Shown here: positions 1 through 64,000 of the stretch, one piece after another
Numbering within the stretch: position 1 is the first letter of the stretch
Layout: each line of letters begins with the position of its first letter
DNA from: Blastococcus sp. TF02A-30
GTDB taxonomy: Bacteria; Actinomycetota; Actinomycetes; Mycobacteriales; Geodermatophilaceae
Assembly (NCBI RefSeq): GCF_003319185.1
Contig: NZ_QOHJ01000010.1
Coordinates: forward strand, 62,001 to 126,000
DNA length: 64,000 bases
Direction: 5' to 3'
Notes under the pieces: generated by a model
Told to the model about the DNA's origin: nothing
The model's database searches: none
Seen by the model: the letters and a program-made list of their open reading frames with translations, nothing else
Program-made: the position numbers and the translations under genes

Positions 1-1226
1 TGCGCGCCGTCTCCGCCGGCCCCGTGACCGCCCCCGCTCGCCCGATCGCGCAGGTCGAGCTCACCGGCGCCCGCGCGGTGCCGACGGGCATCGCCGAGTT
101 CGACCGCGTCCTGGGCGGCGGGCTCGTGCCGGGTGCGGTCCTCCTCGTGGCCGGGGAGCCCGGCGTCGGCAAGTCCACGCTGCTGCTCGAGGTGGCGCAC
201 CGCGTCGCCGCCGGCAACGGCCCGGCGCTGGTGGTCTCCGGCGAGGAGTCGGCGGGGCAGGTGCGGCTGCGCGCCGAGCGGATCGGCGCGCTGCACGACC
301 GGCTCTACCTGGCCGCCGAGACGGAGCTGTCGGCCGTCCTCGCGCACGTCGAGGAGGTCAACCCCTCCCTGCTGGTGCTCGACTCGGTGCAGACCGTCCG
401 CTCCCCCGCCGTCGAGGGCACCGACGGCGGCTCGACCCAGGTGCGCGCGGTCGCCAGCGCGCTGACCGGCGTGGCGAAGAGCCGCGGCATGACCACCATC
501 CTGGTCGGCCACGTCACCAAGGACGGCGCCATCGCCGGGCCGCGCACGCTCGAGCACCTGGTCGACGTCGTGGTGGCCTTCGACGGCGAACGGCACTCCA
601 CCCTGCGGCTCATCCGGGCCACCAAGAACCGCTTCGGCCCGGCCGACGAGATCGGCTGCTTCGAGATCGGCGACGCCGGGGTCGTGGGCGTCCCCGACCC
701 CTCCGCGCTGTTCGTCTCCCGGCGCAGCGCCCCGGTGCCCGGCAGCTGCGTCACCGTGACGATGGAAGGAAGCCGCCCGCTGCTCGCCGAGGTGCAGGCC
801 CTCGTCGCGAGCTCCACCGGCGGCGGCTCGCCCCGGAGGGCGGTCAGCGGCCTGGACTCGCAGCGGGTGGCGATGGTCAACGCCGTCGTCGAGCGCCGCG
901 GTGGGGTGAAGCTGGCCGACGCCGACGTCTTCGCGGCCTCGGTGGGCGGGGTGCGCATCGCCGAGCCGGCGGCGGACCTCGCGCTGGCGCTGGCCATCGC
1001 GTCGGCCGCCAACGACCGCCCGCTGCCCGACGGCGTCGTGGCGCTGGGCGAGGTGGGGCTGTCCGGCGAGATCCGCCGGGTCGGCGGCACCGGGCGCCGG
1101 CTGGCCGAGGCGGCCCGCCAGGGGTACCGCGTCGCGCTCGTGCCACCGGACGCCGGCAACGCGCCGCCCGGGATGCGGCTGGTCGAGGTGCCCGACCTGG
1201 GCACCGCGTTCCACCGCCTCTTCTGA
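1..1226 (+). CDS. radA: DNA repair protein RadA (5' end outside window)
   Basis: RecA-fold ATPase that promotes branch migration in homologous recombination. The frame is open to the left edge, so the first GTG at 24 is probably internal and the usual N-terminal four-cysteine zinc finger lies outside the window. Numbered from that GTG: Walker A GEPGVGKS at 44-51, the RadA-specific KNRFG motif at 201-205, and a C-terminal Lon-protease-like domain ([13 protein letters not shown] region) from about residue 290. It precedes disA in the same direction, the [15 protein letters not shown] order; DisA and RadA are functionally linked in other bacteria. Family assignment is firm; only the true start is unseen. 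Confidence 0.95.
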
Positions 1227-1260
1227 TCCCGGCCGGTTCCGCATCTGGCATGCTGTTCCG

Positions 1261-1298
1261 GCCCGGGAACCCGAGACGGACCCCGGGGGTTCTCGGGC
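1261..1298 (+). terminator. hairpin after radA
   Basis: Arms 1261-1272 and 1287-1298 pair over 12 bp with one G-T wobble and a 14-nt loop, 34 nt after the radA stop. There is no T-tract, as is common in high-GC actinobacteria. It just precedes the candidate disA promoter. Confidence 0.4.
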
Positions 1299-1301
1299 AC
1301 G

Positions 1302-1307
1302 TAGACT
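1302..1307 (+). promoter_or_regulatory. candidate -10 of disA
   Basis: TAGACT fits the [15 protein letters not shown] TANNNT -10 and lies 34 nt before the disA GTG, leaving room for a short leader with its ribosome binding site. No convincing -35 was found. Confidence 0.4.
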
Positions 1308-1341
1308 CAGCCGCCGTACCACTCGACCGTCAGGAGCGCTC

Positions 1342-2427
1342 GTGCCCGCCGCCGTGGACCCCGAGATCGCCCTGCGCGAGCTCCTCGGCCGCATCGCCCC
1401 CGGGACCGCGCTGCGCGACGGCCTCGAGCGCATCCTCGCCGGGCGCACCGGCGCGCTGATCGTGCTGGGCTACGACCGCGTGGTCGAGTCCATCTGCACC
1501 GGCGGCTTCGCCCTCGACGTGGCCCTGTCCGCCACCCGGCTGCGCGAGCTGGCCAAGATGGACGGCGCGGTGATCGTCTCCTACGACGGCACCCGCATCG
1601 TCCGCGCCGGCGTGCACCTCATGCCCGACCCGGGCGTCCCCACCGAGGAGTCCGGCACCCGCCACCGCACCGCCGAGCGGGTCGCGATCCAGACCGGGTT
1701 CCCGGTCATCTCGGTCAGCCAGTCGATGCACATCATCAGCGTCTACGTCGCCGGGCGCCGCTACACCCTCGAGCACCCGACCACCATCCTGGCGCGCGCC
1801 AACCAGGCTCTGGCGGCGCTGGAGCGCTACAAGCTGCGCCTCGACGAGGTCGCCAGCACGCTGTCGGCCCTGGAGATCGAGGACCTGGTCACCGTCCGCG
1901 ACGCGATGAGCGTCAGCCAGCGGCTGGAGATGGTCCGGCGGATCGCCGACGAGATCGAGGGCTTCGTCGTCGAGCTGGGCACCGACGGCCGGCTGCTCGC
2001 GCTCCAGCTCGACGAGATGCTGGCTGGGGTCGAGGAGGACCGCGGGCTGCTGGTCCGCGACTACCTGCCCGGCGGCGGCCGCCGGCCGAAGACGATCGAC
2101 CAGGTGCTCACCGACCTGCGCGCGCTGTCGGCCACCGAACTGCTCGACCTCTCCGCGGTCGCCCGCTGCTACGGGCTGCCCACCTCGCCCGACGCGCTGG
2201 ACTCGCCGGTCAGCCCCCGCGGCTACCGGCTGCTCAACCGCGTCCCCCGGCTCCCCTCGGGCATCATCGACCGGCTCGTCGACCACTTCGGGGGCCTGCA
2301 GAAGCTGCTCGCCGCCACCATCGAGGACCTGCTGGCCGTGGAAGGTGTCGGCGAGGCGCGCGCCCGCGGTATCCGCGAGGGCCTGTCCCGGCTGGCCGAG
2401 ACCTCGATCCTCGACCGGTACAGCTAG
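1342..2427 (+). CDS. disA: DNA integrity scanning diadenylate cyclase DisA
   Basis: Makes cyclic di-AMP from two ATP and couples this to DNA scanning. The N-terminal DAC domain carries DGA at 74-76 and RHRTAER at 107-113. A central helical region follows, then a C-terminal helix-hairpin-helix DNA-binding domain ([16 protein letters not shown] near the end). The length of 361 aa is normal. The GTG at 1342 is preceded by AGGAG at a good distance. Its stop overlaps by 3 nt the stop of the converging membrane-protein gene. Confidence 0.97.
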
Positions 2428-3104
2428 GCCTGGCCCAGCGTCAGCGGGGCGTCCGGCGAGCTCTTGGTGTCCAGCCGGCCGCGCACCAGGTAGTTCCCCG
2501 CCGGCGGGCTGGTGCGCGCCACGGTGCACGTCGGCTCGCTGGTGAGCCCGCCCCAGAGGACCGGGAACGACACCGCCTCGCCCGGGGCCAGGGTGCGGGT
2601 GTCGCTGGTGGCCTCCGGAAAGCAGTCGTTGCTGCCCCACACCCGGTTGCCGGCGGCGTCGAGCAGGATCAGCTCCTGCAGCCCCTTGTCCAGCGCCCGC
2701 GTGCAGGGCACGGCGGCGGCGTTCGTGACCACCAGCTCGAAGGTCGGCTTGCTGCCGACGGCGGCGGCACCCGGCGTGCGCACCTCGAGCGCGAGCATGT
2801 CGTCGGTGCACGGACCGCCGGCGACGGGAGCGACGGCCGTCGTCGCCGCCTGGACGTCGTCGGGGACGGCCGGGGCGCTCGGAGTGCGGACCGCGGCCAC
2901 CGAAGGCACCACGCGCGCCAGAGCGGGCTCCCGGGGCGCGCTGCTCGTCGGCGCGGCGGCCTCGGCGCCGGCCCGTGCGTCGACCCGGCTCTGCAACACC
3001 ACGCCGAGCCAGCCGCCGCCTCCGAACGCCAGGAGCACGGCCAGCAGCACCAGCCGGCGGCGCCAGTACACCCGCGCGGGGAGGGGACCGACCGGGTGGA
3101 GCAC
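2424..3104 (-). CDS. membrane-anchored protein of unknown function
   Basis: About 226 aa. A short basic N-terminus (YWRRR) is followed by one hydrophobic helix at about residues 15-36. An Ala/Pro/Ser-rich linker then leads to an extracytoplasmic domain of about 120 aa with a few cysteines and a beta-rich look ([10 protein letters not shown]..., [15 protein letters not shown]). No catalytic motif is seen and I do not recognise the family. The start is the GTG at 3104, giving a 75-nt divergent gap to mutY; no clear ribosome binding site precedes it, so the start is uncertain. Single-pass exported proteins are often found here in relatives. Confidence 0.75.
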
Positions 3105-3179
3105 GCGGGAACGGTAACGGCCCGATCGGACCGCCCCGCACCGGCACGCCGCTGCACCGGGACGGCACACTGGACCCCT

Positions 3180-4085
3180 GTGACCAGCGTTCCCACCCGT
3201 CTCCCCGCTCCCTCGGAACCGGCCACCGGCGAGGCGATCGTCGACTGGTACGCCACCGCGGCCCGCGACCTGCCCTGGCGCCGGGCCGGCGTCGACGCCT
3301 GGGCGGTGCTGGTCAGCGAGGTGATGCTCCAGCAGACCCCGGTGGCCCGCGTGGAGCCGGTCTGGCGCGCGTGGCTGGACCGCTGGCCCACGCCGTCGGC
3401 GCTGGCGGCAGCCAGCCCGGCCGAGGTCATCCGCGCCTGGGGGAAGCTCGGCTACCCGCGGCGGGCGCTGCGGCTGCGCGAGGCCGCCGGCGCGATCGCC
3501 GAACGGCACGGGGACGTCGTCCCGGCCGACGTGGCGGCGCTCGAGGCGCTGCCCGGCGTCGGCACCTACACCGCCCGCGCGGTCGCCTGCTTCGGGTACG
3601 GCCGCCGGCAGCCGGTGGTGGACACCAACGTGCGCCGGGTCGTCGCCCGGCTGGTGCACGGGCGGGCCGAGGCGGGCACCGCGCGCGCAGCCGACCTGGC
3701 CGACGTCGCCGCGCTGGCCCCGGAGGACGACGCCCGCGCGGTGCGCTTCTCGGTGGCGATCATGGAGCTGGGCGCGCTGGTCTGCGTCGCCGGGACGCCC
3801 CGCTGCCCCGCGTGCCCGGTACGCGACCGCTGCGCCTGGCGGCTGACCGGCTCCCCCGCCTCCGCCGGGCCGGCCCGGCGGGTGCAGAAGTTCGCCGGCA
3901 CGGACCGGCAGGTGCGCGGCCGGCTGCTCGACGTGCTCCGGGCCGCCGAGCACCCGGTGCCGGCCGCCGAGCTGGACGCCGCCTGGGACGACGCCGTCCA
4001 GCGGTCCCGGTGCCTGGACTCGCTGCTCGCCGACGGGCTGGTCGAGCAGACCGAGGACGGCCGGTTCACCCTCCCCCGCGGTTGA
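3180..4085 (+). CDS. mutY: A/G-specific adenine glycosylase MutY
   Basis: Removes adenine mispaired with 8-oxoguanine. Numbered from the GTG at 3180: catalytic Glu47 in SEVMLQQT, helix-hairpin-helix LPGVGTYTA at 124-132, catalytic Asp148 in VVDTN, and four [4Fe-4S] cysteines at 202, 209, 212 and 218. At 301 aa it is short, like [13 protein letters not shown] MutY; the C-terminal 90 residues are smaller than the NUDIX-like domain of E. coli MutY. The frame is open further upstream to 3096, but that start would cross into the divergent gene and add non-homologous sequence. Confidence 0.95.
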   Translation: MTSVPTRLPAPSEPATGEAIVDWYATAARDLPWRRAGVDAWAVLVSEVMLQQTPVARVEPVWRAWLDRWPTPSALAAASPAEVIRAWGKLGYPRRALRLREAAGAIAERHGDVVPADVAALEALPGVGTYTARAVACFGYGRRQPVVDTNVRRVVARLVHGRAEAGTARAADLADVAALAPEDDARAVRFSVAIMELGALVCVAGTPRCPACPVRDRCAWRLTGSPASAGPARRVQKFAGTDRQVRGRLLDVLRAAEHPVPAAELDAAWDDAVQRSRCLDSLLADGLVEQTEDGRFTLPRG

Positions 4086-4101
4086 TCACCGGGGGAAGAC
4101 G

Positions 4102-4142
4102 CAGGAAGGCCCCTCCGCCCGTGGGGCGGAGGGGCCTTCCTG
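4102..4142. terminator. bidirectional terminator between mutY and clpC
   Basis: Perfect 19-bp inverted repeat (4102-4120 with 4124-4142) with a 3-nt loop, centred between two converging stop codons. It should serve both genes. Confidence 0.9.
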
Positions 4143-4151
4143 CTGCGGTGC

Positions 4152-6674
<2,523 letters not shown>

Positions 6675-6774
6675 CTGCTGCTTCTCCTTCGACCGGCTGG
6701 TCCGGCACGGCCTCCCCGGGGGAACGGGGAGGAGCACCCGACATCCGTCGGCGCGCTGGGGCACCGGTCTTTCC

Positions 6775-6780
6775 ACTGTA
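6775..6780 (-). promoter_or_regulatory. candidate -10 of clpC
   Basis: TACAGT on the minus strand matches TANNNT and would start transcription near 6768. No good -35 is visible 16-19 nt upstream, consistent with activator dependence. Confidence 0.4.
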
Positions 6781-6875
6781 GTCGCGGACCACGCCGTCCC
6801 GTCGGCGGACGACGGGGGTTGTGGGTGGCTGCCCGTTCCAACCGATGGTGCCGAACAGGTGTTCCGCCCCGGTTA

Positions 6876-6886
6876 CGCCGACAGCG
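6876..6886. promoter_or_regulatory. candidate ClgR operator upstream of clpC
   Basis: CGCCGACAGCG fits the core CGC-Y-N-A-N-R-GCG of the [15 protein letters not shown] ClgR box exactly. ClgR activates clpC and clpP genes in corynebacteria, streptomycetes and mycobacteria. The box is about 200 nt before the clpC start and about 100 bp above the candidate -10, farther than usual, and the flanking consensus positions match only in part. Confidence 0.35.
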
Positions 6887-6939
6887 GACGGCGGGCGGCG
6901 GCTTCTCCCGGGCGTGGCGGGCGCCCCAGGACGCACGAC

Positions 6940-6968
6940 GGCCCGGCTCCCCAGAGGGGAACCGGGCC
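6940..6968 (-). terminator. hairpin downstream of lsr2
   Basis: Arms 6940-6952 and 6956-6968 pair at 12 of 13 positions with a 3-nt loop. It lies beyond the repeat-type hairpin that follows the lsr2 stop, so lsr2 seems to have two stacked terminators. Confidence 0.6.
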
Positions 6969-6972
6969 ACCG

Positions 6973-7046
6973 GTGACGTGCTGGAACGGCCCCGTCGCAG
7001 GGCCCCGCCCCGAGCGGAGCGAGGGGTGGGGGGCGACGGGGTCCTT
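6973..7046 (-). repeat. stop-codon-linked terminator-like repeat, copy A
   Basis: Starts 3 nt after the lsr2 TGA, beginning AAGGAC on the minus strand. Outer arms CCCCGTCGC and GCGACGGGG pair perfectly. The far end carries GTGACGTGCTGGAACGGCC on the plus strand, identical in copy B. See copies at 27361 and 34107. Confidence 0.7.
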
Positions 7047-7049
7047 ACA

Positions 7050-7397
7050 TCAGTGAGCGGCTTCGTAGGCCTCGACCACGCTGGCCGGGATGCGGCCGCG
7101 GTCGCTCACCTGGTGGCCGTTCTTGCGGGCCCAGTCGCGGATGGCGCCGGCCTGCTCGCGGTCCATGCGACCGCCGGTGGCCCGGGAGCGCCCGCCGCCG
7201 GAGGCGCCGCGCGAACCGCGGCCGACCTTGCGGGCGGCCTGCACGTACCGCGAGAAGACGTCGCGCATCTCCTTGGCGTTCTTCTCCGCCAGGTCGATCT
7301 CGTAGGACGTGCCGTCGAGCGAGAAGCTGACGGTCTCGTCGGCGGAGAGGTTCTCGTCGAGGTCGTCGCTCAGGATGACCTGGACCTTGCGCGCCAT
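7050..7397 (-). CDS. lsr2: nucleoid-associated protein Lsr2
   Basis: [15 protein letters not shown] H-NS analogue that bridges AT-rich DNA. The N-terminal dimerisation domain ([14 protein letters not shown]...) is followed by a Gly/Arg/Ser-rich linker at about 60-75 and a C-terminal DNA-binding domain. The usual RGR AT-hook-like triplet is present as [17 protein letters not shown] at the end. It is 115 aa. The ATG at 7397 follows GAGGAA; the in-frame GTG four codons upstream would consume that ribosome binding site. It is downstream of lysS, as in mycobacteria. Confidence 0.96.
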
Positions 7398-7549
7398 TTG
7401 GTTCCTCACTTTTCGCAGCGGCTGCGGAGCCGAACGGAAATGCCGCCCGTAGGGGCGACCACCGCATCATTGCACCATGGTCCGATGCAATTCCACCACT
7501 ACTTCGCGGTGCGCCTCTTTCTGATGACCCGTTACCGGCGAGTTCTATT

Positions 7550-9073
7550 TCACTGGTTGATCGGTCGTACCAGTGGAAAGAGGATCGTCTCGCGAATACC
7601 GAGGCCGGTGAGCGTCATCATCAACCGGTCCATGCCCATGCCCATGCCACCGGTCGGCGGCATCCCGTACTCGAGCGCCTCGAGGAAGTCCTCGTCGACG
7701 ACCATCGCCTCGGGATCGCCCGCGGCGGCCAGGGCCGCCTGGGCGGTGAACCGCTCGCGCTGCGCGACCGGGTCCACGAGCTCCGAGTAGGCGGTGGCCC
7801 GCTCGATCCCGCCGATGTACAGGTCCCACTTCTCGGCCAGGCCCGGCGTCGAGCGGTGCGCCCGGGTCAGCGGCGAGGTGTCCACCGGGTAGTCGACGAC
7901 GAAGGTCGGCGCCTGGAGGGTGTGCTGCACGAGCGCCTCGAAGATCTCCTCGACCACCTTGCCGGGCACCCACGCCGGGTCCACGCCGACGTCGTGCTTC
8001 TCGGCGATCGCGCGCAGCGTCTCCGGCGGTGTCTCCGGGGTGATCTCCTCGCCGACCGCGTCGGAGACCACCGAGTACAGCGGCACCTGCGGCCACTCCC
8101 CCGACAGGTCCACCTCGGTGCCGTCGTGGTGCCGGGCGGTGTGGTCGCCGAACAACGCCACCGAGGCGTCCTGGATCAGCTCGCGGGTGAGCGTGGCCAT
8201 CACCTGGTAGTCGGCGTAGGCCTGGTAGGCCTCCAGCATCGCGAACTCCGGCGAGTGCGAGCTGTCGGCGCCCTCGTTGCGGAAGTTCCGGTTGATCTCG
8301 AACACCCGGTCCAGCCCGCCGACGATGCACCGCTTGAGGAACAGCTCCGGCGCGATCCGCAGGTACAGGTCGAGGTCGAAGGCGTTCATGTGCGTGCGGA
8401 AGGGACGGGCGGTGGCACCGCCGTGCACCGTCTGCAGCATCGGCGTCTCGACCTCGAGGTAGCCGCGCGCGACCAGCCCGGCGCGCAGCGAGGCCATGAC
8501 CGTGGCGCGCTGGCGCACCGTGCGGCGCGCCTCGTCGCGGACGATGAGGTCGACGTAGCGGCGGCGGACCCGCAGCTCCTCGCTCATCGGCTTGTGCGCG
8601 ACCGGCAGCGGGCGCAGCGCCTTGGCGGTCAGCTGCCAGGAGTCGGCGAACACCGAGAGCTCGCCGCGGCGCGAGGTCCCCACCTCGCCGGCCACGAAGA
8701 CGTGGTCGCCCAGGTCGACGTCGGCCTTCCAGGCGGCCAGCGCCTCCTCGCCGACGCGGTCGCGGGAGAGCATGACCTGCAGCTCGGCGTCGCCCTCGCG
8801 CAGCGTCGCGAAGGCGAGCTTGCCGGTGTTGCGGGAGAAGATGACCCGGCCGGTGACGCCGACCTGCTCGCCGGTCATCGTGTCCGGCTCGAGGTCCGGG
8901 TGGGCCGCGCGCACGGCGGCCAACGTGGTGGTGCGCGGCACCACCACCGGGAAGGGGTCGACGCCGGAATCCCGCAGCCGGTCGAGCTTGGCGCGGCGGA
9001 CGCGCATCTGCTCGGGGAGTTCGTCGATTCCGCCGTCGTCGCCGTCGGCCGGGCCGTGGGGTCCTTCGCTCAC
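7550..9073 (-). CDS. lysS: lysyl-tRNA synthetase, class II
   Basis: Charges tRNA-Lys. N-terminal OB-fold anticodon-binding domain ([23 protein letters not shown]), then the class II core with motif 2 ([11 protein letters not shown]) and motif 3 ([11 protein letters not shown]). It is 507 aa from the GTG at 9073; the frame upstream is open but overlaps coaX and has no synthetase homology. Starts 11 nt after the coaX stop, so it is probably read from the pantothenate operon. A 152-nt gap separates it from lsr2. Confidence 0.97.
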
Positions 9074-9084
9074 GGCAGCCCAGC

Positions 9085-9894
9085 CTACGGGGCGGTGCTG
9101 CGCCGATTCGCCGCCTGCTGCCGCTCGAAGGCCAGCCGCAGGCCGTGCACGGTCAGATCGGGCTCCCGCTCGGAGATCGAGCGGCAGCTGTCGGCGACCA
9201 GCGGCGCGAGCCCACCGGTGGCGACGACGACCGGCGCGGCGCCGAACTGGGCGACCAGCTCGGCGGCGATCCGGGCCACCAGGCCGTCGACCAGGCCCGC
9301 GAAGCCCAGCACCAGACCCGACTGCAGCGCGGCCACGGTGTTCTTGCCGATCGCCTGCGGCGGGACGGTCAGCTCCACCGAGCGCAGCTGCGCGGCGCGG
9401 GCGGCCAGCGCGTCCAGGCTCACCTCGACGCCAGGGGCGAGCGCGCCCCCGAGGAACTGCCCGTCCGGCCCCACGGCGTCGACGTTGGTGGAGGTGCCGA
9501 AGTCGACGACGACCACCGGCCGGCCGCGGCCGTCGGGCCGGCGACCGAAGAGCTCGTGGGCGGCCAGGGCGGTGACCACGCGGTCGGCCCCCACCTCCCG
9601 CGGGTTGTCGACGTGCAGCGGGACGCCGGTGCGCACCCCGGGGCCGATCATCACGACCGGCACCTCGAGGGAGTCCAGGAGCTGGCGCAGCGCGGGCAGC
9701 AGCGCCGGCACCGTGGAGCACGCCGCGACCCCGGTGACCTCGGTGTCGCGCAGCAGGCCGCGCCACACCAGGCGCAGCTCGTCGGCAGTGGCCCGCGGAG
9801 CGGTGGTCACCCGCCAGCAGCCGACCCGCGTCGCGCCGTCGAAGGTGGCGAGGACGGTCTGGCTGTTGCCGACGTCGACCGTCAGCAGGGTCAC
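9085..9894 (-). CDS. coaX: type III pantothenate kinase CoaX
   Basis: ATP-dependent phosphorylation of pantothenate, first step of CoA synthesis. Actin-like fold with the N-terminal phosphate loop DVGNS at 7-11, the GADRV segment and [11 protein letters not shown]. Its 269 aa is normal. The GTG start overlaps the panD stop as GTGA, implying translational coupling: the gene after aspartate decarboxylase and pantoate-beta-alanine ligase takes their product forward. Confidence 0.96.
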
Positions 9895-10316
9895 CGGACC
9901 GGGACGCCCAGGTCGCTGCGCTGCTGGTCGGTCGCGCCGGGCACGGGGGCCGACGGGTCGCCGCCGAGCTCCACGACGCGGTTCTCGGCGTCGACGTGCA
10001 CCACCTTCGGGATGTAGCTCTTCGCCTCGGTCTCGTCCATGAGCCCGTAGCTGATGAGGATCACCATGTCGCCGGGGTGCACGAGGTGCGCGGCCGCGCC
10101 GTTGATGCCGATGACGCGGCTGCCGCGCTCCCCGGGGATCACGTAGGTCTCCAGGCGGGCGCCGTTGGTGATGTCGACGATCGCGACCTGCTCCCCGGGC
10201 AGCAGGTCGGCGGCGTCGAGCAGGTCCTCGTCGACGGTCACCGAGCCCACGTAGTGCAGGTCGGCCTGGGTGACGGTGGCCCGGTGGATCTTGGACTTGA
10301 GCATCGTGCGCATCAT
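9891..10316 (-). CDS. panD: aspartate 1-decarboxylase precursor PanD
   Basis: Pyruvoyl enzyme that makes beta-alanine from aspartate. The self-cleavage site is Gly24-Ser25 (HYVGSVTV), at the same numbering as in E. coli when the first of two ATGs is used; that ATG also overlaps the panC stop as ATGA, which decides the start. It is 141 aa with a C-terminal tail slightly longer than in E. coli, as in other actinobacteria. Confidence 0.97.
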
Positions 10317-11161
10317 CGGGGCCCTCCCAGGGTCACGGCGACGTTGTCGAGGAGTCGGGTGCTGCCGGCGCAGACGGCGACCAGCAGGCGGGCGGCACCG
10401 GCGGCGGGCGCCGGTCCCAGATCGGTATCGGTGAGTTCGAGGTAGTCCTGGAGCAGGTCGGGGCGCTGCGCGAGCACCGCCCGCGCGGCGGTCAGGACGG
10501 CGTCGGCGCCCTGCGGCCCCGCGGCGGCGCCGGCGCGCAGCGCGGCGGAGACGGTGGCGGCGGCGGCCCGCTGCTCCGCATCGAGGTAGCGGTTGCGGCT
10601 GGACAGCGCCAGGCCGTCGTCCTCCCGGACGGTGGGGACGCCGACCACCTCGACGCCGAGGGCCAGCTCGCGGGCCATGGCCCGGATCAGCGTGAGCTGC
10701 TGGTAGTCCTTCTCGCCGAAGAACGCCAGGTCGGGCCGGGCCAGCCCGAAGAGCTTGGCGACGACGGTGAGCACGCCGGCGAAGTGGCCGGGGCGCACCG
10801 CCCCCTCGAGGACGTCGCCCAGCGGGCCGGGGTCGACGGTCACGCCGACCCCGGACGGCGGGTAGACCTCCTCGACCGGCGGGTGGAAGACGACGTCGGC
10901 GCCCTCCTCGGCCAGCGCGGCGAGGTCGGCGTCCCAGGTGCGGGGATAGCGGTCGAAGTCCTCGCCCGGGCCGAACTGGGTGGGGTTGACGAAGACCGAG
11001 ACGACGACGCTGCCGGCGCGCTCGCGGGCCGCGCGGACCAGCGTGCGGTGGCCCTCGTGCAGCGCGCCCATCGTGGGCACCAGCGCCACGGGGCCGGGCA
11101 GCCCGGCGACCAGCTCCCGCAGCTCGGCGACCGTCTCGGCGACGGCCGGGCGGCCGCTCAC
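10313..11161 (-). CDS. panC: pantoate-beta-alanine ligase (pantothenate synthetase)
   Basis: Condenses pantoate and beta-alanine with [13 protein letters not shown] at 29-38 binds [11 protein letters not shown] and the ALSSRNRYL loop are typical. It is 282 aa from a GTG that overlaps the preceding stop as GTGA. The much longer open frame upstream is only the other strand reading of the DUF2520 gene region. In this operon it is preceded by the DUF2520 gene, matching Rv3603c-panC in mycobacteria. Confidence 0.97.
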
Positions 11162-12102
11162 CGGAGGGGGGTCTCGTCGTGCGCGCCGCTCAGGAGGTCG
11201 AGCAGCGGTGCGCCCTCGTGCGGCTTGAGCCGGCCGGCGGTCAGCGCGCGCTCCGTCGTCCGGTGCGCCATGGCGACGTAGGCGGCGACCGCGTCCGGCG
11301 CCCGCTCGGTGAGCGTCTCGAGGTGGTCGCGGACGGTGCCGACGTCGCCCCGGCTGACCGGGCCGGTGAGCCCGCGGTCGCCGCGGCGCAGGCCGTTGTC
11401 CAGCGCAGCGGTCAGCAGCGGGGTGAGCACGCGGGCGGGGTCGGTCACCCCGGCCTCCCGCAGCAGGTCCGCCGCCTCGGCGACGAGGGTGACCAGGTGG
11501 TTGGCACCGGTGACCAGCGCCGCGTGGTAGAGCCCCCGGTCGGCCTCGGCGACGAAGAACGGCTCGCCACCCATCTCCAGCACCAGCGTCTCGGCGACCG
11601 GGCGGTAGGCCGGGTCGGAAGTCACCCCGAAGGGGGCGGCGGCCAGCCGGTCGGCGTCCTCGGGGGCGCCGGTGAAGGTCATGGCCGGGTGCAGCGCGAG
11701 CGGCAGCACGCCGGCGCGGGCGGCCGGCGCGAGCACGGCCAGGCCGTGCGCACCGGAGGTGTGGAAGGCCAGCTGGCCGGCCCGCCAGGCGCCGGTCTCG
11801 GCGAGGCCGGCGACGAGTCCCGGCAGGGTGTCGTCGGGGACGGCGAGGACGACGAGGTCGGCCGCGGCCACGACCTGGTCGGCGGGCAGCAGCGGGACGC
11901 CGGGCAGCAGGCGCGCGGCCCGCTCGGCGGAGGCGGTGGAGAGGCCGGAGGCGGCGACCACGTCGTGGCCGGCGGCGGCGAGGGCGGCACCGAGGACGGC
12001 GCCGACGCGGCCGGCGCCGATGATCCCCACGCGCAGCCGCGCGGGCGCATCGGCTGCCGGGAGCAGCCCGGGAGCCCGGACGGTCCTGCGGGCAGCAGGC
12101 AT
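11158..12102 (-). CDS. Rossmann-fold DUF2520 protein, possible reductase
   Basis: N-terminal NAD(P)-binding Rossmann fold ([22 protein letters not shown] at about 28-47) and C-terminal DUF2520 helical domain, resembling 6-phosphogluconate dehydrogenase/ketopantoate reductase folds. It is a homologue of [13 protein letters not shown] Rv3603c, always next to panC, so a role in pantoate supply is an attractive but unproven inference. The ATG at 12102 is spaced well from AGAGG; a GTG three codons upstream is the alternative. First gene of the pantothenate operon. Confidence 0.88.
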
Positions 12103-12381
12103 GGTGTGCACCTCTCGTTCCAGTCCCGTGCGGGTACCGGACGTCGGTTCGCGACCTGCCCCGTTGCAGATCGCCGGTGTGGGTCGTGCGGTGGTGCGGG
12201 CGGCTGCTCGCTGCGACCCCGGAGGTGCCGCGCGGGCGGTGTGCCGACCGCGAGTGTGGGACGGGTTCCGGCGGGTCGCAACGCCTGGGAGCTGTGTCGT
12301 GGCTCACCCGGGTGGTGCCGGATCGCCGCACGCCGCCCCCTACCGTGACGGCGGACACCCCAGCGACGAACGGGAGACGGC
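12103..12381. promoter_or_regulatory. divergent promoter region, pantothenate operon / SDR gene
   Basis: 279 nt with no gene. TACCGT at 12341-12346 is a fitting -10 for the SDR gene, about 36 nt before its GTG. I saw no clear -10 for the pantothenate operon and no strong inverted repeat. Confidence 0.4.
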
Positions 12382-13134
12382 GTGAGCACCTTCGAGGGAC
12401 GGACCGCACTGGTCACCGGCGGCAGCCGCGGCATCGGGCTGGCGATCGCGCAGAGCCTGGTCCGGCGGGGCGCCCGCGTGGTGCTCACCGCGCGCAAGCC
12501 CGACGCCCTGGCGGAGGCGGTCGAGGCCCTCGGCGGCCCGGACGTCGCGGTGGCCGTCGCCGGGAACGCCGGCGACCCCGAGCACCGGGCCGAGGCGGTC
12601 CGGACGGCGGTGGACACCTTCGGCAGCCTCGACGTCCTGGTCGGCAACGTCGGCATCAACCCGGTGTACGGGCCGATGGTCGACCTCGACCTCGGCGCCT
12701 TCCGCAAGATCCTCGACACGAACGTCGTCGGCACCCTCGACCTGGTGCAGCAGGCGTGGCGCGCGTGGATGAGCGAGCACGGCGGCTCCGTGCTGTTCGT
12801 CGCCTCGGTGGCCGGCCTGCGCTCGTCGGAGAACATCGGCGGCTACGGCGTCAGCAAGGCCGCCGTCGTCAACATGACCACCCAGCTGGCGGTGGAGCTG
12901 GGCCCGAAGGTGCGGGTCAACGCCGTCGCGCCGGCGGTGGTGAAGACGAAGTTCGCCGGTGCGCTGTTCGAGGGCCGCGAGGCCGAGCTCGCCGCCACGT
13001 ACCCGGCCGGTCGGCTCGGCGTCCCGGAGGACGTCGGCGAGGCCGCGGCCTACCTGCTGTCGGACGAGGCGGGCTGGGTCACCGGCCAGACGCTCGTGCT
13101 GGACGGCGGGGTGCTCTCCCGCGGTCGCGGGTAG
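12382..13134 (+). CDS. SDR family NAD(P)-dependent oxidoreductase
   Basis: Classical short-chain dehydrogenase of 250 aa. Cofactor motif TGGSRGIG at 12-19, NVGIN in place of NNAG, catalytic Ser in FVASVAG and YGVSK as the Tyr-x-x-x-Lys pair. The C-terminal GQTLVLDGG is typical of FabG-like members, so the substrate cannot be named. The GTG at 12382 follows GGGAGA. Not part of the [13 protein letters not shown] gene order: first gene of an accessory block reaching to 19472. Its last 56 nt overlap a converging gene. Confidence 0.92.
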
Positions 13135-13615
13135 CGGCCCGGGCGGGCCACTCGAGCACCCAGGTGTCGCCGGGGGCGGCGGCCGCCCACCGGGCCGTCG
13201 CCTCCCGGAGAACGGCGGCCGCGGCGTCGAGCCGCTCCCGCGGGATCCCCGAGGCGGGCACCTGGCCGGGCAGGACCTCCGCCCCGGCCGCGAGCCGTTC
13301 GACGAGGTCGGCCACGCCCTCGGCGTGCATCACCGCCGCACCGCGCTCCCGCTTGAGCGCGTCGGACCGCTCCCCGGCGTGCGGCGGGCGACGGCCGGAG
13401 ACGTGCCGCATGCTGCCCCACACCACGCCGTCGGAGACGCAACCCCACACCCCGTCGGCGATGCCCAGCTCGGTCTCGACGAGCAGGTGCACCAGGTCGT
13501 GCGGAAGATCCGGGCCGCCGCCGGCACCGCGCATCGCGTAGACGACGCCGTCGTCCCGCTCGACCACGGTCTCCACCGGCCGCCGGTCGCCCATCCGCGT
13601 GAAGGTCACCCGCAC
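13079..13615 (-). CDS. conserved protein of unknown function
   Basis: About 178 aa, no signal peptide or membrane segment. A compact N-terminal part (RVTFTRMGDRRPVETVVERD) is followed by LPHDLVHLLVETELGIADGVWG, where the HDLVH-x2-VE pattern could be a helix with metal ligands; I do not recognise a named family. The C-terminus is basic ([16 protein letters not shown]). The GTG at 13615 follows GGGAGG, a good ribosome binding site. The 3' end overlaps the SDR gene antiparallel by 56 nt, so the last 18 residues may not be conserved. Confidence 0.7.
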   Translation of the reverse strand: MRVTFTRMGDRRPVETVVERDDGVVYAMRGAGGGPDLPHDLVHLLVETELGIADGVWGCVSDGVVWGSMRHVSGRRPPHAGERSDALKRERGAAVMHAEGVADLVERLAAGAEVLPGQVPASGIPRERLDAAAAVLREATARWAAAAPGDTWVLEWPARAATRDRGRAPRRPARASGR

Positions 13616-13655
13616 GGGGTCAGCCTCCCCCCGTGGTCCAGCGCTTTTCGCCGGC

Positions 13656-15023
13656 TCAGCTCCGGCCGAGCACCCGGGACAGCACGTCGTCGGAGTCGCC
13701 GTCCTCGCGGTAGCGCCGCCGGCGACGCCCACCGCCCGCGGGGGTGACCCCGTTCTCGGCGAGGATCTCGGCCAGCCGGTCGGCGGTGTCGGGACCGCGG
13801 GCCGGCTCGGGCGCGGGCTCAGGAGCCGGGGTCCGCACGCGGTAACCGCCGCGGTCCTCGATGCGCACCCGGTCGGTCGACGGCGCCCGGGTCTCGGCCG
13901 TGGGCGCCTCGGCCACGGATGCCGGCGGGAGCGGGTCGTCGCCGCGCCGGCGGCGGGGCGAGGGCCTCGGGGGGACGGGCGGCGGCCCCGGGGACCGGTC
14001 GTGGGCCGGCGGGGGGACGTCGAGCAGCGAGCGCGCCGCCAGCCAGTCCACCGGGGACGGCGTGGGCTCCGCGGGCGCGGCGGGCGGCGGCGGCGCCACC
14101 GGCACCCTGGGCGCCGGCGACGAAGGACCCAGCGGGAAGGCGGTGGTGGCCGGCCCGGCCGGGGCGACCGGCTCGGCGCGGTAGGTCGGCTCCGGCCGGT
14201 AGGTCGGCTGCGGGGCGGGAACCGACCGCTCGACGCGGACCTGCTCGAACTGCTGGGTCTCGCGCGGCTCGTCGAGACGGATGGCCGGCCAGCCGCCGGT
14301 CAGCTCGCGGGGGGCCTGCTCGGTCCAGCTCTCCAGGGTGCGGGTCGGGGGGCCGTCCAGCCGGGGCGGCTCCCCGGGCAGGCGGCTGGCCTGGGTCCGC
14401 ATCACGATCCGCTCGACCAGCATCTCGCTGGACAGCTGCTCGGTGAGCTCGGCGCGCAACCGGCCCATGTCGGCGCGCAGCTCGGCCAGCTGCCCCAGCT
14501 CCTGGCGCAGCGAGGTGAGCGCGGCGACGTCGTCGCGCAGGGCCGCGACGCGGGCGACCTCCTCGCGCAGGGCGGCGAGGCCGGCCAGGTCGGTGCCGAG
14601 CGCCGCGACCCGCGAGACCTCCTCGCGGAGGCCGGACAGCTGGGCGAGCTCGCCGCGCAGCGCGTCGAGCTCCACGCGCATGGCGTCCTCGGTGTCGCGG
14701 CGGACCTCGTTCTCGACCTCGAGCTCGTACTCGCGGCGGGCGGCGACCTCCCGGTCGAGCTCGTACTCGTAGGCCAGCCGCAGCTCGGTCTCGCGGGCGG
14801 CGGCGGCCGCGCGGTCCCCGCGCAGGCGGCCGGCGGCGACGGTGGCGAGCACGAACGCCCAGGCCACGGCGACGACGGCGACCCGCAGGTACCGGGGGTT
14901 GTCGGTGAGGAAGACCGCGGCGGTGGCGCCGAGCGCCAGGACGAACCCGCCGGCGAGCGCGAGCGTGCGCGGGTTCGGACCGGCAGCACCCCGCGCGGCG
15001 GCGTCGTCCGGGCGGCGGGGCAT
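13656..15023 (-). CDS. two-TM coiled-coil protein with Pro-rich tail (DUF6779-like)
   Basis: 455 aa in three parts. Residues 19-65 form two membrane helices joined by a short loop (LALAGGFVLALGATAAVFL, YLRVAVVAVAWAFVLATVAAG). Residues 70-190 are highly charged with repeated LREEV-x2-VAAL / LRQEL-x2-LAEL heptads, a probable long coiled coil. Residues 210-430 are Pro/Ala/Arg-rich, probably disordered, and the tail ends in RRRRRYREDGDSDD. The layout matches [15 protein letters not shown] proteins labelled DUF6779, which I recall only tentatively. No enzymatic motif. A cytoplasmic coiled coil tethered to the membrane suggests a scaffold role. Confidence 0.85.
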   Translation of the reverse strand: MPRRPDDAAARGAAGPNPRTLALAGGFVLALGATAAVFLTDNPRYLRVAVVAVAWAFVLATVAAGRLRGDRAAAAARETELRLAYEYELDREVAARREYELEVENEVRRDTEDAMRVELDALRGELAQLSGLREEVSRVAALGTDLAGLAALREEVARVAALRDDVAALTSLRQELGQLAELRADMGRLRAELTEQLSSEMLVERIVMRTQASRLPGEPPRLDGPPTRTLESWTEQAPRELTGGWPAIRLDEPRETQQFEQVRVERSVPAPQPTYRPEPTYRAEPVAPAGPATTAFPLGPSSPAPRVPVAPPPPAAPAEPTPSPVDWLAARSLLDVPPPAHDRSPGPPPVPPRPSPRRRRGDDPLPPASVAEAPTAETRAPSTDRVRIEDRGGYRVRTPAPEPAPEPARGPDTADRLAEILAENGVTPAGGGRRRRRYREDGDSDDVLSRVLGRS

Positions 15024-15112
15024 GCACCAAGAGTAGCGGCGCGAGGGCCTTCCGCTCACCTCCCCGGAACGGACGGATCGGTGCCGCGTGGCGGCGCTGG
15101 GAGAGTGGGCCG

Positions 15113-15709
15113 ATGACCTCGTCGTTGCTCGACTGGCGCCGCCGCACGACCGCCCTCTACGCAGCCGCCCGGGCGGCCACCGACCCGGAGCAGGGCTGGC
15201 GGACGTGGCGGGACGGCCGGGACGACCTGTTCGCCACGCACCCCGACTCACCGCTCGACGCCGCCGCCCGGGACCGGTTCGCGGGTCTGCCGTTCGCGCC
15301 GTACGACCCGGCGCTCCGGTTCGACGTGCCGCTGGAGGTCGCTCCCCCCGCGCGGCTCGAGGTGGCGACGGCGGGCGACGGCGTCGTCCCGCTCGAGCGG
15401 ATCGGCCGGGTGGTGCTGCCGCTCGGCCCGCTGGACGTGTGGTGGGTCGCCGTCTACGGCGGCGGCGTCTTCCTGCCGCTGCGCGACGGCAGCGCCGGGG
15501 CGAGCACCTACGGCGGGGGCCGCTACCTGCTGGACACGGTGAAGGGCGCCGACCTGGGCGGGCAGCTGGTCGTCGACCTCAACTTCGCCTACCACCCGTC
15601 GTGCGCCTACGACCCGCGCTGGTCGTGCCCGCTGGCGCCGGAGGGCAACCGGATCGAGGCGCCGGTCGCCGCCGGGGAGCAGCTGCCCCCCGGCGGCTCC
15701 TGGTACTGA
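15113..15709 (+). CDS. DUF1684 domain-containing protein
   Basis: 198 aa, cytoplasmic. The C-terminal half has the DUF1684 hallmarks: YGGGRYLLDTVKGADLG, then DLNFAYHPSCAYDPRWSCPLAPEGNRI and a closing pv-x-aGE. The conserved Cys pair and the Asn/Pro cluster suggest a binding site, but no activity is established to my knowledge. The ATG at 15113 is preceded by GGGAGAG. It converges on the osmoprotectant operon with only a 4-nt gap, with no terminator between. Confidence 0.88.
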   Translation: MTSSLLDWRRRTTALYAAARAATDPEQGWRTWRDGRDDLFATHPDSPLDAAARDRFAGLPFAPYDPALRFDVPLEVAPPARLEVATAGDGVVPLERIGRVVLPLGPLDVWWVAVYGGGVFLPLRDGSAGASTYGGGRYLLDTVKGADLGGQLVVDLNFAYHPSCAYDPRWSCPLAPEGNRIEAPVAAGEQLPPGGSWY

Positions 15710-15713
15710 CCGA

Positions 15714-16706
15714 TCAGCCCTGCGCGAGAGCGCCGTCGGAGCTGAACACCAGGCCGATGGAGACCTCGCCCTGCTGGATGGCCGCCTTGGTCAGCGGGCC
15801 CCCGGTGTCGTACTCCTCGAAGGAGGCGAACTCCAGGCCGTAGGTCTCCTCCAGGCCCGGCTGGCAGAACGGCCGGGTCGGGCACTCACCGGGGCCGCCC
15901 AGGACCAGCGAGCCGTCGCCGCAGGCCTCGGCCAGCTCCGACAGCGTGCTGACGCCCAGCTCGTCGGCGAACTCCTGGGTGACGGCGAAGGCGTTCTGGT
16001 CGGCGGCCTCGGCCGGCTCGCCGATGGCCAGCCCGCCCTCCTCGGCCAGCGGCCGGAGCACCTCGACGGTGGCCTGGACGTCGCCGGAGGCCACCTGGTT
16101 GGCGTCGTCGCCCTCCAGGAACTCGGTCAACGTCGACAGGTACTCGGGGAACACCTGGATCTCGCCGCGCTGCAGGGCCGGCAGGTACAGCTCGCGGTTG
16201 CCGACCTCCTGGACGGTGGCGTCGAAGCCGGCCGCCTGCAGCACGTCGGCGTAGACGGTGGCCAGCACGGTCGATTCGGTGAAGTTGGCCCCGCCGACGA
16301 CGATCGGGCCGCTGCCCTGCTCCAGGCCCTCCGTGACGCCGTTCTCCTCGACCCACGCCGCGGCGACGTCCTCGGCGCTCTGCCGCTCGACGTCGACGGC
16401 GGCGTTCATCTCGATCAGCTCGTCGGTGGTGAGCTCCGCCGAGACCGCGTTCAACGCCGGCAGCAGCGCCGGGTTGGCCTGCGCGGCCGCGGCGTTGACC
16501 GCCGGGATGATGTTGTCGGCGTTCTGCAGCTCCTGGTCGTCCTCGAGCACCACGAGCTGCTCGCCGGCGACCGGCGCGCAGGCCTCGCCCGAGGCCTGGG
16601 TGCCGCCGTCGTCTCCGCCGGTGCCGGAGGAGCCGGACTCCCCGCAGGCCGCCGTCACCAGGGCGGCCAGGGCGAGAGGAACGATGTACCGGGTGCGCGC
16701 GCGCAT
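15714..16706 (-). CDS. glycine betaine/choline-type substrate-binding lipoprotein, circularly permuted
   Basis: Ligand-binding lipoprotein of the importer encoded upstream. The signal peptide ends in a lipobox (LVTAAC) with Cys21. Residues 134-330 match the start and middle of OpuCC/ProX-like proteins (IVVGGANFTE, NRELYLPAL, FPEY, ADQNAFAV, CPTRPFCQPGLE, IGLVFSSDG) and stop there. The block that normally follows and ends the family, LVVLEDDQELQNADNII to VDVERQSAEDVAAAWVEENGV, instead sits at 51-124 before the start of the normal domain. This is a circular permutation, not a truncation: all parts are present, once. The length of 330 aa is normal. The ATG at 16706 follows AAGGCGGGG. Confidence 0.9.
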   Translation of the reverse strand: MRARTRYIVPLALAALVTAACGESGSSGTGGDDGGTQASGEACAPVAGEQLVVLEDDQELQNADNIIPAVNAAAAQANPALLPALNAVSAELTTDELIEMNAAVDVERQSAEDVAAAWVEENGVTEGLEQGSGPIVVGGANFTESTVLATVYADVLQAAGFDATVQEVGNRELYLPALQRGEIQVFPEYLSTLTEFLEGDDANQVASGDVQATVEVLRPLAEEGGLAIGEPAEAADQNAFAVTQEFADELGVSTLSELAEACGDGSLVLGGPGECPTRPFCQPGLEETYGLEFASFEEYDTGGPLTKAAIQQGEVSIGLVFSSDGALAQG

Positions 16707-16843
16707 GTGCCCCGCCTTCTGTGTCCCGTGGCCCCGTGTTGGACCACGCGTGTCTGGCGGGAGGGATCCCGCACCGATATGCAACTCGTCGTTCGGTGCG
16801 AGATCAACCGGTGGATGCATCCGTGGCGGATCCGTGACCGGGG

Positions 16844-17572
16844 TTACAGCGGGACCCCGGACGCGGTGGTCTCGGGCACCGGGCCGGACCGCCGGGCGGA
16901 GAGGAACGGCAGCCGCTTCTCCCCCGGCGTGAGAAGCCACGACAGCAGCACCAGCACCAGCTCGGTGAGCACGGCGAGGGCGGCGACCAGGATGGCGCCG
17001 GCCAGCACGGCCCCGTAGTCCTGCTGGGCGAAGGCCAGCGTGATGATCCGGCCGAGCCCCCCGCCGGCGACCAGGGCGGCCAGCGTCGCCGTCGCCACCA
17101 CCTGCACCGCCGCGGTGCGGACACCGGTCATGAGCAGCGGCGCGGCCAGCGGCAGCTCGGCGCGCAGCACCACCTGCCGCCCGCTCATGCCCATGGCCCG
17201 CGCCGCCTCGACGACGTCCCGGTCCACGGACCGGAAGCCCACGTAGGTGTTGGTGAGGATCGGCGGGACGGCGAAGACGGCCAGCGCGATGGTGGTCGCC
17301 GTCGGGCCGAAGCCGATCGGGGTGACCGCGAAGATCGTGAGCAGGGCCAGCGTCGGGACGGCGCGGGAGACGTTGGACAGCGCCACCGTGAAGCCACCGC
17401 CCCGGCCGGTGTGCCCGAGCAGGACGCCGACCGGCAGCGCGACCAGCATCGCCGCCAGGACGGCCAGCGCCGAGATGCGCAGGTGCTCGCCGAGCAGTTC
17501 CAGGATCCCGCCGCGCCGGGTCCAGTTGAACGGGTCGTTCAGGTAGCGGAACGCCTCCCCCAGCAGGTTCAC
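16844..17572 (-). CDS. osmoprotectant ABC transporter permease (second)
   Basis: 242 aa, about six hydrophobic segments, with the BPD-type permease signature EAARAMGMSGRQVVLRAELPLAAPLLMTG that contacts the ATPase. The typical N-terminal phrase LGEHLRISALAV is present. The GTG at 17572 overlaps the stop of the first permease as GTGA. A 137-nt gap separates it from the binding-protein gene and contains small palindromes (near 16759-16774 and 16812-16821) but no obvious terminator, so all three genes may be one transcript. Confidence 0.92.
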   Translation of the reverse strand: MNLLGEAFRYLNDPFNWTRRGGILELLGEHLRISALAVLAAMLVALPVGVLLGHTGRGGGFTVALSNVSRAVPTLALLTIFAVTPIGFGPTATTIALAVFAVPPILTNTYVGFRSVDRDVVEAARAMGMSGRQVVLRAELPLAAPLLMTGVRTAAVQVVATATLAALVAGGGLGRIITLAFAQQDYGAVLAGAILVAALAVLTELVLVLLSWLLTPGEKRLPFLSARRSGPVPETTASGVPL

Positions 17573-18267
17573 GCGACGGCCCGCCGGGTCCAGGGCGTGA
17601 GCAGCCGCTCGACACCGGCCAGCAGGAGGTCGGCCAGCAACGCGAGGAGCACGCAGCCGAGCGCGCCGGTGACGATCTCGGCCCGGTAGAAGTTGGCGTT
17701 GAACCCGCCGGTGATGAGCTGCCCGAGCCCACCGTGCCCGACGATGACCCCCACCGTGGTCAGCGCCACCGTGGAGACCGTGGCGACGCGGATGCCGGCC
17801 ATGAACGCCGGCAGCGCGAGCGGCAGCTCCACCTGCCAGAACAGCCGGACCGGCCCGTAGCCCATCCCGCGGGCGGCCTCGCGCACGTCCTCGGGGACGC
17901 CCTGGAGGCCGGCCAGGAAGTTGCGCACGAGGATGACCAGCGAGTAGAGCACCAGGCCGACGAGCACCGTGGTCGCGGTCAGCCCGGTGATCGGCGCGAC
18001 GAAGGCGAACATGGCCAGCGACGGGATCGTGTAGACCAGCGTGGACAGGCCGAGGACCGGCGCGGCCAGGTACCGGCTCCGGCGGGCCAGCACCGCCATC
18101 GGCAGCGCCAGGAGCGAGCCGAGGACCACCGCGCCGACCGTGAGCCGCACGTGCTCGCCCAGATACCCCATGATGGAGCTCCAGTTGTCGATCACGTAGG
18201 ACGGGTCGAACCACGGGTTCGGCGCCGCATCAACCGCGAGCACCGCTGCGCTCAGCACCGGGCGCAC
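17569..18267 (-). CDS. osmoprotectant ABC transporter permease (first)
   Basis: Up to 232 aa with about five to six membrane helices. The permease motif reads EAARGMGYGPVRLFWQVELPLALPAFMAG; LGEHVRLTVGAVVLG and VILVRNFLAGLQGVP are typical of OpuBB/OpuCB proteins. The start is uncertain: GTG codons at 18267, 18258 and 18243 are all in frame, none with a good ribosome binding site. The divergent ATPase gene begins at 18285, so promoters for both arms are squeezed into, or overlap, the gene starts. Confidence 0.9.
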   Translation of the reverse strand: MRPVLSAAVLAVDAAPNPWFDPSYVIDNWSSIMGYLGEHVRLTVGAVVLGSLLALPMAVLARRSRYLAAPVLGLSTLVYTIPSLAMFAFVAPITGLTATTVLVGLVLYSLVILVRNFLAGLQGVPEDVREAARGMGYGPVRLFWQVELPLALPAFMAGIRVATVSTVALTTVGVIVGHGGLGQLITGGFNANFYRAEIVTGALGCVLLALLADLLLAGVERLLTPWTRRAVA

Positions 18268-18284
18268 ACCAGGAAGGGCACCTC

Positions 18285-19472
18285 GTGGACGCTACTGCGC
18301 CACCCCCACCGCCCGCACCGCCCGGCGGCGCCGAGGAGATCCGCCTCGAGGGCGTCAGCAAGGTGTACGACGACGGGACCGTCGGCGTGGCCGAGCTGGA
18401 CCTCACCTTCGCCGCCGGCGAGCTGACCGTCCTGGTCGGCCCGTCCGGGTGCGGCAAGACCACCACGATGAAGATGATCAACCGGATCATCGAGCCCACG
18501 ACCGGGCGCCTCCTGCTGGGCGGCGAGGACGTCACCGGGGTCGACCCGGTGCGGCTGCGCCGCCGGATCGGCTACGTCATCCAGAACGTGGGCCTCTTCC
18601 CGCACCAGACCGTCCGGGCCAACGTGGGCACCGTGCCGCGGCTGCTGGGCTGGGACCGGGCGCGCACCCGGGAGCGCGTGGAGGAGCTGCTGGCCCTCGT
18701 CGGCCTCGACCCCGCCGTGCACGCCGACCGCTACCCGCACCAGCTCTCCGGTGGTCAGCGCCAGCGCGCCGGCGTCGCCCGGGCGCTGGCCGCCGACCCG
18801 CCCGTGCTGCTCATGGACGAGCCGTTCTCCGCGGTCGACCCGGTGGTCCGCGAGCGGCTGCAGTCGGAGTTCCTGCGGCTGCAGCGGGCCGTCCGCAAGA
18901 CGATCGTCTTCGTCACCCACGACATCGAGGAGGCGGTGCGCCTCGGCGACCGGATCGCGGTGATGAGCGCCGGCGGGCGGGTGGAGCAGTTCGCCACCCC
19001 CGCGGACCTGCTCGGCCGCCCGGCCACCGACTTCGTCGCCGACTTCGTGGGCGCCGACCGCGGTCTCAAGCGCCTGGCGGTCACCCCGATCGACGCCACC
19101 GACCTCGAGCAGCCGCCGGTGGTGCACGTCGACGACGGGCTGGCCGACGCCCGCAGCGCCCTGCAGCGGGTGGGTGCCCGCTGGGCCGTCGTCCTCGACG
19201 ACCGCGACCAGCTGCACGGCTGGCTGTCGGCCGAGCGCGCCACGGGGCCCGGCACCGTCCGCGACTCCTGCCGCCGGATGGAGGCGTGGGTCCCGGTCGA
19301 CGCCTCGCTCAAGACGGCCTTCGCCACGATGCTCCAGCAGGAGGCGGGGTGGGTCGCGGTGCTGGACGGAGACCGGTTCCTCGGCGTGCTGACCCCGGAG
19401 TCGCTGCACGCCGCGCTGCGCCGCTCGGTCGAGGGCAGCGTCCCGGAGACCGCCGGCGCGCTGCGGGCCTGA
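18285..19472 (+). CDS. osmoprotectant ABC transporter ATP-binding protein with CBS pair
   Basis: 395 aa. Walker A GPSGCGKT at 52-59, Q-loop in VIQN, signature LSGGQ at 154-158, Walker B VLLMDEP at about 174-180 and the switch His in FVTHD. Residues about 265-385 form two CBS repeats, as in OpuCA/GbuA, where they sense ionic strength or nucleotides and gate transport. The GTG at 18285 follows GGAAGGG. It is divergent from both permeases and the binding protein, rather than first in one operon. Its stop abuts the converging DUF3180 stop with no gap. Confidence 0.95.
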   Translation: MDATAPPPPPAPPGGAEEIRLEGVSKVYDDGTVGVAELDLTFAAGELTVLVGPSGCGKTTTMKMINRIIEPTTGRLLLGGEDVTGVDPVRLRRRIGYVIQNVGLFPHQTVRANVGTVPRLLGWDRARTRERVEELLALVGLDPAVHADRYPHQLSGGQRQRAGVARALAADPPVLLMDEPFSAVDPVVRERLQSEFLRLQRAVRKTIVFVTHDIEEAVRLGDRIAVMSAGGRVEQFATPADLLGRPATDFVADFVGADRGLKRLAVTPIDATDLEQPPVVHVDDGLADARSALQRVGARWAVVLDDRDQLHGWLSAERATGPGTVRDSCRRMEAWVPVDASLKTAFATMLQQEAGWVAVLDGDRFLGVLTPESLHAALRRSVEGSVPETAGALRA

Positions 19473-19982
19473 TCAGGCGCGCAGGGCCTCGTCGTCGCCG
19501 TCGCTGTCCGGCGGCACCCGGCAGGCGCTCTCCAGCCACAGCGCGGCGGCCACCAGGGCGGCCGAGCTGACGACGCCGATCACGGCGGTGACGGTGTCGT
19601 CCCCCGCTGCCTGCAGGCGGTTCACGGCGGGGGCGACGTGCAGCAGCACCCCGGCCCAGAGCCCGGCGAAGACCGCGCCCACGTAGGCGCTGGCCTGGGC
19701 GAGCACCGCCAAGCGGGCCACCAGCATCGGCTCCACCGGCCGGAGCGCCGCGGCGTCCCGGCCCGTGGGACCGCGGCCGGCCCGTGCCTCGCGCAGCGCG
19801 GACAGCCGGGCCCGGAGGGTGCGCGCGCCGAGCGCCTCGGCGACGGCCAGGACGGCCAGCGGCGTGGGCAGCCACCAGTCGAAGGCGGGCAGCTCGCCGT
19901 ACCAGGCGCGGACCAGCAGCCAGGCGGCGACGGCCAGCCCGACGGCGAGGACGAGCAGGTCGCGGCGGCGCACGGGGGTCAT
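19473..19982 (-). CDS. DUF3180 integral membrane protein
   Basis: 169 aa, four predicted membrane helices (about 9-28, 35-52, 88-117, 132-152) with a charged cytoplasmic loop of about 30 residues between helices 2 and 3. Equivalent by position and topology to [13 protein letters not shown] Rv3605c, which follows folK in the folate cluster. Function unknown; the fixed neighbourhood hints at a link with the folate genes or ftsH. It starts 8 nt after the folK stop. Confidence 0.88.
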   Translation of the reverse strand: MTPVRRRDLLVLAVGLAVAAWLLVRAWYGELPAFDWWLPTPLAVLAVAEALGARTLRARLSALREARAGRGPTGRDAAALRPVEPMLVARLAVLAQASAYVGAVFAGLWAGVLLHVAPAVNRLQAAGDDTVTAVIGVVSSAALVAAALWLESACRVPPDSDGDDEALRA

Positions 19983-19990
19983 CGGCGTCC

Positions 19991-20497
19991 TCAGTGCAGG
20001 TGGTCCCACCGCACGACGGCGGCGACGTCGGCCGGGTCCAGGTCGGCGAGCAGCTCGCGGACCGGGCCCTTCCCGGGCAGTACGGCGCGGGGGTCGAGAG
20101 CCGCCCACGGCACCAGGACGAACGCCCGCTCGTGGGCCCGCGGGTGCGGCAGGGTCAGCTCGGGGTCGTCGGACACGACCGGCTGCCCGTCGTCGCCGGT
20201 GACCGTGACGACGTCGACGTCCAGGGTGCGCGCCCCCCAGCGGACCTCCCGGGTGCGGCCGGCCGCCTGCTCCAGCTCGTGCGCACGGTCCAGCCAGCCG
20301 GGGGCGTCGCGGTCCCCGCGCACGACGGCGATCGCGTTCAGGTACGGCGGCTGCTCGACCGGGCCCCACGGCGGGGTCTCGTACAGCGTCGAGCGCGCCA
20401 CCAGCACGCCGTCGTCCTTGAGCGCCGTCAGGGCCGCGCGCAGCGTGCCGGCGCGGTCCCCGAGGTTGGCGCCCAGCGACAGCACCGCGCGGCTCAT
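19991..20497 (-). CDS. folK: 6-hydroxymethyl-7,8-dihydropterin pyrophosphokinase FolK
   Basis: Transfers pyrophosphate from ATP to hydroxymethyl-dihydropterin. LSLGANLGDR at 7-16, the pterin-binding YETPPWGP, and VRWGARTLDVDVV-LPHPRAHERAFVLVPWA with the metal-binding aspartates and HPR motif. It is 168 aa. The ATG overlaps the folB stop as ATGA. Confidence 0.96.
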   Translation of the reverse strand: MSRAVLSLGANLGDRAGTLRAALTALKDDGVLVARSTLYETPPWGPVEQPPYLNAIAVVRGDRDAPGWLDRAHELEQAAGRTREVRWGARTLDVDVVTVTGDDGQPVVSDDPELTLPHPRAHERAFVLVPWAALDPRAVLPGKGPVRELLADLDPADVAAVVRWDHLH

Positions 20498-20880
20498 GCG
20501 CGTTCGCGGCGGATGGCCACCGTGACGTCGTCGAACGGCACGCCCAGCTGGGCCTCGGGCTTGTGCACCGTGATCTCGACGGCCTGCACCAGCTGGTGCG
20601 CCAGGCAGGCGTCGGCCAGCCGCTGGGCCAGCGTCTCCAGCAGGTTCACCGGCTCTCCCACGACGACCGCGCGCAGCTGCTGCGCCAGCTCGGCGTAGTT
20701 CACCGTCAGCTCCAGGTCGTCGCCGGCGGCCGCCGGCGCGGTGTCCAGCTCGAGCGACGCGTCCACCACGAACAGCTGCCCCTGCTCGCGCTCGAAGGCG
20801 TAGACGCCGTGGTGGGCGTGCGCGCGGATCCCGCGCAGGACGATGCGGTCGGTCCCGCCGGACGGGTGCGGGTCAGCCAC
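20494..20880 (-). CDS. folB: dihydroneopterin aldolase FolB
   Basis: Cleaves dihydroneopterin to hydroxymethyl-dihydropterin and glycolaldehyde. HAHHGVYAFEREQGQ carries the catalytic Glu region; VNYAELAQQL and NLLETLAQRLADACL are family segments and Lys107 in VHKPEA is the conserved lysine. It is 128 aa. The GTG lies 8 nt inside the end of folP, so translation is probably coupled. Confidence 0.96.
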   Translation of the reverse strand: MADPHPSGGTDRIVLRGIRAHAHHGVYAFEREQGQLFVVDASLELDTAPAAAGDDLELTVNYAELAQQLRAVVVGEPVNLLETLAQRLADACLAHQLVQAVEITVHKPEAQLGVPFDDVTVAIRRERA

Positions 20881-21721
20881 GGTTGCTCCTCCGGGCGGCG
20901 CGGACGGCCTCGACGGTGCGGACCGCGTCGACCGAGGCGGCCGCGTCGTGCACGCGCACCCCCCAGGCGCCGGCCTCCGCGGCCAGGACGGTGGTGGCCA
21001 GCGTGGCGGCGTCCCGCTGCTCGGCCGGGCGCGGCCGGCCGTCGGGACCGGCCAGCAACCGGCCGAGGAAGGTCTTGCGGGAGGAGCCGACGAGCACCGG
21101 CAGGCCGAGCCCGACCAGCCGGTCGAGACCGGCCAGCAGCGCCCAGTTGTGCTCGCCGTTCTTGGCGAACCCCAGCCCGGGGTCGAGGACCAGCTGCTCG
21201 GGGGCCACGCCCGCGGCGACGACGTCCTCCACCCGGGCCGTCAGCTCGGCGCAGACCTCGGTGACGACGTCGCCGTACTGGGCGGCGGCGTACATCTCGC
21301 GGCTGTGCCCCCGCCAGTGCATGAGCACCCACGGCACGCCGGCCTCGGCGACCAGCTCGGCCATGTTCTTGTCGGCCAGCCCGCCGCTCACGTCGTTGAC
21401 CAGCTGGGCCCCCGCCTCCAGCGCGGCCTCGGCGACCTCGGCGCGGGTGGTGTCGACGCTGGTGCGCACCCCCGCGGCGGACAGCTCGCGGACCACCGGG
21501 ACGACGCGGCGGCACTCCTCGTCGGCGTCCACCCGGTCGGCGCCGGGACGGGTGGACTCCCCGCCCACGTCCACGTAGTCGGCGCCGGCGGCGTGCATCG
21601 CCAGCCCGTGCCCGACCGCGACCTCGGGGTCGGCGAAGCAGCCGCCGTCGGAGAACGAGTCGGGGGTGACGTTGAGGACGCCCATGACCACGCACCGGCC
21701 GGGGCGCGGGAGCGCGATCAC
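20873..21721 (-). CDS. folP: dihydropteroate synthase FolP
   Basis: Joins the pterin pyrophosphate to p-aminobenzoate; the sulfonamide target. [14 protein letters not shown] near residue 14, [25 protein letters not shown] and the GSSRKTFLG loop are all intact. It is 282 aa from the GTG at 21721, which overlaps the folE stop as GTGA; the additional 40 codons upstream are antisense-like sequence inside folE. Confidence 0.97.
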
Positions 21722-22335
21722 CTGCCCAGCACCAGGCTCATCGCCTCGGCCCGCGTGGCGGGGTTGTCGCGGAACATGCCGCGGACGGCGGAGGTGACCG
21801 TCGTCGACCCCGGCTTGCGGATGCCGCGCATGGCCATGCACAGGTGCTCGGCCTCGATCACCACGATCACCCCGCGCGGCTTGAGCACGTCGTTCATCGC
21901 GTCGGCGATCTGGCGGGTCATCCGCTCCTGCACCTGCGGGCGGCGGGCGTAGACCTCGACCAGCCGGGCGATCTTCGACAGGCCGGTGACCTTGCCGTCC
22001 TCGCCGGGGATGTAGCCGACGTGCGCCACGCCGTGGAAGGGCACCAGGTGGTGCTCGCAGGTCGAGTACATCGGGATGTCCTTGACCAGCACGAGCTCGT
22101 CGTGGTTCTCGTCGAACGTCGTCGCGAGGATCTCGTACGGGTCCTGCCAGAGACCCGCGAAGGTCTCCGCGTAGGCGCGGGCCACCCGCCCGGGGGTGTC
22201 CTGCAGCCCCGGGCGGTCGGGGTCCTCCCCCACCGCGAGCAGCAGCTCGCGGACAGCCGCCGCGGCCCGGGACTGGTCGACCCGGTCGAACGCCGGCTCG
22301 ACCCGGTCCTCGGGCTCGACGGGGATCTCGCTCAT
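21718..22335 (-). CDS. folE: GTP cyclohydrolase I FolE
   Basis: Converts GTP to dihydroneopterin triphosphate, entry to folate synthesis. Zinc ligands in [11 protein letters not shown] and [11 protein letters not shown]; active-site stretch [26 protein letters not shown]. It is 205 aa from the ATG at 22335, the family length; an in-frame GTG at 22374 would overlap ftsH by 29 nt. The start is 10 nt after the ftsH stop. Placement under ftsH matches mycobacteria. Confidence 0.96.
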
Positions 22336-22345
22336 CGACCGGCGC

Positions 22346-24334
<1,989 letters not shown>

Positions 24335-24656
24335 ACATCGATACCGGGCGCCGGGGTGCGGCCTGCCCGTCGACCCTCCTGATCGCTCCGGGGACGCCGC
24401 CTGCGACCCGGGCGGGGATCCCGGCGCTCGGCGCAGCGTCGTCGGGTCCGACGGTACACCGGCGAACCTGCGAGATCCCTGGTTGCGCCCGGAGGAGTGG
24501 GGCCCGCAGGGTCCCCGAGGACGGGCCGTGGTGAGCCGCCCCTGCGAGGGTCGTGCCGAGCGGTGGAGCCGGAGGCTCCCCGCACGGTGCGACGCAGCGG
24601 CTCAGCGCAGCTGGGGGACGGCACCTGGCCGCGGTGCCGGCCCGGAGGGCCGGCAG
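24335..24656. other. 322-nt region between ftsH and hpt
   Basis: No gene seen. On the minus strand, in order: the hpt terminator hairpin, a second small hairpin (24565-24579, 6-bp arms, GGA loop), a GC-rich stretch without features, a candidate ftsH -10 (TACCGT, 24456 to 24451), and a leader of about 110 nt for ftsH. Confidence 0.7.
24635..24655 (-). terminator. hpt terminator hairpin
   Basis: Nine-bp perfect stem (24635-24643 with 24647-24655), loop GGA, beginning 1 nt after the hpt stop codon. No U-tract. Confidence 0.65.
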
Positions 24657-25241
24657 TCAGGCATAGACCTCGGGCTTGAGCGTGGCGATGTAGGGCAGGT
24701 CGCGGTAGCGCTCGGCGTAGTCGAGGCCGTAGCCGATGACGAACTCGTTCGGGATGTCGAAGCCGATGTACTTCACCGGCACCTCGACCTTCACCGCGTC
24801 GGGCTTGCGCAGCAGCGCGCAGACCTCCAGGGACGCCGGCTGGCGGCCGCCGAGGTTCTTCAGCAGCCACGACAGCGTGAGGCCGGAGTCGATGATGTCC
24901 TCGAGCACCAGGACGTGCTTGCCGGTGATGTCCCGGTCGAGGTCCTTGAGGATGCGGACGACGCCCGAGGAGCTGGTGGCGGAGCCGTACGACGAGACGG
25001 CCATGAACTCCATCTGGGTCGGCAGCTGGAGGGCACGGGCGAAGTCGCTCATGAACAACACGGCGCCCTTGAGGACGCCGACCAGCAGCACCTCCTTGCC
25101 GGCGTAGTCGTCGGCGATCCGCGCCGCCAGCTCGGCGATCTTCTCCTGGATCTGGGCCTCGGAGAGGAGGACCGACTCGATGTCGGGGCCGTAGCCGTGG
25201 TCGGGGCCGAGGGCCCCGGTGGTGCGGACGGCGTCGCTCAC
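24657..25241 (-). CDS. hpt: hypoxanthine phosphoribosyltransferase
   Basis: Salvages hypoxanthine/guanine with PRPP. PRPP-binding motif [13 protein letters not shown] at 111-123, [15 protein letters not shown] at 52-66, and the flexible-loop [13 protein letters not shown]. It is 194 aa from the GTG at 25241, which overlaps the tilS stop as GTGA. The tilS-hpt-ftsH order is common in Gram-positive bacteria. Confidence 0.96.
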
Positions 25242-26242
25242 GCTGTTGGCTCCTCGTGCTCGGGTTCGTGTGCACCGTCCCGTGCCGGGGCGGGCAGCAG
25301 AACCAGGGTGCCAGACGCCCGGACGACGCCTGCGCCGCCGGGTAGGTCGACCCGTCCCTGCCCGCGCCAGCGGACCAGCAGCGCGTCGACGGCGGCCAGG
25401 TGGACGGCCTGCAGGTCGGCGACGCCGGCATCCCGCAGCCAGCCGCGCAGCACGCGTCGGCGCAGGCCGTCGGGCAGCGCCGCCGTCCCGGTCGCCTCCA
25501 GCCCGCCGTCGACCGCGAGCCGGGCGCGCTCGACCGCGGCCAGCGCGTCCAGGGTGTCCAGGTCCTCGCGCAGCAGCTCGGCGGTCCGCGCCAGCGCCGG
25601 GGCGACGCCGCCGCCGAGGACCTCCTCGAGCAGCGGCAGCACCTCGGCGCGCAGCCGCACGCGGGTGTAGGCCGGGTCGGTGTTCCACGGGTCGTCCCAC
25701 ACCGGCAGCTCCAGCGCCGCGCAGGCGGCCCGGGTGGTCACCCGGCGGACGCCCAGCAGCGGCCGCCACCAGCACTCGCGCAGCTCGACCATGCCCGCGA
25801 CCGAGCGCGGTCCCGAGCCGCGGCCGAGGCCCAGCAGCACGGTCTCGGCCTGGTCGTCGAGGGTGTGCCCCAGGGCCACCCGGGCGCCGCGCTCCCCCGC
25901 GGCCGCGGCCAGCGCGGCGTAGCGCGCGCCGCGGGCGGCGGCCTCGGGCCCGCCGGCGCGGCCGACGTCGACGGCCAGCACCCGGACCGGGTCCAGGCCC
26001 ATGCGGCGCAGCAGGTCGGCGGTCTCGCCGGCCCGCTGCGCGGAACCGGGCTGCAGCCCGTGGTCGACGGTCACCGCCCCGGCCGGGACCCCGGCGCGTG
26101 GCGCCTCGAAGGCGATCGCGGCGGCCAGGGCGAGGGAGTCCGCTCCACCGCTGCAGGCGACCAGCACGGGGCGGTCGTCGCCGGTCAGCCCCGGGCGGAC
26201 CGCCGAGCGGATCCGGGCCACCGCCGGATCGGGGCCCACCAC
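25238..26242 (-). CDS. tilS: tRNA(Ile)-lysidine synthetase TilS
   Basis: Modifies the wobble cytidine of the AUA-reading tRNA-Ile to lysidine. PP-loop SGGADS at 31-36, then [18 protein letters not shown]. It is 334 aa; the C-terminal region is shorter than in E. coli, as usual in actinobacteria. The first of two adjacent GTGs (26242) lies 2 nt after the preceding stop; either could start. Confidence 0.93.
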
Positions 26243-26244
26243 GG

Positions 26245-27330
26245 TCAGGCGCCGATGGCCGGCCGGCCCAGCACCCGCTCCACCCACCGCTCCGGCGCGG
26301 TCAGCTCGTCGATCAGGGGCAGGTTCTCCGGCCGCGCCCAGACCTGGTTGAAGCCCTCCATGCCGACCAGGTCGACGACGCCGCCGACGAAGACCCGCCC
26401 GTCGGCGTACTGCTTCATCTTCTGCTCCAGGCCGAGCAGGCGGCGCAGCACCCGGTCCAGCGGGCCGCGGCCCTTGCGCCGCTGCGCGAACCGCTTGCGC
26501 AGGGTGCGGACCGAGGGGACGACGTCGGGGCCGACGCCGTCCATCACGAACTCGGCGTGCCCCTCCACCAGGCTCATGACCGCGGTGACCCGGTCGAGCA
26601 CGGCGCGCTGGCGGGGGTCGCGGATCAGCGCCATCAGGCCCTCGGCGTCGCCGTCGTCGTCCCCCCGGAGGGCGCCGCCGATGCTGCGCAGGACGTCCTG
26701 CAGCCGTTCCCGCAGCACGTCGGTGCTCAGGTCGCTGGCCTCGACGAACTCGGCGATCTGCGCCTCGAGGTGCGGCTTGAGCCAGGGGACGGCGGTGAAC
26801 TGCAGCTGGTGGGTGACCTCGTGCAGGCAGACCCACAGCCGGAAGTCCGAGGGGTCGACGCCGAGCTTCTCCTCGGTGGCGACGATGTTCGGTGCGACCA
26901 GCAGCAGCCGCCCGCCGGTGCCGAAGACCTCGTACTGCCCCAGCACCCGCGAGCTCAGGTAGGCGAGGACGCCGCCGGCCTGCACCCCCGTGGCGCGGGA
27001 GCCGATCGCGGTGGCCAGCGGCCCGGGCCGGCTGTCCTGCTGCTCGGCCAGCGCGTCGACCAGCGGGTCCAGCAGGGCCGCCATGCCGCGGGTGTTCGCG
27101 TCGACCCAGCCCGGGCGGTCCACGACCGCGACCTCGGGTACGGGCCCGCCGGGGACCGGCGAGAGCCCGGTCAGCCCCTCGACGTGCGCGACCGCGGTGG
27201 CGGCGGCCTCGTGCAGCTCCCGGACGACGGCGGCGGCGTCCTCGCGCGTGGTGCTCGGGCCGCTGCCCGAGAGGCGGCGGGCGGTGCGGGCGGCGAGGTC
27301 CCAGTCGACCATCGAGGAGGCGCTCGGCAT
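26245..27330 (-). CDS. zinc-dependent metalloprotease (zincin_2/DUF2342 family)
   Basis: 361 aa, no signal peptide. HEVTHQ at 170-175 is a zincin HExxH helix, with a downstream [10 protein letters not shown] that may supply the third ligand and [22 protein letters not shown] typical of the family. Homologous by order to [13 protein letters not shown] Rv3626c. Some databases label these coenzyme F420 biosynthesis-associated; nothing here supports that. The ATG at 27330 follows GTGAGG; MVDWDL six codons later is the alternative. Substrate unknown. Confidence 0.9.
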
Positions 27331-27360
27331 CGCCTCACCGTACGCGGGCGCCCGCCCGAC

Positions 27361-27431
27361 GTGACGTGCTGGAACGGCCGCCGTCCAGGGACCCGCGCCA
27401 GCGTGCGAGGCGTGGGAGGACCGGCGGTCCT
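27361..27431 (-). repeat. stop-codon-linked terminator-like repeat, copy B
   Basis: Lies directly after the dacB TGA. It shares the 19-nt end GTGACGTGCTGGAACGGCC with copy A exactly and the GTCCTT at the other end, with a similar GC-rich middle; the inner arms differ (CCGCCG with CGGCGG). Confidence 0.65.
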
Positions 27432-28847
27432 TCAGCAGCCGCAGGCGGCCAGCGCGGCGGCGACGTCGTCGAGCGCGGCCTCGGCGGCGGCCTCGCTGCC
27501 CGACTGGTCGGCGATCACCGCGAAGGCCAGCAGCCGGCCGTCGGCGGTTACCACGGTGCCGGCGAGGGCGTGCACCCCGGCGAGCGTGCCGGTCTTGGCG
27601 CGCACGACGCCGGGGGCGGCCCCCGCGTCGCCGCGGTCGAAGAGCGTGCCGTCGTAGCCCGCGACCGGCAGCCCGGAGAGCAGGGCGGACGCGCCCTCGA
27701 TGCTGCCGTCGGCCGCCCCGGCGACCACCTCGGTGAGGACCCCGGCGGGGACCAGGTCCTGCTGGGAGAGCCCGCTGCCGTCGGACAGGCTGACGCCACC
27801 GGCGTCGATGCCGGCCTCCGAGACCGCCTCGGTGACCGCCTGCGCGGCACCGGCGAAGGTGGCGGGGAGGTCGCGGGCCAGGGCCACGTGCCGGGCCAGC
27901 GATTCGGCCAGCACGTTGTCCGACATGGAGAGCATCTGCTCGACCAGCCGGGCGATCGGCGCCGACTGCACCGTCGCGAGCGTCGTGGCGCCGGCCGGCG
28001 CCTCACCCAGGGCCACGCTGGCGCCGGGGGCGCCGAGCGCGTCGGCGAGGGCGGAGCCGGCGTCGAGCCCGGGCTGGCCGCTGCGGGCGACCGCGCCCGG
28101 GCTGACGCGGGCGCCGTCGACGGCGGTGGCGGTGATCGGCGCCGCGTAGCTGGACGGGGCGTCCCCGGGTCCCCAGCCGCTGGCGGTCAGCGGGCCGCTG
28201 AACAGCGAGCTGTCGACGACGACCCGCGTGACCGCGGTGCCGCTGGGCAGCGATGCGACCACCTGCGCGGCGAGGTCGGCGACGGTGGGCGCGCCGGGGT
28301 AGGACTGCGAGGGCGCCGTGCGCGAGAGGGTCGGGTCGCCGCCCCCCACGAGCACGACCTCGCCCGGGGTGGCGCCCTGCACGACCGTCGTCGCCAGGGT
28401 GTCGGCCGGGTCGAGCGTGGTCAGCGCGGCGACGGCGGTGAGGAGCTTGGCGGTGGAGGCCGGGATCGCCGGGTCGTCGGCGTCGAGGTCCAGCAGCACG
28501 TCACCGGTGGCGACGTCCACGACCTCGGCCGACGCGCCGGAACCGAGCCCGGGGCTCTGCAGGAGCGGGCCCAGCACCGCGGCCAGCGTGTCCGGGTCGG
28601 GCGCGGGGGCGTCGCTGGACAGCGAGGCGAGGACGGGCGAGAACTCGCCGAGCTCGGGCAGCTCGGCGTCGGGGACGGTGACCGCGCCGTCGGCGCTGGT
28701 GTCCTCGCCGCCGCCCATGCCGAACACGGCGATGCCACCGCCGACGAGGATCAGGACGAGGGCGATGACGCCCATGGCCAGCCGTTTGCGGAACCGCCCG
28801 TAGTTCGCCGTGATGACCGTCGAGCCGCTCGACGCGATGGTGCCCAC
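27432..28847 (-). CDS. dacB: D-alanyl-D-alanine carboxypeptidase/endopeptidase (peptidase S13)
   Basis: Trims peptidoglycan stem peptides outside the cell. Membrane anchor at about 23-43 after a basic RFRKRL. Serine motif STAK at 131-134, SDN in [11 protein letters not shown], and KTG in [10 protein letters not shown]: a complete penicillin-binding-protein site. It is 471 aa, the family length, and equivalent to Rv3627c. The GTG at 28847 is the only plausible start before the membrane anchor; a G-rich stretch precedes it. Ends in a Cys pair (ACGC). Confidence 0.94.
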
Positions 28848-28856
28848 CCCCCAAAA

Positions 28857-28886
28857 GGTGACCTCCGCAGATCGCACGGGGTCACC
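28857..28886. promoter_or_regulatory. inverted repeat in the dacB-ppa divergent gap
   Basis: GGTGACC at 28857-28863 is mirrored by GGTCACC at 28880-28886 with a 16-nt spacer, filling half of the 57-nt gap between two divergent starts. It could be an operator; nothing identifies the protein. Confidence 0.3.
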
Positions 28887-28904
28887 GTGCGCCACACTAG
28901 GCGG

Positions 28905-29399
28905 GTGCAGTTCGACGTGACGGTAGAAATCCCGAAGGGCCAGCGAAACAAGTACGAGCTGGACCACGCCACCGGACGCATCCGCTTGGACCGGATGCTG
29001 TTCACCTCCACCCGCTATCCGGCGGACTACGGCTACATCGAGAGCACCCTGGGGCAGGACGGCGACCCGCTCGACGCCCTGGTGCTGCTCGAGGAGCCGA
29101 CGTTCCCCGGGTGCCTGATCACCTGCCGGGCGATCGGCATGTTCCGCATGACCGACGAGGCGGGCGGGGACGACAAGGTCCTCACCGTGCCGGCGACCGA
29201 CCCGCGGATGTCGCACCTCAAGGACATCACCGACGTGTCGGAGTTCGACCGCCTGGAGATCCAGCACTTCTTCGAGACCTACAAGGACCTGGAGCCGGGC
29301 AAGTCGGTCGAGGGCGCCGAGTGGGTCGGCCGCGAAGAGGCCGAGGCCGAGATCCGCGCCTCGCTGGAGCGCGCCAAGAACGAGTCCCCCGCCCACTGA
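28905..29399 (+). CDS. ppa: soluble inorganic pyrophosphatase
   Basis: Family I pyrophosphatase, cytoplasmic. [20 protein letters not shown] and [10 protein letters not shown] carry the metal and pyrophosphate ligands. It is 164 aa from the GTG at 28905. No ribosome binding site is visible and CACACT ends 6 nt before the start, so it may be leaderless. A membrane pyrophosphatase (hppA) is also present in this window. Confidence 0.96.
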
Positions 29400-29438
29400 C
29401 CCTGGCTTCCTGGCCCCGCCCGGTCGCCGAGCGCACCC

Positions 29439-29474
29439 GACGGCGGCACACCCCTCCCGGGGTGTGCCGCCGTC
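29439..29474 (+). terminator. ppa terminator
   Basis: Perfect 16-bp stem (29439-29454 with 29459-29474), loop TCCC, 40 nt after the ppa stop. Confidence 0.85.
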
Positions 29475-29519
29475 CGAGATTCCCGGGCCTGCTCCGCCGA
29501 TCGGCCCCGGAACGACGCA

Positions 29520-29547
29520 GCGGGCCCGTCCTGGTGGACGGGCCCGC
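29520..29547 (-). terminator. tRNA-Thr terminator hairpin
   Basis: Perfect 12-bp stem (29520-29531 with 29536-29547), loop TGGT, 11 nt beyond the 3' end of the tRNA on the minus strand. It could also back up the ppa terminator. Confidence 0.75.
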
Positions 29548-29557
29548 GTGCTGCGAG

Positions 29558-29630
29558 AGCCGCCTGTCGGAATCGAACCGACGACCTTCTCATTACGAGT
29601 GAGATGCTCTACCGACTGAGCTAAGGCGGC
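29558..29630 (-). tRNA. tRNA-Thr (CGT)
   Basis: Cloverleaf read on the minus strand: acceptor stem GCCGCCT/AGGCGGC, D arm with AGTCGGTAGA, anticodon stem TCTCA/TGAGA around the loop CTCGTAA (anticodon CGT, codon ACG), T loop TTCGATT. The discriminator is T and no CCA is encoded. Confidence 0.95.
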
Positions 29631-29689
29631 GGACGTGCGGGAGACAGACTACGGCACGGCCGACGTCCTCCCGCGCAGGGGCGGGTGCC

Positions 29690-30868
29690 TCAGGCGGGCA
29701 GCCGCAGCGCCACGGTGAGCGCCTCCAGCGCGATCTGCGGCTTCACGTTCTGCTCCAGCGCCAGCCGGCACTCCAGGATCGCGTCGATCCGCCGCAGCGC
29801 GCCCTCCGGGCCGATCCGCCGGCCGAGGTCCTCGGCGTCCGCGCGGCGGTCGGGGTGGTTGAGGACGGGCGCCCGCTCGCCGGCGGCGGCGAGCACCAGC
29901 GCGTCGCGGTAGAGGCCGGCGAGGTCGACCAGCGCGCGGTCCAGCGAGTCGCGGCCCAGCCGGGTGGCCCGCGACTTCTGCCGCTTCTCCAGCTCCTTGA
30001 GCTGCCCGGCGCCGCGGCTGGCGGCGGCCACGCCCGGCCCGCGCGCACCCACGCCGAGGCTGGCCTTCACGGCCTCGGTCTCGGCGCCGTCGAGGGCGGC
30101 CGACGCCTGGTCGGCCTCCTCCTTGGCGGCGCCCACGAGGTCGTCCGCGGCGTCCAGGCAGGCGCCCAGCGAGACCAGCCGCAGCGGGATGTCCAGCACC
30201 GCCTTGCGGGCCAGCCGCGCGTCCTCGTCGCGGGCCAGCCTGCGGGCCCGGCCGACGTGCCCGCCCGAGGCGGCCGCCGACCACGCCGCCAGCGCCGGGT
30301 CGACGCCGTCGCGGTGCTCCAGGACCTCGGCGATCGCCTCCACCGACGGCGTGCGCAGGCCGACCACGCGGCAGCGGGAGCGGATGGTGACCGGGACGTC
30401 GTCGGGGTGCAGGCTCGGGGCGCAGAGCAGGAAGACCGTGCGCGGCGGCGGTTCCTCCAGCATCTTCAGGACGGTGTTGGACGCCTGCTCGGTCATCCGG
30501 TCGGCGTCCTCGACGAGCACGACCTGCCAGCGGCCCTGGGACGGCGCCCGGCCGGCGATGCGCACGATCTCGCGCACCTCCGCGACGCCGATCGACAAGC
30601 CCTCCGGCACGACGGTCTGCACGTCGGCGTGGGTTCCGGCGAGCACCGTGCGGCAGGCGTGGCAGGTGCCGTCGCCCCCGTCGGGGCACTGCAGCGCGGC
30701 GGCGAAGGCGCGGGCGGCCACGGAGCGGCCGGATCCCGGCGGCCCGGTGAACAGCCAGGCGTGGGTCATGGCACCCGGTTCGGCGACCGCCGCCTGCAGC
30801 TCCTCCACCACCGCCGGCTGGCCGATCACCTGCGCCCAGACCCCGGGCGCGCTCCCCTGGCCGGTCAC
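29690..30868 (-). CDS. holB: DNA polymerase III subunit delta'
   Basis: Clamp-loader stator subunit. The P-loop reads GPPGSGRS with Arg in place of the catalytic Lys, normal for delta', which does not hydrolyse ATP. A Cys cluster (CPDGG...CHAC) fits the zinc site; the SRC sensor reads IRSRCR. It is 392 aa. The GTG at 30868 overlaps the stop of the kinase fusion as GTGA, so the two are co-translated, matching the tmk-holB pairing seen in many bacteria. Confidence 0.93.
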   Translation of the reverse strand: MTGQGSAPGVWAQVIGQPAVVEELQAAVAEPGAMTHAWLFTGPPGSGRSVAARAFAAALQCPDGGDGTCHACRTVLAGTHADVQTVVPEGLSIGVAEVREIVRIAGRAPSQGRWQVVLVEDADRMTEQASNTVLKMLEEPPPRTVFLLCAPSLHPDDVPVTIRSRCRVVGLRTPSVEAIAEVLEHRDGVDPALAAWSAAASGGHVGRARRLARDEDARLARKAVLDIPLRLVSLGACLDAADDLVGAAKEEADQASAALDGAETEAVKASLGVGARGPGVAAASRGAGQLKELEKRQKSRATRLGRDSLDRALVDLAGLYRDALVLAAAGERAPVLNHPDRRADAEDLGRRIGPEGALRRIDAILECRLALEQNVKPQIALEALTVALRLPA

Positions 30869-33066
30869 GGGTGCAGTTGAGGGGTCGGGCCGGTCTGGGC
30901 GTGCGGGTGGTGCGGGCCGTGCTGGTGCGGGACACCGGAGGGCTCTGCGGGTGCCGGCGGCTGCTGCGGGAGGGTCTGCAGCGGCAGGCCGGAGAGCAGC
31001 TCGGCCACCCGCACGCGGATCGCCGCCGAGATCTCGTCGGGGCTCAGCCGGGCGTCGACCACGAGGTAGCGGTCGGGGTCGCTCTCGGCCAGCCCGAGGA
31101 ACGTCGCCCGGACCCGCTGGTGGAAGTCCAGCGACTCCGATTCGATCCGGTCGGCGGCGGCGCGCCCGCGCGCCCGGGCGAGGCCCACCTCGGGCGGGAG
31201 GTCGAGCAGGATCGTCAGGTCGGGCCGCAGCCCCTCGGTCGCCCAGCGCGACAGCATCCGGACGTCGTCGAGCGGGATGGTGCGGCCGGCACCCTGGTAG
31301 GCCAGCGAGCTGTCGATGAACCGGTCGGTGATGACCACCTCCCCGGCGTCCAGGGCGGGGCGGAGCACGTCGTGCACGTGCTGGGCGCGGTCGGCGGCGT
31401 AGAGCAGCGCCTCCGACCGCGGGGAGATGCCGGTGTGCGCGCGGTCGAGGACGATCGCGCGGATCGCCGCACCCGACGGCGTGGCCCCCGGCTCGAAGGT
31501 GGAGCGGGCCACCAGGCCCTCGTTGGTCAGCCACTCCTGCAGCCGGCGCACCTGGGTGGACTTGCCCGCGCCCTCGCCGCCCTCGAAGGCGATGAAGACG
31601 CCACCCCCGGCGAGCCGGCGGCGGGCGGTGGTGTCGCGGCGCAGCGCGGTGACGACGTCGGCCAGCAACGGGACGGGGCGGCCGTCGTCCATCTGCCGGT
31701 AGGCGACCAGACCCACGCCGACGGCGAGCAGACCGGCCGCGAAGAGCATCAGCCGCTCTCCGGACAGCGGCACGCTGAGCGAGCCGACGGCCAGCGAGTG
31801 CCGCCCGATGGCGCCCACCCCGAACGGCACCAGGCCGAGGGACAGGATCAGCGCGGCGCGGACCAGCGACTGCACGATCGCGAACGTGCGGCCCCGGATC
31901 GCGTCGTCGACCTCGGTGCCGATGAGGGTGAAGCCGGCCAGGTAGGCGATGCCGGCGAAGAAGCCCATCACCACGACCAGCAGCAGCGCGATCCACAGCG
32001 CCGGCGTCCAGGCGAGCAGCAGCACCACCACCCCCGCGCCGACGATGGCGACGCCGAAGATCCGCTCGCGGGCCAGGTCGCGGGCGATGCTCGGGCCCAG
32101 GCCGATGCCCAGACCCAGCCCGACGAAGACCGCGCCGAACAGCAGCCCGTAGGCCGCCTGCCCGCCGCCCAGCGCGTTCACGAACGCCTGGCCGGTGGCG
32201 ATGATCGCGCCGGCCGCGGCGAAGGCACCGGTGATGCCGACGACCAGCCCGCGGACCAGCCGGGTGTGCCCGGCGAAGGAGAAACCCTTGACCAGGGAGG
32301 CGAAGAAGCTCTCCTGCTGCACCACGGTGCCGGCGGCGCGGCGGCCGCTGATCGAGGGCAGGTTCCAGATCACGAACGCGGCGACGAGGAAGGTGAGCGC
32401 GTTCAGGTACAGCGCCAGGTCGACCTGGTCGACGCCGGGGATGACGTCGCTGATGTGCCCGCCGGCGCTGTTGAGCAGCGCGTAGACGATCGCGGCGAGC
32501 ACCGGGGTCAGCCCGTAGGTGGTGACCAGGGACAGCTGGTTGGCCGACTCCAGCTGGTCCTTGCGCAGCATGTTCGGCACCGACGCGTCCTTGGCCGGGA
32601 TCCAGAACAGGCTGAACGCCTCGATGAGGAACTGGGCGACGAGCAGCCAGAGCAGGTTGTCGACGATCGGGATCGAGGCGAACAGGCCGAACCGGATGAC
32701 GTCGGTGACGACCATCGTCTTGCGCCGGTCGAACCGGTCGGCGAAGACGCCGGCCAGCGGGCCGAGGACGATCGCCGGCAGCAGCCGGAACAGCAGCACC
32801 CCGCCCAGGGCGTAGTTCTTCGCGGCGAAGTCGTCGAACAGCGACGTCGCGGTGGCGGTGATCGCCAGCAGGCCCAGCCAGTCGCCGAAGCTGGACAGCG
32901 ACATCGACAGCCACAGCTTGCGGAAGTCGCGCACCCGCAGGACCGCGCGGATCCTCGCGGCCGCGCCCACCCCGCCGACGCTCTCCGGCTGCGTGCCGGG
33001 CGGGTCCGAGCGCTCGCCGTCAGGCGGCACCGGCGTGCCCGCCGACGGCAGGCCGTCGGCCGGCAC
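30865..33066 (-). CDS. tmk: MFS transporter-dTMP kinase fusion protein
   Basis: 733 aa in one frame. Residues 45-457 are a 12-helix major facilitator domain of the MFS_3 type (FGDWLGLLAI, LAGVFADRFDRRKTMV with the loop 2-3 motif). Residues 489-697 are a complete thymidylate kinase: P-loop GGEGAGKS at 496-503, the DRF motif in VVITDRFIDSSLAYQG, and the LID region RAAADRIESESLDF. The tail is His/Pro-rich. No stop or strong internal start with a ribosome binding site separates the parts. GTG 33066 is the first available start codon in this frame; upstream it is open to 33180 without ATG, GTG or TTG. Similar fusions occur in related actinobacteria. Confidence 0.92.
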   Translation of the reverse strand: MPADGLPSAGTPVPPDGERSDPPGTQPESVGGVGAAARIRAVLRVRDFRKLWLSMSLSSFGDWLGLLAITATATSLFDDFAAKNYALGGVLLFRLLPAIVLGPLAGVFADRFDRRKTMVVTDVIRFGLFASIPIVDNLLWLLVAQFLIEAFSLFWIPAKDASVPNMLRKDQLESANQLSLVTTYGLTPVLAAIVYALLNSAGGHISDVIPGVDQVDLALYLNALTFLVAAFVIWNLPSISGRRAAGTVVQQESFFASLVKGFSFAGHTRLVRGLVVGITGAFAAAGAIIATGQAFVNALGGGQAAYGLLFGAVFVGLGLGIGLGPSIARDLARERIFGVAIVGAGVVVLLLAWTPALWIALLLVVVMGFFAGIAYLAGFTLIGTEVDDAIRGRTFAIVQSLVRAALILSLGLVPFGVGAIGRHSLAVGSLSVPLSGERLMLFAAGLLAVGVGLVAYRQMDDGRPVPLLADVVTALRRDTTARRRLAGGGVFIAFEGGEGAGKSTQVRRLQEWLTNEGLVARSTFEPGATPSGAAIRAIVLDRAHTGISPRSEALLYAADRAQHVHDVLRPALDAGEVVITDRFIDSSLAYQGAGRTIPLDDVRMLSRWATEGLRPDLTILLDLPPEVGLARARGRAAADRIESESLDFHQRVRATFLGLAESDPDRYLVVDARLSPDEISAAIRVRVAELLSGLPLQTLPQQPPAPAEPSGVPHQHGPHHPHAQTGPTPQLHP

Positions 33067-33282
33067 GGGGGTCCGCTCGACCGGGCCGGTCGGCTGCGCG
33101 CGCGACGGCTCCGGCGGCGTCGGGTCGGTCGGGATCGGGGCTCCCCGGGGTCGTGGGTCGAGGGACGGGGCTGGTCCTCAGCGGGCTCACGGTACCGGCC
33201 GCGGCGGACGTTCCCGGACGGATCGCGCCCGGACGGGTCCCGCACCGGCGAAGCGTCCCGCGCCGTTCACCGGCCGGACGGC

Positions 33283-33288
33283 TAGGTT
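33283..33288 (+). promoter_or_regulatory. candidate -10 of the methyltransferase gene
   Basis: TAGGTT ends 8 nt before the GTG at 33297 and no ribosome binding site follows, implying a leaderless transcript. Confidence 0.45.
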
Positions 33289-33296
33289 CGGCACCG

Positions 33297-34106
33297 GTGG
33301 CGGATCCCGGGCGGTCGAGCGGGTCCGGGGCGTGGGACCCGGGCCGCTACCTGCGCTTCGCCGGCGAACGCGCGCGCCCGTTCGCCGAGCTGACCGCGCG
33401 GATCGGCGCGGTGGACCCGCGGACGGTCGTCGACCTCGGCTGCGGCGAGGGCTCGCTCACCGCCGCGCTGGCCGACCGGTGGCCGGGTGCGCGGGTGCTC
33501 GGCATCGACTCGTCGGCGTCGATGCTCGCCTCCGCCGCCGCGCGCGCCCGTCCCGGGCTCGGGTTCGCCCTCGGCGACGTGCGCGACTGGGCGCCCGAGG
33601 AGCCGGTGGACGTGCTCGTCTCCAACGCCGTCCTGCACTGGGTGCCGGGGCACGACCGGCTGCTGGCCCGCTGGGCCGGGCACCTCTCCCCCGGCGGCTG
33701 GCTCGCCGTCCAGGTGCCGGGCAACTTCCGCGCGCCCACGCACACCCTGCTGGCGCGGCTGTGCCGCTCCCCGCGCTGGGCCTCGCTCGTCGCCGACGTC
33801 GCCCCGCCGGAGGACGCCGTCCCGGAGCCCGCGGGCTACCTCGGCGTGCTCACCGAGGCCGGTCTGACGGCCGACGTCTGGGAGACGACGTACCTGCACG
33901 TGCTGCCCGGTCCCGACCCGGTGCTGGAGTGGGTGCGCAGCACCGTGCTCCGGCCGGTGCTCGCCCGGCTGGACGACGCGGACGCGGCGACCTTCACCGG
34001 CGAGTACGCCGCGGCGCTGCGGGCCGCCTACCCGCCGCGCGCCGACGGGCGCACCGTGCTGCCCTTCCGCCGGGTGTTCGCCGTCGGCTCCCGGCCTGGC
34101 TGCTGA
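33297..34106 (+). CDS. trans-aconitate 2-methyltransferase-like SAM methyltransferase
   Basis: 269 aa class I methyltransferase: motif I VVDLGCGEG at 44-52, acidic GIDSS, motif LVSNAVLHWVPGHDRLL, and the C-terminal VLEWVRSTVLRPVLARL that is characteristic of Tam proteins. The N-terminal WDPGRYLRFAGERARPFAELTARI fits too. Trans-aconitate is the likely substrate, by family resemblance only. The frame is open further upstream but the leaderless GTG fits the family start. Confidence 0.88.
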   Translation: MADPGRSSGSGAWDPGRYLRFAGERARPFAELTARIGAVDPRTVVDLGCGEGSLTAALADRWPGARVLGIDSSASMLASAAARARPGLGFALGDVRDWAPEEPVDVLVSNAVLHWVPGHDRLLARWAGHLSPGGWLAVQVPGNFRAPTHTLLARLCRSPRWASLVADVAPPEDAVPEPAGYLGVLTEAGLTADVWETTYLHVLPGPDPVLEWVRSTVLRPVLARLDDADAATFTGEYAAALRAAYPPRADGRTVLPFRRVFAVGSRPGC

Positions 34107-34167
34107 AGGACCCCGCTGCCGCCGACCGCCCGCACGCTCGCGGCGGGTCCCCGCAGCGGGGCCACCC
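34107..34167. repeat. stop-codon-linked terminator-like repeat, copy C
   Basis: Fills the gap between the converging methyltransferase and topA stops. Begins AGGAC right after the TGA at 34104-34106. Outer arms CCCCGCTGC (34111-34119) and GCAGCGGGG (34153-34161) pair over 9 bp. Reverse-complemented, it aligns with copy A but lacks the shared 19-nt end. Acts as a bidirectional terminator here. Confidence 0.7.
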
Positions 34168-37053
34168 TCAGCTGGTGACGACCGGCTCGGCGGGCGCCTT
34201 CTTCGCGGCGGTCTTCGTGGCCGTCGTCTTCTTCGCCGTCGTCTTCTTCGCCGTCGTCTTCTTCGCGGCCGTCTTCTTCGCGGCCGTCTTCTTGGCGGTG
34301 GTCTTCTTCGCGGCCTTCTTCTTGGTCGCCGGCCCGCGGGCGCGCCGGTCGGCGAGGAGCTCGGCGGCCCGCTCGATGGTGATCGACTCGACGTCGTCGC
34401 CCTTGCGCAGGCTGGCGTTCGTCTCGCCGTCGGTCACGTAGGGCCCGAACCGGCCCTCGCGCACGGTGACCACGCCCTCCGTGACCGGGTCGGGACCCAG
34501 CTCCTTGAGCGGGGCCTTCGCCGCGGCGCGACCGCGCTGCTTGGGCTGGGCGAAGATCGCCAGCGCCTCGTCGAGCGTGGTCGTGAAGAGCTTCTCCTCG
34601 CTGTCGAGCGACCGGGAATCGGTGCCCTTCTTGAGGTAGGGCCCATAGCGGCCGTTGAGCGCCTGGATCTCCTCGCCGTCGGGTGCGGTGCCGACGGTGC
34701 GCGGGAGGGTCAGCAGCTTGAGGGCGTCGTCGATGGTCACCGTCTCCGGCGACATGGACGAGAACAGGCTGGCGGTGCGCGGGGCGTCCTTGCTGCCCTC
34801 GGGGACGACCGTCGTCACGTACGGGCCGTACCGGCCGGCCTTGACCACGACCGGGTGCCCGGACTCGGGGTCGGTGCCCAGCTCGCGGTCACCGGACGGG
34901 GCCTCGAGCAGCTCGCGGACCTTCTCGGTGCTGAGCTCGTCGGGCGCGAGGTCCTCGGGGATGCTGACGCGGGCGCCGTCCTCCCCGCCGGCCTGCAGGT
35001 ACGGGCCGTAGCGGCCGACGCGCACGACGACCGGCCGCCCCTCGGGGTCGGTGGCCCGCAGCGGGATGGAGTTCACCCCGCGGGCGTCGATCTCCTCGAG
35101 CCGCTGGCCGACGATCTGCTTGAGCCCGCCGGACTCGGCGATGCCGCCGCTGTGCCGGCCGGAGCCGCCGAAGTAGAACTCGGTCAGCCAGTCGACCCGC
35201 TGCAGGTTGCCGTCGGCGATCTCGTCGAGCTCCTCCTCGAGGGAGGCGGTGAAGTCGTAGTCGACCAGCTGGGCGAAGTGCTGCTCGAGCAGGTTCACCA
35301 CGGCGAAGGCGATGAACGAGGGCACGAGCGAGTTGCCCTTCTTCCACACGTACCCGCGGTCCTGGATGGTCTGCATGATCGACGCGTAGGTGGAGGGGCG
35401 GCCGATGCCGAGCTCCTCGAGGCGGGCGACCAGGCTGGGCTCGGTGTAGCGGGCCGGCGGGCTCGTGGTGTGCCCCTTGGCGTCCAGCTGCTGGGTGTCG
35501 AGGTCCTGCCCGCGCTCCAGGCGGGGCAGCCGGCGCTCGGCGTCGTCGTCGCCGCCGTCGCCGTCGGCCGGCGTCTCGTCGCGGGACTCGACGTAGGCCT
35601 TGAGGAAGCCGGGGAAGGTGATCGTCCGCCCGCTGGCGGTGAACTCGACGGCCTCGTCGGTGGCGCTGCGCCCGGCCAGCCGGATGCTGACGGTCTGCCC
35701 CACGGCGTCGGCCATCTGCGAGGCCACGGTGCGCTGCCAGATGAGCTCGTAGAGGCGGAACTCGTCGCGGGCCAGCTGCGGGGCGAGCTGCCCCGGCGTG
35801 CGGAAGTTGTCACCTGCCGGGCGGATCGCCTCGTGCGCCTCCTGCGCGCCCTTGGCCTTGCTCTTGTAGCGGCGCGCCTCGGCCGGGACGTAGGCGTCGC
35901 CGTACAGCTCGCGGGCCTGCTGGCGGGCGGCGTTGATGGCCTCCTGCGACAGGTTCGTCGAGTCGGTGCGCATGTAGGTGATGTGGCCGTTCTCGTACAG
36001 CCGCTGCGCCACCCGCATGGTCTGCGCCGACGACCAGCCGAGCTTGCGGCCGGCGTCCATCTGCAGCGTCGAGGTGGTGAAGGGGGCGTACGGGCGACGG
36101 CGGTAGGGCTTCTCGTCGACCCGGCTGACCCGGACCTGCCGCCCCTCGAGGCGCGCGGCCAGCCCGCGGGCGCCGGCCTCGTCGAGGTGCACGACGTCGC
36201 CGGTCACCCGGCCGGTGGCCGGGTCGAAGTCACGGCCGGTGGCCACCCGGCTGTCGTCGACGCTGACCAGCTTGGCGCGGACCGTCGTCGGTTCGCCCTC
36301 GTCGGTGGCCGCGCCCGGGCGCGGGACGGCGAAGGTGCCCTCCAGCGACCAGTAGTCGGCGGCGTGGAAGGCCATGCGCTCGCGCTCGCGCTCGACCACG
36401 ATCCGGGTCGCCACCGACTGGACGCGGCCGGCCGACAGCTTCGGCAGCACCTTCTTCCACAGCACCGGCGAGACCTCGTAGCCGTAGAGGCGGTCGAGGA
36501 TCCGGCGGGTCTCCTGGGCGTCGACCAGGGCGGTGTCGAGCTCGCGCGGGTTGGCGACGGCGCGGGCGATCGCCTCGGGGGTGATCTCGTGGAACACCAT
36601 GCGGTGCACGGGAACGCGCGGCTTGAGGGTGTCGACCAGGTGCCAGGCGATCGCCTCGCCCTCGCGGTCCTCGTCTGTCGCGAGGTAGACCTCGCTGGCG
36701 TTCTTGACCAGCTGCTTGAGCCGGGTGACCTGCTGCTTGCGGTCGGGGCTGACCACGTAGAGCGGCTCGAAGGAGTTGTCGACGTCGACGCCCAGGCGCG
36801 CCCAGGCGGCGCCCTTGTGCTCGGCGGGGACGTCGGCGGCGTTGCGCGGCAGGTCGCGGATGTGGCCCACCGACGCCTCGACGACGTACCCGCTGCCGAG
36901 GTAGCCCGCGATCTTGTTGGCCTTGGTCGGCGACTCCACGATGACCAGCGGCCGCCCCCCGGACGCGGCCGAGCCCCGCTTGGCGGGCGCCTTGGTGCCG
37001 CCGGCGGTCGTCTCGGTGGTCGCGCTGCCGTCCTGCGTGGTCCTGGTGGGCAC
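34168..37053 (-). CDS. topA: DNA topoisomerase I
   Basis: Relaxes negative supercoils. TOPRIM domain with Glu40 in VIVESPTKA and DEDREGE at 127-133; catalytic Tyr360 in YMRTDST. The C-terminal half holds four GRYGPYL/V-type repeats, the [15 protein letters not shown] replacement for zinc fingers, then a 50-residue Lys/Ala/Thr tail of KKTTA units, encoded by a near-repetitive tract at about 34218-34320. It is 961 aa. The GTG at 37053 follows AGGAGC; the open frame upstream has no homology. Confidence 0.97.
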   Translation of the reverse strand: MPTRTTQDGSATTETTAGGTKAPAKRGSAASGGRPLVIVESPTKANKIAGYLGSGYVVEASVGHIRDLPRNAADVPAEHKGAAWARLGVDVDNSFEPLYVVSPDRKQQVTRLKQLVKNASEVYLATDEDREGEAIAWHLVDTLKPRVPVHRMVFHEITPEAIARAVANPRELDTALVDAQETRRILDRLYGYEVSPVLWKKVLPKLSAGRVQSVATRIVVERERERMAFHAADYWSLEGTFAVPRPGAATDEGEPTTVRAKLVSVDDSRVATGRDFDPATGRVTGDVVHLDEAGARGLAARLEGRQVRVSRVDEKPYRRRPYAPFTTSTLQMDAGRKLGWSSAQTMRVAQRLYENGHITYMRTDSTNLSQEAINAARQQARELYGDAYVPAEARRYKSKAKGAQEAHEAIRPAGDNFRTPGQLAPQLARDEFRLYELIWQRTVASQMADAVGQTVSIRLAGRSATDEAVEFTASGRTITFPGFLKAYVESRDETPADGDGGDDDAERRLPRLERGQDLDTQQLDAKGHTTSPPARYTEPSLVARLEELGIGRPSTYASIMQTIQDRGYVWKKGNSLVPSFIAFAVVNLLEQHFAQLVDYDFTASLEEELDEIADGNLQRVDWLTEFYFGGSGRHSGGIAESGGLKQIVGQRLEEIDARGVNSIPLRATDPEGRPVVVRVGRYGPYLQAGGEDGARVSIPEDLAPDELSTEKVRELLEAPSGDRELGTDPESGHPVVVKAGRYGPYVTTVVPEGSKDAPRTASLFSSMSPETVTIDDALKLLTLPRTVGTAPDGEEIQALNGRYGPYLKKGTDSRSLDSEEKLFTTTLDEALAIFAQPKQRGRAAAKAPLKELGPDPVTEGVVTVREGRFGPYVTDGETNASLRKGDDVESITIERAAELLADRRARGPATKKKAAKKTTAKKTAAKKTAAKKTTAKKTTAKKTTATKTAAKKAPAEPVVTS

Positions 37054-37296
37054 GGTGCTCCTGTCGGTGGTGCCGGTGGTGCTCGGCGCGGCTCGCCGCC
37101 CCGGGCGGTGGTGCGGTGGGCCCGGACGCCGGGTCCGGCCCGGGAGCCGCCGTGGCAGCCCCCTCGGCGGGCCACGGTAAGCCACCCCGGCGACATCGGG
37201 TTGCGGACGACCCTTCCGGGCGTGCCGCTCCTCCCTGACGAACGTGCATGGTGCGCGGCTGTTCCCGTGCCTGGGAAGCGGGCTCCCGCGATGGGG

Positions 37297-38763
37297 TCAG
37301 GACCGGCCGGCGACCACCTCCCCCATCGCGGCCAGCGTGGGCCGGTCGGGGTCGTAGTAGCCGGAGTGGCCGGTACCGCTGTCCGCGGGCAGCCCCTCGG
37401 AGCCGAACGGCGGCCACCAGGTGGGCGTGCCGAACCAGCCGAGCTGGGCGACCGGGTCCCCCGGCGGCGCCGCGTCGTACACCTCCGGGACCTCGAGGGC
37501 AGCGGCGTCGTCCTCCATCCCCGGGCTGCCGAGGAGCACGACGGCGTCGGCGGCGAGCCGGCCCGGCCGGTCGGCCGCCTCGTCGACGACGACGGTGCCG
37601 TAGCTGTGCGCGACCACGGTGGTGCGCGGCAGCGCAGCGCCCGCGGCGGCCCGGGCCGCGCCGAGCCCGTCCAGGACCGCGGTCAGCACCGCTCCCCCGC
37701 GCGCGGCCGCGCTCCGGGTGGCGACGGTCCCGACGTCGTGCGGCGTGCGGTAGCCGATCCAGGCCACCGCCGTCACCGCGAGACCGGGCGCGGCCACGGT
37801 CGCGGCGGCGGCGAGGTCGCGGGCGTCGCCGGCCAGGCGCCCGAGGTCGTCGTCCGGGGTGATGCCGAGGCCGGGCACGAGGAGCGCGACGGCGTCGGCG
37901 GTGTCGAGGTCGCCGAACGCCACCGCCGCCCGCTTCCCCGCCAGGTCCAGCAGCTGCAGCTGCGCCGGCCGACCGGCGGCCTCCTCGGCGGCCAGGACGT
38001 CGGCCACCGCGCGAGCGGCCGCCCGGTGCTCCTCGGGCAGCAGCGGGTCGGCGAGCTCGCGCTCCAGCAGCAGCCGGTTGGCGCGGTCGCGCGCCCACGC
38101 CGGCAGGCCGTCCAGCCCGCCGACGGTCGCCGGGCGCCGCTCGACCAGCTCGTGCTGCGCCCCGGCCGGCAGGGAGGCCCACCAGCGCGCCACCTCCGCC
38201 GGCCCGGGGCTCGAGGGGACCGCGGCGTGCACCGGGGCGACCAGCGTCGCCAGCCCGCCGAAGTCACCGGGTGCCGCCCCGTCCCGGACGCCCAGGGCGA
38301 GCAGCGCCTCGCCGGCCGCGGCGGCGCCCCGGTGCGTGGCGGCAGCCGCGTCGAGCGCCTCCCGGGCGAGGGCCGCGGCGGCCCCGGCCGCGCCTGCCTC
38401 GTCGTCGGGCAGCCCGCCGAGCGGGACGCCGGCCGCGCGGGCCAGGGCCAGCGCTGTGCGGGCGTCGGCCGCGGCGGAGCCGGCGGAGCGGACCACCGGG
38501 CGCAGGTCCTCGAGCGACCGGCCGAAGCCGGCCTCGACCGCGGCGGCCACCGCCGACACCTCGAGCAGACCGGCGGCCGCCTCCCGGGCAGCCGGCCCGG
38601 ACCAGCACTCCGCACCGTCCAGGGCCCGGCCCAGGGCGTCGAGCCGCGCGCGCCACGACGTCAGCCGGTCGGCCACCCCGGCGAGGCCGGTGACCGCGCC
38701 GGCCAGCGCCGCCGCGTTCCACCCCGCCACCCGGGCCAGCCGGTGCTCGTCGACGTCGGTCAC
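37297..38763 (-). CDS. DUF1023 alpha/beta hydrolase
   Basis: 488 aa. The C-terminal third is an alpha/beta hydrolase with the nucleophile elbow VVAHSYGTVV; Asp and His candidates lie in LGSPGMEDD and DSGTGHSGYYD. The N-terminal 250 residues are Ala-rich helices resembling WXG-type or LXG-type helical hairpins (WRARLDALGRALDGAECWSGPAAREAA). No signal peptide. The GTG at 38763 overlaps the upstream small gene's stop as GTGA; a second GTG is 3 nt upstream. DUF1023 proteins are abundant in actinobacteria and their substrates are unknown. Confidence 0.9.
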   Translation of the reverse strand: MTDVDEHRLARVAGWNAAALAGAVTGLAGVADRLTSWRARLDALGRALDGAECWSGPAAREAAAGLLEVSAVAAAVEAGFGRSLEDLRPVVRSAGSAAADARTALALARAAGVPLGGLPDDEAGAAGAAAALAREALDAAAATHRGAAAAGEALLALGVRDGAAPGDFGGLATLVAPVHAAVPSSPGPAEVARWWASLPAGAQHELVERRPATVGGLDGLPAWARDRANRLLLERELADPLLPEEHRAAARAVADVLAAEEAAGRPAQLQLLDLAGKRAAVAFGDLDTADAVALLVPGLGITPDDDLGRLAGDARDLAAAATVAAPGLAVTAVAWIGYRTPHDVGTVATRSAAARGGAVLTAVLDGLGAARAAAGAALPRTTVVAHSYGTVVVDEAADRPGRLAADAVVLLGSPGMEDDAAALEVPEVYDAAPPGDPVAQLGWFGTPTWWPPFGSEGLPADSGTGHSGYYDPDRPTLAAMGEVVAGRS

Positions 38764-39083
38764 CACGCCACCGCCACGGCGCCGCGCCGGGGCTGGCCCA
38801 GCTGCTGGGCGAGGGCCCGGTCCAGCTCCCGGTAGCCGGCCACGGCGGCTCGCAGCACCGCGGCCAGCGTCGCGACGTGCTGGGCGACGGCTCCGGCGAT
38901 CGAGGCCCAGGACGTGGCGACGCCCGCCGCGGTCGCGCCCTCGTCGCCGTCCAGCGCCGCCGCCATCCGCTCGGCCGCGCCCCGGCAGTCCGCCGCGTCC
39001 TCGTCGAACTCCCTGGCCAGGGTGGCCAGCTCGTCGGCGAGTGCGGCGACCGCGTCCAGCTGGACCTCGATCCGCCCCTGCAT
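38760..39083 (-). CDS. small helical WXG100-like protein
   Basis: 107 aa, almost wholly alpha-helical: two long amphipathic helices (about 5-45 and 56-95) joined near SWASIAG, where a WXS in place of WXG sits between the helices. This is the hairpin plan of ESX/WXG100 proteins, though no YxxxD/E export signal is obvious (GYRELDRAL at 82-90 is the nearest). The ATG at 39083 follows GGGAGG. It is co-translated with the DUF1023 hydrolase, whose N-terminus has a similar fold, so they may bind each other. Called from pattern only. Confidence 0.75.
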   Translation of the reverse strand: MQGRIEVQLDAVAALADELATLAREFDEDAADCRGAAERMAAALDGDEGATAAGVATSWASIAGAVAQHVATLAAVLRAAVAGYRELDRALAQQLGQPRRGAVAVAW

Positions 39084-39195
39084 CGGTGCCTCCCGGCGTC
39101 GTCCCCGCCCGGATCGGAGGGGAGGGCGGCGACGCTAGGTGGCCCGGACGACGGGTGCGGCCCCGCCGTCCACAGCGGACGGCGGCGTCCACAAC

Positions 39196-39232
39196 CGGCC
39201 GGCGGGCGCCCCTCCCGGAGCCCGGCCGGCCG
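39196..39232 (-). terminator. hppA terminator hairpin
   Basis: Arms 39196-39207 and 39220-39232 pair over 12 bp with one bulged G, loop 12 nt, starting 21 nt after the hppA stop. Confidence 0.55.
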
Positions 39233-39253
39233 ATCCTCGAGGGCGTGCCGGGA

Positions 39254-41518
39254 TCAGGGAGCCGACGTGGTGAGCGTCCCCGGCGTGGCGTCCGACGGGG
39301 CACCGCCCACGACCACCGACCGGCGCTTGGACACGACCACCGCGGCGACGATGACCGCGACGGCCAGCAGCGCGATGCCGATCCGCAGCGCGGTGTTGGC
39401 GTCCTCCCCCACCGAGAGGCTGACCACGGCAGGGGCGATGAGCAGCGCCACCAGGTTCATGACCTTGATCAGCGGGTTGATGGCCGGGCCGGCGGTGTCC
39501 TTGAACGGGTCGCCGACGGTGTCGCCGATGACCGTGGCGGCGTGCGCCTCGCTGCCCTTCCCGCCGTACGAGCCGTCCTCGACCATCTTCTTGGCGTTGT
39601 CCCAGGCGCCGCCGGAGTTGGCGAGGAACACCGCCATGAGCGTGCCCGCCGCGATCGCCCCCACGAGGTAGGCCGCCAGCGGTCCGAAGCCGAGGCCGAA
39701 CCCGACGGCGACCGGCGCCAGCACGGCCAGCAGGCCGGGCGTGGCCAGCTCGCGCAGGGAGTCCTTGGTGCAGATGTCCACGACCCGGCTGTAGTCCGGC
39801 CGCTCGCTGAAGTCCATGATCCCGGGGTGGGTGCGGAACTGCTCCCGCACCTCGAACACGACACGGCCGGCCGCCCGGGACACGGCGCTGATCGCCAGCC
39901 CGGAGAAGAGGAACACGACGGCCGCGCCGAGCACGGCGCCCACGACGTTGTTCGGGTTGACCAGGCTGAACGCGTCGCCGAGGGTGTCGCCGGCCTCGTC
40001 CAGCGCCACCCCGATCTGGGCGTTGTACGAGCCGAACAGCGCGGTCGCGGCGAGGACGGCGGTCGCGATCGCGATGCCCTTGGTGATGGCCTTGGTGGTG
40101 TTGCCGACGGCGTCGAGGTCGGTGAGGACCCGGGCGCCCTCCTCGTCGATGTCGCCCGACATCTCGGCGATGCCCTGGGCGTTGTCGCTGACCGGGCCGA
40201 ACGTGTCCATGGAGACGATGACGCCGGCGGTGGTCAGCAGGCCGCAGCCGGCCAGCGCCACGGCGTAGAGCGCCGCACCGCCGCCGACGAGGAACGCTCC
40301 GTAGACGGCGCTGCCGATGAGCAGGGCCGCGTAGACCGCCGACTCCAGGCCGAGGGAGATGCCGGAGAGGATCACCGTCGCCGGGCCGGTGAGCGAGCTG
40401 CGCCCGACGTCCTGGACCGGCTTGCGGCTCGTCTCGGTGAAGTAGCCGGTCAGCTGCTGGATGGCCGCCGCGAGGACGACGCCGACGAGGACGGACAGGA
40501 AGCCGAGCACCTGCGGGCTGACCGACAGGTCCTCGATGTCGGCGACGCTGGGCAGGACCGTGAACGACGCGGCGGCCACGAGCACCAGGGAGACCGCGGC
40601 GGAGGTGAAGAACCCGCGGTTGATCGGCGCCAGGCCGCTGGCGTCCTCCTTCCCGGGGTTGCTGGCGAGGATGCCGACGACCGAGGCGATGACGCCCACC
40701 GCGGCGATCACCAGCGGGAACACCATGCCGACGGGGCCGAAGAAGACCTGCCCCAGGATGAGCGCGGCCACGAGCGTGACCGCGTAGGACTCGAACAGGT
40801 CGGCGGCCATGCCGGCGCAGTCCCCGACGTTGTCGCCCACGTTGTCGGCGATGGTCGCGGCGTTGCGCGGGTCGTCCTCGGGGATGCCCGCCTCGACCTT
40901 GCCCACGAGGTCGGCGCCGACGTCGGCCGCCTTGGTGAAGATGCCGCCGCCGACGCGCATGAACATGGCCAGGAGCGCGCCGCCGAAGCCGAAGCCCTCG
41001 AGCACGACCGGGGCGGTGTCGTCGAACAGCAGCAGCGCCAGCGCCGCGCCGAACAACCCGAGCCCCACGGTAATCATCCCGACGACACCGCCGGTGCGGT
41101 AGGCCAGGCGGAAGGCGGGGCGGTAGCCGCCGGCGTTGGCCGCGGCGGCGACACGGACGTTGCCCCGTGTGGCCAGGGTCATGCCGATGAAGCCGACCGC
41201 CGCGGAGAAGAAGGCACCGACCAGGAAGAACAGCGCGCGCCCGACGCGGGTGCCCCAGCCGCCGTCGGCGACGGGGAGGACCAGGAGCAGGAGGAACACG
41301 ATGACGGCGAAGACGCCGAGGGTGCGGAACTGCCGTTGCAGGTAGGCCGCCGCCCCCTCCTGGACGGCCCGGGCGATCTCGCGCATCTTCGCGGTGCCCT
41401 GGTCGGCGGCCATCACCGCGCGGACCAGGTAGGCGGCGAAGCCCAGTGCGGCCAGGGAGATGACGAGTACGACGGCGACCAGGGCCGTGTCCCCGCCGGA
41501 GAGCGACTCCTCGGGCAT
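39254..41518 (-). CDS. hppA: K+-insensitive H+-translocating membrane pyrophosphatase
   Basis: Pumps protons using pyrophosphate. About 16 membrane helices in 754 aa. Pyrophosphate site DVGADLVGKVEAGIPEDDPRN at 199-219 and DNVGDNVGDCAGMAADLFE. GNTTKAIT at 472-479 has Lys476 and Thr479, the pair that marks K+-independent proton pumps. The ATG at 41518 follows GGGAGGAA. Standing alone, with a 191-nt upstream gap to the divergent helicase gene. With cytosolic ppa nearby, the cell has both ways of removing pyrophosphate. Confidence 0.97.
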   Translation of the reverse strand: MPEESLSGGDTALVAVVLVISLAALGFAAYLVRAVMAADQGTAKMREIARAVQEGAAAYLQRQFRTLGVFAVIVFLLLLVLPVADGGWGTRVGRALFFLVGAFFSAAVGFIGMTLATRGNVRVAAAANAGGYRPAFRLAYRTGGVVGMITVGLGLFGAALALLLFDDTAPVVLEGFGFGGALLAMFMRVGGGIFTKAADVGADLVGKVEAGIPEDDPRNAATIADNVGDNVGDCAGMAADLFESYAVTLVAALILGQVFFGPVGMVFPLVIAAVGVIASVVGILASNPGKEDASGLAPINRGFFTSAAVSLVLVAAASFTVLPSVADIEDLSVSPQVLGFLSVLVGVVLAAAIQQLTGYFTETSRKPVQDVGRSSLTGPATVILSGISLGLESAVYAALLIGSAVYGAFLVGGGAALYAVALAGCGLLTTAGVIVSMDTFGPVSDNAQGIAEMSGDIDEEGARVLTDLDAVGNTTKAITKGIAIATAVLAATALFGSYNAQIGVALDEAGDTLGDAFSLVNPNNVVGAVLGAAVVFLFSGLAISAVSRAAGRVVFEVREQFRTHPGIMDFSERPDYSRVVDICTKDSLRELATPGLLAVLAPVAVGFGLGFGPLAAYLVGAIAAGTLMAVFLANSGGAWDNAKKMVEDGSYGGKGSEAHAATVIGDTVGDPFKDTAGPAINPLIKVMNLVALLIAPAVVSLSVGEDANTALRIGIALLAVAVIVAAVVVSKRRSVVVGGAPSDATPGTLTTSAP

Positions 41519-41709
41519 GCGTTCCTCCCAGCTCGGTTGCCGCCCGGGAGGCGCCGGTGCTCCCCGGGTCGACGGAGGTACCGCCACGACGCCGTTCCCG
41601 CGCGCCGCGGTGCGCGGAAGTGTAAGGGAGATCACACGTTGTGCATCCGGGTTCGACGTTCCGTCTTTCCGCCGGCGCGCGGCTTGCCCCCGGGTGTGAC
41701 AGTGGAGGG

Positions 41710-44118
41710 GTGACCACGCTCCACCCGGTCCGGTCGACTCCCCCTCCCGGCACGGACCTTCCCCCGGGGGGCGACGCGTCCCCCGCTCCCGCGGGCCCGC
41801 CGCCGGGCGCGGAGCTGCTGGCCGCCCTGCTCTCCGGGACCCCCGAGGAGGAGCGCCCGGTCACCCACGTGCACGAGGTCCCGGTGCGGGAACGCAGCAC
41901 CACACCGTGGCCGGAGTGGGTGAGCACGCCGCTGCGCGAGCGGCTCGAGGAACGCGGCGTCGTCGCGCCCTACGGGCACCAGGTCGAGGCGGCCCAGCTG
42001 GCCCGCGACGGCCGGCACGTCGTCGTCGCCACCGGGACGGCGTCGGGCAAGTCGCTGGCCTACCAGCTGCCCGCGCTGACCCGGCTGGCCGAGGACCCCC
42101 GCGCCTGCGTGCTCTACCTGGCGCCGACCAAGGCGCTGGCCCGCGACCAGCTGGCCTCGGTGGCCGCGCTGGCCGACCCGTCGGTGCGCCCGGCCGCGTA
42201 CGACGGCGACACCGCGGGCGAGGAGCGGGACTGGGTGCGCCGCCACTCCCGGTGGATCGTGACCAACCCAGACATGCTGCACCGCGGGATCCTGCCGGCC
42301 CACCAGAGGTGGTCGAGCACGCTGCGGCGGGTCGCCTACGTCGTCATCGACGAGTGCCACGCCTACCGCGGGGTGTTCGGCTCGCACGTCGGCCACGTCC
42401 TGCGCCGGCTGCGGCGGATCTGCCGGCGCTACGGCGCGGACCCGGTCTTCGTGCTCGCCTCGGCGACGGTGGCCGATCCGGCCGGCGCGGCCACCCGGCT
42501 GGTCGGTGAGCCGGTGGCCGCGGTGACCGAGGACGGCTCCCCCCGCCCCGGTGCGACCTTCGCCCTGTGGGAGCCGCCGCTCACCGAGCACACCGGCGAG
42601 CACGGCGCCCCGCTGCGGCGTTCGGCCGCCGCCGACGCCGCCGGGCTGCTCGCCGACCTGGTGGAACGCGGCGCCCGCACGCTGGCCTTCGTGCGCTCGC
42701 GGCGGAGCGCCGAGTCGGTCGCCGAGCAGGCACGCCGGCTGCTGCACGACCGCGGGCGGTCGGACCTGGTGCGGCGGGTGGACTCCTACCGCGGCGGCTA
42801 CCTGCCGGAGGAGCGGCGGGAGCTGGAGCGCGCGCTCTCGGCCGGCGACCTCCTGGGCGTCGCGACCACCAACGCCCTCGAGCTCGGCATCGACATCGCC
42901 GGCCTGGACGCGGTGGTGCTGGCCGGCTACCCCGGCACGCTCGCCTCGCTCTGGCAGCAGGCCGGCCGCGCCGGCCGCGCCCAGCGGGAGTCGCTGGTGG
43001 TCTTCGTGGCCCGCGACGACCCGCTGGACCACTACCTCGCCCACCACCCGGCCGCGGTGTTCGGCCGGCCCATCGAGGCGACGGTCACCGACCCCACCAA
43101 CCCCTACGTGCTCGGCCCGCAGCTGTGCTGCGCGGCAGCCGAGCTGCCGCTGCGGCCCGACGACCTGGCCGACTTCGGCGGGCCGGCCGCCGAGGTCGCG
43201 ATCGAGCAGCTGGTCACCGACGGCCAGCTGCGGCGGCGTCCGACCGGCTGGTACTGGGCCGGGCGCGGGCGGCCCGACGTGGACATCCGGGGCAGCGGCG
43301 ACGAGCCGGTGGCGATCATCGAGGCCGGCACCGGGCGGCTGCTGGGCACCGTCGACGGCGGTGCCGCGCACTCCACGGTGCACGAGGGCGCCCTGTACGT
43401 GCACCGCGGCGACACCTTCGTCGTCGACGAGTTCGACGTGGACGACGCCTGCGCGGTCGTGCACGCGGAGAGCCCCGAGTGGACGACGGTGGCGCGCGAC
43501 GTCACCGACCTGTCGATCGTCTCGGTCGAGCAGACCAGGGCGCTCGGCGCGGTGACGGCGCACACCGGCGTCGTCGACGTGACCAACCAGGTGGTGGCCT
43601 ACCAACGGCGGCGGCTGGGCACCGGGGAGGTCCTGGCGGAGTTCCCGCTCGACCTCCCGCCCCGCCAGCTGCGCACCCGCGCGGTGTGGCTGACGCTGAG
43701 CGACCGCGCGGTCGAGCGGGCCGAGCTGGACGACACCGAGGTGCCCGGCTCGCTGCACGCGGCCGAGCACGCCGGCATCGGCATCCTGCCGCTGCTGGCG
43801 ACGTGCGACCGGTGGGATCTCGGCGGGCTGTCCACCGCGCTGCACCCCGACACCGGGACGGCGGCGATCTTCGTCTACGACGGGCACCCCGGCGGGGCGG
43901 GCTTCGCCGAGCGCGGGTACGCCGTGCTCCGCGAGTGGCTGCAGGCCACCCGGGCGACGGTGGCCAGCTGCGAGTGCGAGAGCGGCTGCCCCTCGTGCGT
44001 CCAGTCACCGAAGTGCGGCAACGGCAACGACCCGCTGGACAAGGCCGGCGCCGTCCGGGTGCTCGACGTCGTCCTCGACGAGCTGGCCGCCGCGGAAGGA
44101 CCGGGCACGACCGGCTGA
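41710..44118 (+). CDS. DEAD/DEAH-box helicase with DUF1998 zinc domain
   Basis: 802 aa. Walker A ATGTASGKS at 107-115, DECH box at 214-217, motif III SAT, motif VI QQAGRAGRAQR. The C-terminal DUF1998/MrfA-like domain contains four cysteines in SCECESGCPSCVQSPKCGNGN, probably a metal site. Equivalent to [13 protein letters not shown] Rv3649; relatives such as MrfA act in repair of mitomycin damage. The GTG at 41710 is directly after GGAGG, too close for standard spacing, so the exact start is uncertain. The 3' 244 nt are overlapped antisense by the Tad-like gene. Confidence 0.92.
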   Translation: MTTLHPVRSTPPPGTDLPPGGDASPAPAGPPPGAELLAALLSGTPEEERPVTHVHEVPVRERSTTPWPEWVSTPLRERLEERGVVAPYGHQVEAAQLARDGRHVVVATGTASGKSLAYQLPALTRLAEDPRACVLYLAPTKALARDQLASVAALADPSVRPAAYDGDTAGEERDWVRRHSRWIVTNPDMLHRGILPAHQRWSSTLRRVAYVVIDECHAYRGVFGSHVGHVLRRLRRICRRYGADPVFVLASATVADPAGAATRLVGEPVAAVTEDGSPRPGATFALWEPPLTEHTGEHGAPLRRSAAADAAGLLADLVERGARTLAFVRSRRSAESVAEQARRLLHDRGRSDLVRRVDSYRGGYLPEERRELERALSAGDLLGVATTNALELGIDIAGLDAVVLAGYPGTLASLWQQAGRAGRAQRESLVVFVARDDPLDHYLAHHPAAVFGRPIEATVTDPTNPYVLGPQLCCAAAELPLRPDDLADFGGPAAEVAIEQLVTDGQLRRRPTGWYWAGRGRPDVDIRGSGDEPVAIIEAGTGRLLGTVDGGAAHSTVHEGALYVHRGDTFVVDEFDVDDACAVVHAESPEWTTVARDVTDLSIVSVEQTRALGAVTAHTGVVDVTNQVVAYQRRRLGTGEVLAEFPLDLPPRQLRTRAVWLTLSDRAVERAELDDTEVPGSLHAAEHAGIGILPLLATCDRWDLGGLSTALHPDTGTAAIFVYDGHPGGAGFAERGYAVLREWLQATRATVASCECESGCPSCVQSPKCGNGNDPLDKAGAVRVLDVVLDELAAAEGPGTTG

Positions 44119-44468
44119 GCCCCGACCGGGCCCGCGCGCGCCCGCCCCGCGGCGTCGCGCCGGCCCAGCGGACCGAGCCGGAAGGGCACGGCCACCTCGA
44201 CCTCCACGACAGCTCCGGCCCGGACGGTGCAGCGCTCGAGGACGGCACCGTTGGCCGCCGCCACCTCCTCGGCCACCGCGCACGCCCCGGGGTCGCCGAG
44301 GACCGCCCGGCTGGCCGCGGCCAGCGCCGCGAGGTCCGCCGCCGACCCCGCGCGGTGCCGGGCCACCACCGCACCGCCCACCAGCACGGCCGCCAGGGCG
44401 ACCACCGCCAGGGCACCGGCCAGCGCCAGCACCCAGACGGTGGCCGACCCGCGCTCGCCGTCGCTCAC
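43875..44468 (-). CDS. TadG-like (Rv3654c-like) membrane protein with antisense-overlapping tail
   Basis: 197 aa. The N-terminal part is a single-helix Tad protein (SATVWVLALAGALAVVALAAVLVGG, then RHRAGSAADLAALAAA), like Rv3654c. Homologous content ends near residue 115 (GRARAGPVG), but no stop occurs there: the frame continues about 80 codons into Ser/Thr/Pro-rich sequence antisense to the helicase 3' end and stops only at 43875. Either the stop was lost or the tail is tolerated. The GTG overlaps the TadE stop as GTGA. Last gene of the Tad operon. Confidence 0.75.
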   Translation of the reverse strand: MSDGERGSATVWVLALAGALAVVALAAVLVGGAVVARHRAGSAADLAALAAASRAVLGDPGACAVAEEVAAANGAVLERCTVRAGAVVEVEVAVPFRLGPLGRRDAAGRARAGPVGAQPVVPGPSAAASSSRTTSSTRTAPALSSGSLPLPHFGDWTHEGQPLSHSQLATVARVACSHSRSTAYPRSAKPAPPGCPS

Positions 44469-44806
44469 GGCGCGGTGTGCCCGGCGGCCGGCTCCCGGAC
44501 CGCGACCGCCTCCGCGGACACGGTGAACCGCAGCGGCAACGGCCCCAGCGGGGCGACCTCCGCCCGCACCACCACGCGCACCCGCGGGCCGTCCGCGACG
44601 ACGCCGGTCCGGGCCCCGTCGGGGGCGGCCGCTCCGGCCAGCTCGGCCACCACCGCGCCGTCCTCCCCTCGGGCCGCGGCCCGGGCACCCTCGCGTGCGG
44701 CGTCCACGCAGCGCAGCTGCGCCCCGACGACGGTCACCACGGCCACGGCGGCGACGAGGACCAGCAGCAGGACGGGCAGCACCAGGGCGGTCTCGGCGGT
44801 GACCAT
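44465..44806 (-). CDS. TadE-like pilus assembly protein
   Basis: 113 aa. [47 protein letters not shown] is the TadE plan: short N-terminus with Glu5, one membrane helix, then [13 protein letters not shown]. The remaining 60 residues are extracytoplasmic. The ATG at 44806 follows GGAGGAGG. Minor pseudopilin-like component of the Tad/Flp machine; homologous to Rv3655c. Confidence 0.88.
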   Translation of the reverse strand: MVTAETALVLPVLLLVLVAAVAVVTVVGAQLRCVDAAREGARAAARGEDGAVVAELAGAAAPDGARTGVVADGPRVRVVVRAEVAPLGPLPLRFTVSAEAVAVREPAAGHTAP

Positions 44807-44850
44807 GCCGTCCTCCTCCCCTGTCCGGGACCGCCGGGCGGGGCGCACGG

Positions 44851-45111
44851 TCAGGAGAGGGTGGCCAGGGCCCGGTCGACCAGGTCGGTCAGCCCGCCGA
44901 CGATCGAGTCGCCGGTGACCACCCGGTACAGCACCGCCGCGAAGGCGCACGCGGCCACCGTGCCGACCGCGTACTCCGCGGTGCTCATCCCCGCTTCGGC
45001 CTCCTCGCGGAGGAGCACCAGCCGGCGGGCGAGGGCAGCCCGCCAGCCGCGGGCCGGGGGCTCGTCCGGGGTGCCGGCCTGCTCGGGCGTGCGGTCGGGT
45101 GTCGGTGTCAC
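44851..45111 (-). CDS. DUF4244 Flp-type pilin
   Basis: 86 aa. A charged N-terminal leader of about 41 residues precedes GMSTAEYAVGTVAACAFAAVLY, which has a prepilin cleavage site Gly41-Met42 and Glu at +5, then a single hydrophobic helix. Homologous to [13 protein letters not shown] Rv3656c. Likely the major pilin subunit. The GTG at 45111 follows AGGAGG. A gap of 113 nt separates it from tadC. Confidence 0.88.
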   Translation of the reverse strand: MTPTPDRTPEQAGTPDEPPARGWRAALARRLVLLREEAEAGMSTAEYAVGTVAACAFAAVLYRVVTGDSIVGGLTDLVDRALATLS

Positions 45112-45224
45112 GGTCGCCTCCTGGCGTCGAGGCCCGCTGGTCGGGCCGGGCCTCGAGCCTCGCGGCGCGGAGGTCCCGCATGCGGTCCGCGGAACGATCT
45201 GTGGACGCCGTGCGCGGCTGTGGA

Positions 45225-45956
45225 TCACCGGAACACCTCCCCGGCGATGCCCAGCACCAGCGGTGCGACGCCCAGGCAGACGAACGCGGGCAGGAAGCAC
45301 AGCCCCAGGGGCGCCAGCACCCAGACGCCGGCACGCCGCATCGCCGCCTCGGTCTCCGTGCGCGCCCGGGTGCGCCCGTCCTCCGCCAGCGCGCGCAAGC
45401 CGTCGGCCACCGCGGCCCCCGACTCCCCTGCCCGCACGAGCACCCGGCCCAGCCCGGCGAGCTCGGCCGGCACGCCGGCCCAGGCGCGGCGGGGCTCGGC
45501 GCCCAGCCGGTAGAGGCCGGCCACCGCGCCCAGGTGCGCCCCGAGCGGGTCCGGGACCGCCGCGCCGACGGCAGCCAGGGCCCCGCCCACGGGGAGCCCG
45601 GCGGACAGGCACACGCCCAGCAGGTCGCAGGCCGCGGGCAGCTCCCGCCGGACGGCCGCCCGCGCGTCCAGCCCCGCGTCCGGCGCGCTGCGCCGCAGCA
45701 CCCGGTCGGCGAGCACCGCGACGGCCACCGCGGCCGGCACCCCCGGCGAGCCGCCGAGCAGCACGCCGACGCCCAGCCCGGCAGCGGCGGCGACGCCCCA
45801 CCGGCGTCGCCGTGCCGCGACCGGGTCGACGGCGGCCGCCGGTTCCGGGCCCGTGGTCAGCGCGCGGAGGCGGGCCGTGCCACGGCCCGTCGAGGGCCAG
45901 GTCCACAGCGCGGCGGCCACCAGGAGCAGGGCCGCCACCGGCGGATCGACGCTCAC
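45225..45956 (-). CDS. type II secretion F-family protein TadC-like
   Basis: 243 aa integral membrane protein. Two helices near 52-80, the T2SF domain (RRELPAACDLLGVCLSAGLPVGGALAAVGA...RAGESGAAVADGLRALAED), then a C-terminal pair (VLAPLGLCFLPAFVCLGVAPLVLGI). It forms the inner-membrane platform with TadB. Starts 4 nt after the tadB stop. Confidence 0.9.
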   Translation of the reverse strand: MSVDPPVAALLLVAAALWTWPSTGRGTARLRALTTGPEPAAAVDPVAARRRRWGVAAAAGLGVGVLLGGSPGVPAAVAVAVLADRVLRRSAPDAGLDARAAVRRELPAACDLLGVCLSAGLPVGGALAAVGAAVPDPLGAHLGAVAGLYRLGAEPRRAWAGVPAELAGLGRVLVRAGESGAAVADGLRALAEDGRTRARTETEAAMRRAGVWVLAPLGLCFLPAFVCLGVAPLVLGIAGEVFR

Positions 45957-45960
45957 CCGG

Positions 45961-46743
45961 TCACCGCACGGCCCGGTCGACGAGGCGCCGCGACCAGACG
46001 ACGCCGGCCGCCTCGAGCGCCGCCCCGCCGACGAGCAGCAGCTGACCGGTCGGGGTGGTGGTCAGCACCCGCCACGGGTCGGCCCCGACCCCGCTGCCCA
46101 TGGCCAGCCCCAGCACCGGCAACCCGGCGAGCACCAGCGCGCTGGCCCGCGGGCCGGCGGTCGCCGCACGCAGCTCGGCGCGCTGGCGGGCACGGGCGCG
46201 CAGGTCGTCCTCGACCGCGCCCACCACCGCGGCCAGCGAGCACCCGGTGCGGGCACTGAGCCGCACCCCTGCCGCGATCCGGCCGAGCGCCGTTCCCAGT
46301 TCACCCGGGGCGTCGTCCCCGCGGGAGGCGTCCGGAGCCCGCAGCGCTCCGGTGAGCAGACCGCCAGTGACCACCTCCCCGCAGGCGGCCGCCGCCGAGG
46401 CCGTGGCCGATTCCAGCGACCGGCCACTGCGCAGGTCGGCGGCGAGCGCGCCCAGCCCGTCGGCCAGTCCGGCCAGCCGGGCGTCGTCCCGGGCCGCCGC
46501 CCGGCGTGCGGACACGCTGCGCACCGCGAGCGCGGCCCCCACCCCGGCCAGCGCGGCGACCAGCGGGGTGCTGAGCACCGCGGCGACCCCCGCCGCGGGC
46601 ACCGCCACCCACAGCGGCGAGCGGAGCGCACGTTCCACCACCGCCCGCGGGGACGGGCCGGCAGCGCTGCCCAGCGGGCGGCCGCTCCGCCGGTCGGGCC
46701 AGGCCAGCAGCGCCCCGGCCGCCGCGAGGAGCGCCAGGATCAC
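45961..46743 (-). CDS. type II secretion F-family protein TadB-like
   Basis: 260 aa. Three to four membrane helices: near 1-14, 47-75 and a C-terminal pair (LVLAGLPVLGLAMGSGVG, LLLVGGAALEAAGVVW). The cytoplasmic T2SF segment reads DGLGALAADLRSGRSLESATASAAA. The GTG at 46743 overlaps the tadA stop as GTGA. Partner of TadC in the pilus platform; matches Rv3658c. Confidence 0.9.
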   Translation of the reverse strand: MILALLAAAGALLAWPDRRSGRPLGSAAGPSPRAVVERALRSPLWVAVPAAGVAAVLSTPLVAALAGVGAALAVRSVSARRAAARDDARLAGLADGLGALAADLRSGRSLESATASAAAACGEVVTGGLLTGALRAPDASRGDDAPGELGTALGRIAAGVRLSARTGCSLAAVVGAVEDDLRARARQRAELRAATAGPRASALVLAGLPVLGLAMGSGVGADPWRVLTTTPTGQLLLVGGAALEAAGVVWSRRLVDRAVR

Positions 46744-47879
46744 GGGGAGCTCCCCGCGACGAGGGCGCGCAGCCGGTCGCCCGCGGGGCACGGGCCGCCG
46801 TCGGCCCGCCACCCCGGCTCCACGACGACGAGGTCCCCGGAGCGCTGCACGACACCGAGCTCCTCCACCCGGCGCCCGCCGGGCCCCCGCCGCAGGTGGA
46901 CGACGACGTCGAGCGCCGCGGCCGCCTGGCTGTGCACCGCCGCGCGGTCCAGCCCCGCGTGCACCGCCAGCGCCTCCAGGCGGGCCGGCACCTCGGCAGG
47001 ACGGTTGGCGTGCAGGGTGCCGCAGCCGCCCTCGTGCCCGGTGTTCAGCGCAGCGAGAAGATCGCCCACCTCCGCGCCGCGCACCTCGCCGACCACGAGC
47101 CGGTCGGGGCGCATCCGCAGGGCCTGGCGCACCAGATCGCGCAGCGTCACCTGCCCGACGCCCTCGACGTTGGGCGGGCGGGCGACGAGCGCGACGACGT
47201 GCGGGTGGGCCGGGGCCAGCTCCGGCGCGTCCTCGCAGGTGACGACGCGCTCCGCCGGGTCCACCTCGCCCAGCAGCGCGGAGAGCACGGTGGTCTTGCC
47301 CGACCCGGTCCCGCCGGTGACGAGGAAGGCCCGCCGCGCGTGGACCAGCCCCCGCAGCAGCTCCTCGCTGGCGCCGGGCAGCGTGCCCAGGGCAGCCAGA
47401 TCGGCGAGGCTGCGCGAGCACCGGCGCAGCACGCGCAGCGACAGGCAGGTGGACGCCGCGACCGGCGCCAGCACCGCGTGCAGCCGGATGCCCTCCGGGA
47501 GCCCGACGTCCACCCACGGCGCGGCGTCGTCGAGCCGCCGTCCGGCCCCCGCCGCCATGCGGACGGCCAGCCGGCGGACCGCCTCGTCGTCGGCGAAGCG
47601 CACGTCGGTCAGCTCCAGGCCGCTCCCGCGGTCGATCCAGACCCGGTCGGGCGCGGCGACCAGGACGTCGGTGACGCCCGGCAGGCGCAGCAGCGGCTCC
47701 AGCGGTCCGGCGCCGGCCAGCTCGTCCACCGCGTCCCGCACCGCCCGCAGCACGGCGTCGTCGCCCAGCAGGCCGCCGCTCTCCTCGCGCACGAGCGCGG
47801 CGACCGCCGCCCGGGTGGGCCGTCCCGGTTCCAGCGCGAGCCGGCTGCGGACGCGGTCGAGCAGCTCAGGAGGGCTCAC
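46740..47879 (-). CDS. TadA-family pilus assembly ATPase
   Basis: 379 aa secretion ATPase of the CpaF/TadA type. N-terminal domain (PGVTDVLVAAPDRVWIDRGSGLE), Walker A GGTGSGKT at 189-196, Asp box region VVTCEDAPEL, Walker B GEVRGAEVGDLLAAL, His box NTGHEGGCGTLHANRP. All motifs are intact. It overlaps the upstream CpaE-like gene as GTGA. Powers pilin polymerisation; Rv3659c equivalent. Confidence 0.94.
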   Translation of the reverse strand: MSPPELLDRVRSRLALEPGRPTRAAVAALVREESGGLLGDDAVLRAVRDAVDELAGAGPLEPLLRLPGVTDVLVAAPDRVWIDRGSGLELTDVRFADDEAVRRLAVRMAAGAGRRLDDAAPWVDVGLPEGIRLHAVLAPVAASTCLSLRVLRRCSRSLADLAALGTLPGASEELLRGLVHARRAFLVTGGTGSGKTTVLSALLGEVDPAERVVTCEDAPELAPAHPHVVALVARPPNVEGVGQVTLRDLVRQALRMRPDRLVVGEVRGAEVGDLLAALNTGHEGGCGTLHANRPAEVPARLEALAVHAGLDRAAVHSQAAAALDVVVHLRRGPGGRRVEELGVVQRSGDLVVVEPGWRADGGPCPAGDRLRALVAGSSP

Positions 47880-48952
47880 GCCCGACCACCGCCGAGCCGG
47901 TCGAGCACGACGCGGGCGACCGCGCCGAGCGGTGCCCGGGGGGTCACGCCGGGCGGCTCGCCGCGCTCACCCCGCGCGACGGCGCTGCGGTCGTGCGCCA
48001 GTTCGGCGAGGACGGGGCGGCCCACCGCGTCGGCGACCTCGTCGGCGAGCAGACCTCCCGGTACCCGGCGCAGGACCAGCTGCGCGTCCGCCCAGGGCGA
48101 CCTCTCGGCGGCCACCATGAGCCGGGCCGCGGTGGCCGCGCGGAGCCGGGCGGGGACGACGAGCAGGGCCAGGTCGGCCTCGGCGAGCACGGCGTGCGTG
48201 GTGCCGCAGATGCCGTCGGTGCCCGGCCGCGGCAGGTCGACGACGACGGGGCAGCCGTCGTCGCGGGCGGCAGCGACCACCGCCCTCACCGCCTCTTCGG
48301 GCACCGGAGGGCCGTCGGTCCGCGACGCCGACACGACGTGCACGCCGGACACCTCCGGGAGGGCTGCCCGCAGGGCGTCGCCGGCCACCCGGCCGCGCAG
48401 ACCACCGAGCTCGGGCCAGCGCACGCCGTCCGTCCGCTCGGCGCCGAGCAGCAGGTCGAGCCCCCCGCCCCAGCGGTCCGCGTCGACCAGCACCGATCCA
48501 GGACCTGCGGTCAGCGCCAGCGCGGTGGCCAGCGTGCTGGCGCCCGCACCGCCGCACGCCCCGCCGACGGCGAGCACCCGGCCCCGCTCGGCGGTGCCGC
48601 GCAGGGCGTCCGCCACCCGAGCCAGCAGCCACGCCTCGTCGTCCGGCAGCGCGACGACCCGCTCCGCGCCCACCTCGACCGCGGCCGCCCACTCCGGGGC
48701 GGGCAGCTGGCCCCGGGTGACCACCACCACCCCGGGCCGGCGGGGCAGCTCCCGCACCTGGGCGCCGCCCAGCGCGTCCGCGCCCAGCAGGACCAGCGGC
48801 GCGTCCCGGTGCCCGCGGCGGAGCGCGGGACCCCCGCGGGCCAGTTCCGGCTCGCACCCGGCGGCAGCCAGGAGCCGCAGCACCTCGTCGAGGAGGTCCT
48901 CGTCGGTGCTGACGACGAGCGGACGGGGGACGGGGAGCGCTTCGAGTGGCAC
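47876..48952 (-). CDS. CpaE/Ssd-like P-loop protein (septum-site-like)
   Basis: 358 aa. N-terminal receiver-like segment (1-115), then a MinD/ParA-type fold (RGRVLAVGGACGGAGASTLATALAL, VLVDADRWGGGLDLLLGA, VVVDLPRP). The P-loop reads CGGAGAST at 133-140, lacking the signature Lys of active MinD/ParA proteins. The same loss is known in [15 protein letters not shown] Ssd (Rv3660c), so this is probably a lineage trait. First gene of the Tad operon; presumably positions the machine. The GTG at 48952 has a weak ribosome binding site. Confidence 0.9.
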   Translation of the reverse strand: MPLEALPVPRPLVVSTDEDLLDEVLRLLAAAGCEPELARGGPALRRGHRDAPLVLLGADALGGAQVRELPRRPGVVVVTRGQLPAPEWAAAVEVGAERVVALPDDEAWLLARVADALRGTAERGRVLAVGGACGGAGASTLATALALTAGPGSVLVDADRWGGGLDLLLGAERTDGVRWPELGGLRGRVAGDALRAALPEVSGVHVVSASRTDGPPVPEEAVRAVVAAARDDGCPVVVDLPRPGTDGICGTTHAVLAEADLALLVVPARLRAATAARLMVAAERSPWADAQLVLRRVPGGLLADEVADAVGRPVLAELAHDRSAVARGERGEPPGVTPRAPLGAVARVVLDRLGGGRA

Positions 48953-49078
48953 GGGTCGATGCCAGCCGACCCTCGGCAGACAGTGCCAGTCCGGCGGCCG
49001 AACTGTGGATGACTCCTTCGGGTGTGGACGGCGAGCGCGGACCGTCGGCGCGACCTGGCCTGATTACCCTCGTGAACC

Positions 49079-49933
49079 GTGACCCGCGCCGCGGCGTTCT
49101 TCGATCTGGACAAGACGATCATCGCCAAGTCCAGCACCCTGGCCTTCGGCCGTCCCTTCTTCCAGGGCGGGCTGATCAACCGGCGCACGGTCCTCAAGAC
49201 CGCGTACGCCCAGTTCGTCTTCTCCCTCGCCGGCGCCGACGCCCAGCAGATGGAGCGGCTGCGCGCGCAGATCACCGCCATGTGCACCGGCTGGGACGTC
49301 GCCACCGTGCACGAGATCGTCCGGGAGACCCTGCACGAGATCGTGGACCCGCTGATCTACGCCGAGGCGGCCGACCTCATCGAGGAGCACCGCGCCGCCG
49401 GGCGGGAGATCGTCATCGTGTCGAGCAGCGGCGCGGAGATGGTCGAGCCGATCGGCGAGATGCTGGGTGCCGACCGGGTGGTGGCCACCCGGATGGTGGC
49501 GGTCGACGGGCGCTACACCGGCGAGATCGAGTTCTACGCCTACGCCGAGAACAAGGCCGCCGCGATGCGCGAGGTCGCCGCCGAGGGTGGCTACGACCTG
49601 GCCGACTGCTACGCCTACAGCGACTCGATCACCGACCTGCCGATGCTGTCGGCCGTCGGCCACCCCACGGCGGTCAACCCCGACCGAGGGCTGCGCAAGG
49701 CGGCCCTGCAGCACGGGTGGCCGGTGCTGCGGTTCGAGCGGCCGGTGAGCATGCGCTCCCGGTTCGCCACGGCACCCACCCCGGTGGTCACCGGAGCGGC
49801 GGCGATGGGCGTGGGTGCGGCCGTGGTGGGACTGGCCTGGTACGCCCGGCACCGGGCGCTGCGCGCGGCCCTGCCCGCGGGCGACGACGCCCCGGGGCCG
49901 CTGTCCGGACGCCGGCGCCGCCGCGGCGCCTGA
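49079..49933 (+). CDS. HAD-IB family hydrolase (SerB-like) with C-terminal membrane helix
   Basis: 284 aa. Nucleophile motif FFDLDKT with Asp9 and Asp11, motif II in IVIVSSSGAE, motif IV YAYSDSITDLPML: a complete phosphoserine-phosphatase-like HAD. Residues about 240-262 form a membrane helix, then RRRRR. Equivalent to Rv3661. Called an inhibition-of-morphogenesis homologue in some annotations. A TACCCT -10 ends 8 nt before the GTG and no ribosome binding site is seen: probably leaderless. Divergent from the Tad operon. Confidence 0.92.
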   Translation: MTRAAAFFDLDKTIIAKSSTLAFGRPFFQGGLINRRTVLKTAYAQFVFSLAGADAQQMERLRAQITAMCTGWDVATVHEIVRETLHEIVDPLIYAEAADLIEEHRAAGREIVIVSSSGAEMVEPIGEMLGADRVVATRMVAVDGRYTGEIEFYAYAENKAAAMREVAAEGGYDLADCYAYSDSITDLPMLSAVGHPTAVNPDRGLRKAALQHGWPVLRFERPVSMRSRFATAPTPVVTGAAAMGVGAAVVGLAWYARHRALRAALPAGDDAPGPLSGRRRRRGA

Positions 49934-49990
49934 CCCCGCTCCCCGGCGGGGCTCCGGCCGATCCCGGGCCGGTTCGTCCATCCTGCGGTC

Positions 49991-50263
49991 GTGCTGACCG
50001 TGCTCCTCGCGTGGCTGGCGGCCGCCGCCGTCTGCGTCGCCGCGGTCGTCTTCGGTCAGGTGGCGCGCACGGCGCCGCGGCGCAGACGCCGGCGCAGGGC
50101 GGCCAGGGTCGGCCTGTTCCTGTCGCTGTCGGGCCCGTGGCTGGCGTTCGCCGGGGCGGTGGCGGCCGGCGCGGCCACCGGGGCATGGCTGCAGGCGGCA
50201 GCGGGCGGAGCGCTGGCGGTCACCGTCGTCGCGGCGGTCGGGCTGGGGCTCGCCCCGCGCTGA
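49991..50263 (+). CDS. small two-helix membrane protein
   Basis: 90 aa. Hydrophobic helix at 1-25, a basic loop with eight arginines ([15 protein letters not shown]), then hydrophobic segments at about 41-62 and 67-88. The positive loop should face the cytoplasm. No family recognised. The GTG at 49991 has no ribosome binding site but the frame has clean membrane-protein composition. Confidence 0.55.
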   Translation: MLTVLLAWLAAAAVCVAAVVFGQVARTAPRRRRRRRAARVGLFLSLSGPWLAFAGAVAAGAATGAWLQAAAGGALAVTVVAAVGLGLAPR

Positions 50264-50276
50264 CCGCCGGCCGGCC

Positions 50277-51065
50277 TCAGCCGCGCAGCAGGCTCTCGCA
50301 GATGGCCAGACCCTCCAGCGCGCCGTGCTCGGTGGCCCGGCAGCAGTGCACCAGCCAGCCGGCGACACCCTCCGGGGAGCCGGACGCGTACCCGGCCAGC
50401 GCGCGGGCGTGCTCGTCGCGGCCCAGCTCGGCGAAGCCGACCTCGGGCACCGACACCGCCTTCGGGTCCAGGCCCCGGACGATCCCGGTCAGCCGGGCCG
50501 CCCCGCGGGCCACCACCCCGTCGGCGGACCCGAAGGGCGCCAGCGCGGCGAGCTCTCCGTGCACCAGGGCCGCCACGATCACCGCGGGTGCCGTCGTCGT
50601 GCCGGTGACCAGGGAGAACAGCCCCGACAGCCGGGGGCCAGCGTGCGGGGTCGGCCGGCCGAGGTCCGCGCGGTCCACCAGGTCGGCCGCGGCCAGCACG
50701 TGGAGCCGGGCCAGCACCTGCCCCGGGGCCTTGGGCCAGGTCTCGACCATCGCGCCCAGCCCCGCGGAGACCCGCAGCGCGCCCTGCACCACCGGGTCGT
50801 CGACGCCGCCGGCCCGCAGGTCGGGCAGCGGGACGTCGACACCCTCGAGCGCCGCCGAGGCGCGGGCCCCGCGCAGCGCGGACTCTGTGCTGACCCCGGC
50901 CGACTCCCGGCGGAGCACCCGGTGCGCGAGCAGCCGGTCGATCGCGGCGCGGGCACCGTCGGACGCCTCGCGGACCCCGGGCAGCTCCAGCAGCGGGGCC
51001 AGCGGGTCGGGGGCGCCGGGGCGACCGGCGGGACGGGCGGCACCGGGGCGGACGGGGATGGTCAC
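50277..51065 (-). CDS. conserved protein of unknown function (Rv3662c-like)
   Basis: 262 aa, soluble. RRESAGVSTESALRGARASAALEGVDVPL resembles the N-terminal region of Fic-type proteins, but no HPFx[D/E]GNGR core follows; the matching region reads APFGSADGVVARGAARLTGIVRGLD, so the active loop seems eroded. Sometimes labelled oxidoreductase in [15 protein letters not shown] genomes; no Rossmann motif is present. The GTG at 51065 has no clear ribosome binding site. Only 63 nt from the divergent phosphatase start. Confidence 0.8.
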   Translation of the reverse strand: MTIPVRPGAARPAGRPGAPDPLAPLLELPGVREASDGARAAIDRLLAHRVLRRESAGVSTESALRGARASAALEGVDVPLPDLRAGGVDDPVVQGALRVSAGLGAMVETWPKAPGQVLARLHVLAAADLVDRADLGRPTPHAGPRLSGLFSLVTGTTTAPAVIVAALVHGELAALAPFGSADGVVARGAARLTGIVRGLDPKAVSVPEVGFAELGRDEHARALAGYASGSPEGVAGWLVHCCRATEHGALEGLAICESLLRG

Positions 51066-51128
51066 GACGACGACGGTACGAGGCGGCGCCCCGTGACCGT
51101 CGGCACCCTGGCTACGCTGCCTCCCGCC

Positions 51129-51680
51129 ATGGCCTCCCCCCTGACCCTCCTCCTCGTCCGCCACGGGCAGAGCGAGTGGAACGCGGCCGGCCTGATGCAG
51201 GGGCAGACCGCCCACGTCCCGCTCACCCCGCTCGGGCACACCCAGGCCGCCGCGGCAGCCGACGAGCTGGCCGCCCTCTCCCCCGGCGCGCTGATCTCCA
51301 GCGACCTGCTGCGCGCGGTGCAGACCGCCGAGCACTGCGCCCGCACCACCGGGCTGCCGATCACCACGGCTCCGGCGCTGCGCGAGCAGGGGTACGGCGT
51401 GCTCGAGGGACGCCCGTCGCGCGAGTTGTGGGACGTCGTCGACTGGACCGACGCGCACTGGTCGGCCGAGGGCGGCGAGAGCCTGGCGGAGCTGCACGGC
51501 CGGGTGGCCGCCTACCTCAAGCACCTGTGCGCCGAGCCGCCGGCCGACGTCATCGCGCTGGTCACCCACGGGGACACGATCCGCGCGGCGCAGGCCGTCG
51601 TCGCCGGCCTCGGGCCCGACGCGATGCCGGTCGTCACCCCGCACAACGGCAGCCTGACCCGGCTGGAGTTCTGCCCGTGA
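51129..51680 (+). CDS. histidine phosphatase family protein, possible alpha-ribazole phosphatase
   Basis: 183 aa. RHG motif at 11-13 (LVRHGQSEWN), substrate-specificity Glu region QGYGVLEGR, second His in VTHGDTIRAAQ. Located 33 nt before cobU and cobS, so a CobC role (dephosphorylating alpha-ribazole-5'-phosphate) is the best guess; the sequence alone would also fit a general phosphoglycerate-mutase-like phosphatase. TACGCT at 51113-51118 is a good -10, 10 nt before the ATG. Confidence 0.85.
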   Translation: MASPLTLLLVRHGQSEWNAAGLMQGQTAHVPLTPLGHTQAAAAADELAALSPGALISSDLLRAVQTAEHCARTTGLPITTAPALREQGYGVLEGRPSRELWDVVDWTDAHWSAEGGESLAELHGRVAAYLKHLCAEPPADVIALVTHGDTIRAAQAVVAGLGPDAMPVVTPHNGSLTRLEFCP

Positions 51681-51713
51681 GCGGCGCCCGGTGAGCGCCG
51701 TGAGCACAGCCCG

Positions 51714-52235
51714 ATGAGCAGGGTGCTCGTGCTGGGCGGCTCGCGCTCGGGGAAGTCGGCGCACGCCGAGTCGCTGGTGGCGGGCCGGGCCGACGTCACC
51801 TACCTGGCCACCTCCGCGCGGTCCGACGGCGACCCCGAGTGGGCGGCGCGGGTCGCGGCGCACCGGGCCCGGCGGCCGGCCGGCTGGACGACGGTCGAGA
51901 CGACCGCGCCGTCGGACCTGCTCCGGCGCGGGACGGTGCTCGTCGACAGCGTGACGACCTGGGTCACGGCGCTCATGGACGAGACCGGCGTCTGGACCGA
52001 TGACGAGGGGTCGGCCCAGCGGCTGGCCGCGCGCTGCGACGCCCTGGTCAACGCCTGGGCCATGACCCCCGCGGACGTCGTCGCCGTCAGCGACGAGGTG
52101 GGCCTGGGCGTGGTCCCGGAGACCCGGGCGGGCCGGCTGTTCCGCGACGCGCTCGGCGACGTCAACCAGCGGCTGGCCGGCACCGCCGACGAGGTGTGGT
52201 TCGTCGTCGCCGGCCTCCCCCAGCGCCTGCGGTGA
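51714..52235 (+). CDS. cobU: adenosylcobinamide kinase/adenosylcobinamide-phosphate guanylyltransferase
   Basis: Phosphorylates and then guanylylates adenosylcobinamide in late cobalamin assembly. P-loop GGSRSGKS at 8-15, the VDSVTTWVT region and SDEVGLGVVPE with the guanylate-accepting neighbourhood. It is 173 aa. Its stop overlaps cobS as GTGA. Confidence 0.95.
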   Translation: MSRVLVLGGSRSGKSAHAESLVAGRADVTYLATSARSDGDPEWAARVAAHRARRPAGWTTVETTAPSDLLRRGTVLVDSVTTWVTALMDETGVWTDDEGSAQRLAARCDALVNAWAMTPADVVAVSDEVGLGVVPETRAGRLFRDALGDVNQRLAGTADEVWFVVAGLPQRLR

Positions 52236-52993
52236 GGTTCACCGGGCCGCTGGAGTCCGCGGGGATGCTGACCGCGCTGCGGGTGCCCGCGAGCGCGTCG
52301 ACGTCGACCCGCGGGGTGCTGCCCTGGGCGCCGCTGGTGGGAGCGGTGCTCGGGGCCGCCGCCGCCGCCGTCGGGGCGCTGGGCACCCGCACCGTCTCCC
52401 CCCTCGCCGGCGCGGTCCTGGCCCTTGCCGCCCTGGCGCTGCTCACCCGCGGCCTGCACCTGGACGGGCTGGCCGACACCGCGGACGGCCTGGGCCCGCT
52501 GCGCGGCCGGGAGCGCGCGCTGCAGGTGATGCGCCAGAGCGACGTCGGCCCGTTCGGGGTGGCGACCCTCGTCCTGACGCTGCTGCTCCAGGCCGCCTGC
52601 CTGGCCGCGCTGCTGCCCGCCGACGGCGGCTGGCTGGCGCTCTGGACCGCCGTCGTCGGGGCACGGCTGGCGATGGCGCGCGCCGGCCTGCCGGGCGTCG
52701 CCGTCGCTCCCGGCTCGTCGCTGGGCACCGCCGTCGCCGGCACCGTGTCGCGCGTCTGGCTGGCCGGCTGCTGGCTGGTCACCGCGGGGGTCGTCGTCGC
52801 CGCGGCGGTCCTGGCCGGTGACGCCGCGGACGCCGCACGCCTCGTGGGGACGGCGGTCATCGGCTTGCTCGCCGCGGAACTGCTGCACCGCCGGGCCCGC
52901 ACCCGGCTGGGTGGGGTCACCGGCGACGTCATGGGTGCGATGGGTGAGGTGACGACGACGGCGACCCTCCTGGCCGCCGCCGTCGTCTGGTAG
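52232..52993 (+). CDS. cobS: adenosylcobinamide-GDP ribazoletransferase (cobalamin synthase)
   Basis: Integral membrane enzyme joining adenosylcobinamide-GDP with alpha-ribazole. HLDGLADTADGL carries the metal-binding aspartates. About seven hydrophobic segments, 253 aa. GTG overlaps the cobU stop as GTGA. No cobT gene is in the window; mycobacteria keep cobU-cobT-cobS together. Confidence 0.95.
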   Translation: MRFTGPLESAGMLTALRVPASASTSTRGVLPWAPLVGAVLGAAAAAVGALGTRTVSPLAGAVLALAALALLTRGLHLDGLADTADGLGPLRGRERALQVMRQSDVGPFGVATLVLTLLLQAACLAALLPADGGWLALWTAVVGARLAMARAGLPGVAVAPGSSLGTAVAGTVSRVWLAGCWLVTAGVVVAAAVLAGDAADAARLVGTAVIGLLAAELLHRRARTRLGGVTGDVMGAMGEVTTTATLLAAAVVW

Positions 52994-53002
52994 CGGTCGA
53001 GG

Positions 53003-53218
53003 TCAGCGGCCGCGCAGCAGCCCGCCGACGAGCCTGCCCAGCCCGCCACCGGCGGCCGGTGCGGGGGCGCGGCCCCGACCCGTGCCGAGGCCTCGTCCCG
53101 TGCCGAGGCCTCGTCCCGTCGTGCGGCCCACGGGGCGCCGGGCGGTCCCCCGCCCACCTCGAGCCGCGCCGCGCGCAGCACCTTCTGCCGTGCCCATCAG
53201 TCGTCCGAGGATGCTCAT
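53003..53218 (-). CDS. small Gly/Arg-rich protein
   Basis: 71 aa. Starts MSILGRLMGTAEGAARGAARG and continues with RGLGTGRGLGTGRGRAP, encoded by two copies of an 18-nt unit near 53077-53113. Ends GLGRLVGGLLRGR. Amphipathic termini flank a low-complexity core. No ribosome binding site is clear and no family is known, so it may not be real; the ATG-initiated frame and its end 9 nt from cobS leave it plausible. Confidence 0.4.
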   Translation of the reverse strand: MSILGRLMGTAEGAARGAARGGRGTARRPVGRTTGRGLGTGRGLGTGRGRAPAPAAGGGLGRLVGGLLRGR

Positions 53219-53330
53219 GACGAAGGGGTGCCCAGCGAGAGCCGCCCGAGTCGTCGGAACCGGCCAGGACCGGCGTGGGGTGACGACGTGTTGCGCTGCG
53301 CGGACCAACCAACCGGGCCGCGGAGGGCGC

Positions 53331-53990
53331 TCAGCAGCCCCCGCCGCCGTCCCCGCACCCGCCGTCGCCGACCCCGCCGCCCAGGTCCCACGACGAGCCC
53401 CCACCGGCGAAGTACACGGCACCCGGCGTGCGGCCCTGGCCGTCGCCCGGCCGGCCCCACGCCAGCACCCGCCGCGGCGCCCGCGAGCGCGGCGGGTGGA
53501 ACAGCGCCGCGCGCTCCTCGACGTCGGGCATGGCCGCCGGACCGCGCAGCGCGACCAGCAGCGCGCTCGTCCCGCCTGCGACGAGGTCCACCGGCAAGGA
53601 GCGGCGGACCGCCCGGAGCTCGCGGCGGCCGGCGGTGGTCAGCGACCGGCCCGGGCGCCAGCGGGACACCGGCCGCTGCACCAGGAGACCGCGGGCGGAG
53701 AGGCCCGCCACCAGACCGACGACGCGCTCGTCGGAGCGCAGCCGCCACGCGACGGTCTCCAGCGACCGGTGCCCCCGGCCGGCGACCGCGTGGAGCACCG
53801 CGGCCTCGACCGGGTGCCGGGGCCGGTGCGCCACGACCTGCAGCTCACCCGACGGCACGAGGACCCGGAGCCGCCCGCTCTCCGCGAGGGCGACGACCGC
53901 CGCCTCGGCGACGCGGCGGGGTCCTCCTGCGAGGCAGGCGAGCTCGTAGACGTCGAGGGTGGTGGTTCCGGGAGCGTGCACGGAGGTCAT
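53331..53990 (-). CDS. TIGR04222-like protein without membrane segment
   Basis: 219 aa. LDVYELACLAGGPRRVAEAAVVALAESGRLRV at 12-43 is the hallmark of TIGR04222 proteins, followed by two small winged-helix-like repeats (VEAAVLHAVAG, SLETVAWRL, LSARGLLV). It ends in GVGDGGCGDGGGGC, the Gly/Cys-rich tail typical of the family. The usual N-terminal membrane helices are missing, and the helix pair at the C-terminal side is replaced by a hydrophilic segment. Function unknown. Confidence 0.75.
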   Translation of the reverse strand: MTSVHAPGTTTLDVYELACLAGGPRRVAEAAVVALAESGRLRVLVPSGELQVVAHRPRHPVEAAVLHAVAGRGHRSLETVAWRLRSDERVVGLVAGLSARGLLVQRPVSRWRPGRSLTTAGRRELRAVRRSLPVDLVAGGTSALLVALRGPAAMPDVEERAALFHPPRSRAPRRVLAWGRPGDGQGRTPGAVYFAGGGSSWDLGGGVGDGGCGDGGGGC

Positions 53991-54081
53991 GGCCGTCGCC
54001 CTTCGCCGAGGTGGGGGCGATGCGGTCCCACGCGGTCCGCTCCGGCACCAGGGCCGATTCCCGGACCGTTGCGGGCACCGC

Positions 54082-54411
54082 TCAGGCGGCGCCCAGGGCG
54101 TCTGCGACGCGGTGGTGCGGCGCCGCCTCGTCGTGCCGGCTCTGCCGCTCCAGCGTCCGGGCGAGGGCGCGTCGCGCCCAGCCGTTGGCCGGTGCCAGGG
54201 TCACGAGCCGGACGAGCGCTCCCTCGGCCTTGGCCAGCTGGGCCGAGCCGAAGTAGGAGCGGGCCAGGAGCTCCAGCGCGGCCTCGTTGGCGGGCTCGGC
54301 CTCGACCACCGCTTCGAGGATCCGTGCCGCCTCGGTCGGCTGCCCCATCGCGAGGAACAGGTCCGCGCGCATGAACTCCGAGTGCAGGTCGATCTCGAAC
54401 GGCTGGGTCAT
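54082..54411 (-). CDS. tetratricopeptide-repeat protein
   Basis: 109 aa made of about three TPR units: MRADLFLAMGQPTEAARILEAVVEAEPANEAAL, LLARSYFGSAQLAKAEGALVRLVTLAPANGWA, and RALARTLERQSRHDEAAPHHRVA. Probably a scaffold. ATG at 54411 follows AGGCGGC. It sits 43 nt after the nucleotidyltransferase in the same direction, so the two may be co-transcribed. Confidence 0.85.
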   Translation of the reverse strand: MTQPFEIDLHSEFMRADLFLAMGQPTEAARILEAVVEAEPANEAALELLARSYFGSAQLAKAEGALVRLVTLAPANGWARRALARTLERQSRHDEAAPHHRVADALGAA

Positions 54412-54454
54412 GCCGCCTGCAAGGCGATCGGGCCGGTCGCCCTTCCCGGGCCGC

Positions 54455-55627
54455 TCACCCCTCCTCGGGGAAGCGGGCACCGGCCCCGAGCGTGGCGCCG
54501 TCGTGCACGCGGGCGCGCCGGCCCACGAGCGCGATGTCGCCGTCGCCACCCACCGAGGCGCCGTCGCCGATCTCGACGCCGTCGTCCAGCACGGCCCGCG
54601 TCACGGTCGCGCCCGAGCGCACCCGCGCCCCCGGCAGCAGCACCGAGTCGACGACGGTGGCGCCGCGCTCCACGACCACCCCGGGCGCGAGCACCGAGCC
54701 GCGCACCTCGCCGGCCACCCGGGTGCCACCGGACACCAGGCTGTCCTCGACGACCGCACCGCGCAGGATCCGGGCGGCGCTGTGCCGGCCGCCGCGGGTG
54801 CGGACCGGCCACGCCGGGTCGTCCAGGTCGAGCGGCGGGTCCTCCTGGATGAACTCGCGGTGCGCCTCCCAGTACGCGTCGATCGTGCCGACGTCGCGCC
54901 AGTAGCCGTCGAACCGGTAGGCGCGGGCCGCGCCGTCGCGGGTCTGCGCGGGCAGCAGGTGGCTGCCGAGGTCCTCCAGCCCCTCCTCGCCGACTTCGTC
55001 GTTCAGCTGCTCGAGCCGGTCCAGCGTCGGCCCCGGGTCGAACACGAACACCTCGTTGGTGGCGGTCGTCGTGGCCGGCTCGTCGGGCTTGTAGGCGTAC
55101 CCGGTGACCCGGTCGCCGTCGGTCTCGACGATCCCGTAGCGCGGGGCGTCGTCCGCGGCGACCTCGGTGGTCACCATCGTCACCTCCCCACCGGAGCCGA
55201 GGTGGGCCTCCACCACCTCCCGGTAGTCCAGCTTGTAGACGGCGTCGGCGCTGACCACGACCAGGGCGTCGGGGGCGAAGTCCCGGACCAGCCCGGCGTG
55301 CCGCCACAGCGAGTCCGCCGTCCCGGTGTTCCACCCGCCCCGCTCGGTGCCCTGGAAGGGCGGCAGCGTGAGCAGCCCGCCCGACGTCCGGTCGAGGTCC
55401 CACGGCCGCCCGTTGGCCAGGTGCTCCGACAGCGACGTCGGGTGGAACTGGATGGAGACCCACACGTCGGCGATGTGCGAGTGCTGGCAGTTGCTCAGCG
55501 GGAAGTCGATCAGCCGGTAGACGCCCGCGAACGGCACCGCCGGTTTCGCCCGCTGGTCGGTGAGCAGTTCCAGCCGCCCACCGGCACCACCGGCGAGCAC
55601 GAGCACGAGGATCCGGGGGAGCGCCAT
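54455..55627 (-). CDS. GlgC-like glucose-1-phosphate adenylyltransferase family protein
   Basis: 390 aa. N-terminal nucleotidyltransferase: LVLVLAGGAGGRLELLTDQRAKPAVPFAGVYRLIDFPLSN, then VVSADAVYKLDY and FDGYWRDVGTIDAYWEAH. Residues about 290-390 form left-handed beta-helix hexapeptides (VVEDSLVSGGTRVAGEVRGSV). Normal GlgC has SGI at the position read HSHI here, and the usual allosteric residues look altered, so it may be a paralogue making another NDP-sugar. ATG 55627. Confidence 0.85.
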   Translation of the reverse strand: MALPRILVLVLAGGAGGRLELLTDQRAKPAVPFAGVYRLIDFPLSNCQHSHIADVWVSIQFHPTSLSEHLANGRPWDLDRTSGGLLTLPPFQGTERGGWNTGTADSLWRHAGLVRDFAPDALVVVSADAVYKLDYREVVEAHLGSGGEVTMVTTEVAADDAPRYGIVETDGDRVTGYAYKPDEPATTTATNEVFVFDPGPTLDRLEQLNDEVGEEGLEDLGSHLLPAQTRDGAARAYRFDGYWRDVGTIDAYWEAHREFIQEDPPLDLDDPAWPVRTRGGRHSAARILRGAVVEDSLVSGGTRVAGEVRGSVLAPGVVVERGATVVDSVLLPGARVRSGATVTRAVLDDGVEIGDGASVGGDGDIALVGRRARVHDGATLGAGARFPEEG

Positions 55628-55720
55628 GCGCCCCCGCTACCCCGCCCGGGCACCGGTCACCCCACGGCCGACGCGCCGCGAGCGGGAATCGGCCGATCGC
55701 CTGCCGCCTTGTCCCCGTTC

Positions 55721-56914
55721 GTGCCGTTCCGCGTCCCCCGGTCCGCCGCCTTCTGGTCGGTCGCCCTCCTCCTGGTGCTCGTGCTCGCGGCCTCCGGCGT
55801 GCCCTCCCCGCTGTACCGCGTCTACCAGGAGCGGTTCGGCTTCAGCTCCGGCGTGCTGACGACGGTGTTCGCCGTCTACGCACTGGCGCTGCTCGTCGCG
55901 CTGCTCGTGGTGGGGGCGCTGTCGGACCACGTCGGTCGCCGTCCGGTGCTGGCCGCGGCGCTGCTCGTCCAGGCCGGGGCCATGCTGCTGTTCCTCACCG
56001 CCGACGGGGTGGGCTGGCTGATGGTCGCCCGGGTGGTGCAGGGACTGGCGACCGGCGCCATGACCGGCGCCCTCGGGGCGGCCCTGCTCGACCTGCAGCG
56101 CACGGACAAGCCGCTGGGCCCGCTGGTGAACAGCGCCTCCCCGGGGCTCGGCCTGTCCCTCGGCGCGGTGGGTGCCGGCGTCCTGGTGGAGTTCGTCGCC
56201 ACCCCGACCGACTGGGTCTTCGGCGTCCTCACCGCGGTGTTCGTGCTCGCCGCGGGTGGTGTCCTGCTGCTCCCGGAGACCTCGCCGCGGACGCCGGGCG
56301 CCCTGGCCTCGCTCCGGCCGGACGCGCGCGTCCCGCGGGCGCAGCGCCCGGCGTTCCTCGTCGTCCTCCCCTGCCTGGCCGCGACCTGGGCGCTCGGCGG
56401 GCTCTACGCCTCGCTCGGCCCGTCGCTGGTCTCCGGGGTGTTCGGCGTCGACGACCACCTGGTCGGCAGCCTGCTCATCCTCGCGCTCAACGGCACCGGC
56501 CTGGTCGGATCGCTGGCGCTGCGCTCGGCGGTCCCCGAGCGCGCGATGGTCCTCGGCGCGCTGGTCTTCTCCGTCGGGGTCGGCGGCACCATCACCGGCC
56601 TGCTGACCGGTTCGCTGGCCGTGTTCTTCGCCGCCGCCGTCGTCTCCGGGTTCGGCTTCGGGGCGGCCTTCCTCGGCGCCATGGCCACCGTCACCCGCAG
56701 CGTGGCCCCTGGTGAGCGGGCCGGCCTGCTGTCGAGCGTCTTCGTCGTCAGCTACCTGATGTTCAGCCTGCCGGCCGTCGCCGCGGGCCTGGCCGTCGAC
56801 GGGATCGGGCTGGAGCGGACGGCGGAGATCTACGGCGCCGCGGTCGTCGTCCTCGCCCTCACCGCCGCCGGGAGCCTGGTGCTGCGCCGCCGCTCCGAGC
56901 CGCTCGCGGCCTGA
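55721..56914 (+). CDS. MFS transporter
   Basis: 397 aa with about 12 helices. SPLYRVYQERFGFSSGVLTTVFAVYALALLVALLVVG and GALSDHVGRRPVLAAALL (loop 2-3 motif) place it among drug/metabolite exporters. Substrate unknown. The GTG at 55721 is taken; a TTG at 55709 is in frame. No ribosome binding site is visible. Ends 6 nt before the converging HAD gene with no terminator. Confidence 0.9.
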   Translation: MPFRVPRSAAFWSVALLLVLVLAASGVPSPLYRVYQERFGFSSGVLTTVFAVYALALLVALLVVGALSDHVGRRPVLAAALLVQAGAMLLFLTADGVGWLMVARVVQGLATGAMTGALGAALLDLQRTDKPLGPLVNSASPGLGLSLGAVGAGVLVEFVATPTDWVFGVLTAVFVLAAGGVLLLPETSPRTPGALASLRPDARVPRAQRPAFLVVLPCLAATWALGGLYASLGPSLVSGVFGVDDHLVGSLLILALNGTGLVGSLALRSAVPERAMVLGALVFSVGVGGTITGLLTGSLAVFFAAAVVSGFGFGAAFLGAMATVTRSVAPGERAGLLSSVFVVSYLMFSLPAVAAGLAVDGIGLERTAEIYGAAVVVLALTAAGSLVLRRRSEPLAA

Positions 56915-56920
56915 GCGGGA

Positions 56921-57589
56921 TCAGACGCGGGTCAGCGCGTCGAGCACGCCGCTCGGTACCGCCGCGATCGCCGCGGCCCCGGCCGCCGCGAGCTCACCGG
57001 CCGGGGCGGGGCCCCAGCCGGCCCCGATGCAGGGCACCCCGTGCGCGGCGGCGCCGAGGACGTCGTGCTCGCGGTCGCCGACCAGCACCGGTCGGACTCC
57101 TTCCGGGTGCGCGGCCAGGGCCGCCGCCACGACCTGGTCCTTGTGCCGGACGGCGCCGTCCAGGGTCGCGCCGTGCACCGACGCGAAGGACGGCAGCAGG
57201 CCGGTGTGCCGGAGGACCCGGACGGCGAACACCCTCGGCTTGCTCGTCGCGACGGCGAGGACGGCGCCCTGCGCCGAGAGGTCGGTGAGCAGCTCGGGGA
57301 TGCCCTCGTGCACGGTGGCGTCGAGCAGCGCCCCGGCGGCGTAGTGCGCGCGGTAGGCGGCGACGGCGTGCGGCACGTCGTCGGGCGGGACGCCGAGGAC
57401 GAACCGGAACCCGTCCTGCAGGGGTGGGCCGACCATCGCGGTCAGCTGCGCCGGCGTCGGCTCGGGCAGCCCGAGCTCGCGGGCGGCCACCCGGACCGAC
57501 GCCCGGATGCCGGGGGTCGAGTCGACCAGCGTCCCGTCAAGGTCGAACAGGACCAGCCGGGAGCGCAGCCCGGCCCCGGACGACGTCAC
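56921..57589 (-). CDS. HAD phosphatase (phosphoglycolate phosphatase-like)
   Basis: 222 aa. Nucleophile FDLDGTLVDS (Asp16, Asp18), helical cap at about 28-90, VATSKPR for motif II with Lys in VRHKDQV, VLVGDREHDV for the metal site. Resembles PGP/Gph and beta-phosphoglucomutase relatives; substrate not determined. GTG at 57589 overlaps the def stop as GTGA. Confidence 0.9.
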   Translation of the reverse strand: MTSSGAGLRSRLVLFDLDGTLVDSTPGIRASVRVAARELGLPEPTPAQLTAMVGPPLQDGFRFVLGVPPDDVPHAVAAYRAHYAAGALLDATVHEGIPELLTDLSAQGAVLAVATSKPRVFAVRVLRHTGLLPSFASVHGATLDGAVRHKDQVVAAALAAHPEGVRPVLVGDREHDVLGAAAHGVPCIGAGWGPAPAGELAAAGAAAIAAVPSGVLDALTRV

Positions 57590-58143
57590 GCCGGCAGGTC
57601 GCCGCTGGGCCCCTCGGCCTCGGCCAGCAGCCGCTCGCGCAGCTCCTCCGGCAGCCGGTCGACGTAGACGATGCCCTCGAGGTGGTCGACCTCGTGCTGC
57701 AGGCAGCGGGCGGCCATCCCGGTCGCCTCGATCGACACCGGGTCGCCGTGCACGTCGACGCCGTCCACCCGGGCGCGGAAGGCCCGCGGCAGCTCGGCGT
57801 ACGGCCCGGGCACCGACAGGCACCCCTCCTCGGTGACCTCCTCCGCCGGCTCGTCACCGACCGGCTCGAGGACGGTCAGCACCGGGTTGATCGCGTAGCC
57901 GACGACGTCCTCGCCGTCCGCATCCGGGCAGTCGATGACGAAGATCCGCGCGTCGACGCCGATCTGGTTGGCCGCCAGCCCCACGCCGTCGGCGGCGGAC
58001 ATGCTGGCGAACATGTCGAGGAGCAGGTGGCGGAGGTCGCGGTCGAACTCGGTCACCGGCGCGCACGGGCGGTGCAGCACGGGGTTGCTGCCGTAGGTGA
58101 CGATCGGCCGGGCGACGCCGTCGTAACGGCCGGGCAGGCGCAT
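57586..58143 (-). CDS. def: peptide deformylase
   Basis: Removes the formyl group from new proteins. GVGLAANQ at 53-60, EEGCLS at 105-110 and QHEVDH at 149-154 supply the Cys and two His metal ligands and catalytic Glu. It is 185 aa. ATG 58143. Confidence 0.96.
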   Translation of the reverse strand: MRLPGRYDGVARPIVTYGSNPVLHRPCAPVTEFDRDLRHLLLDMFASMSAADGVGLAANQIGVDARIFVIDCPDADGEDVVGYAINPVLTVLEPVGDEPAEEVTEEGCLSVPGPYAELPRAFRARVDGVDVHGDPVSIEATGMAARCLQHEVDHLEGIVYVDRLPEELRERLLAEAEGPSGDLPA

Positions 58144-58335
58144 GTCCGCCGATCCTAGGGACGGCCCCCGGCCGCCTCGTCGGCGGCGTGCCCCGCCGTG
58201 GTGCGCCGAACCGGACTCCGTCGTACCGTGCCCGCATCACCTGCGACCGGCCCGCGCGGCCGGTGACCCGCGGCGGTCGAGCCCACGGCGCCGGGGTCTG
58301 CCGGACTCCGGTACGCCCGGCCCGCGGAGGCCCCC

Positions 58336-58716
58336 ATGTCCTCACCGGCCCTGTCCCGCACGCGCACCGTCCGCTCCCTGCGCGACGGCGGACCGCTCCC
58401 CGGTGCGCCCTCCGACCGATCACCGGCCGACGGCGCCGAGCTCGTCGAGACCCTCACCCGGGAGGTCGAGCAGCTTCGCGCCGCGATGGCCAGCCGGGCC
58501 ACGATCGAGCAGGCCAAGGGCATGCTCATGCTGCTCACCGGGTGCGGCGAGCAGGTGGCCTTCGAGCTCCTCGCGCACATGTCCAGCCACACCCACCGCA
58601 AGGTCCGCGACGTCGCCGAGGCCATCACCGCCTCGGCGTGCGGGCACGGCCGGCTGCCGGAGGACCTGAGCACGATCCTGCGGGACGCCTGCCCGCCCGA
58701 GCACCGCGGCGGCTGA
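58336..58716 (+). CDS. ANTAR-domain antiterminator
   Basis: 126 aa. The ANTAR three-helix domain spans about 38-100: LREVEQLRAAMASRATIEQAKGMLML followed by VAFELLAHMSSHTHRKVRDVAEAIT. ANTAR domains bind paired RNA hexaloops to block terminators. There is no GAF or PAS sensor, and the N-terminal 35 residues are disordered, so partner input must come from another protein. ATG at 58336 follows GGAGG. Confidence 0.9.
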   Translation: MSSPALSRTRTVRSLRDGGPLPGAPSDRSPADGAELVETLTREVEQLRAAMASRATIEQAKGMLMLLTGCGEQVAFELLAHMSSHTHRKVRDVAEAITASACGHGRLPEDLSTILRDACPPEHRGG

Positions 58717-58825
58717 CCCGGGAGCGCCGCGGGGAGCCGTGCGCCCACCGCGGAGCGGCGTTGGGGATGATGCGGAGGCCACCGGGCGCCGGTTGCTGCC
58801 GGCCGGACCGAGGAGGAGCCCCCGG

Positions 58826-59500
58826 GTGTTCTACGTCATCGCCCGCTTCGTCATCCGGCCGATCTTCTGGGTGCTGTTCCGGCCTCGGGTGACCGGTCGC
58901 GGCAACGTCCCGCTGCGCGGCCCGGTCATCCTGGCCAGCAACCACCTGTCGTTCATCGACAGCATCGCGATCCCGACCGTCGCCCCCCGCCGCGTGGCGT
59001 ACCTGGCCAAGGCCGAGTACTTCACCGGTACCGGGCTGAGCGGCTGGTTCTCCCGGGCCCTGTTCACCGCGCTCGGCGCGCTGCCCGTGGAGCGGGAGAC
59101 CCACCGGGCCGCCCAGGCCGCGCTGGACACCGCGCTGGGCGTGCTGCAGCGCGGCGACGCGTTCGGCATCTACCCGGAGGGGACCCGGTCCCGCGACGGC
59201 CGGCTGGCCCGGGGCAAGACGGGGGTCGCCTGGCTGGCGCTGACCGCGGACTGCCCGGTCGTCCCCGTCGCCGTCCACGGGACCGACCGCATCCAGCCGG
59301 TGGGGGCCCGCTGGCCGCGGCCGCGTCGCGTCTCGGTGACCTTCGGTGAGCCGCTGCGCTTCCCCGAGCACCGCGGGCAGGCCGGCAAGGGCCGGGCGCG
59401 GCGCGAGGTCACCGACACGATCATGGAGGCGATCGCGGAGCTGTCCGGGCAGGAGAAGGCCGGCTGGGGCGACACCCCCGAGGCGGTCAGCTCCCGCTGA
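58826..59500 (+). CDS. 1-acyl-sn-glycerol-3-phosphate acyltransferase
   Basis: 224 aa membrane-associated acyltransferase (PlsC type). NHLSFID at 39-45 is the HX4D motif and YPEGTRS at 116-122 the substrate motif; VPVAVHGTDRI is also conserved. One N-terminal hydrophobic helix. GTG at 58826 follows AGGAGG. Converges with and overlaps the thioesterase gene by 14 nt. Confidence 0.94.
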   Translation: MFYVIARFVIRPIFWVLFRPRVTGRGNVPLRGPVILASNHLSFIDSIAIPTVAPRRVAYLAKAEYFTGTGLSGWFSRALFTALGALPVERETHRAAQAALDTALGVLQRGDAFGIYPEGTRSRDGRLARGKTGVAWLALTADCPVVPVAVHGTDRIQPVGARWPRPRRVSVTFGEPLRFPEHRGQAGKGRARREVTDTIMEAIAELSGQEKAGWGDTPEAVSSR

Positions 59501-59876
59501 GGGACTCCCGGACCTCGTCCGGCCACGGCACCGGAGCGCCCGCGGCGGTGCACACGTAGGTGGTGCGCACCGTGCAGCACAGCCGGTCGCCGACCCGGAT
59601 CCCGAACCGCACGGTGGCGCTGGTCCGGCCCAGCTTCTCCAGCTCGGCGTCCACGTCCACCGTGTCGCCGTACCGTGCCGACGAGCGCCACTCCAGCGCG
59701 CTGGCGACCACGAGGTACTCCGTGCCGGCGGCGTTCAGCGCGGCCCAGTCGACGCCCCGCCCGGTCCACCAGGAGGCGACCGCCTCGTCGGCCCAGACCA
59801 GGTAGTGCGCGTTGAACACCACGCCCTGCTGGTCGCACTCGACGAAGCGGACCGGAGCACTCCACACCTGCGGCAC
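59487..59876 (-). CDS. acyl-CoA thioesterase (YbgC/4HBT hotdog)
   Basis: 129 aa single hotdog domain. VRFVECDQQGVVFNAHYLVWADEA has the catalytic Asp in ECDQQG and the family Tyr-x-x-W. SARYGDTVDVDAELEKLGRTSATVRF follows the fold. Exact thioester not known. GTG 59876 has no clear ribosome binding site. Confidence 0.9.
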   Translation of the reverse strand: MPQVWSAPVRFVECDQQGVVFNAHYLVWADEAVASWWTGRGVDWAALNAAGTEYLVVASALEWRSSARYGDTVDVDAELEKLGRTSATVRFGIRVGDRLCCTVRTTYVCTAAGAPVPWPDEVRESLSGS

Positions 59877-59916
59877 GGGGTGCCACGCTAGCCGCGGCGC
59901 CGTCTACCGTCGTCGC

Positions 59917-60540
59917 GTGCCCGCCGCTCCCCCTCCCCCGCTGCCCACCGACGACCCGGTCCTCGCCGGGTACCGGACGCCGGGTGGCCTGGTGCTGGAC
60001 AAGGTGATCGACCACCTCGACCGGCACTGCCGCGAGTTCATCGCGCACTCCCCGTTCGCCACGCTGGCGACGGCGGATGCCGACGGCTGGCCGGAGATCT
60101 CCCCGCGCGGCGGCGACCGGGGGTTCGTGCACGTCCTCGACGAGCACCGGCTGGCGCTCCCCGACCGCCCGGGCAACAACCGGGTCGACAGCCTGCGCAA
60201 CGTCGCCGTGAACCCGCGCGCGGCGCTGATGTTCCTGGTGCCGGGTGTCGAGCAGACGCTGCGCGTCTACGGGACGGCGGAGCTGGTGGGCCACGACGAG
60301 CTCGACGTGGACCTCACCGAGTTCGGGCGGGCACCGCTGTCGGTCCTCGTGCTCACCGTCCGCAAGGCCTACTTCCAGTGCCCCAAGTCGGTCATGCGCT
60401 CCGGGCTGTGGGACCCGGCGCAGCGGGTGGAGCCGGGCACGCTGACCCCCTTCGGCCGGGTCATCAAGGACCACTGCGCGCTGGACGTCGACCTGCCGGA
60501 CGACGCGACGATCCGGGCCGGGCTGGCCGAGGAGCTGTAG
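59917..60540 (+). CDS. PPOX-type FMN-binding flavoprotein
   Basis: 207 aa, split-barrel flavoprotein. FIAHSPFATLATADADGWPEISPRGG and RVYGTAEL are typical, as is the SPRGG phrase of the MSMEG_1061-like group. Related proteins are oxidoreductases or F420/FMN binders; substrate unknown. TACCGT ends 6 nt before the GTG and no ribosome binding site follows, so it is probably leaderless. Only 40 nt from the divergent thioesterase start. Confidence 0.85.
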   Translation: MPAAPPPPLPTDDPVLAGYRTPGGLVLDKVIDHLDRHCREFIAHSPFATLATADADGWPEISPRGGDRGFVHVLDEHRLALPDRPGNNRVDSLRNVAVNPRAALMFLVPGVEQTLRVYGTAELVGHDELDVDLTEFGRAPLSVLVLTVRKAYFQCPKSVMRSGLWDPAQRVEPGTLTPFGRVIKDHCALDVDLPDDATIRAGLAEEL

Positions 60541-60572
60541 GGCTGTCGGTACCGCGCCCTAGCCTGCGCCGC

Positions 60573-60998
60573 ATGTCCTTCGACGTGCAGATCGTGGTCG
60601 ACTCCTCGTCGCCGCACGCGCTGGCCGACTGGTGGGCCGAGACCCTGGGCTGGCAGGTGGAACCGCAGGACGAGGCCTTCATCCGCCGCATGGTGGAGCA
60701 GGGCGCGGCCCGCGAGTCCGACACCACCACGCACCGCGGTGCCCTGGTGTGGAGGGCCGGTGCGGCCATCACCTCGCCCGAGCCCGGCCGTCCGCGGGTC
60801 CTCTTCCAGCTCGTGCCCGAGGCCAAGACGGTCAAGAACCGGCTGCACCTGGACGTCCGGGTCGGCGACGAGGCCCGCGAGCCCGAGGTGGCGCGGCTGG
60901 TGGAGCGCGGCGCCCGGGAGCTGTGGCGGGGCGCCCAGGGGCCGTTCACGTGGGTGACCCTCGCCGACCCGGAGGGCAACGAGTTCTGCGTCGCCTAG
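60573..60998 (+). CDS. VOC-family protein (glyoxalase-like)
   Basis: 141 aa. Two beta-alpha-beta modules: FDVQIVVDSSSPHALADWWAETLGWQV and NRLHLDVRVGDEAREPEV, ending DPEGNEFCV, the usual VOC close. Not a glyoxalase I proper; it belongs to the large [15 protein letters not shown] glyoxalase_6-like group. TAGCCT at 60560-60565 ends 7 nt before the ATG, so probably leaderless. Confidence 0.9.
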   Translation: MSFDVQIVVDSSSPHALADWWAETLGWQVEPQDEAFIRRMVEQGAARESDTTTHRGALVWRAGAAITSPEPGRPRVLFQLVPEAKTVKNRLHLDVRVGDEAREPEVARLVERGARELWRGAQGPFTWVTLADPEGNEFCVA

Positions 60999-61017
60999 CC
61001 GGCGCGGTCCGGTTTGC

Positions 61018-61215
61018 CTAGCTGGCGCGCAGGTCGCGGGCGAGCTTGCGGTCGGCGATGGCCCGCTCGGCCATCGCCCTGACCCGCCGGCGCCGCGGTC
61101 TGCGGTCGATGCCCAGGTAACGCGCGTCCTCGACCAGCTGGAAAGCCGCGAGCACGCTGGCCTGCACCTCGCGCGCCCTGGGGACGGCGGGGCGCGCCGG
61201 TTCTGCCGAAGTCAT
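61018..61215 (-). CDS. small basic protein divergent from PemK/MazF
   Basis: 65 aa. A hydrophilic N-terminus, helix VQASVLAAFQLVEDARYLGI, then the basic RRPRRRRVRAMAERAIADRKLARDLRAS. No family recognised. ATG 61215 follows GGAAGGGGG, an unusually strong site. A 13-bp inverted repeat lies 18 nt upstream. It could be a nucleic-acid binding or antitoxin-like protein, but no homology supports this. Confidence 0.6.
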   Translation of the reverse strand: MTSAEPARPAVPRAREVQASVLAAFQLVEDARYLGIDRRPRRRRVRAMAERAIADRKLARDLRAS

Positions 61216-61232
61216 GGAGACCCCCTTCCTCC

Positions 61233-61288
61233 CGGGGAACCACCCACGACCACCCGTGACCACCACCCCGTGCGGGGGTGGTTCCCCG
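61233..61288. promoter_or_regulatory. long inverted repeat between small gene and pemK
   Basis: CGGGGAACCACCC (61233-61245) pairs perfectly with GGGTGGTTCCCCG (61276-61288), loop 30 nt with further CACC units. It lies in the leader of the minus-strand small gene, 18 nt from its ATG, so it could fold in RNA or be an operator. Confidence 0.5.
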
Positions 61289-61332
61289 TCATCGGCAGTC
61301 CCAACCCCGTGCGTGACCATTTGGTGCCGATG

Positions 61333-61346
61333 TGTCACAAGTGACA
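61333..61346. promoter_or_regulatory. TGTCAC-AA-GTGACA palindrome upstream of pemK
   Basis: Perfect 6-bp inverted repeat with a 2-nt centre. Its left arm is a -35-like element 18 nt before TAGCGT (61357-61362), the candidate pemK -10, so a protein bound here would cover the promoter. Confidence 0.4.
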
Positions 61347-61369
61347 GCAGGGGCCGTAGCGTGCCCGGC

Positions 61370-61834
61370 ATGGCAGCGCAGCGCGGGCTCCGACGGGCGG
61401 CCGGCGCCGTCCTCGGCGCCCTCCGCCGGGTGCGGGCCCCCGCCCGCCCGGCCGTGGACGTCGAGTACCGCCCGCGGGACGACGACGCCGCCGATCCGGG
61501 CGAGATCGTCTGGGCGTGGGTGCCCTACGACGAGGGCGACGGGCGCGGCAAGGACCGCCCGGTGCTCGTGATCGGCCGACGCGGCAGCGACCTGCTGGGG
61601 TTGATGCTCAGCAGCAGGGACCACGACCGCGACGCCGCCGACGAGGCGCGCCACGGTCGGCGCTGGACCGACATCGGCAGCGGCGCGTGGGACGCGCGCG
61701 GCCGGCCCAGCGAGGTGCGGCTCGACCGGCTCCTCGTGCTGGACCCGGCCACCGTGCGGCGGGAGGGCGCCGCCCTGGACCGGGCCCGCTTCGAGCGGGT
61801 GGTCGCCGAGGCAGCCCGCGTCCAGGGCTGGTGA
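61370..61834 (+). CDS. PemK/MazF-like protein
   Basis: 154 aa. PemK-like endoribonuclease fold: GEIVWAWVPYDEGDGRGKDRPVLVIGR, then LGLMLSSRDHD and WTDIGSGAWDARGRPSEVRLDRLLVLDPATVRREGAALD. An extra basic N-terminus of about 30 residues precedes it. No same-strand antitoxin lies upstream; a 65-aa basic protein is divergent instead. This subgroup is widespread in actinobacteria and may not be toxic. Leaderless start: TAGCGT ends 7 nt before the ATG. Confidence 0.85.
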   Translation: MAAQRGLRRAAGAVLGALRRVRAPARPAVDVEYRPRDDDAADPGEIVWAWVPYDEGDGRGKDRPVLVIGRRGSDLLGLMLSSRDHDRDAADEARHGRRWTDIGSGAWDARGRPSEVRLDRLLVLDPATVRREGAALDRARFERVVAEAARVQGW

Positions 61835-61835
61835 G

Positions 61836-62156
61836 TCAGTCGGCGACGGACTCGTCGCGCGCGGGGCGGCGCACCGGCGGGCGCAGGGTGTAGACGCCCG
61901 CCTGGCCGGGGAGCTCCTGCAGGTCGTACCGGTGCACGACCTTGGGGCCGTCGTGCAGGTGCACGTGCGTGATCGTCGGCAGCGGCTCCCCGTGCCGCGC
62001 CGCGCGGATCTCGACCCGCCCGTCCAGCGGCCCCCCGACGAACAGCAGCACCGCGTCGTCGGCGCCGCAGTCGGTGCCGGTTCCAGCGTCCTCGGACAGT
62101 TCTGCGCTCCCTCGTCTCGTCCCGCGGTCAGCCAGGGTAGGCGCGGACGACGACAC
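61836..62156 (-). CDS. small conserved protein of unknown function
   Basis: Up to 106 aa. The conserved-looking core is DAVLLFVGGPLDGRVEIRAARHGEPLPTITHVHLHDGPKVVHRYDLQELPGQAGVYTL, a small beta-rich unit with a His-rich turn. The start is uncertain: GTG 62156 lacks a ribosome binding site, whereas a CTG at 62099 is preceded by GAGGGAG at good spacing, with TACCCT farther upstream. A CTG start would give an 87-aa protein beginning MSEDAGTG. Its stop is 1 nt from the pemK stop, with no terminator between. Confidence 0.65.
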   Translation of the reverse strand: MSSSAPTLADRGTRRGSAELSEDAGTGTDCGADDAVLLFVGGPLDGRVEIRAARHGEPLPTITHVHLHDGPKVVHRYDLQELPGQAGVYTLRPPVRRPARDESVAD

Positions 62157-62175
62157 GGGGGTGGGCGCAGCGCGC

Positions 62176-63243
62176 TCAGCGGCCCCCGGTGCGCCGCAGC
62201 ACCCGGGCCACGAGCGGCGCACTGAGCAGCATCACGAACAGCCGCAGCACCTGGACGGCGAGCACGAACGTGGCGTCGGCACCGCTGCCGGTGGCGGTCG
62301 CGAGCACGGCGTACAGCCCACCCGGCGTGGTGGCGAGGTAGCCGTCCAGGGCGCTGGCGCCGGTGACGGCGGAGAGCACCGCCCCCAGCCCGGCGCAGGC
62401 CAGCACCAGCCCGAGGATGACGGCCAGCGCCAGCGGCAGCGCGCGGCCGATGGTGCTCAGGCTGGTGCGGGTGAAGCTGAGCCCGACCTGCAGCCCGATG
62501 ACCAGGAAGGCTGCGCTCTCGACGAACGCCGGGACGTCGGCCGCACCGGCGAGCCCGGTCAGCTCGACGACGACCGCGGCGAGCAGCGGGCCGAGCAGCG
62601 CGGCGACCGGGAGCCGCACCAGCCGGCCGACGGCCAGCCCGACGACCGAGCAGCCGACGGTGAACAGCAGGCCGGCCGGCCAGCCCGCGCCGCCGTCGTC
62701 CCCTGCTGGTCCTCCGCCCGAGGACGCGCCGTAGACCCCGGTGGCGACCACCGGCATGAGGACGACGATGAGCAGCACCCGCAGGTACTGCAGGACCGCG
62801 ACCATGCGCTCGTCGGCGCCCAGGTCGCGGGCCATGACGATGATCCCGGACGCGCCGCCGGCGATCATCGAGAAGGCGCCGGTCACCGGGCTGATGCCGC
62901 GCTGCAGGCGCAGCACCAGGCCGGCCAGCAGGCTCAGCGCCAGCGTGGCCAGGGTGACCAGGACGACCGGCAGCCAGTCGGCGGCGAGCGCGCGCAGCGT
63001 CTCCAGCTCGACCAGCGCGCCCATCGCGACGCCGATGACCGCCTGGGCCGCCGTCGTGGCGCGTCCCGGGACGGCCGGCGGCGCCGGCAGCAGCAGCGCA
63101 CGGCCGAGGCCCGCCACCAGGCCGCCGAACAGCGCCGGCGAGGGCAGCCCGAGCCGGTCGAGCAGCAGGCTGACGACGACGGCGACGAGGACGACGGCCG
63201 CACCGTCGGCGATCCGCCGCCACCCCGTGCTCACCGGCACCAC
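62176..63243 (-). CDS. AbrB-family membrane transporter
   Basis: 355 aa, about ten hydrophobic segments arranged as two repeats. SMIAGGASGIIVMARDLGADERMVAVLQYLRVLLIV and a matching C-terminal TTPGGLYAVLATATGSGADATFVLAVQVLRLFVMLL are characteristic of the AbrB (ammonia monooxygenase-like) permeases; substrates are mostly unknown. Unrelated to the AbrB DNA-binding protein. GTG 63243 is the outermost of several possible starts. Confidence 0.9.
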   Translation of the reverse strand: MVPVSTGWRRIADGAAVVLVAVVVSLLLDRLGLPSPALFGGLVAGLGRALLLPAPPAVPGRATTAAQAVIGVAMGALVELETLRALAADWLPVVLVTLATLALSLLAGLVLRLQRGISPVTGAFSMIAGGASGIIVMARDLGADERMVAVLQYLRVLLIVVLMPVVATGVYGASSGGGPAGDDGGAGWPAGLLFTVGCSVVGLAVGRLVRLPVAALLGPLLAAVVVELTGLAGAADVPAFVESAAFLVIGLQVGLSFTRTSLSTIGRALPLALAVILGLVLACAGLGAVLSAVTGASALDGYLATTPGGLYAVLATATGSGADATFVLAVQVLRLFVMLLSAPLVARVLRRTGGR

Positions 63244-63276
63244 TCTGCCGGTGACCGCCCGGCGACGCCCGGGCGG

Positions 63277-63570
63277 TCAGCCGCCGGTGATCCGCCGCAG
63301 CTCGGCCACGTGCGCGTCGAACGCGGCACGGCCGGCCTTCGTCAGCGCCAGGCCGGTGCGCACCCGGGAGGCGCGGGTGGACTTGGAGACGGTCACGTAG
63401 CCGGCGTCCTCGAGCTGCTTCACGTGCTTGGAGAGGACCGAGTCGCTGACGCCCACCTGGTCGCGGACGGTGGCGAAGTCCATGGAGTCGACCACCGCCA
63501 GCAGGCCGCAGATCTGCAGCCGCGGCGGCGGGTGGATGACCGCGTCGAACCGCGGTTCGACCGCCGTCAC
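63277..63570 (-). CDS. winged-helix transcriptional regulator
   Basis: 97 aa. ArsR/HTH_34-like: LQICGLLAVVDSMDFATVRDQVGVSDSVLSKHVKQLEDAGYVTVSKS with recognition helix VLSKHVKQLEDAG, then a wing and a dimerisation helix. GTG at 63570 overlaps the preceding gene's stop as GTGA; the pair is probably a regulator with a membrane partner. Confidence 0.9.
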   Translation of the reverse strand: MTAVEPRFDAVIHPPPRLQICGLLAVVDSMDFATVRDQVGVSDSVLSKHVKQLEDAGYVTVSKSTRASRVRTGLALTKAGRAAFDAHVAELRRITGG

Positions 63571-64000
63571 AGCTCGGCGCGGAGCTGGGCCACGTAGAGC
63601 CGGCCCGAGCGGCGGCTCAGCCAGGCCGCGACGCCACCGAAGGCGGCGGAGACCCCGAGGAGCAGCTCGGGCAAGCCGAACTGCAGGTGGAGCACGGCCA
63701 CCACGGCCCAGGCGGTGCAGCAGGCAAGCCACAGCCGGAGGAGCGGCTGCAGCCCGGGCCGGTCGGCGCTGGGCCACAGCCCCGTGCGCCGCCGGTAGCA
63801 GGTGATGAGGGCGTAGACGCCGGCGAAGAACGCGCACCCGGCCAGCGCGATGCCCCACCAGTCGAGCACCGCGTAGGACCCGAAGAAGACGAAGACCAGC
63901 ACCCCCAGGGCGACGTCCCACCACCACGGCTGGACGACGCGCTCGGCCAGCGCCGTCCGGTCGGCCCGCAGGGCGGCGAGCTGTGCCTGCGCCTCGGCGC
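63567..64000 (-). CDS. membrane protein paired with winged-helix regulator (5' end outside window)
   Basis: The open frame runs off the right edge; the visible part is about 143 aa. A charged helix (AEAQAQLAALRADRTALAERVVQP) leads to WWWDVALGVLVFVFFGSYAV and three further hydrophobic segments. No catalytic motif. A membrane protein fused in translation to a winged-helix regulator is a frequent [15 protein letters not shown] pair whose function is unknown. Confidence 0.75.
   Translation of the reverse strand, partial: AEAQAQLAALRADRTALAERVVQPWWWDVALGVLVFVFFGSYAVLDWWGIALAGCAFFAGVYALITCYRRRTGLWPSADRPGLQPLLRLWLACCTAWAVVAVLHLQFGLPELLLGVSAAFGGVAAWLSRRSGRLYVAQLRAEL

Follow-up and report, generated by a model that had tools for sequence, protein, structure and literature searches.

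Natural circular permutations have mostly been described as single, old events, and a binding-protein gene in a stretch of 64,000 nucleotides from Blastococcus sp. TF02A-30 (the window, meaning that whole stretch at its full length) raises the question of whether its product has been rotated in this way, how widely the rotated order is held, and how often such a rotation has arisen. A preliminary description had placed a permuted osmoprotectant-binding protein at 15714..16706; these coordinates are correct, and the strand, which was not given, is minus (16706..15714). The features of the gene and of its surroundings are collected in Table 1.

Table 1. Positions of the features discussed; rows without a locus name refer to the window.
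Feature	Position	Strand	Remarks
Circularly permuted substrate-binding lipoprotein	15714..16706	-	Order E-A-B-C-D (P1), 330 aa
Signal peptide and lipobox	16644..16706	-	Residues 1-21, Cys21 in TAAC; read by eye
Cys43	16578..16580	-	First of P1-specific cysteine pair, just 5' of new first strand
Block E	16335..16562	-	Residues 49-124; canonical C-terminal block, now N-terminal
New joint	16311..16334	-	Residues 125-132; old C-terminus to old N-terminus
Blocks A-D	15717..16310	-	Residues 133-330; canonical N-terminal lobe 1 part and most of lobe 2
Cys262	15921..15923	-	Second P1-specific cysteine; in lobe 2, where the ELAEAC helix ends
Cys275	15882..15884	-	Conserved pair common to canonical relatives
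Cys281	15864..15866	-	Presumed partner of Cys275 (ECPxRPFC)
Permease B, BPD_transp_1	16844..17572	-	242 aa; Pfam; 5' of binding-protein gene
Permease A, BPD_transp_1	17569..18267	-	232 aa; Pfam; 5' of binding-protein gene
ABC ATPase with CBS domain, ProV-like	18285..19472	+	Pfam; divergent from permeases
DUF1684 protein	15113-15709	+	Immediately 3' of, and convergent with, binding-protein gene
Fusion	L151:1259-3259	-	
Fusion	L152:1848-3848	+	
Fusion	L154:2427-4505	+	Block D unscored
Fusion	L155:1570-3852	-	Block D unscored

Rotated Order of the Window Protein

The family was divided into blocks A to E, lettered in canonical order, and the window protein reads E-A-B-C-D, with each canonical block present once and cyclically shifted; no lost, duplicated, or frameshifted block was found in it by block and HMM comparison. 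Its translation runs LVVLEDDQELQNADN ... VDVERQSAEDVAAAW, IVVGGANFTES, ADQNAFAV, CPTRPFCQPGLEE, and finally GLVFSSDGALAQG directly before the stop, and the motifs quoted in the preliminary description are all present in the order given there. Against PDB chains, phmmer aligned residues 130-324 with residues 3-193 of A. fulgidus ProX (AfProX; 1sw2) and residues 51-124 with residues 201-273 of the same chain, i.e., in swapped order, and the alignment with EgtUC is swapped in the same manner. The window protein scores 153.8 bits with the Pfam OpuAC profile (PF04069), whose curated cut-off is 21.2, and in the genome search this match is not collinear, consisting of two pieces in which profile positions 187-257 lie upstream of 2-184; two more PF04069 matches in the same genome (G000:C24 and C11, profile 2-256) are both in canonical order. 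The NCBIfam equivalog for OsmF (NF049931) is not reached, at 89.3 bits against a cut-off of 400. Profile searches thus break such permuted proteins into two weaker matches.

A canonical-order HMM of 269 positions was built from 34 canonical relatives, with rows L074, L075, L002, and L103 left out. To this model the native protein gives two matches (model 192-268, then 1-194), and a single match (model 1-267, 344.4 bits) once residues 49-124 are moved to the end; each of eight other rotations of the same residues still splits into two. This pair of alignments, direct and after the move, had been suggested beforehand, and both the rotated order and the canonical order given there are upheld by it. 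No alignment was found that covers the whole protein in canonical order without rotation, nor any frameshift restoring a C-terminal block, the gene being a single open frame whose order recurs in 75 ORFs. The rotation of the window protein is confirmed as genuine.

Conservation of the Order among Relatives

A pattern scan for close relatives across 84,980 genomes, one per species, yielded 73 loci. For all counts given here, L003 (the same gene as L004), L092 (contained in the L059 protein), and L117 (a repeat of L078) were set aside beforehand. The order is E-A-B-C-D in 66 of the 73 loci, L068 is truncated where its contig ends, and the remaining six (L072-L077, from Streptomyces, Cellulosimicrobium, Gryllotalpicola, and Microbacterium) are canonical, with one block unscored in four of the six. 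Together with the window gene and eight further ORFs, the P1 total comes to 75, all with different cores, and the new joint between the old termini has a median length of eight residues across these proteins. By record title the holders are mostly Blastococcus, Geodermatophilus, and Modestobacter, joined by Trujillonella, Salinispora, Allorhizocola, a Sporichthyaceae, and a Frankiales bin; the families represented include Geodermatophilaceae, Micromonosporaceae, and Sporichthyaceae. A profile built from 32 P1 proteins (A1) finds near full-length matches in at least 17 of 394 genomes of the window's class, where all ten of the matching genomes examined are P1, and in at least 2 of 396 genomes sampled across the phylum. 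The expectation that permuted forms may exist in other actinobacteria is therefore borne out by the database survey, and P1, far from being one odd protein, is fixed across a set of related lineages.

The order was first noticed in one genome and by eye, circumstances in which a misassembly, a frameshift, or a wrong gene call could mimic a rotation. Against such an artefact stand the uninterrupted frame, the recurrence of the same order in ORFs with differing cores, and a lipobox-like N-terminal cysteine before the rotated block in 66 of the 66 P1 loci of the scan. An order held by 66 of 73 related loci is therefore no assembly error, and the three sources of artefact, ruled out by this conservation, can be dismissed for practical purposes.

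Two P1 binding-protein genes, each with a lipobox of its own, stand in tandem in at least four genomes of the same family (L138-L141). Two records carry unexpected titles. The sole match labelled Spirochaetaceae (L059, JAJAYQ010000026.1) groups with a Sporichthyaceae protein, and its NCBI label is probably wrong because an identical protein occurs in a genome of the window's class (G531). The other, titled "Bacillus sp. AZ43" and flagged as an unverified organism (L008, SPQJ01000026.1), encodes a P1 protein 81% identical to that of the window, with a matching ATPase and permeases adjoining, and is probably a mislabelled actinobacterium.

Predicted Fold, Anchor, and Cysteines

The AF2 model of the window protein is confident, and a canonical comparison model (Streptomyces L072, three sequences) was too poor for use, with a pLDDT of 59.5. 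Sequential aligners match the model to family structures over collinear parts only, and B. subtilis OpuAC (2b4l) aligns with it in sequence order over 41-260. When the EgtUC lobe limits given in the relevant passages of PMC9732360 are mapped onto the predicted fold, the P1 cut falls within lobe 2, where the second hinge strand has its foot, and both hinge strands and the cleft are retained; block E enters via hinge strand 2 into lobe 1. The alternative that one of the two lobe crossings is lost to the cut was rejected on the same limits, since a cut at the lobe-2 foot leaves both hinge strands in place and takes away only the peptide link at the foot. The preliminary description had also held that the lipid anchor moves to the other side of the fold, and this fits the predicted fold and the EgtUC mapping, in which the anchor shifts from lobe 1 to lobe 2 because the cuts map to lobe 2.

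Two cysteine pairs are present in the window protein. The ECPxRPFC pair (Cys275 and Cys281) is found in 75 of 75 P1 proteins, 34 of 38 canonical proteins, and all members of the two further rotated orders described below (11 of 11 P2, 2 of 2 P3). The second pair, Cys43 and Cys262, is complete in 74 of the 75 P1 proteins and wholly missing from one (L062), with no protein holding a single member, and none of the 38 canonical proteins has a cysteine at either place. These 38 are the proteins in which all five blocks were found, which excludes three with too weak a block D (L072, L073, and L076) and one that lacks block A (L077). Among the 11 P2 proteins, L086 alone carries a cysteine close to the Cys43 place, and it has no partner at the Cys262 place. 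A Cys43-Cys262 disulfide is suggested because the pair is gained or lost as a unit, and since the 74 sequences share ancestry their count amounts to few events. Such a staple may fasten to lobe 2 the N-terminal tail from which the freed hinge strand 2 continues, and would in this way hold the freed lobe-2 end of that strand.

Operon Partners and Ligand Pocket

The lipobox, read by eye, and the adjoining permease and ATPase genes are the marks of the binding lipoprotein of an ABC importer. When 22 chosen loci were searched by tblastn with the four proteins of the window, the ATPase and two permeases were found adjoining in all six other P1 loci (L005, L008, L046, L058, L063, and L147, the last with a different gene order). 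The same three partners adjoin P2 genes (L117, L144, L145, L146, and L157), P3 genes (L142 and L149), a distant P3 type (L143 and L150), and canonical genes (L148 and L072); tblastn did not find them beside a canonical copy (L156). There is no sign of changed docking partners, because the ATPase and permeases adjoin all six of the other P1 loci.

The ligand pocket is preserved in part. In AfProX, Y63, Y111, Y190, and Y214 are taken here to form the aromatic cage, and D109, E145, R149, and K13 to be pocket residues. By the phmmer alignment, Y63, Y190, D109, E145, and R149 correspond to Y189, F321, D236, E274, and R278 of the window protein, so that the Asp, Glu, and Arg and two aromatic positions are conserved; Y111, Y214, and K13, in contrast, correspond to N238, D64, and A140. 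A betaine-type cage thus appears only half kept, and the label "osmoprotectant" given at first is a putative one, two of the four cage tyrosines of AfProX being replaced by the non-aromatic Asn and Asp.

The window protein is most likely a working binding lipoprotein of an OpuC/ProU-like ABC importer, encoded by a circularly permuted gene, with a probability of roughly 85%. It would bind a small solute in its cleft, close, and dock on the same permease pair. A permuted protein without uptake function, acting as a sensor or a cell-wall protein, is very improbable beside the two permeases and the ATPase that adjoin both the window gene and the six other P1 loci. What speaks for such a role is a set of four proteins in which a rotated OpuAC domain (C-D-E-A-B) is fused to PG_binding_1 and polysaccharide deacetylase domains (Table 1), and because such fusions exist the rotated domain can serve elsewhere. 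No match to the window-type permeases or ATPase was found by tblastn within the 5-6 kb around each of the four (L151, L152, L154, and L155), and their OpuAC domain may serve a cell-wall enzyme as a module for sensing solutes or for anchoring.

Further Rotations and the Number of Permutation Events

Surveys within Actinomycetota went beyond what the preliminary description had guessed and brought out two additional rotations in other lineages of the phylum, first visible in the phylum sample as matches split into two pieces whose order differs again. The order C-D-E-A-B (P2) begins at the strand before ECPxRP, ends in SDLA, and is represented by 11 proteins and a fragment (L091) that is counted as P2, and the order D-E-A-B-C (P3) begins with FxPLDxGGP, ends in YGLxF, and is represented by L080 and L087. 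In a distant subfamily, on which the block profiles score weakly, reading of the sequences shows L099 and L150 to be cut at the P3 site as well. A lipobox stands in front of 10 of 11 P2 proteins (L088 starts at a contig end), both P3 proteins, and the two of the distant P3 type. In classes chosen for a known permutant, a profile (A3) of the junction that rotation creates between E and A gave whole-junction matches, fusions excluded: for the class of G234 in 6 of 24 genomes, for that of G430 in 3 of 119, for that of G250 in at least 2 of 66, and for that of G323 in 4 of 27. In G088 and G114 a canonical copy accompanies the permuted one.

The three types were defined by block order before any tree was made, and 29 of the 75 P1 rows stand in any tree. 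On a careful tree of 70 re-rotated sequences, which omits as long or odd L099, L002, L103, and a further ten rows of the P1 type, the order labels need six changes (two for P1, three for P2, and one for P3). A quick tree of 77, which adds the distant P3 type and the four fusions, needs seven (one for P1, three for P2, and one each for P3, the distant P3 type, and the fusions). In AU tests, a single clade of all permutants among the 70 rows is rejected (p = 3e-7), as is a single clade of all P2 (p = 1e-8). P1 as a single clade is not rejected (p = 0.35, 6.3 log units worse), P1 coming together in 42% of bootstrap trees, and neither is P2 without L090 (p = 0.074), a test chosen after the trees. 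The distant P3 type groups with the canonical L153, far from P3, in the quick tree, with full support and on a long branch. With an event for every cut, a second for P2, and a further one for the distant P3 type, the sequences point to at least five permutation events, whether gains or reversals, a number that is a minimum because P1 may not be monophyletic and the P2 clade without L090 is not rejected.

One ancient permutation, later shifted or reversed, might replace these several gains, and families f10, f51, and f34, which have the P2 cut in common and open in a similar way (xASxLxxGGPPECP), would fit it, as would the P2 test without L090. Such a history is unlikely, since three different cuts require at least three events anyway and reversals themselves count as permutation events; the two rejected single clades and the placement of L099 and L150 with L153 also argue against it. 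With several events preferred, other lineages would have rotated on their own, some at this lobe-2 loop and some at different ones. It is possible, at somewhat less than even odds, that lobe 2 is a permutation hot spot, the anchor having shifted from lobe 1 to lobe 2 at least five times at three loops, either through an advantage of being tethered by lobe 2 or through frequent formation of fused tandem copies in this operon, with a new disulfide re-tying the cut hinge strand in P1.

Route of the Rearrangement

The rotations would likely have arisen by tandem duplication, in-frame fusion, and trimming. A duplication scar at the protein ends was considered and rejected: end overlap has a median of 2 residues in P1 (n = 75) versus 4 in 34 clean-cut controls, with 0.5 versus 0 in P3 (n = 2) and 3 versus -1 in P2 (n = 11), a small excess in P2 only, so that without a clear excess there is no clear footprint of this route. 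No fused tandem intermediate was found among the loci examined, and four long frames with a rotated junction (L151, L152, L154, and L155), considered as tandem dimers, are in fact the PG_binding_1/deacetylase fusions.

A chimera, in which the C-terminal block of another binding protein was joined before a truncated gene, is weighed for the poorly conserved permuted part of TpMglB-2 (Tp0684) by its authors, in the passages of PMC4990184 drawn on here. The two pieces were compared separately with canonical relatives, and in 7 of 7 P1 proteins tested the best canonical matches of block E and of blocks A-D fall in the same class-level group (L104-L113). Within that group the best row is not always identical for both pieces, and for the window protein it is L113 for E and L104 for A-D. 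The same comparison in three P2 and two P3 proteins shows one split, in the P3 protein L087, where E points to L108 and A-C to L121, which lie in different canonical groups, so that L087 may be a chimera. For the rotations as a whole a chimera is quite improbable, given the agreement of the seven P1 proteins and the fact that both pieces jointly cover the 269-position model once, with nothing lost.

Relation to Known Binding Proteins

Once rotated, the window protein is homologous over its full length to the canonical OpuCC, OsmF, AfProX, and EgtUC (PF04069; subcluster F-III), and its operon has the same parts; unlike them, it has rotated blocks, an anchor that the model places on lobe 2, and an extra cysteine pair. 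Circular permutation among binding proteins has already been reported. In the part of PMC2395249 drawn on here, CPSARST finds it among the glycine betaine-binding structures 2B4L, 1R9L, and 1SW1, which belong to the same superfamily and show the same kind of rearrangement. Those pairs are less than 24% identical, whereas the permutants described here are about 45-70% identical to their canonical neighbours over the compared blocks, mostly share one operon type, and are rotated recurrently at several cuts.

According to the passages of PMC4990184 cited above, TpMglB-2 is a circularly permuted glucose-binding lipoprotein whose cleft has kept its ligand binding, and its authors, who found a related group, suggest that anchoring may be what the topology is adapted to. 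It resembles the window protein as an anchored ABC binding protein of rotated topology and differs in its type I/cluster B fold, its different cut, and a fourth hinge crossing; those passages contain no second rotation. No published description of the present rotations was found in the literature on permutation and domain dislocation, most subscription papers being beyond reach, and what appears to be new here is the recurrence at several cuts.

One gene in one conserved operon type thus exists in canonical and three rotated orders at moderate divergence, with its permease genes kept. Nature has in this way repeated an experiment on the sites at which a binding protein of two lobes tolerates cutting, and the repeats also bear on how the anchored lobe relates to docking, a question raised for TpMglB-2, and on how a cut hinge strand might be repaired.
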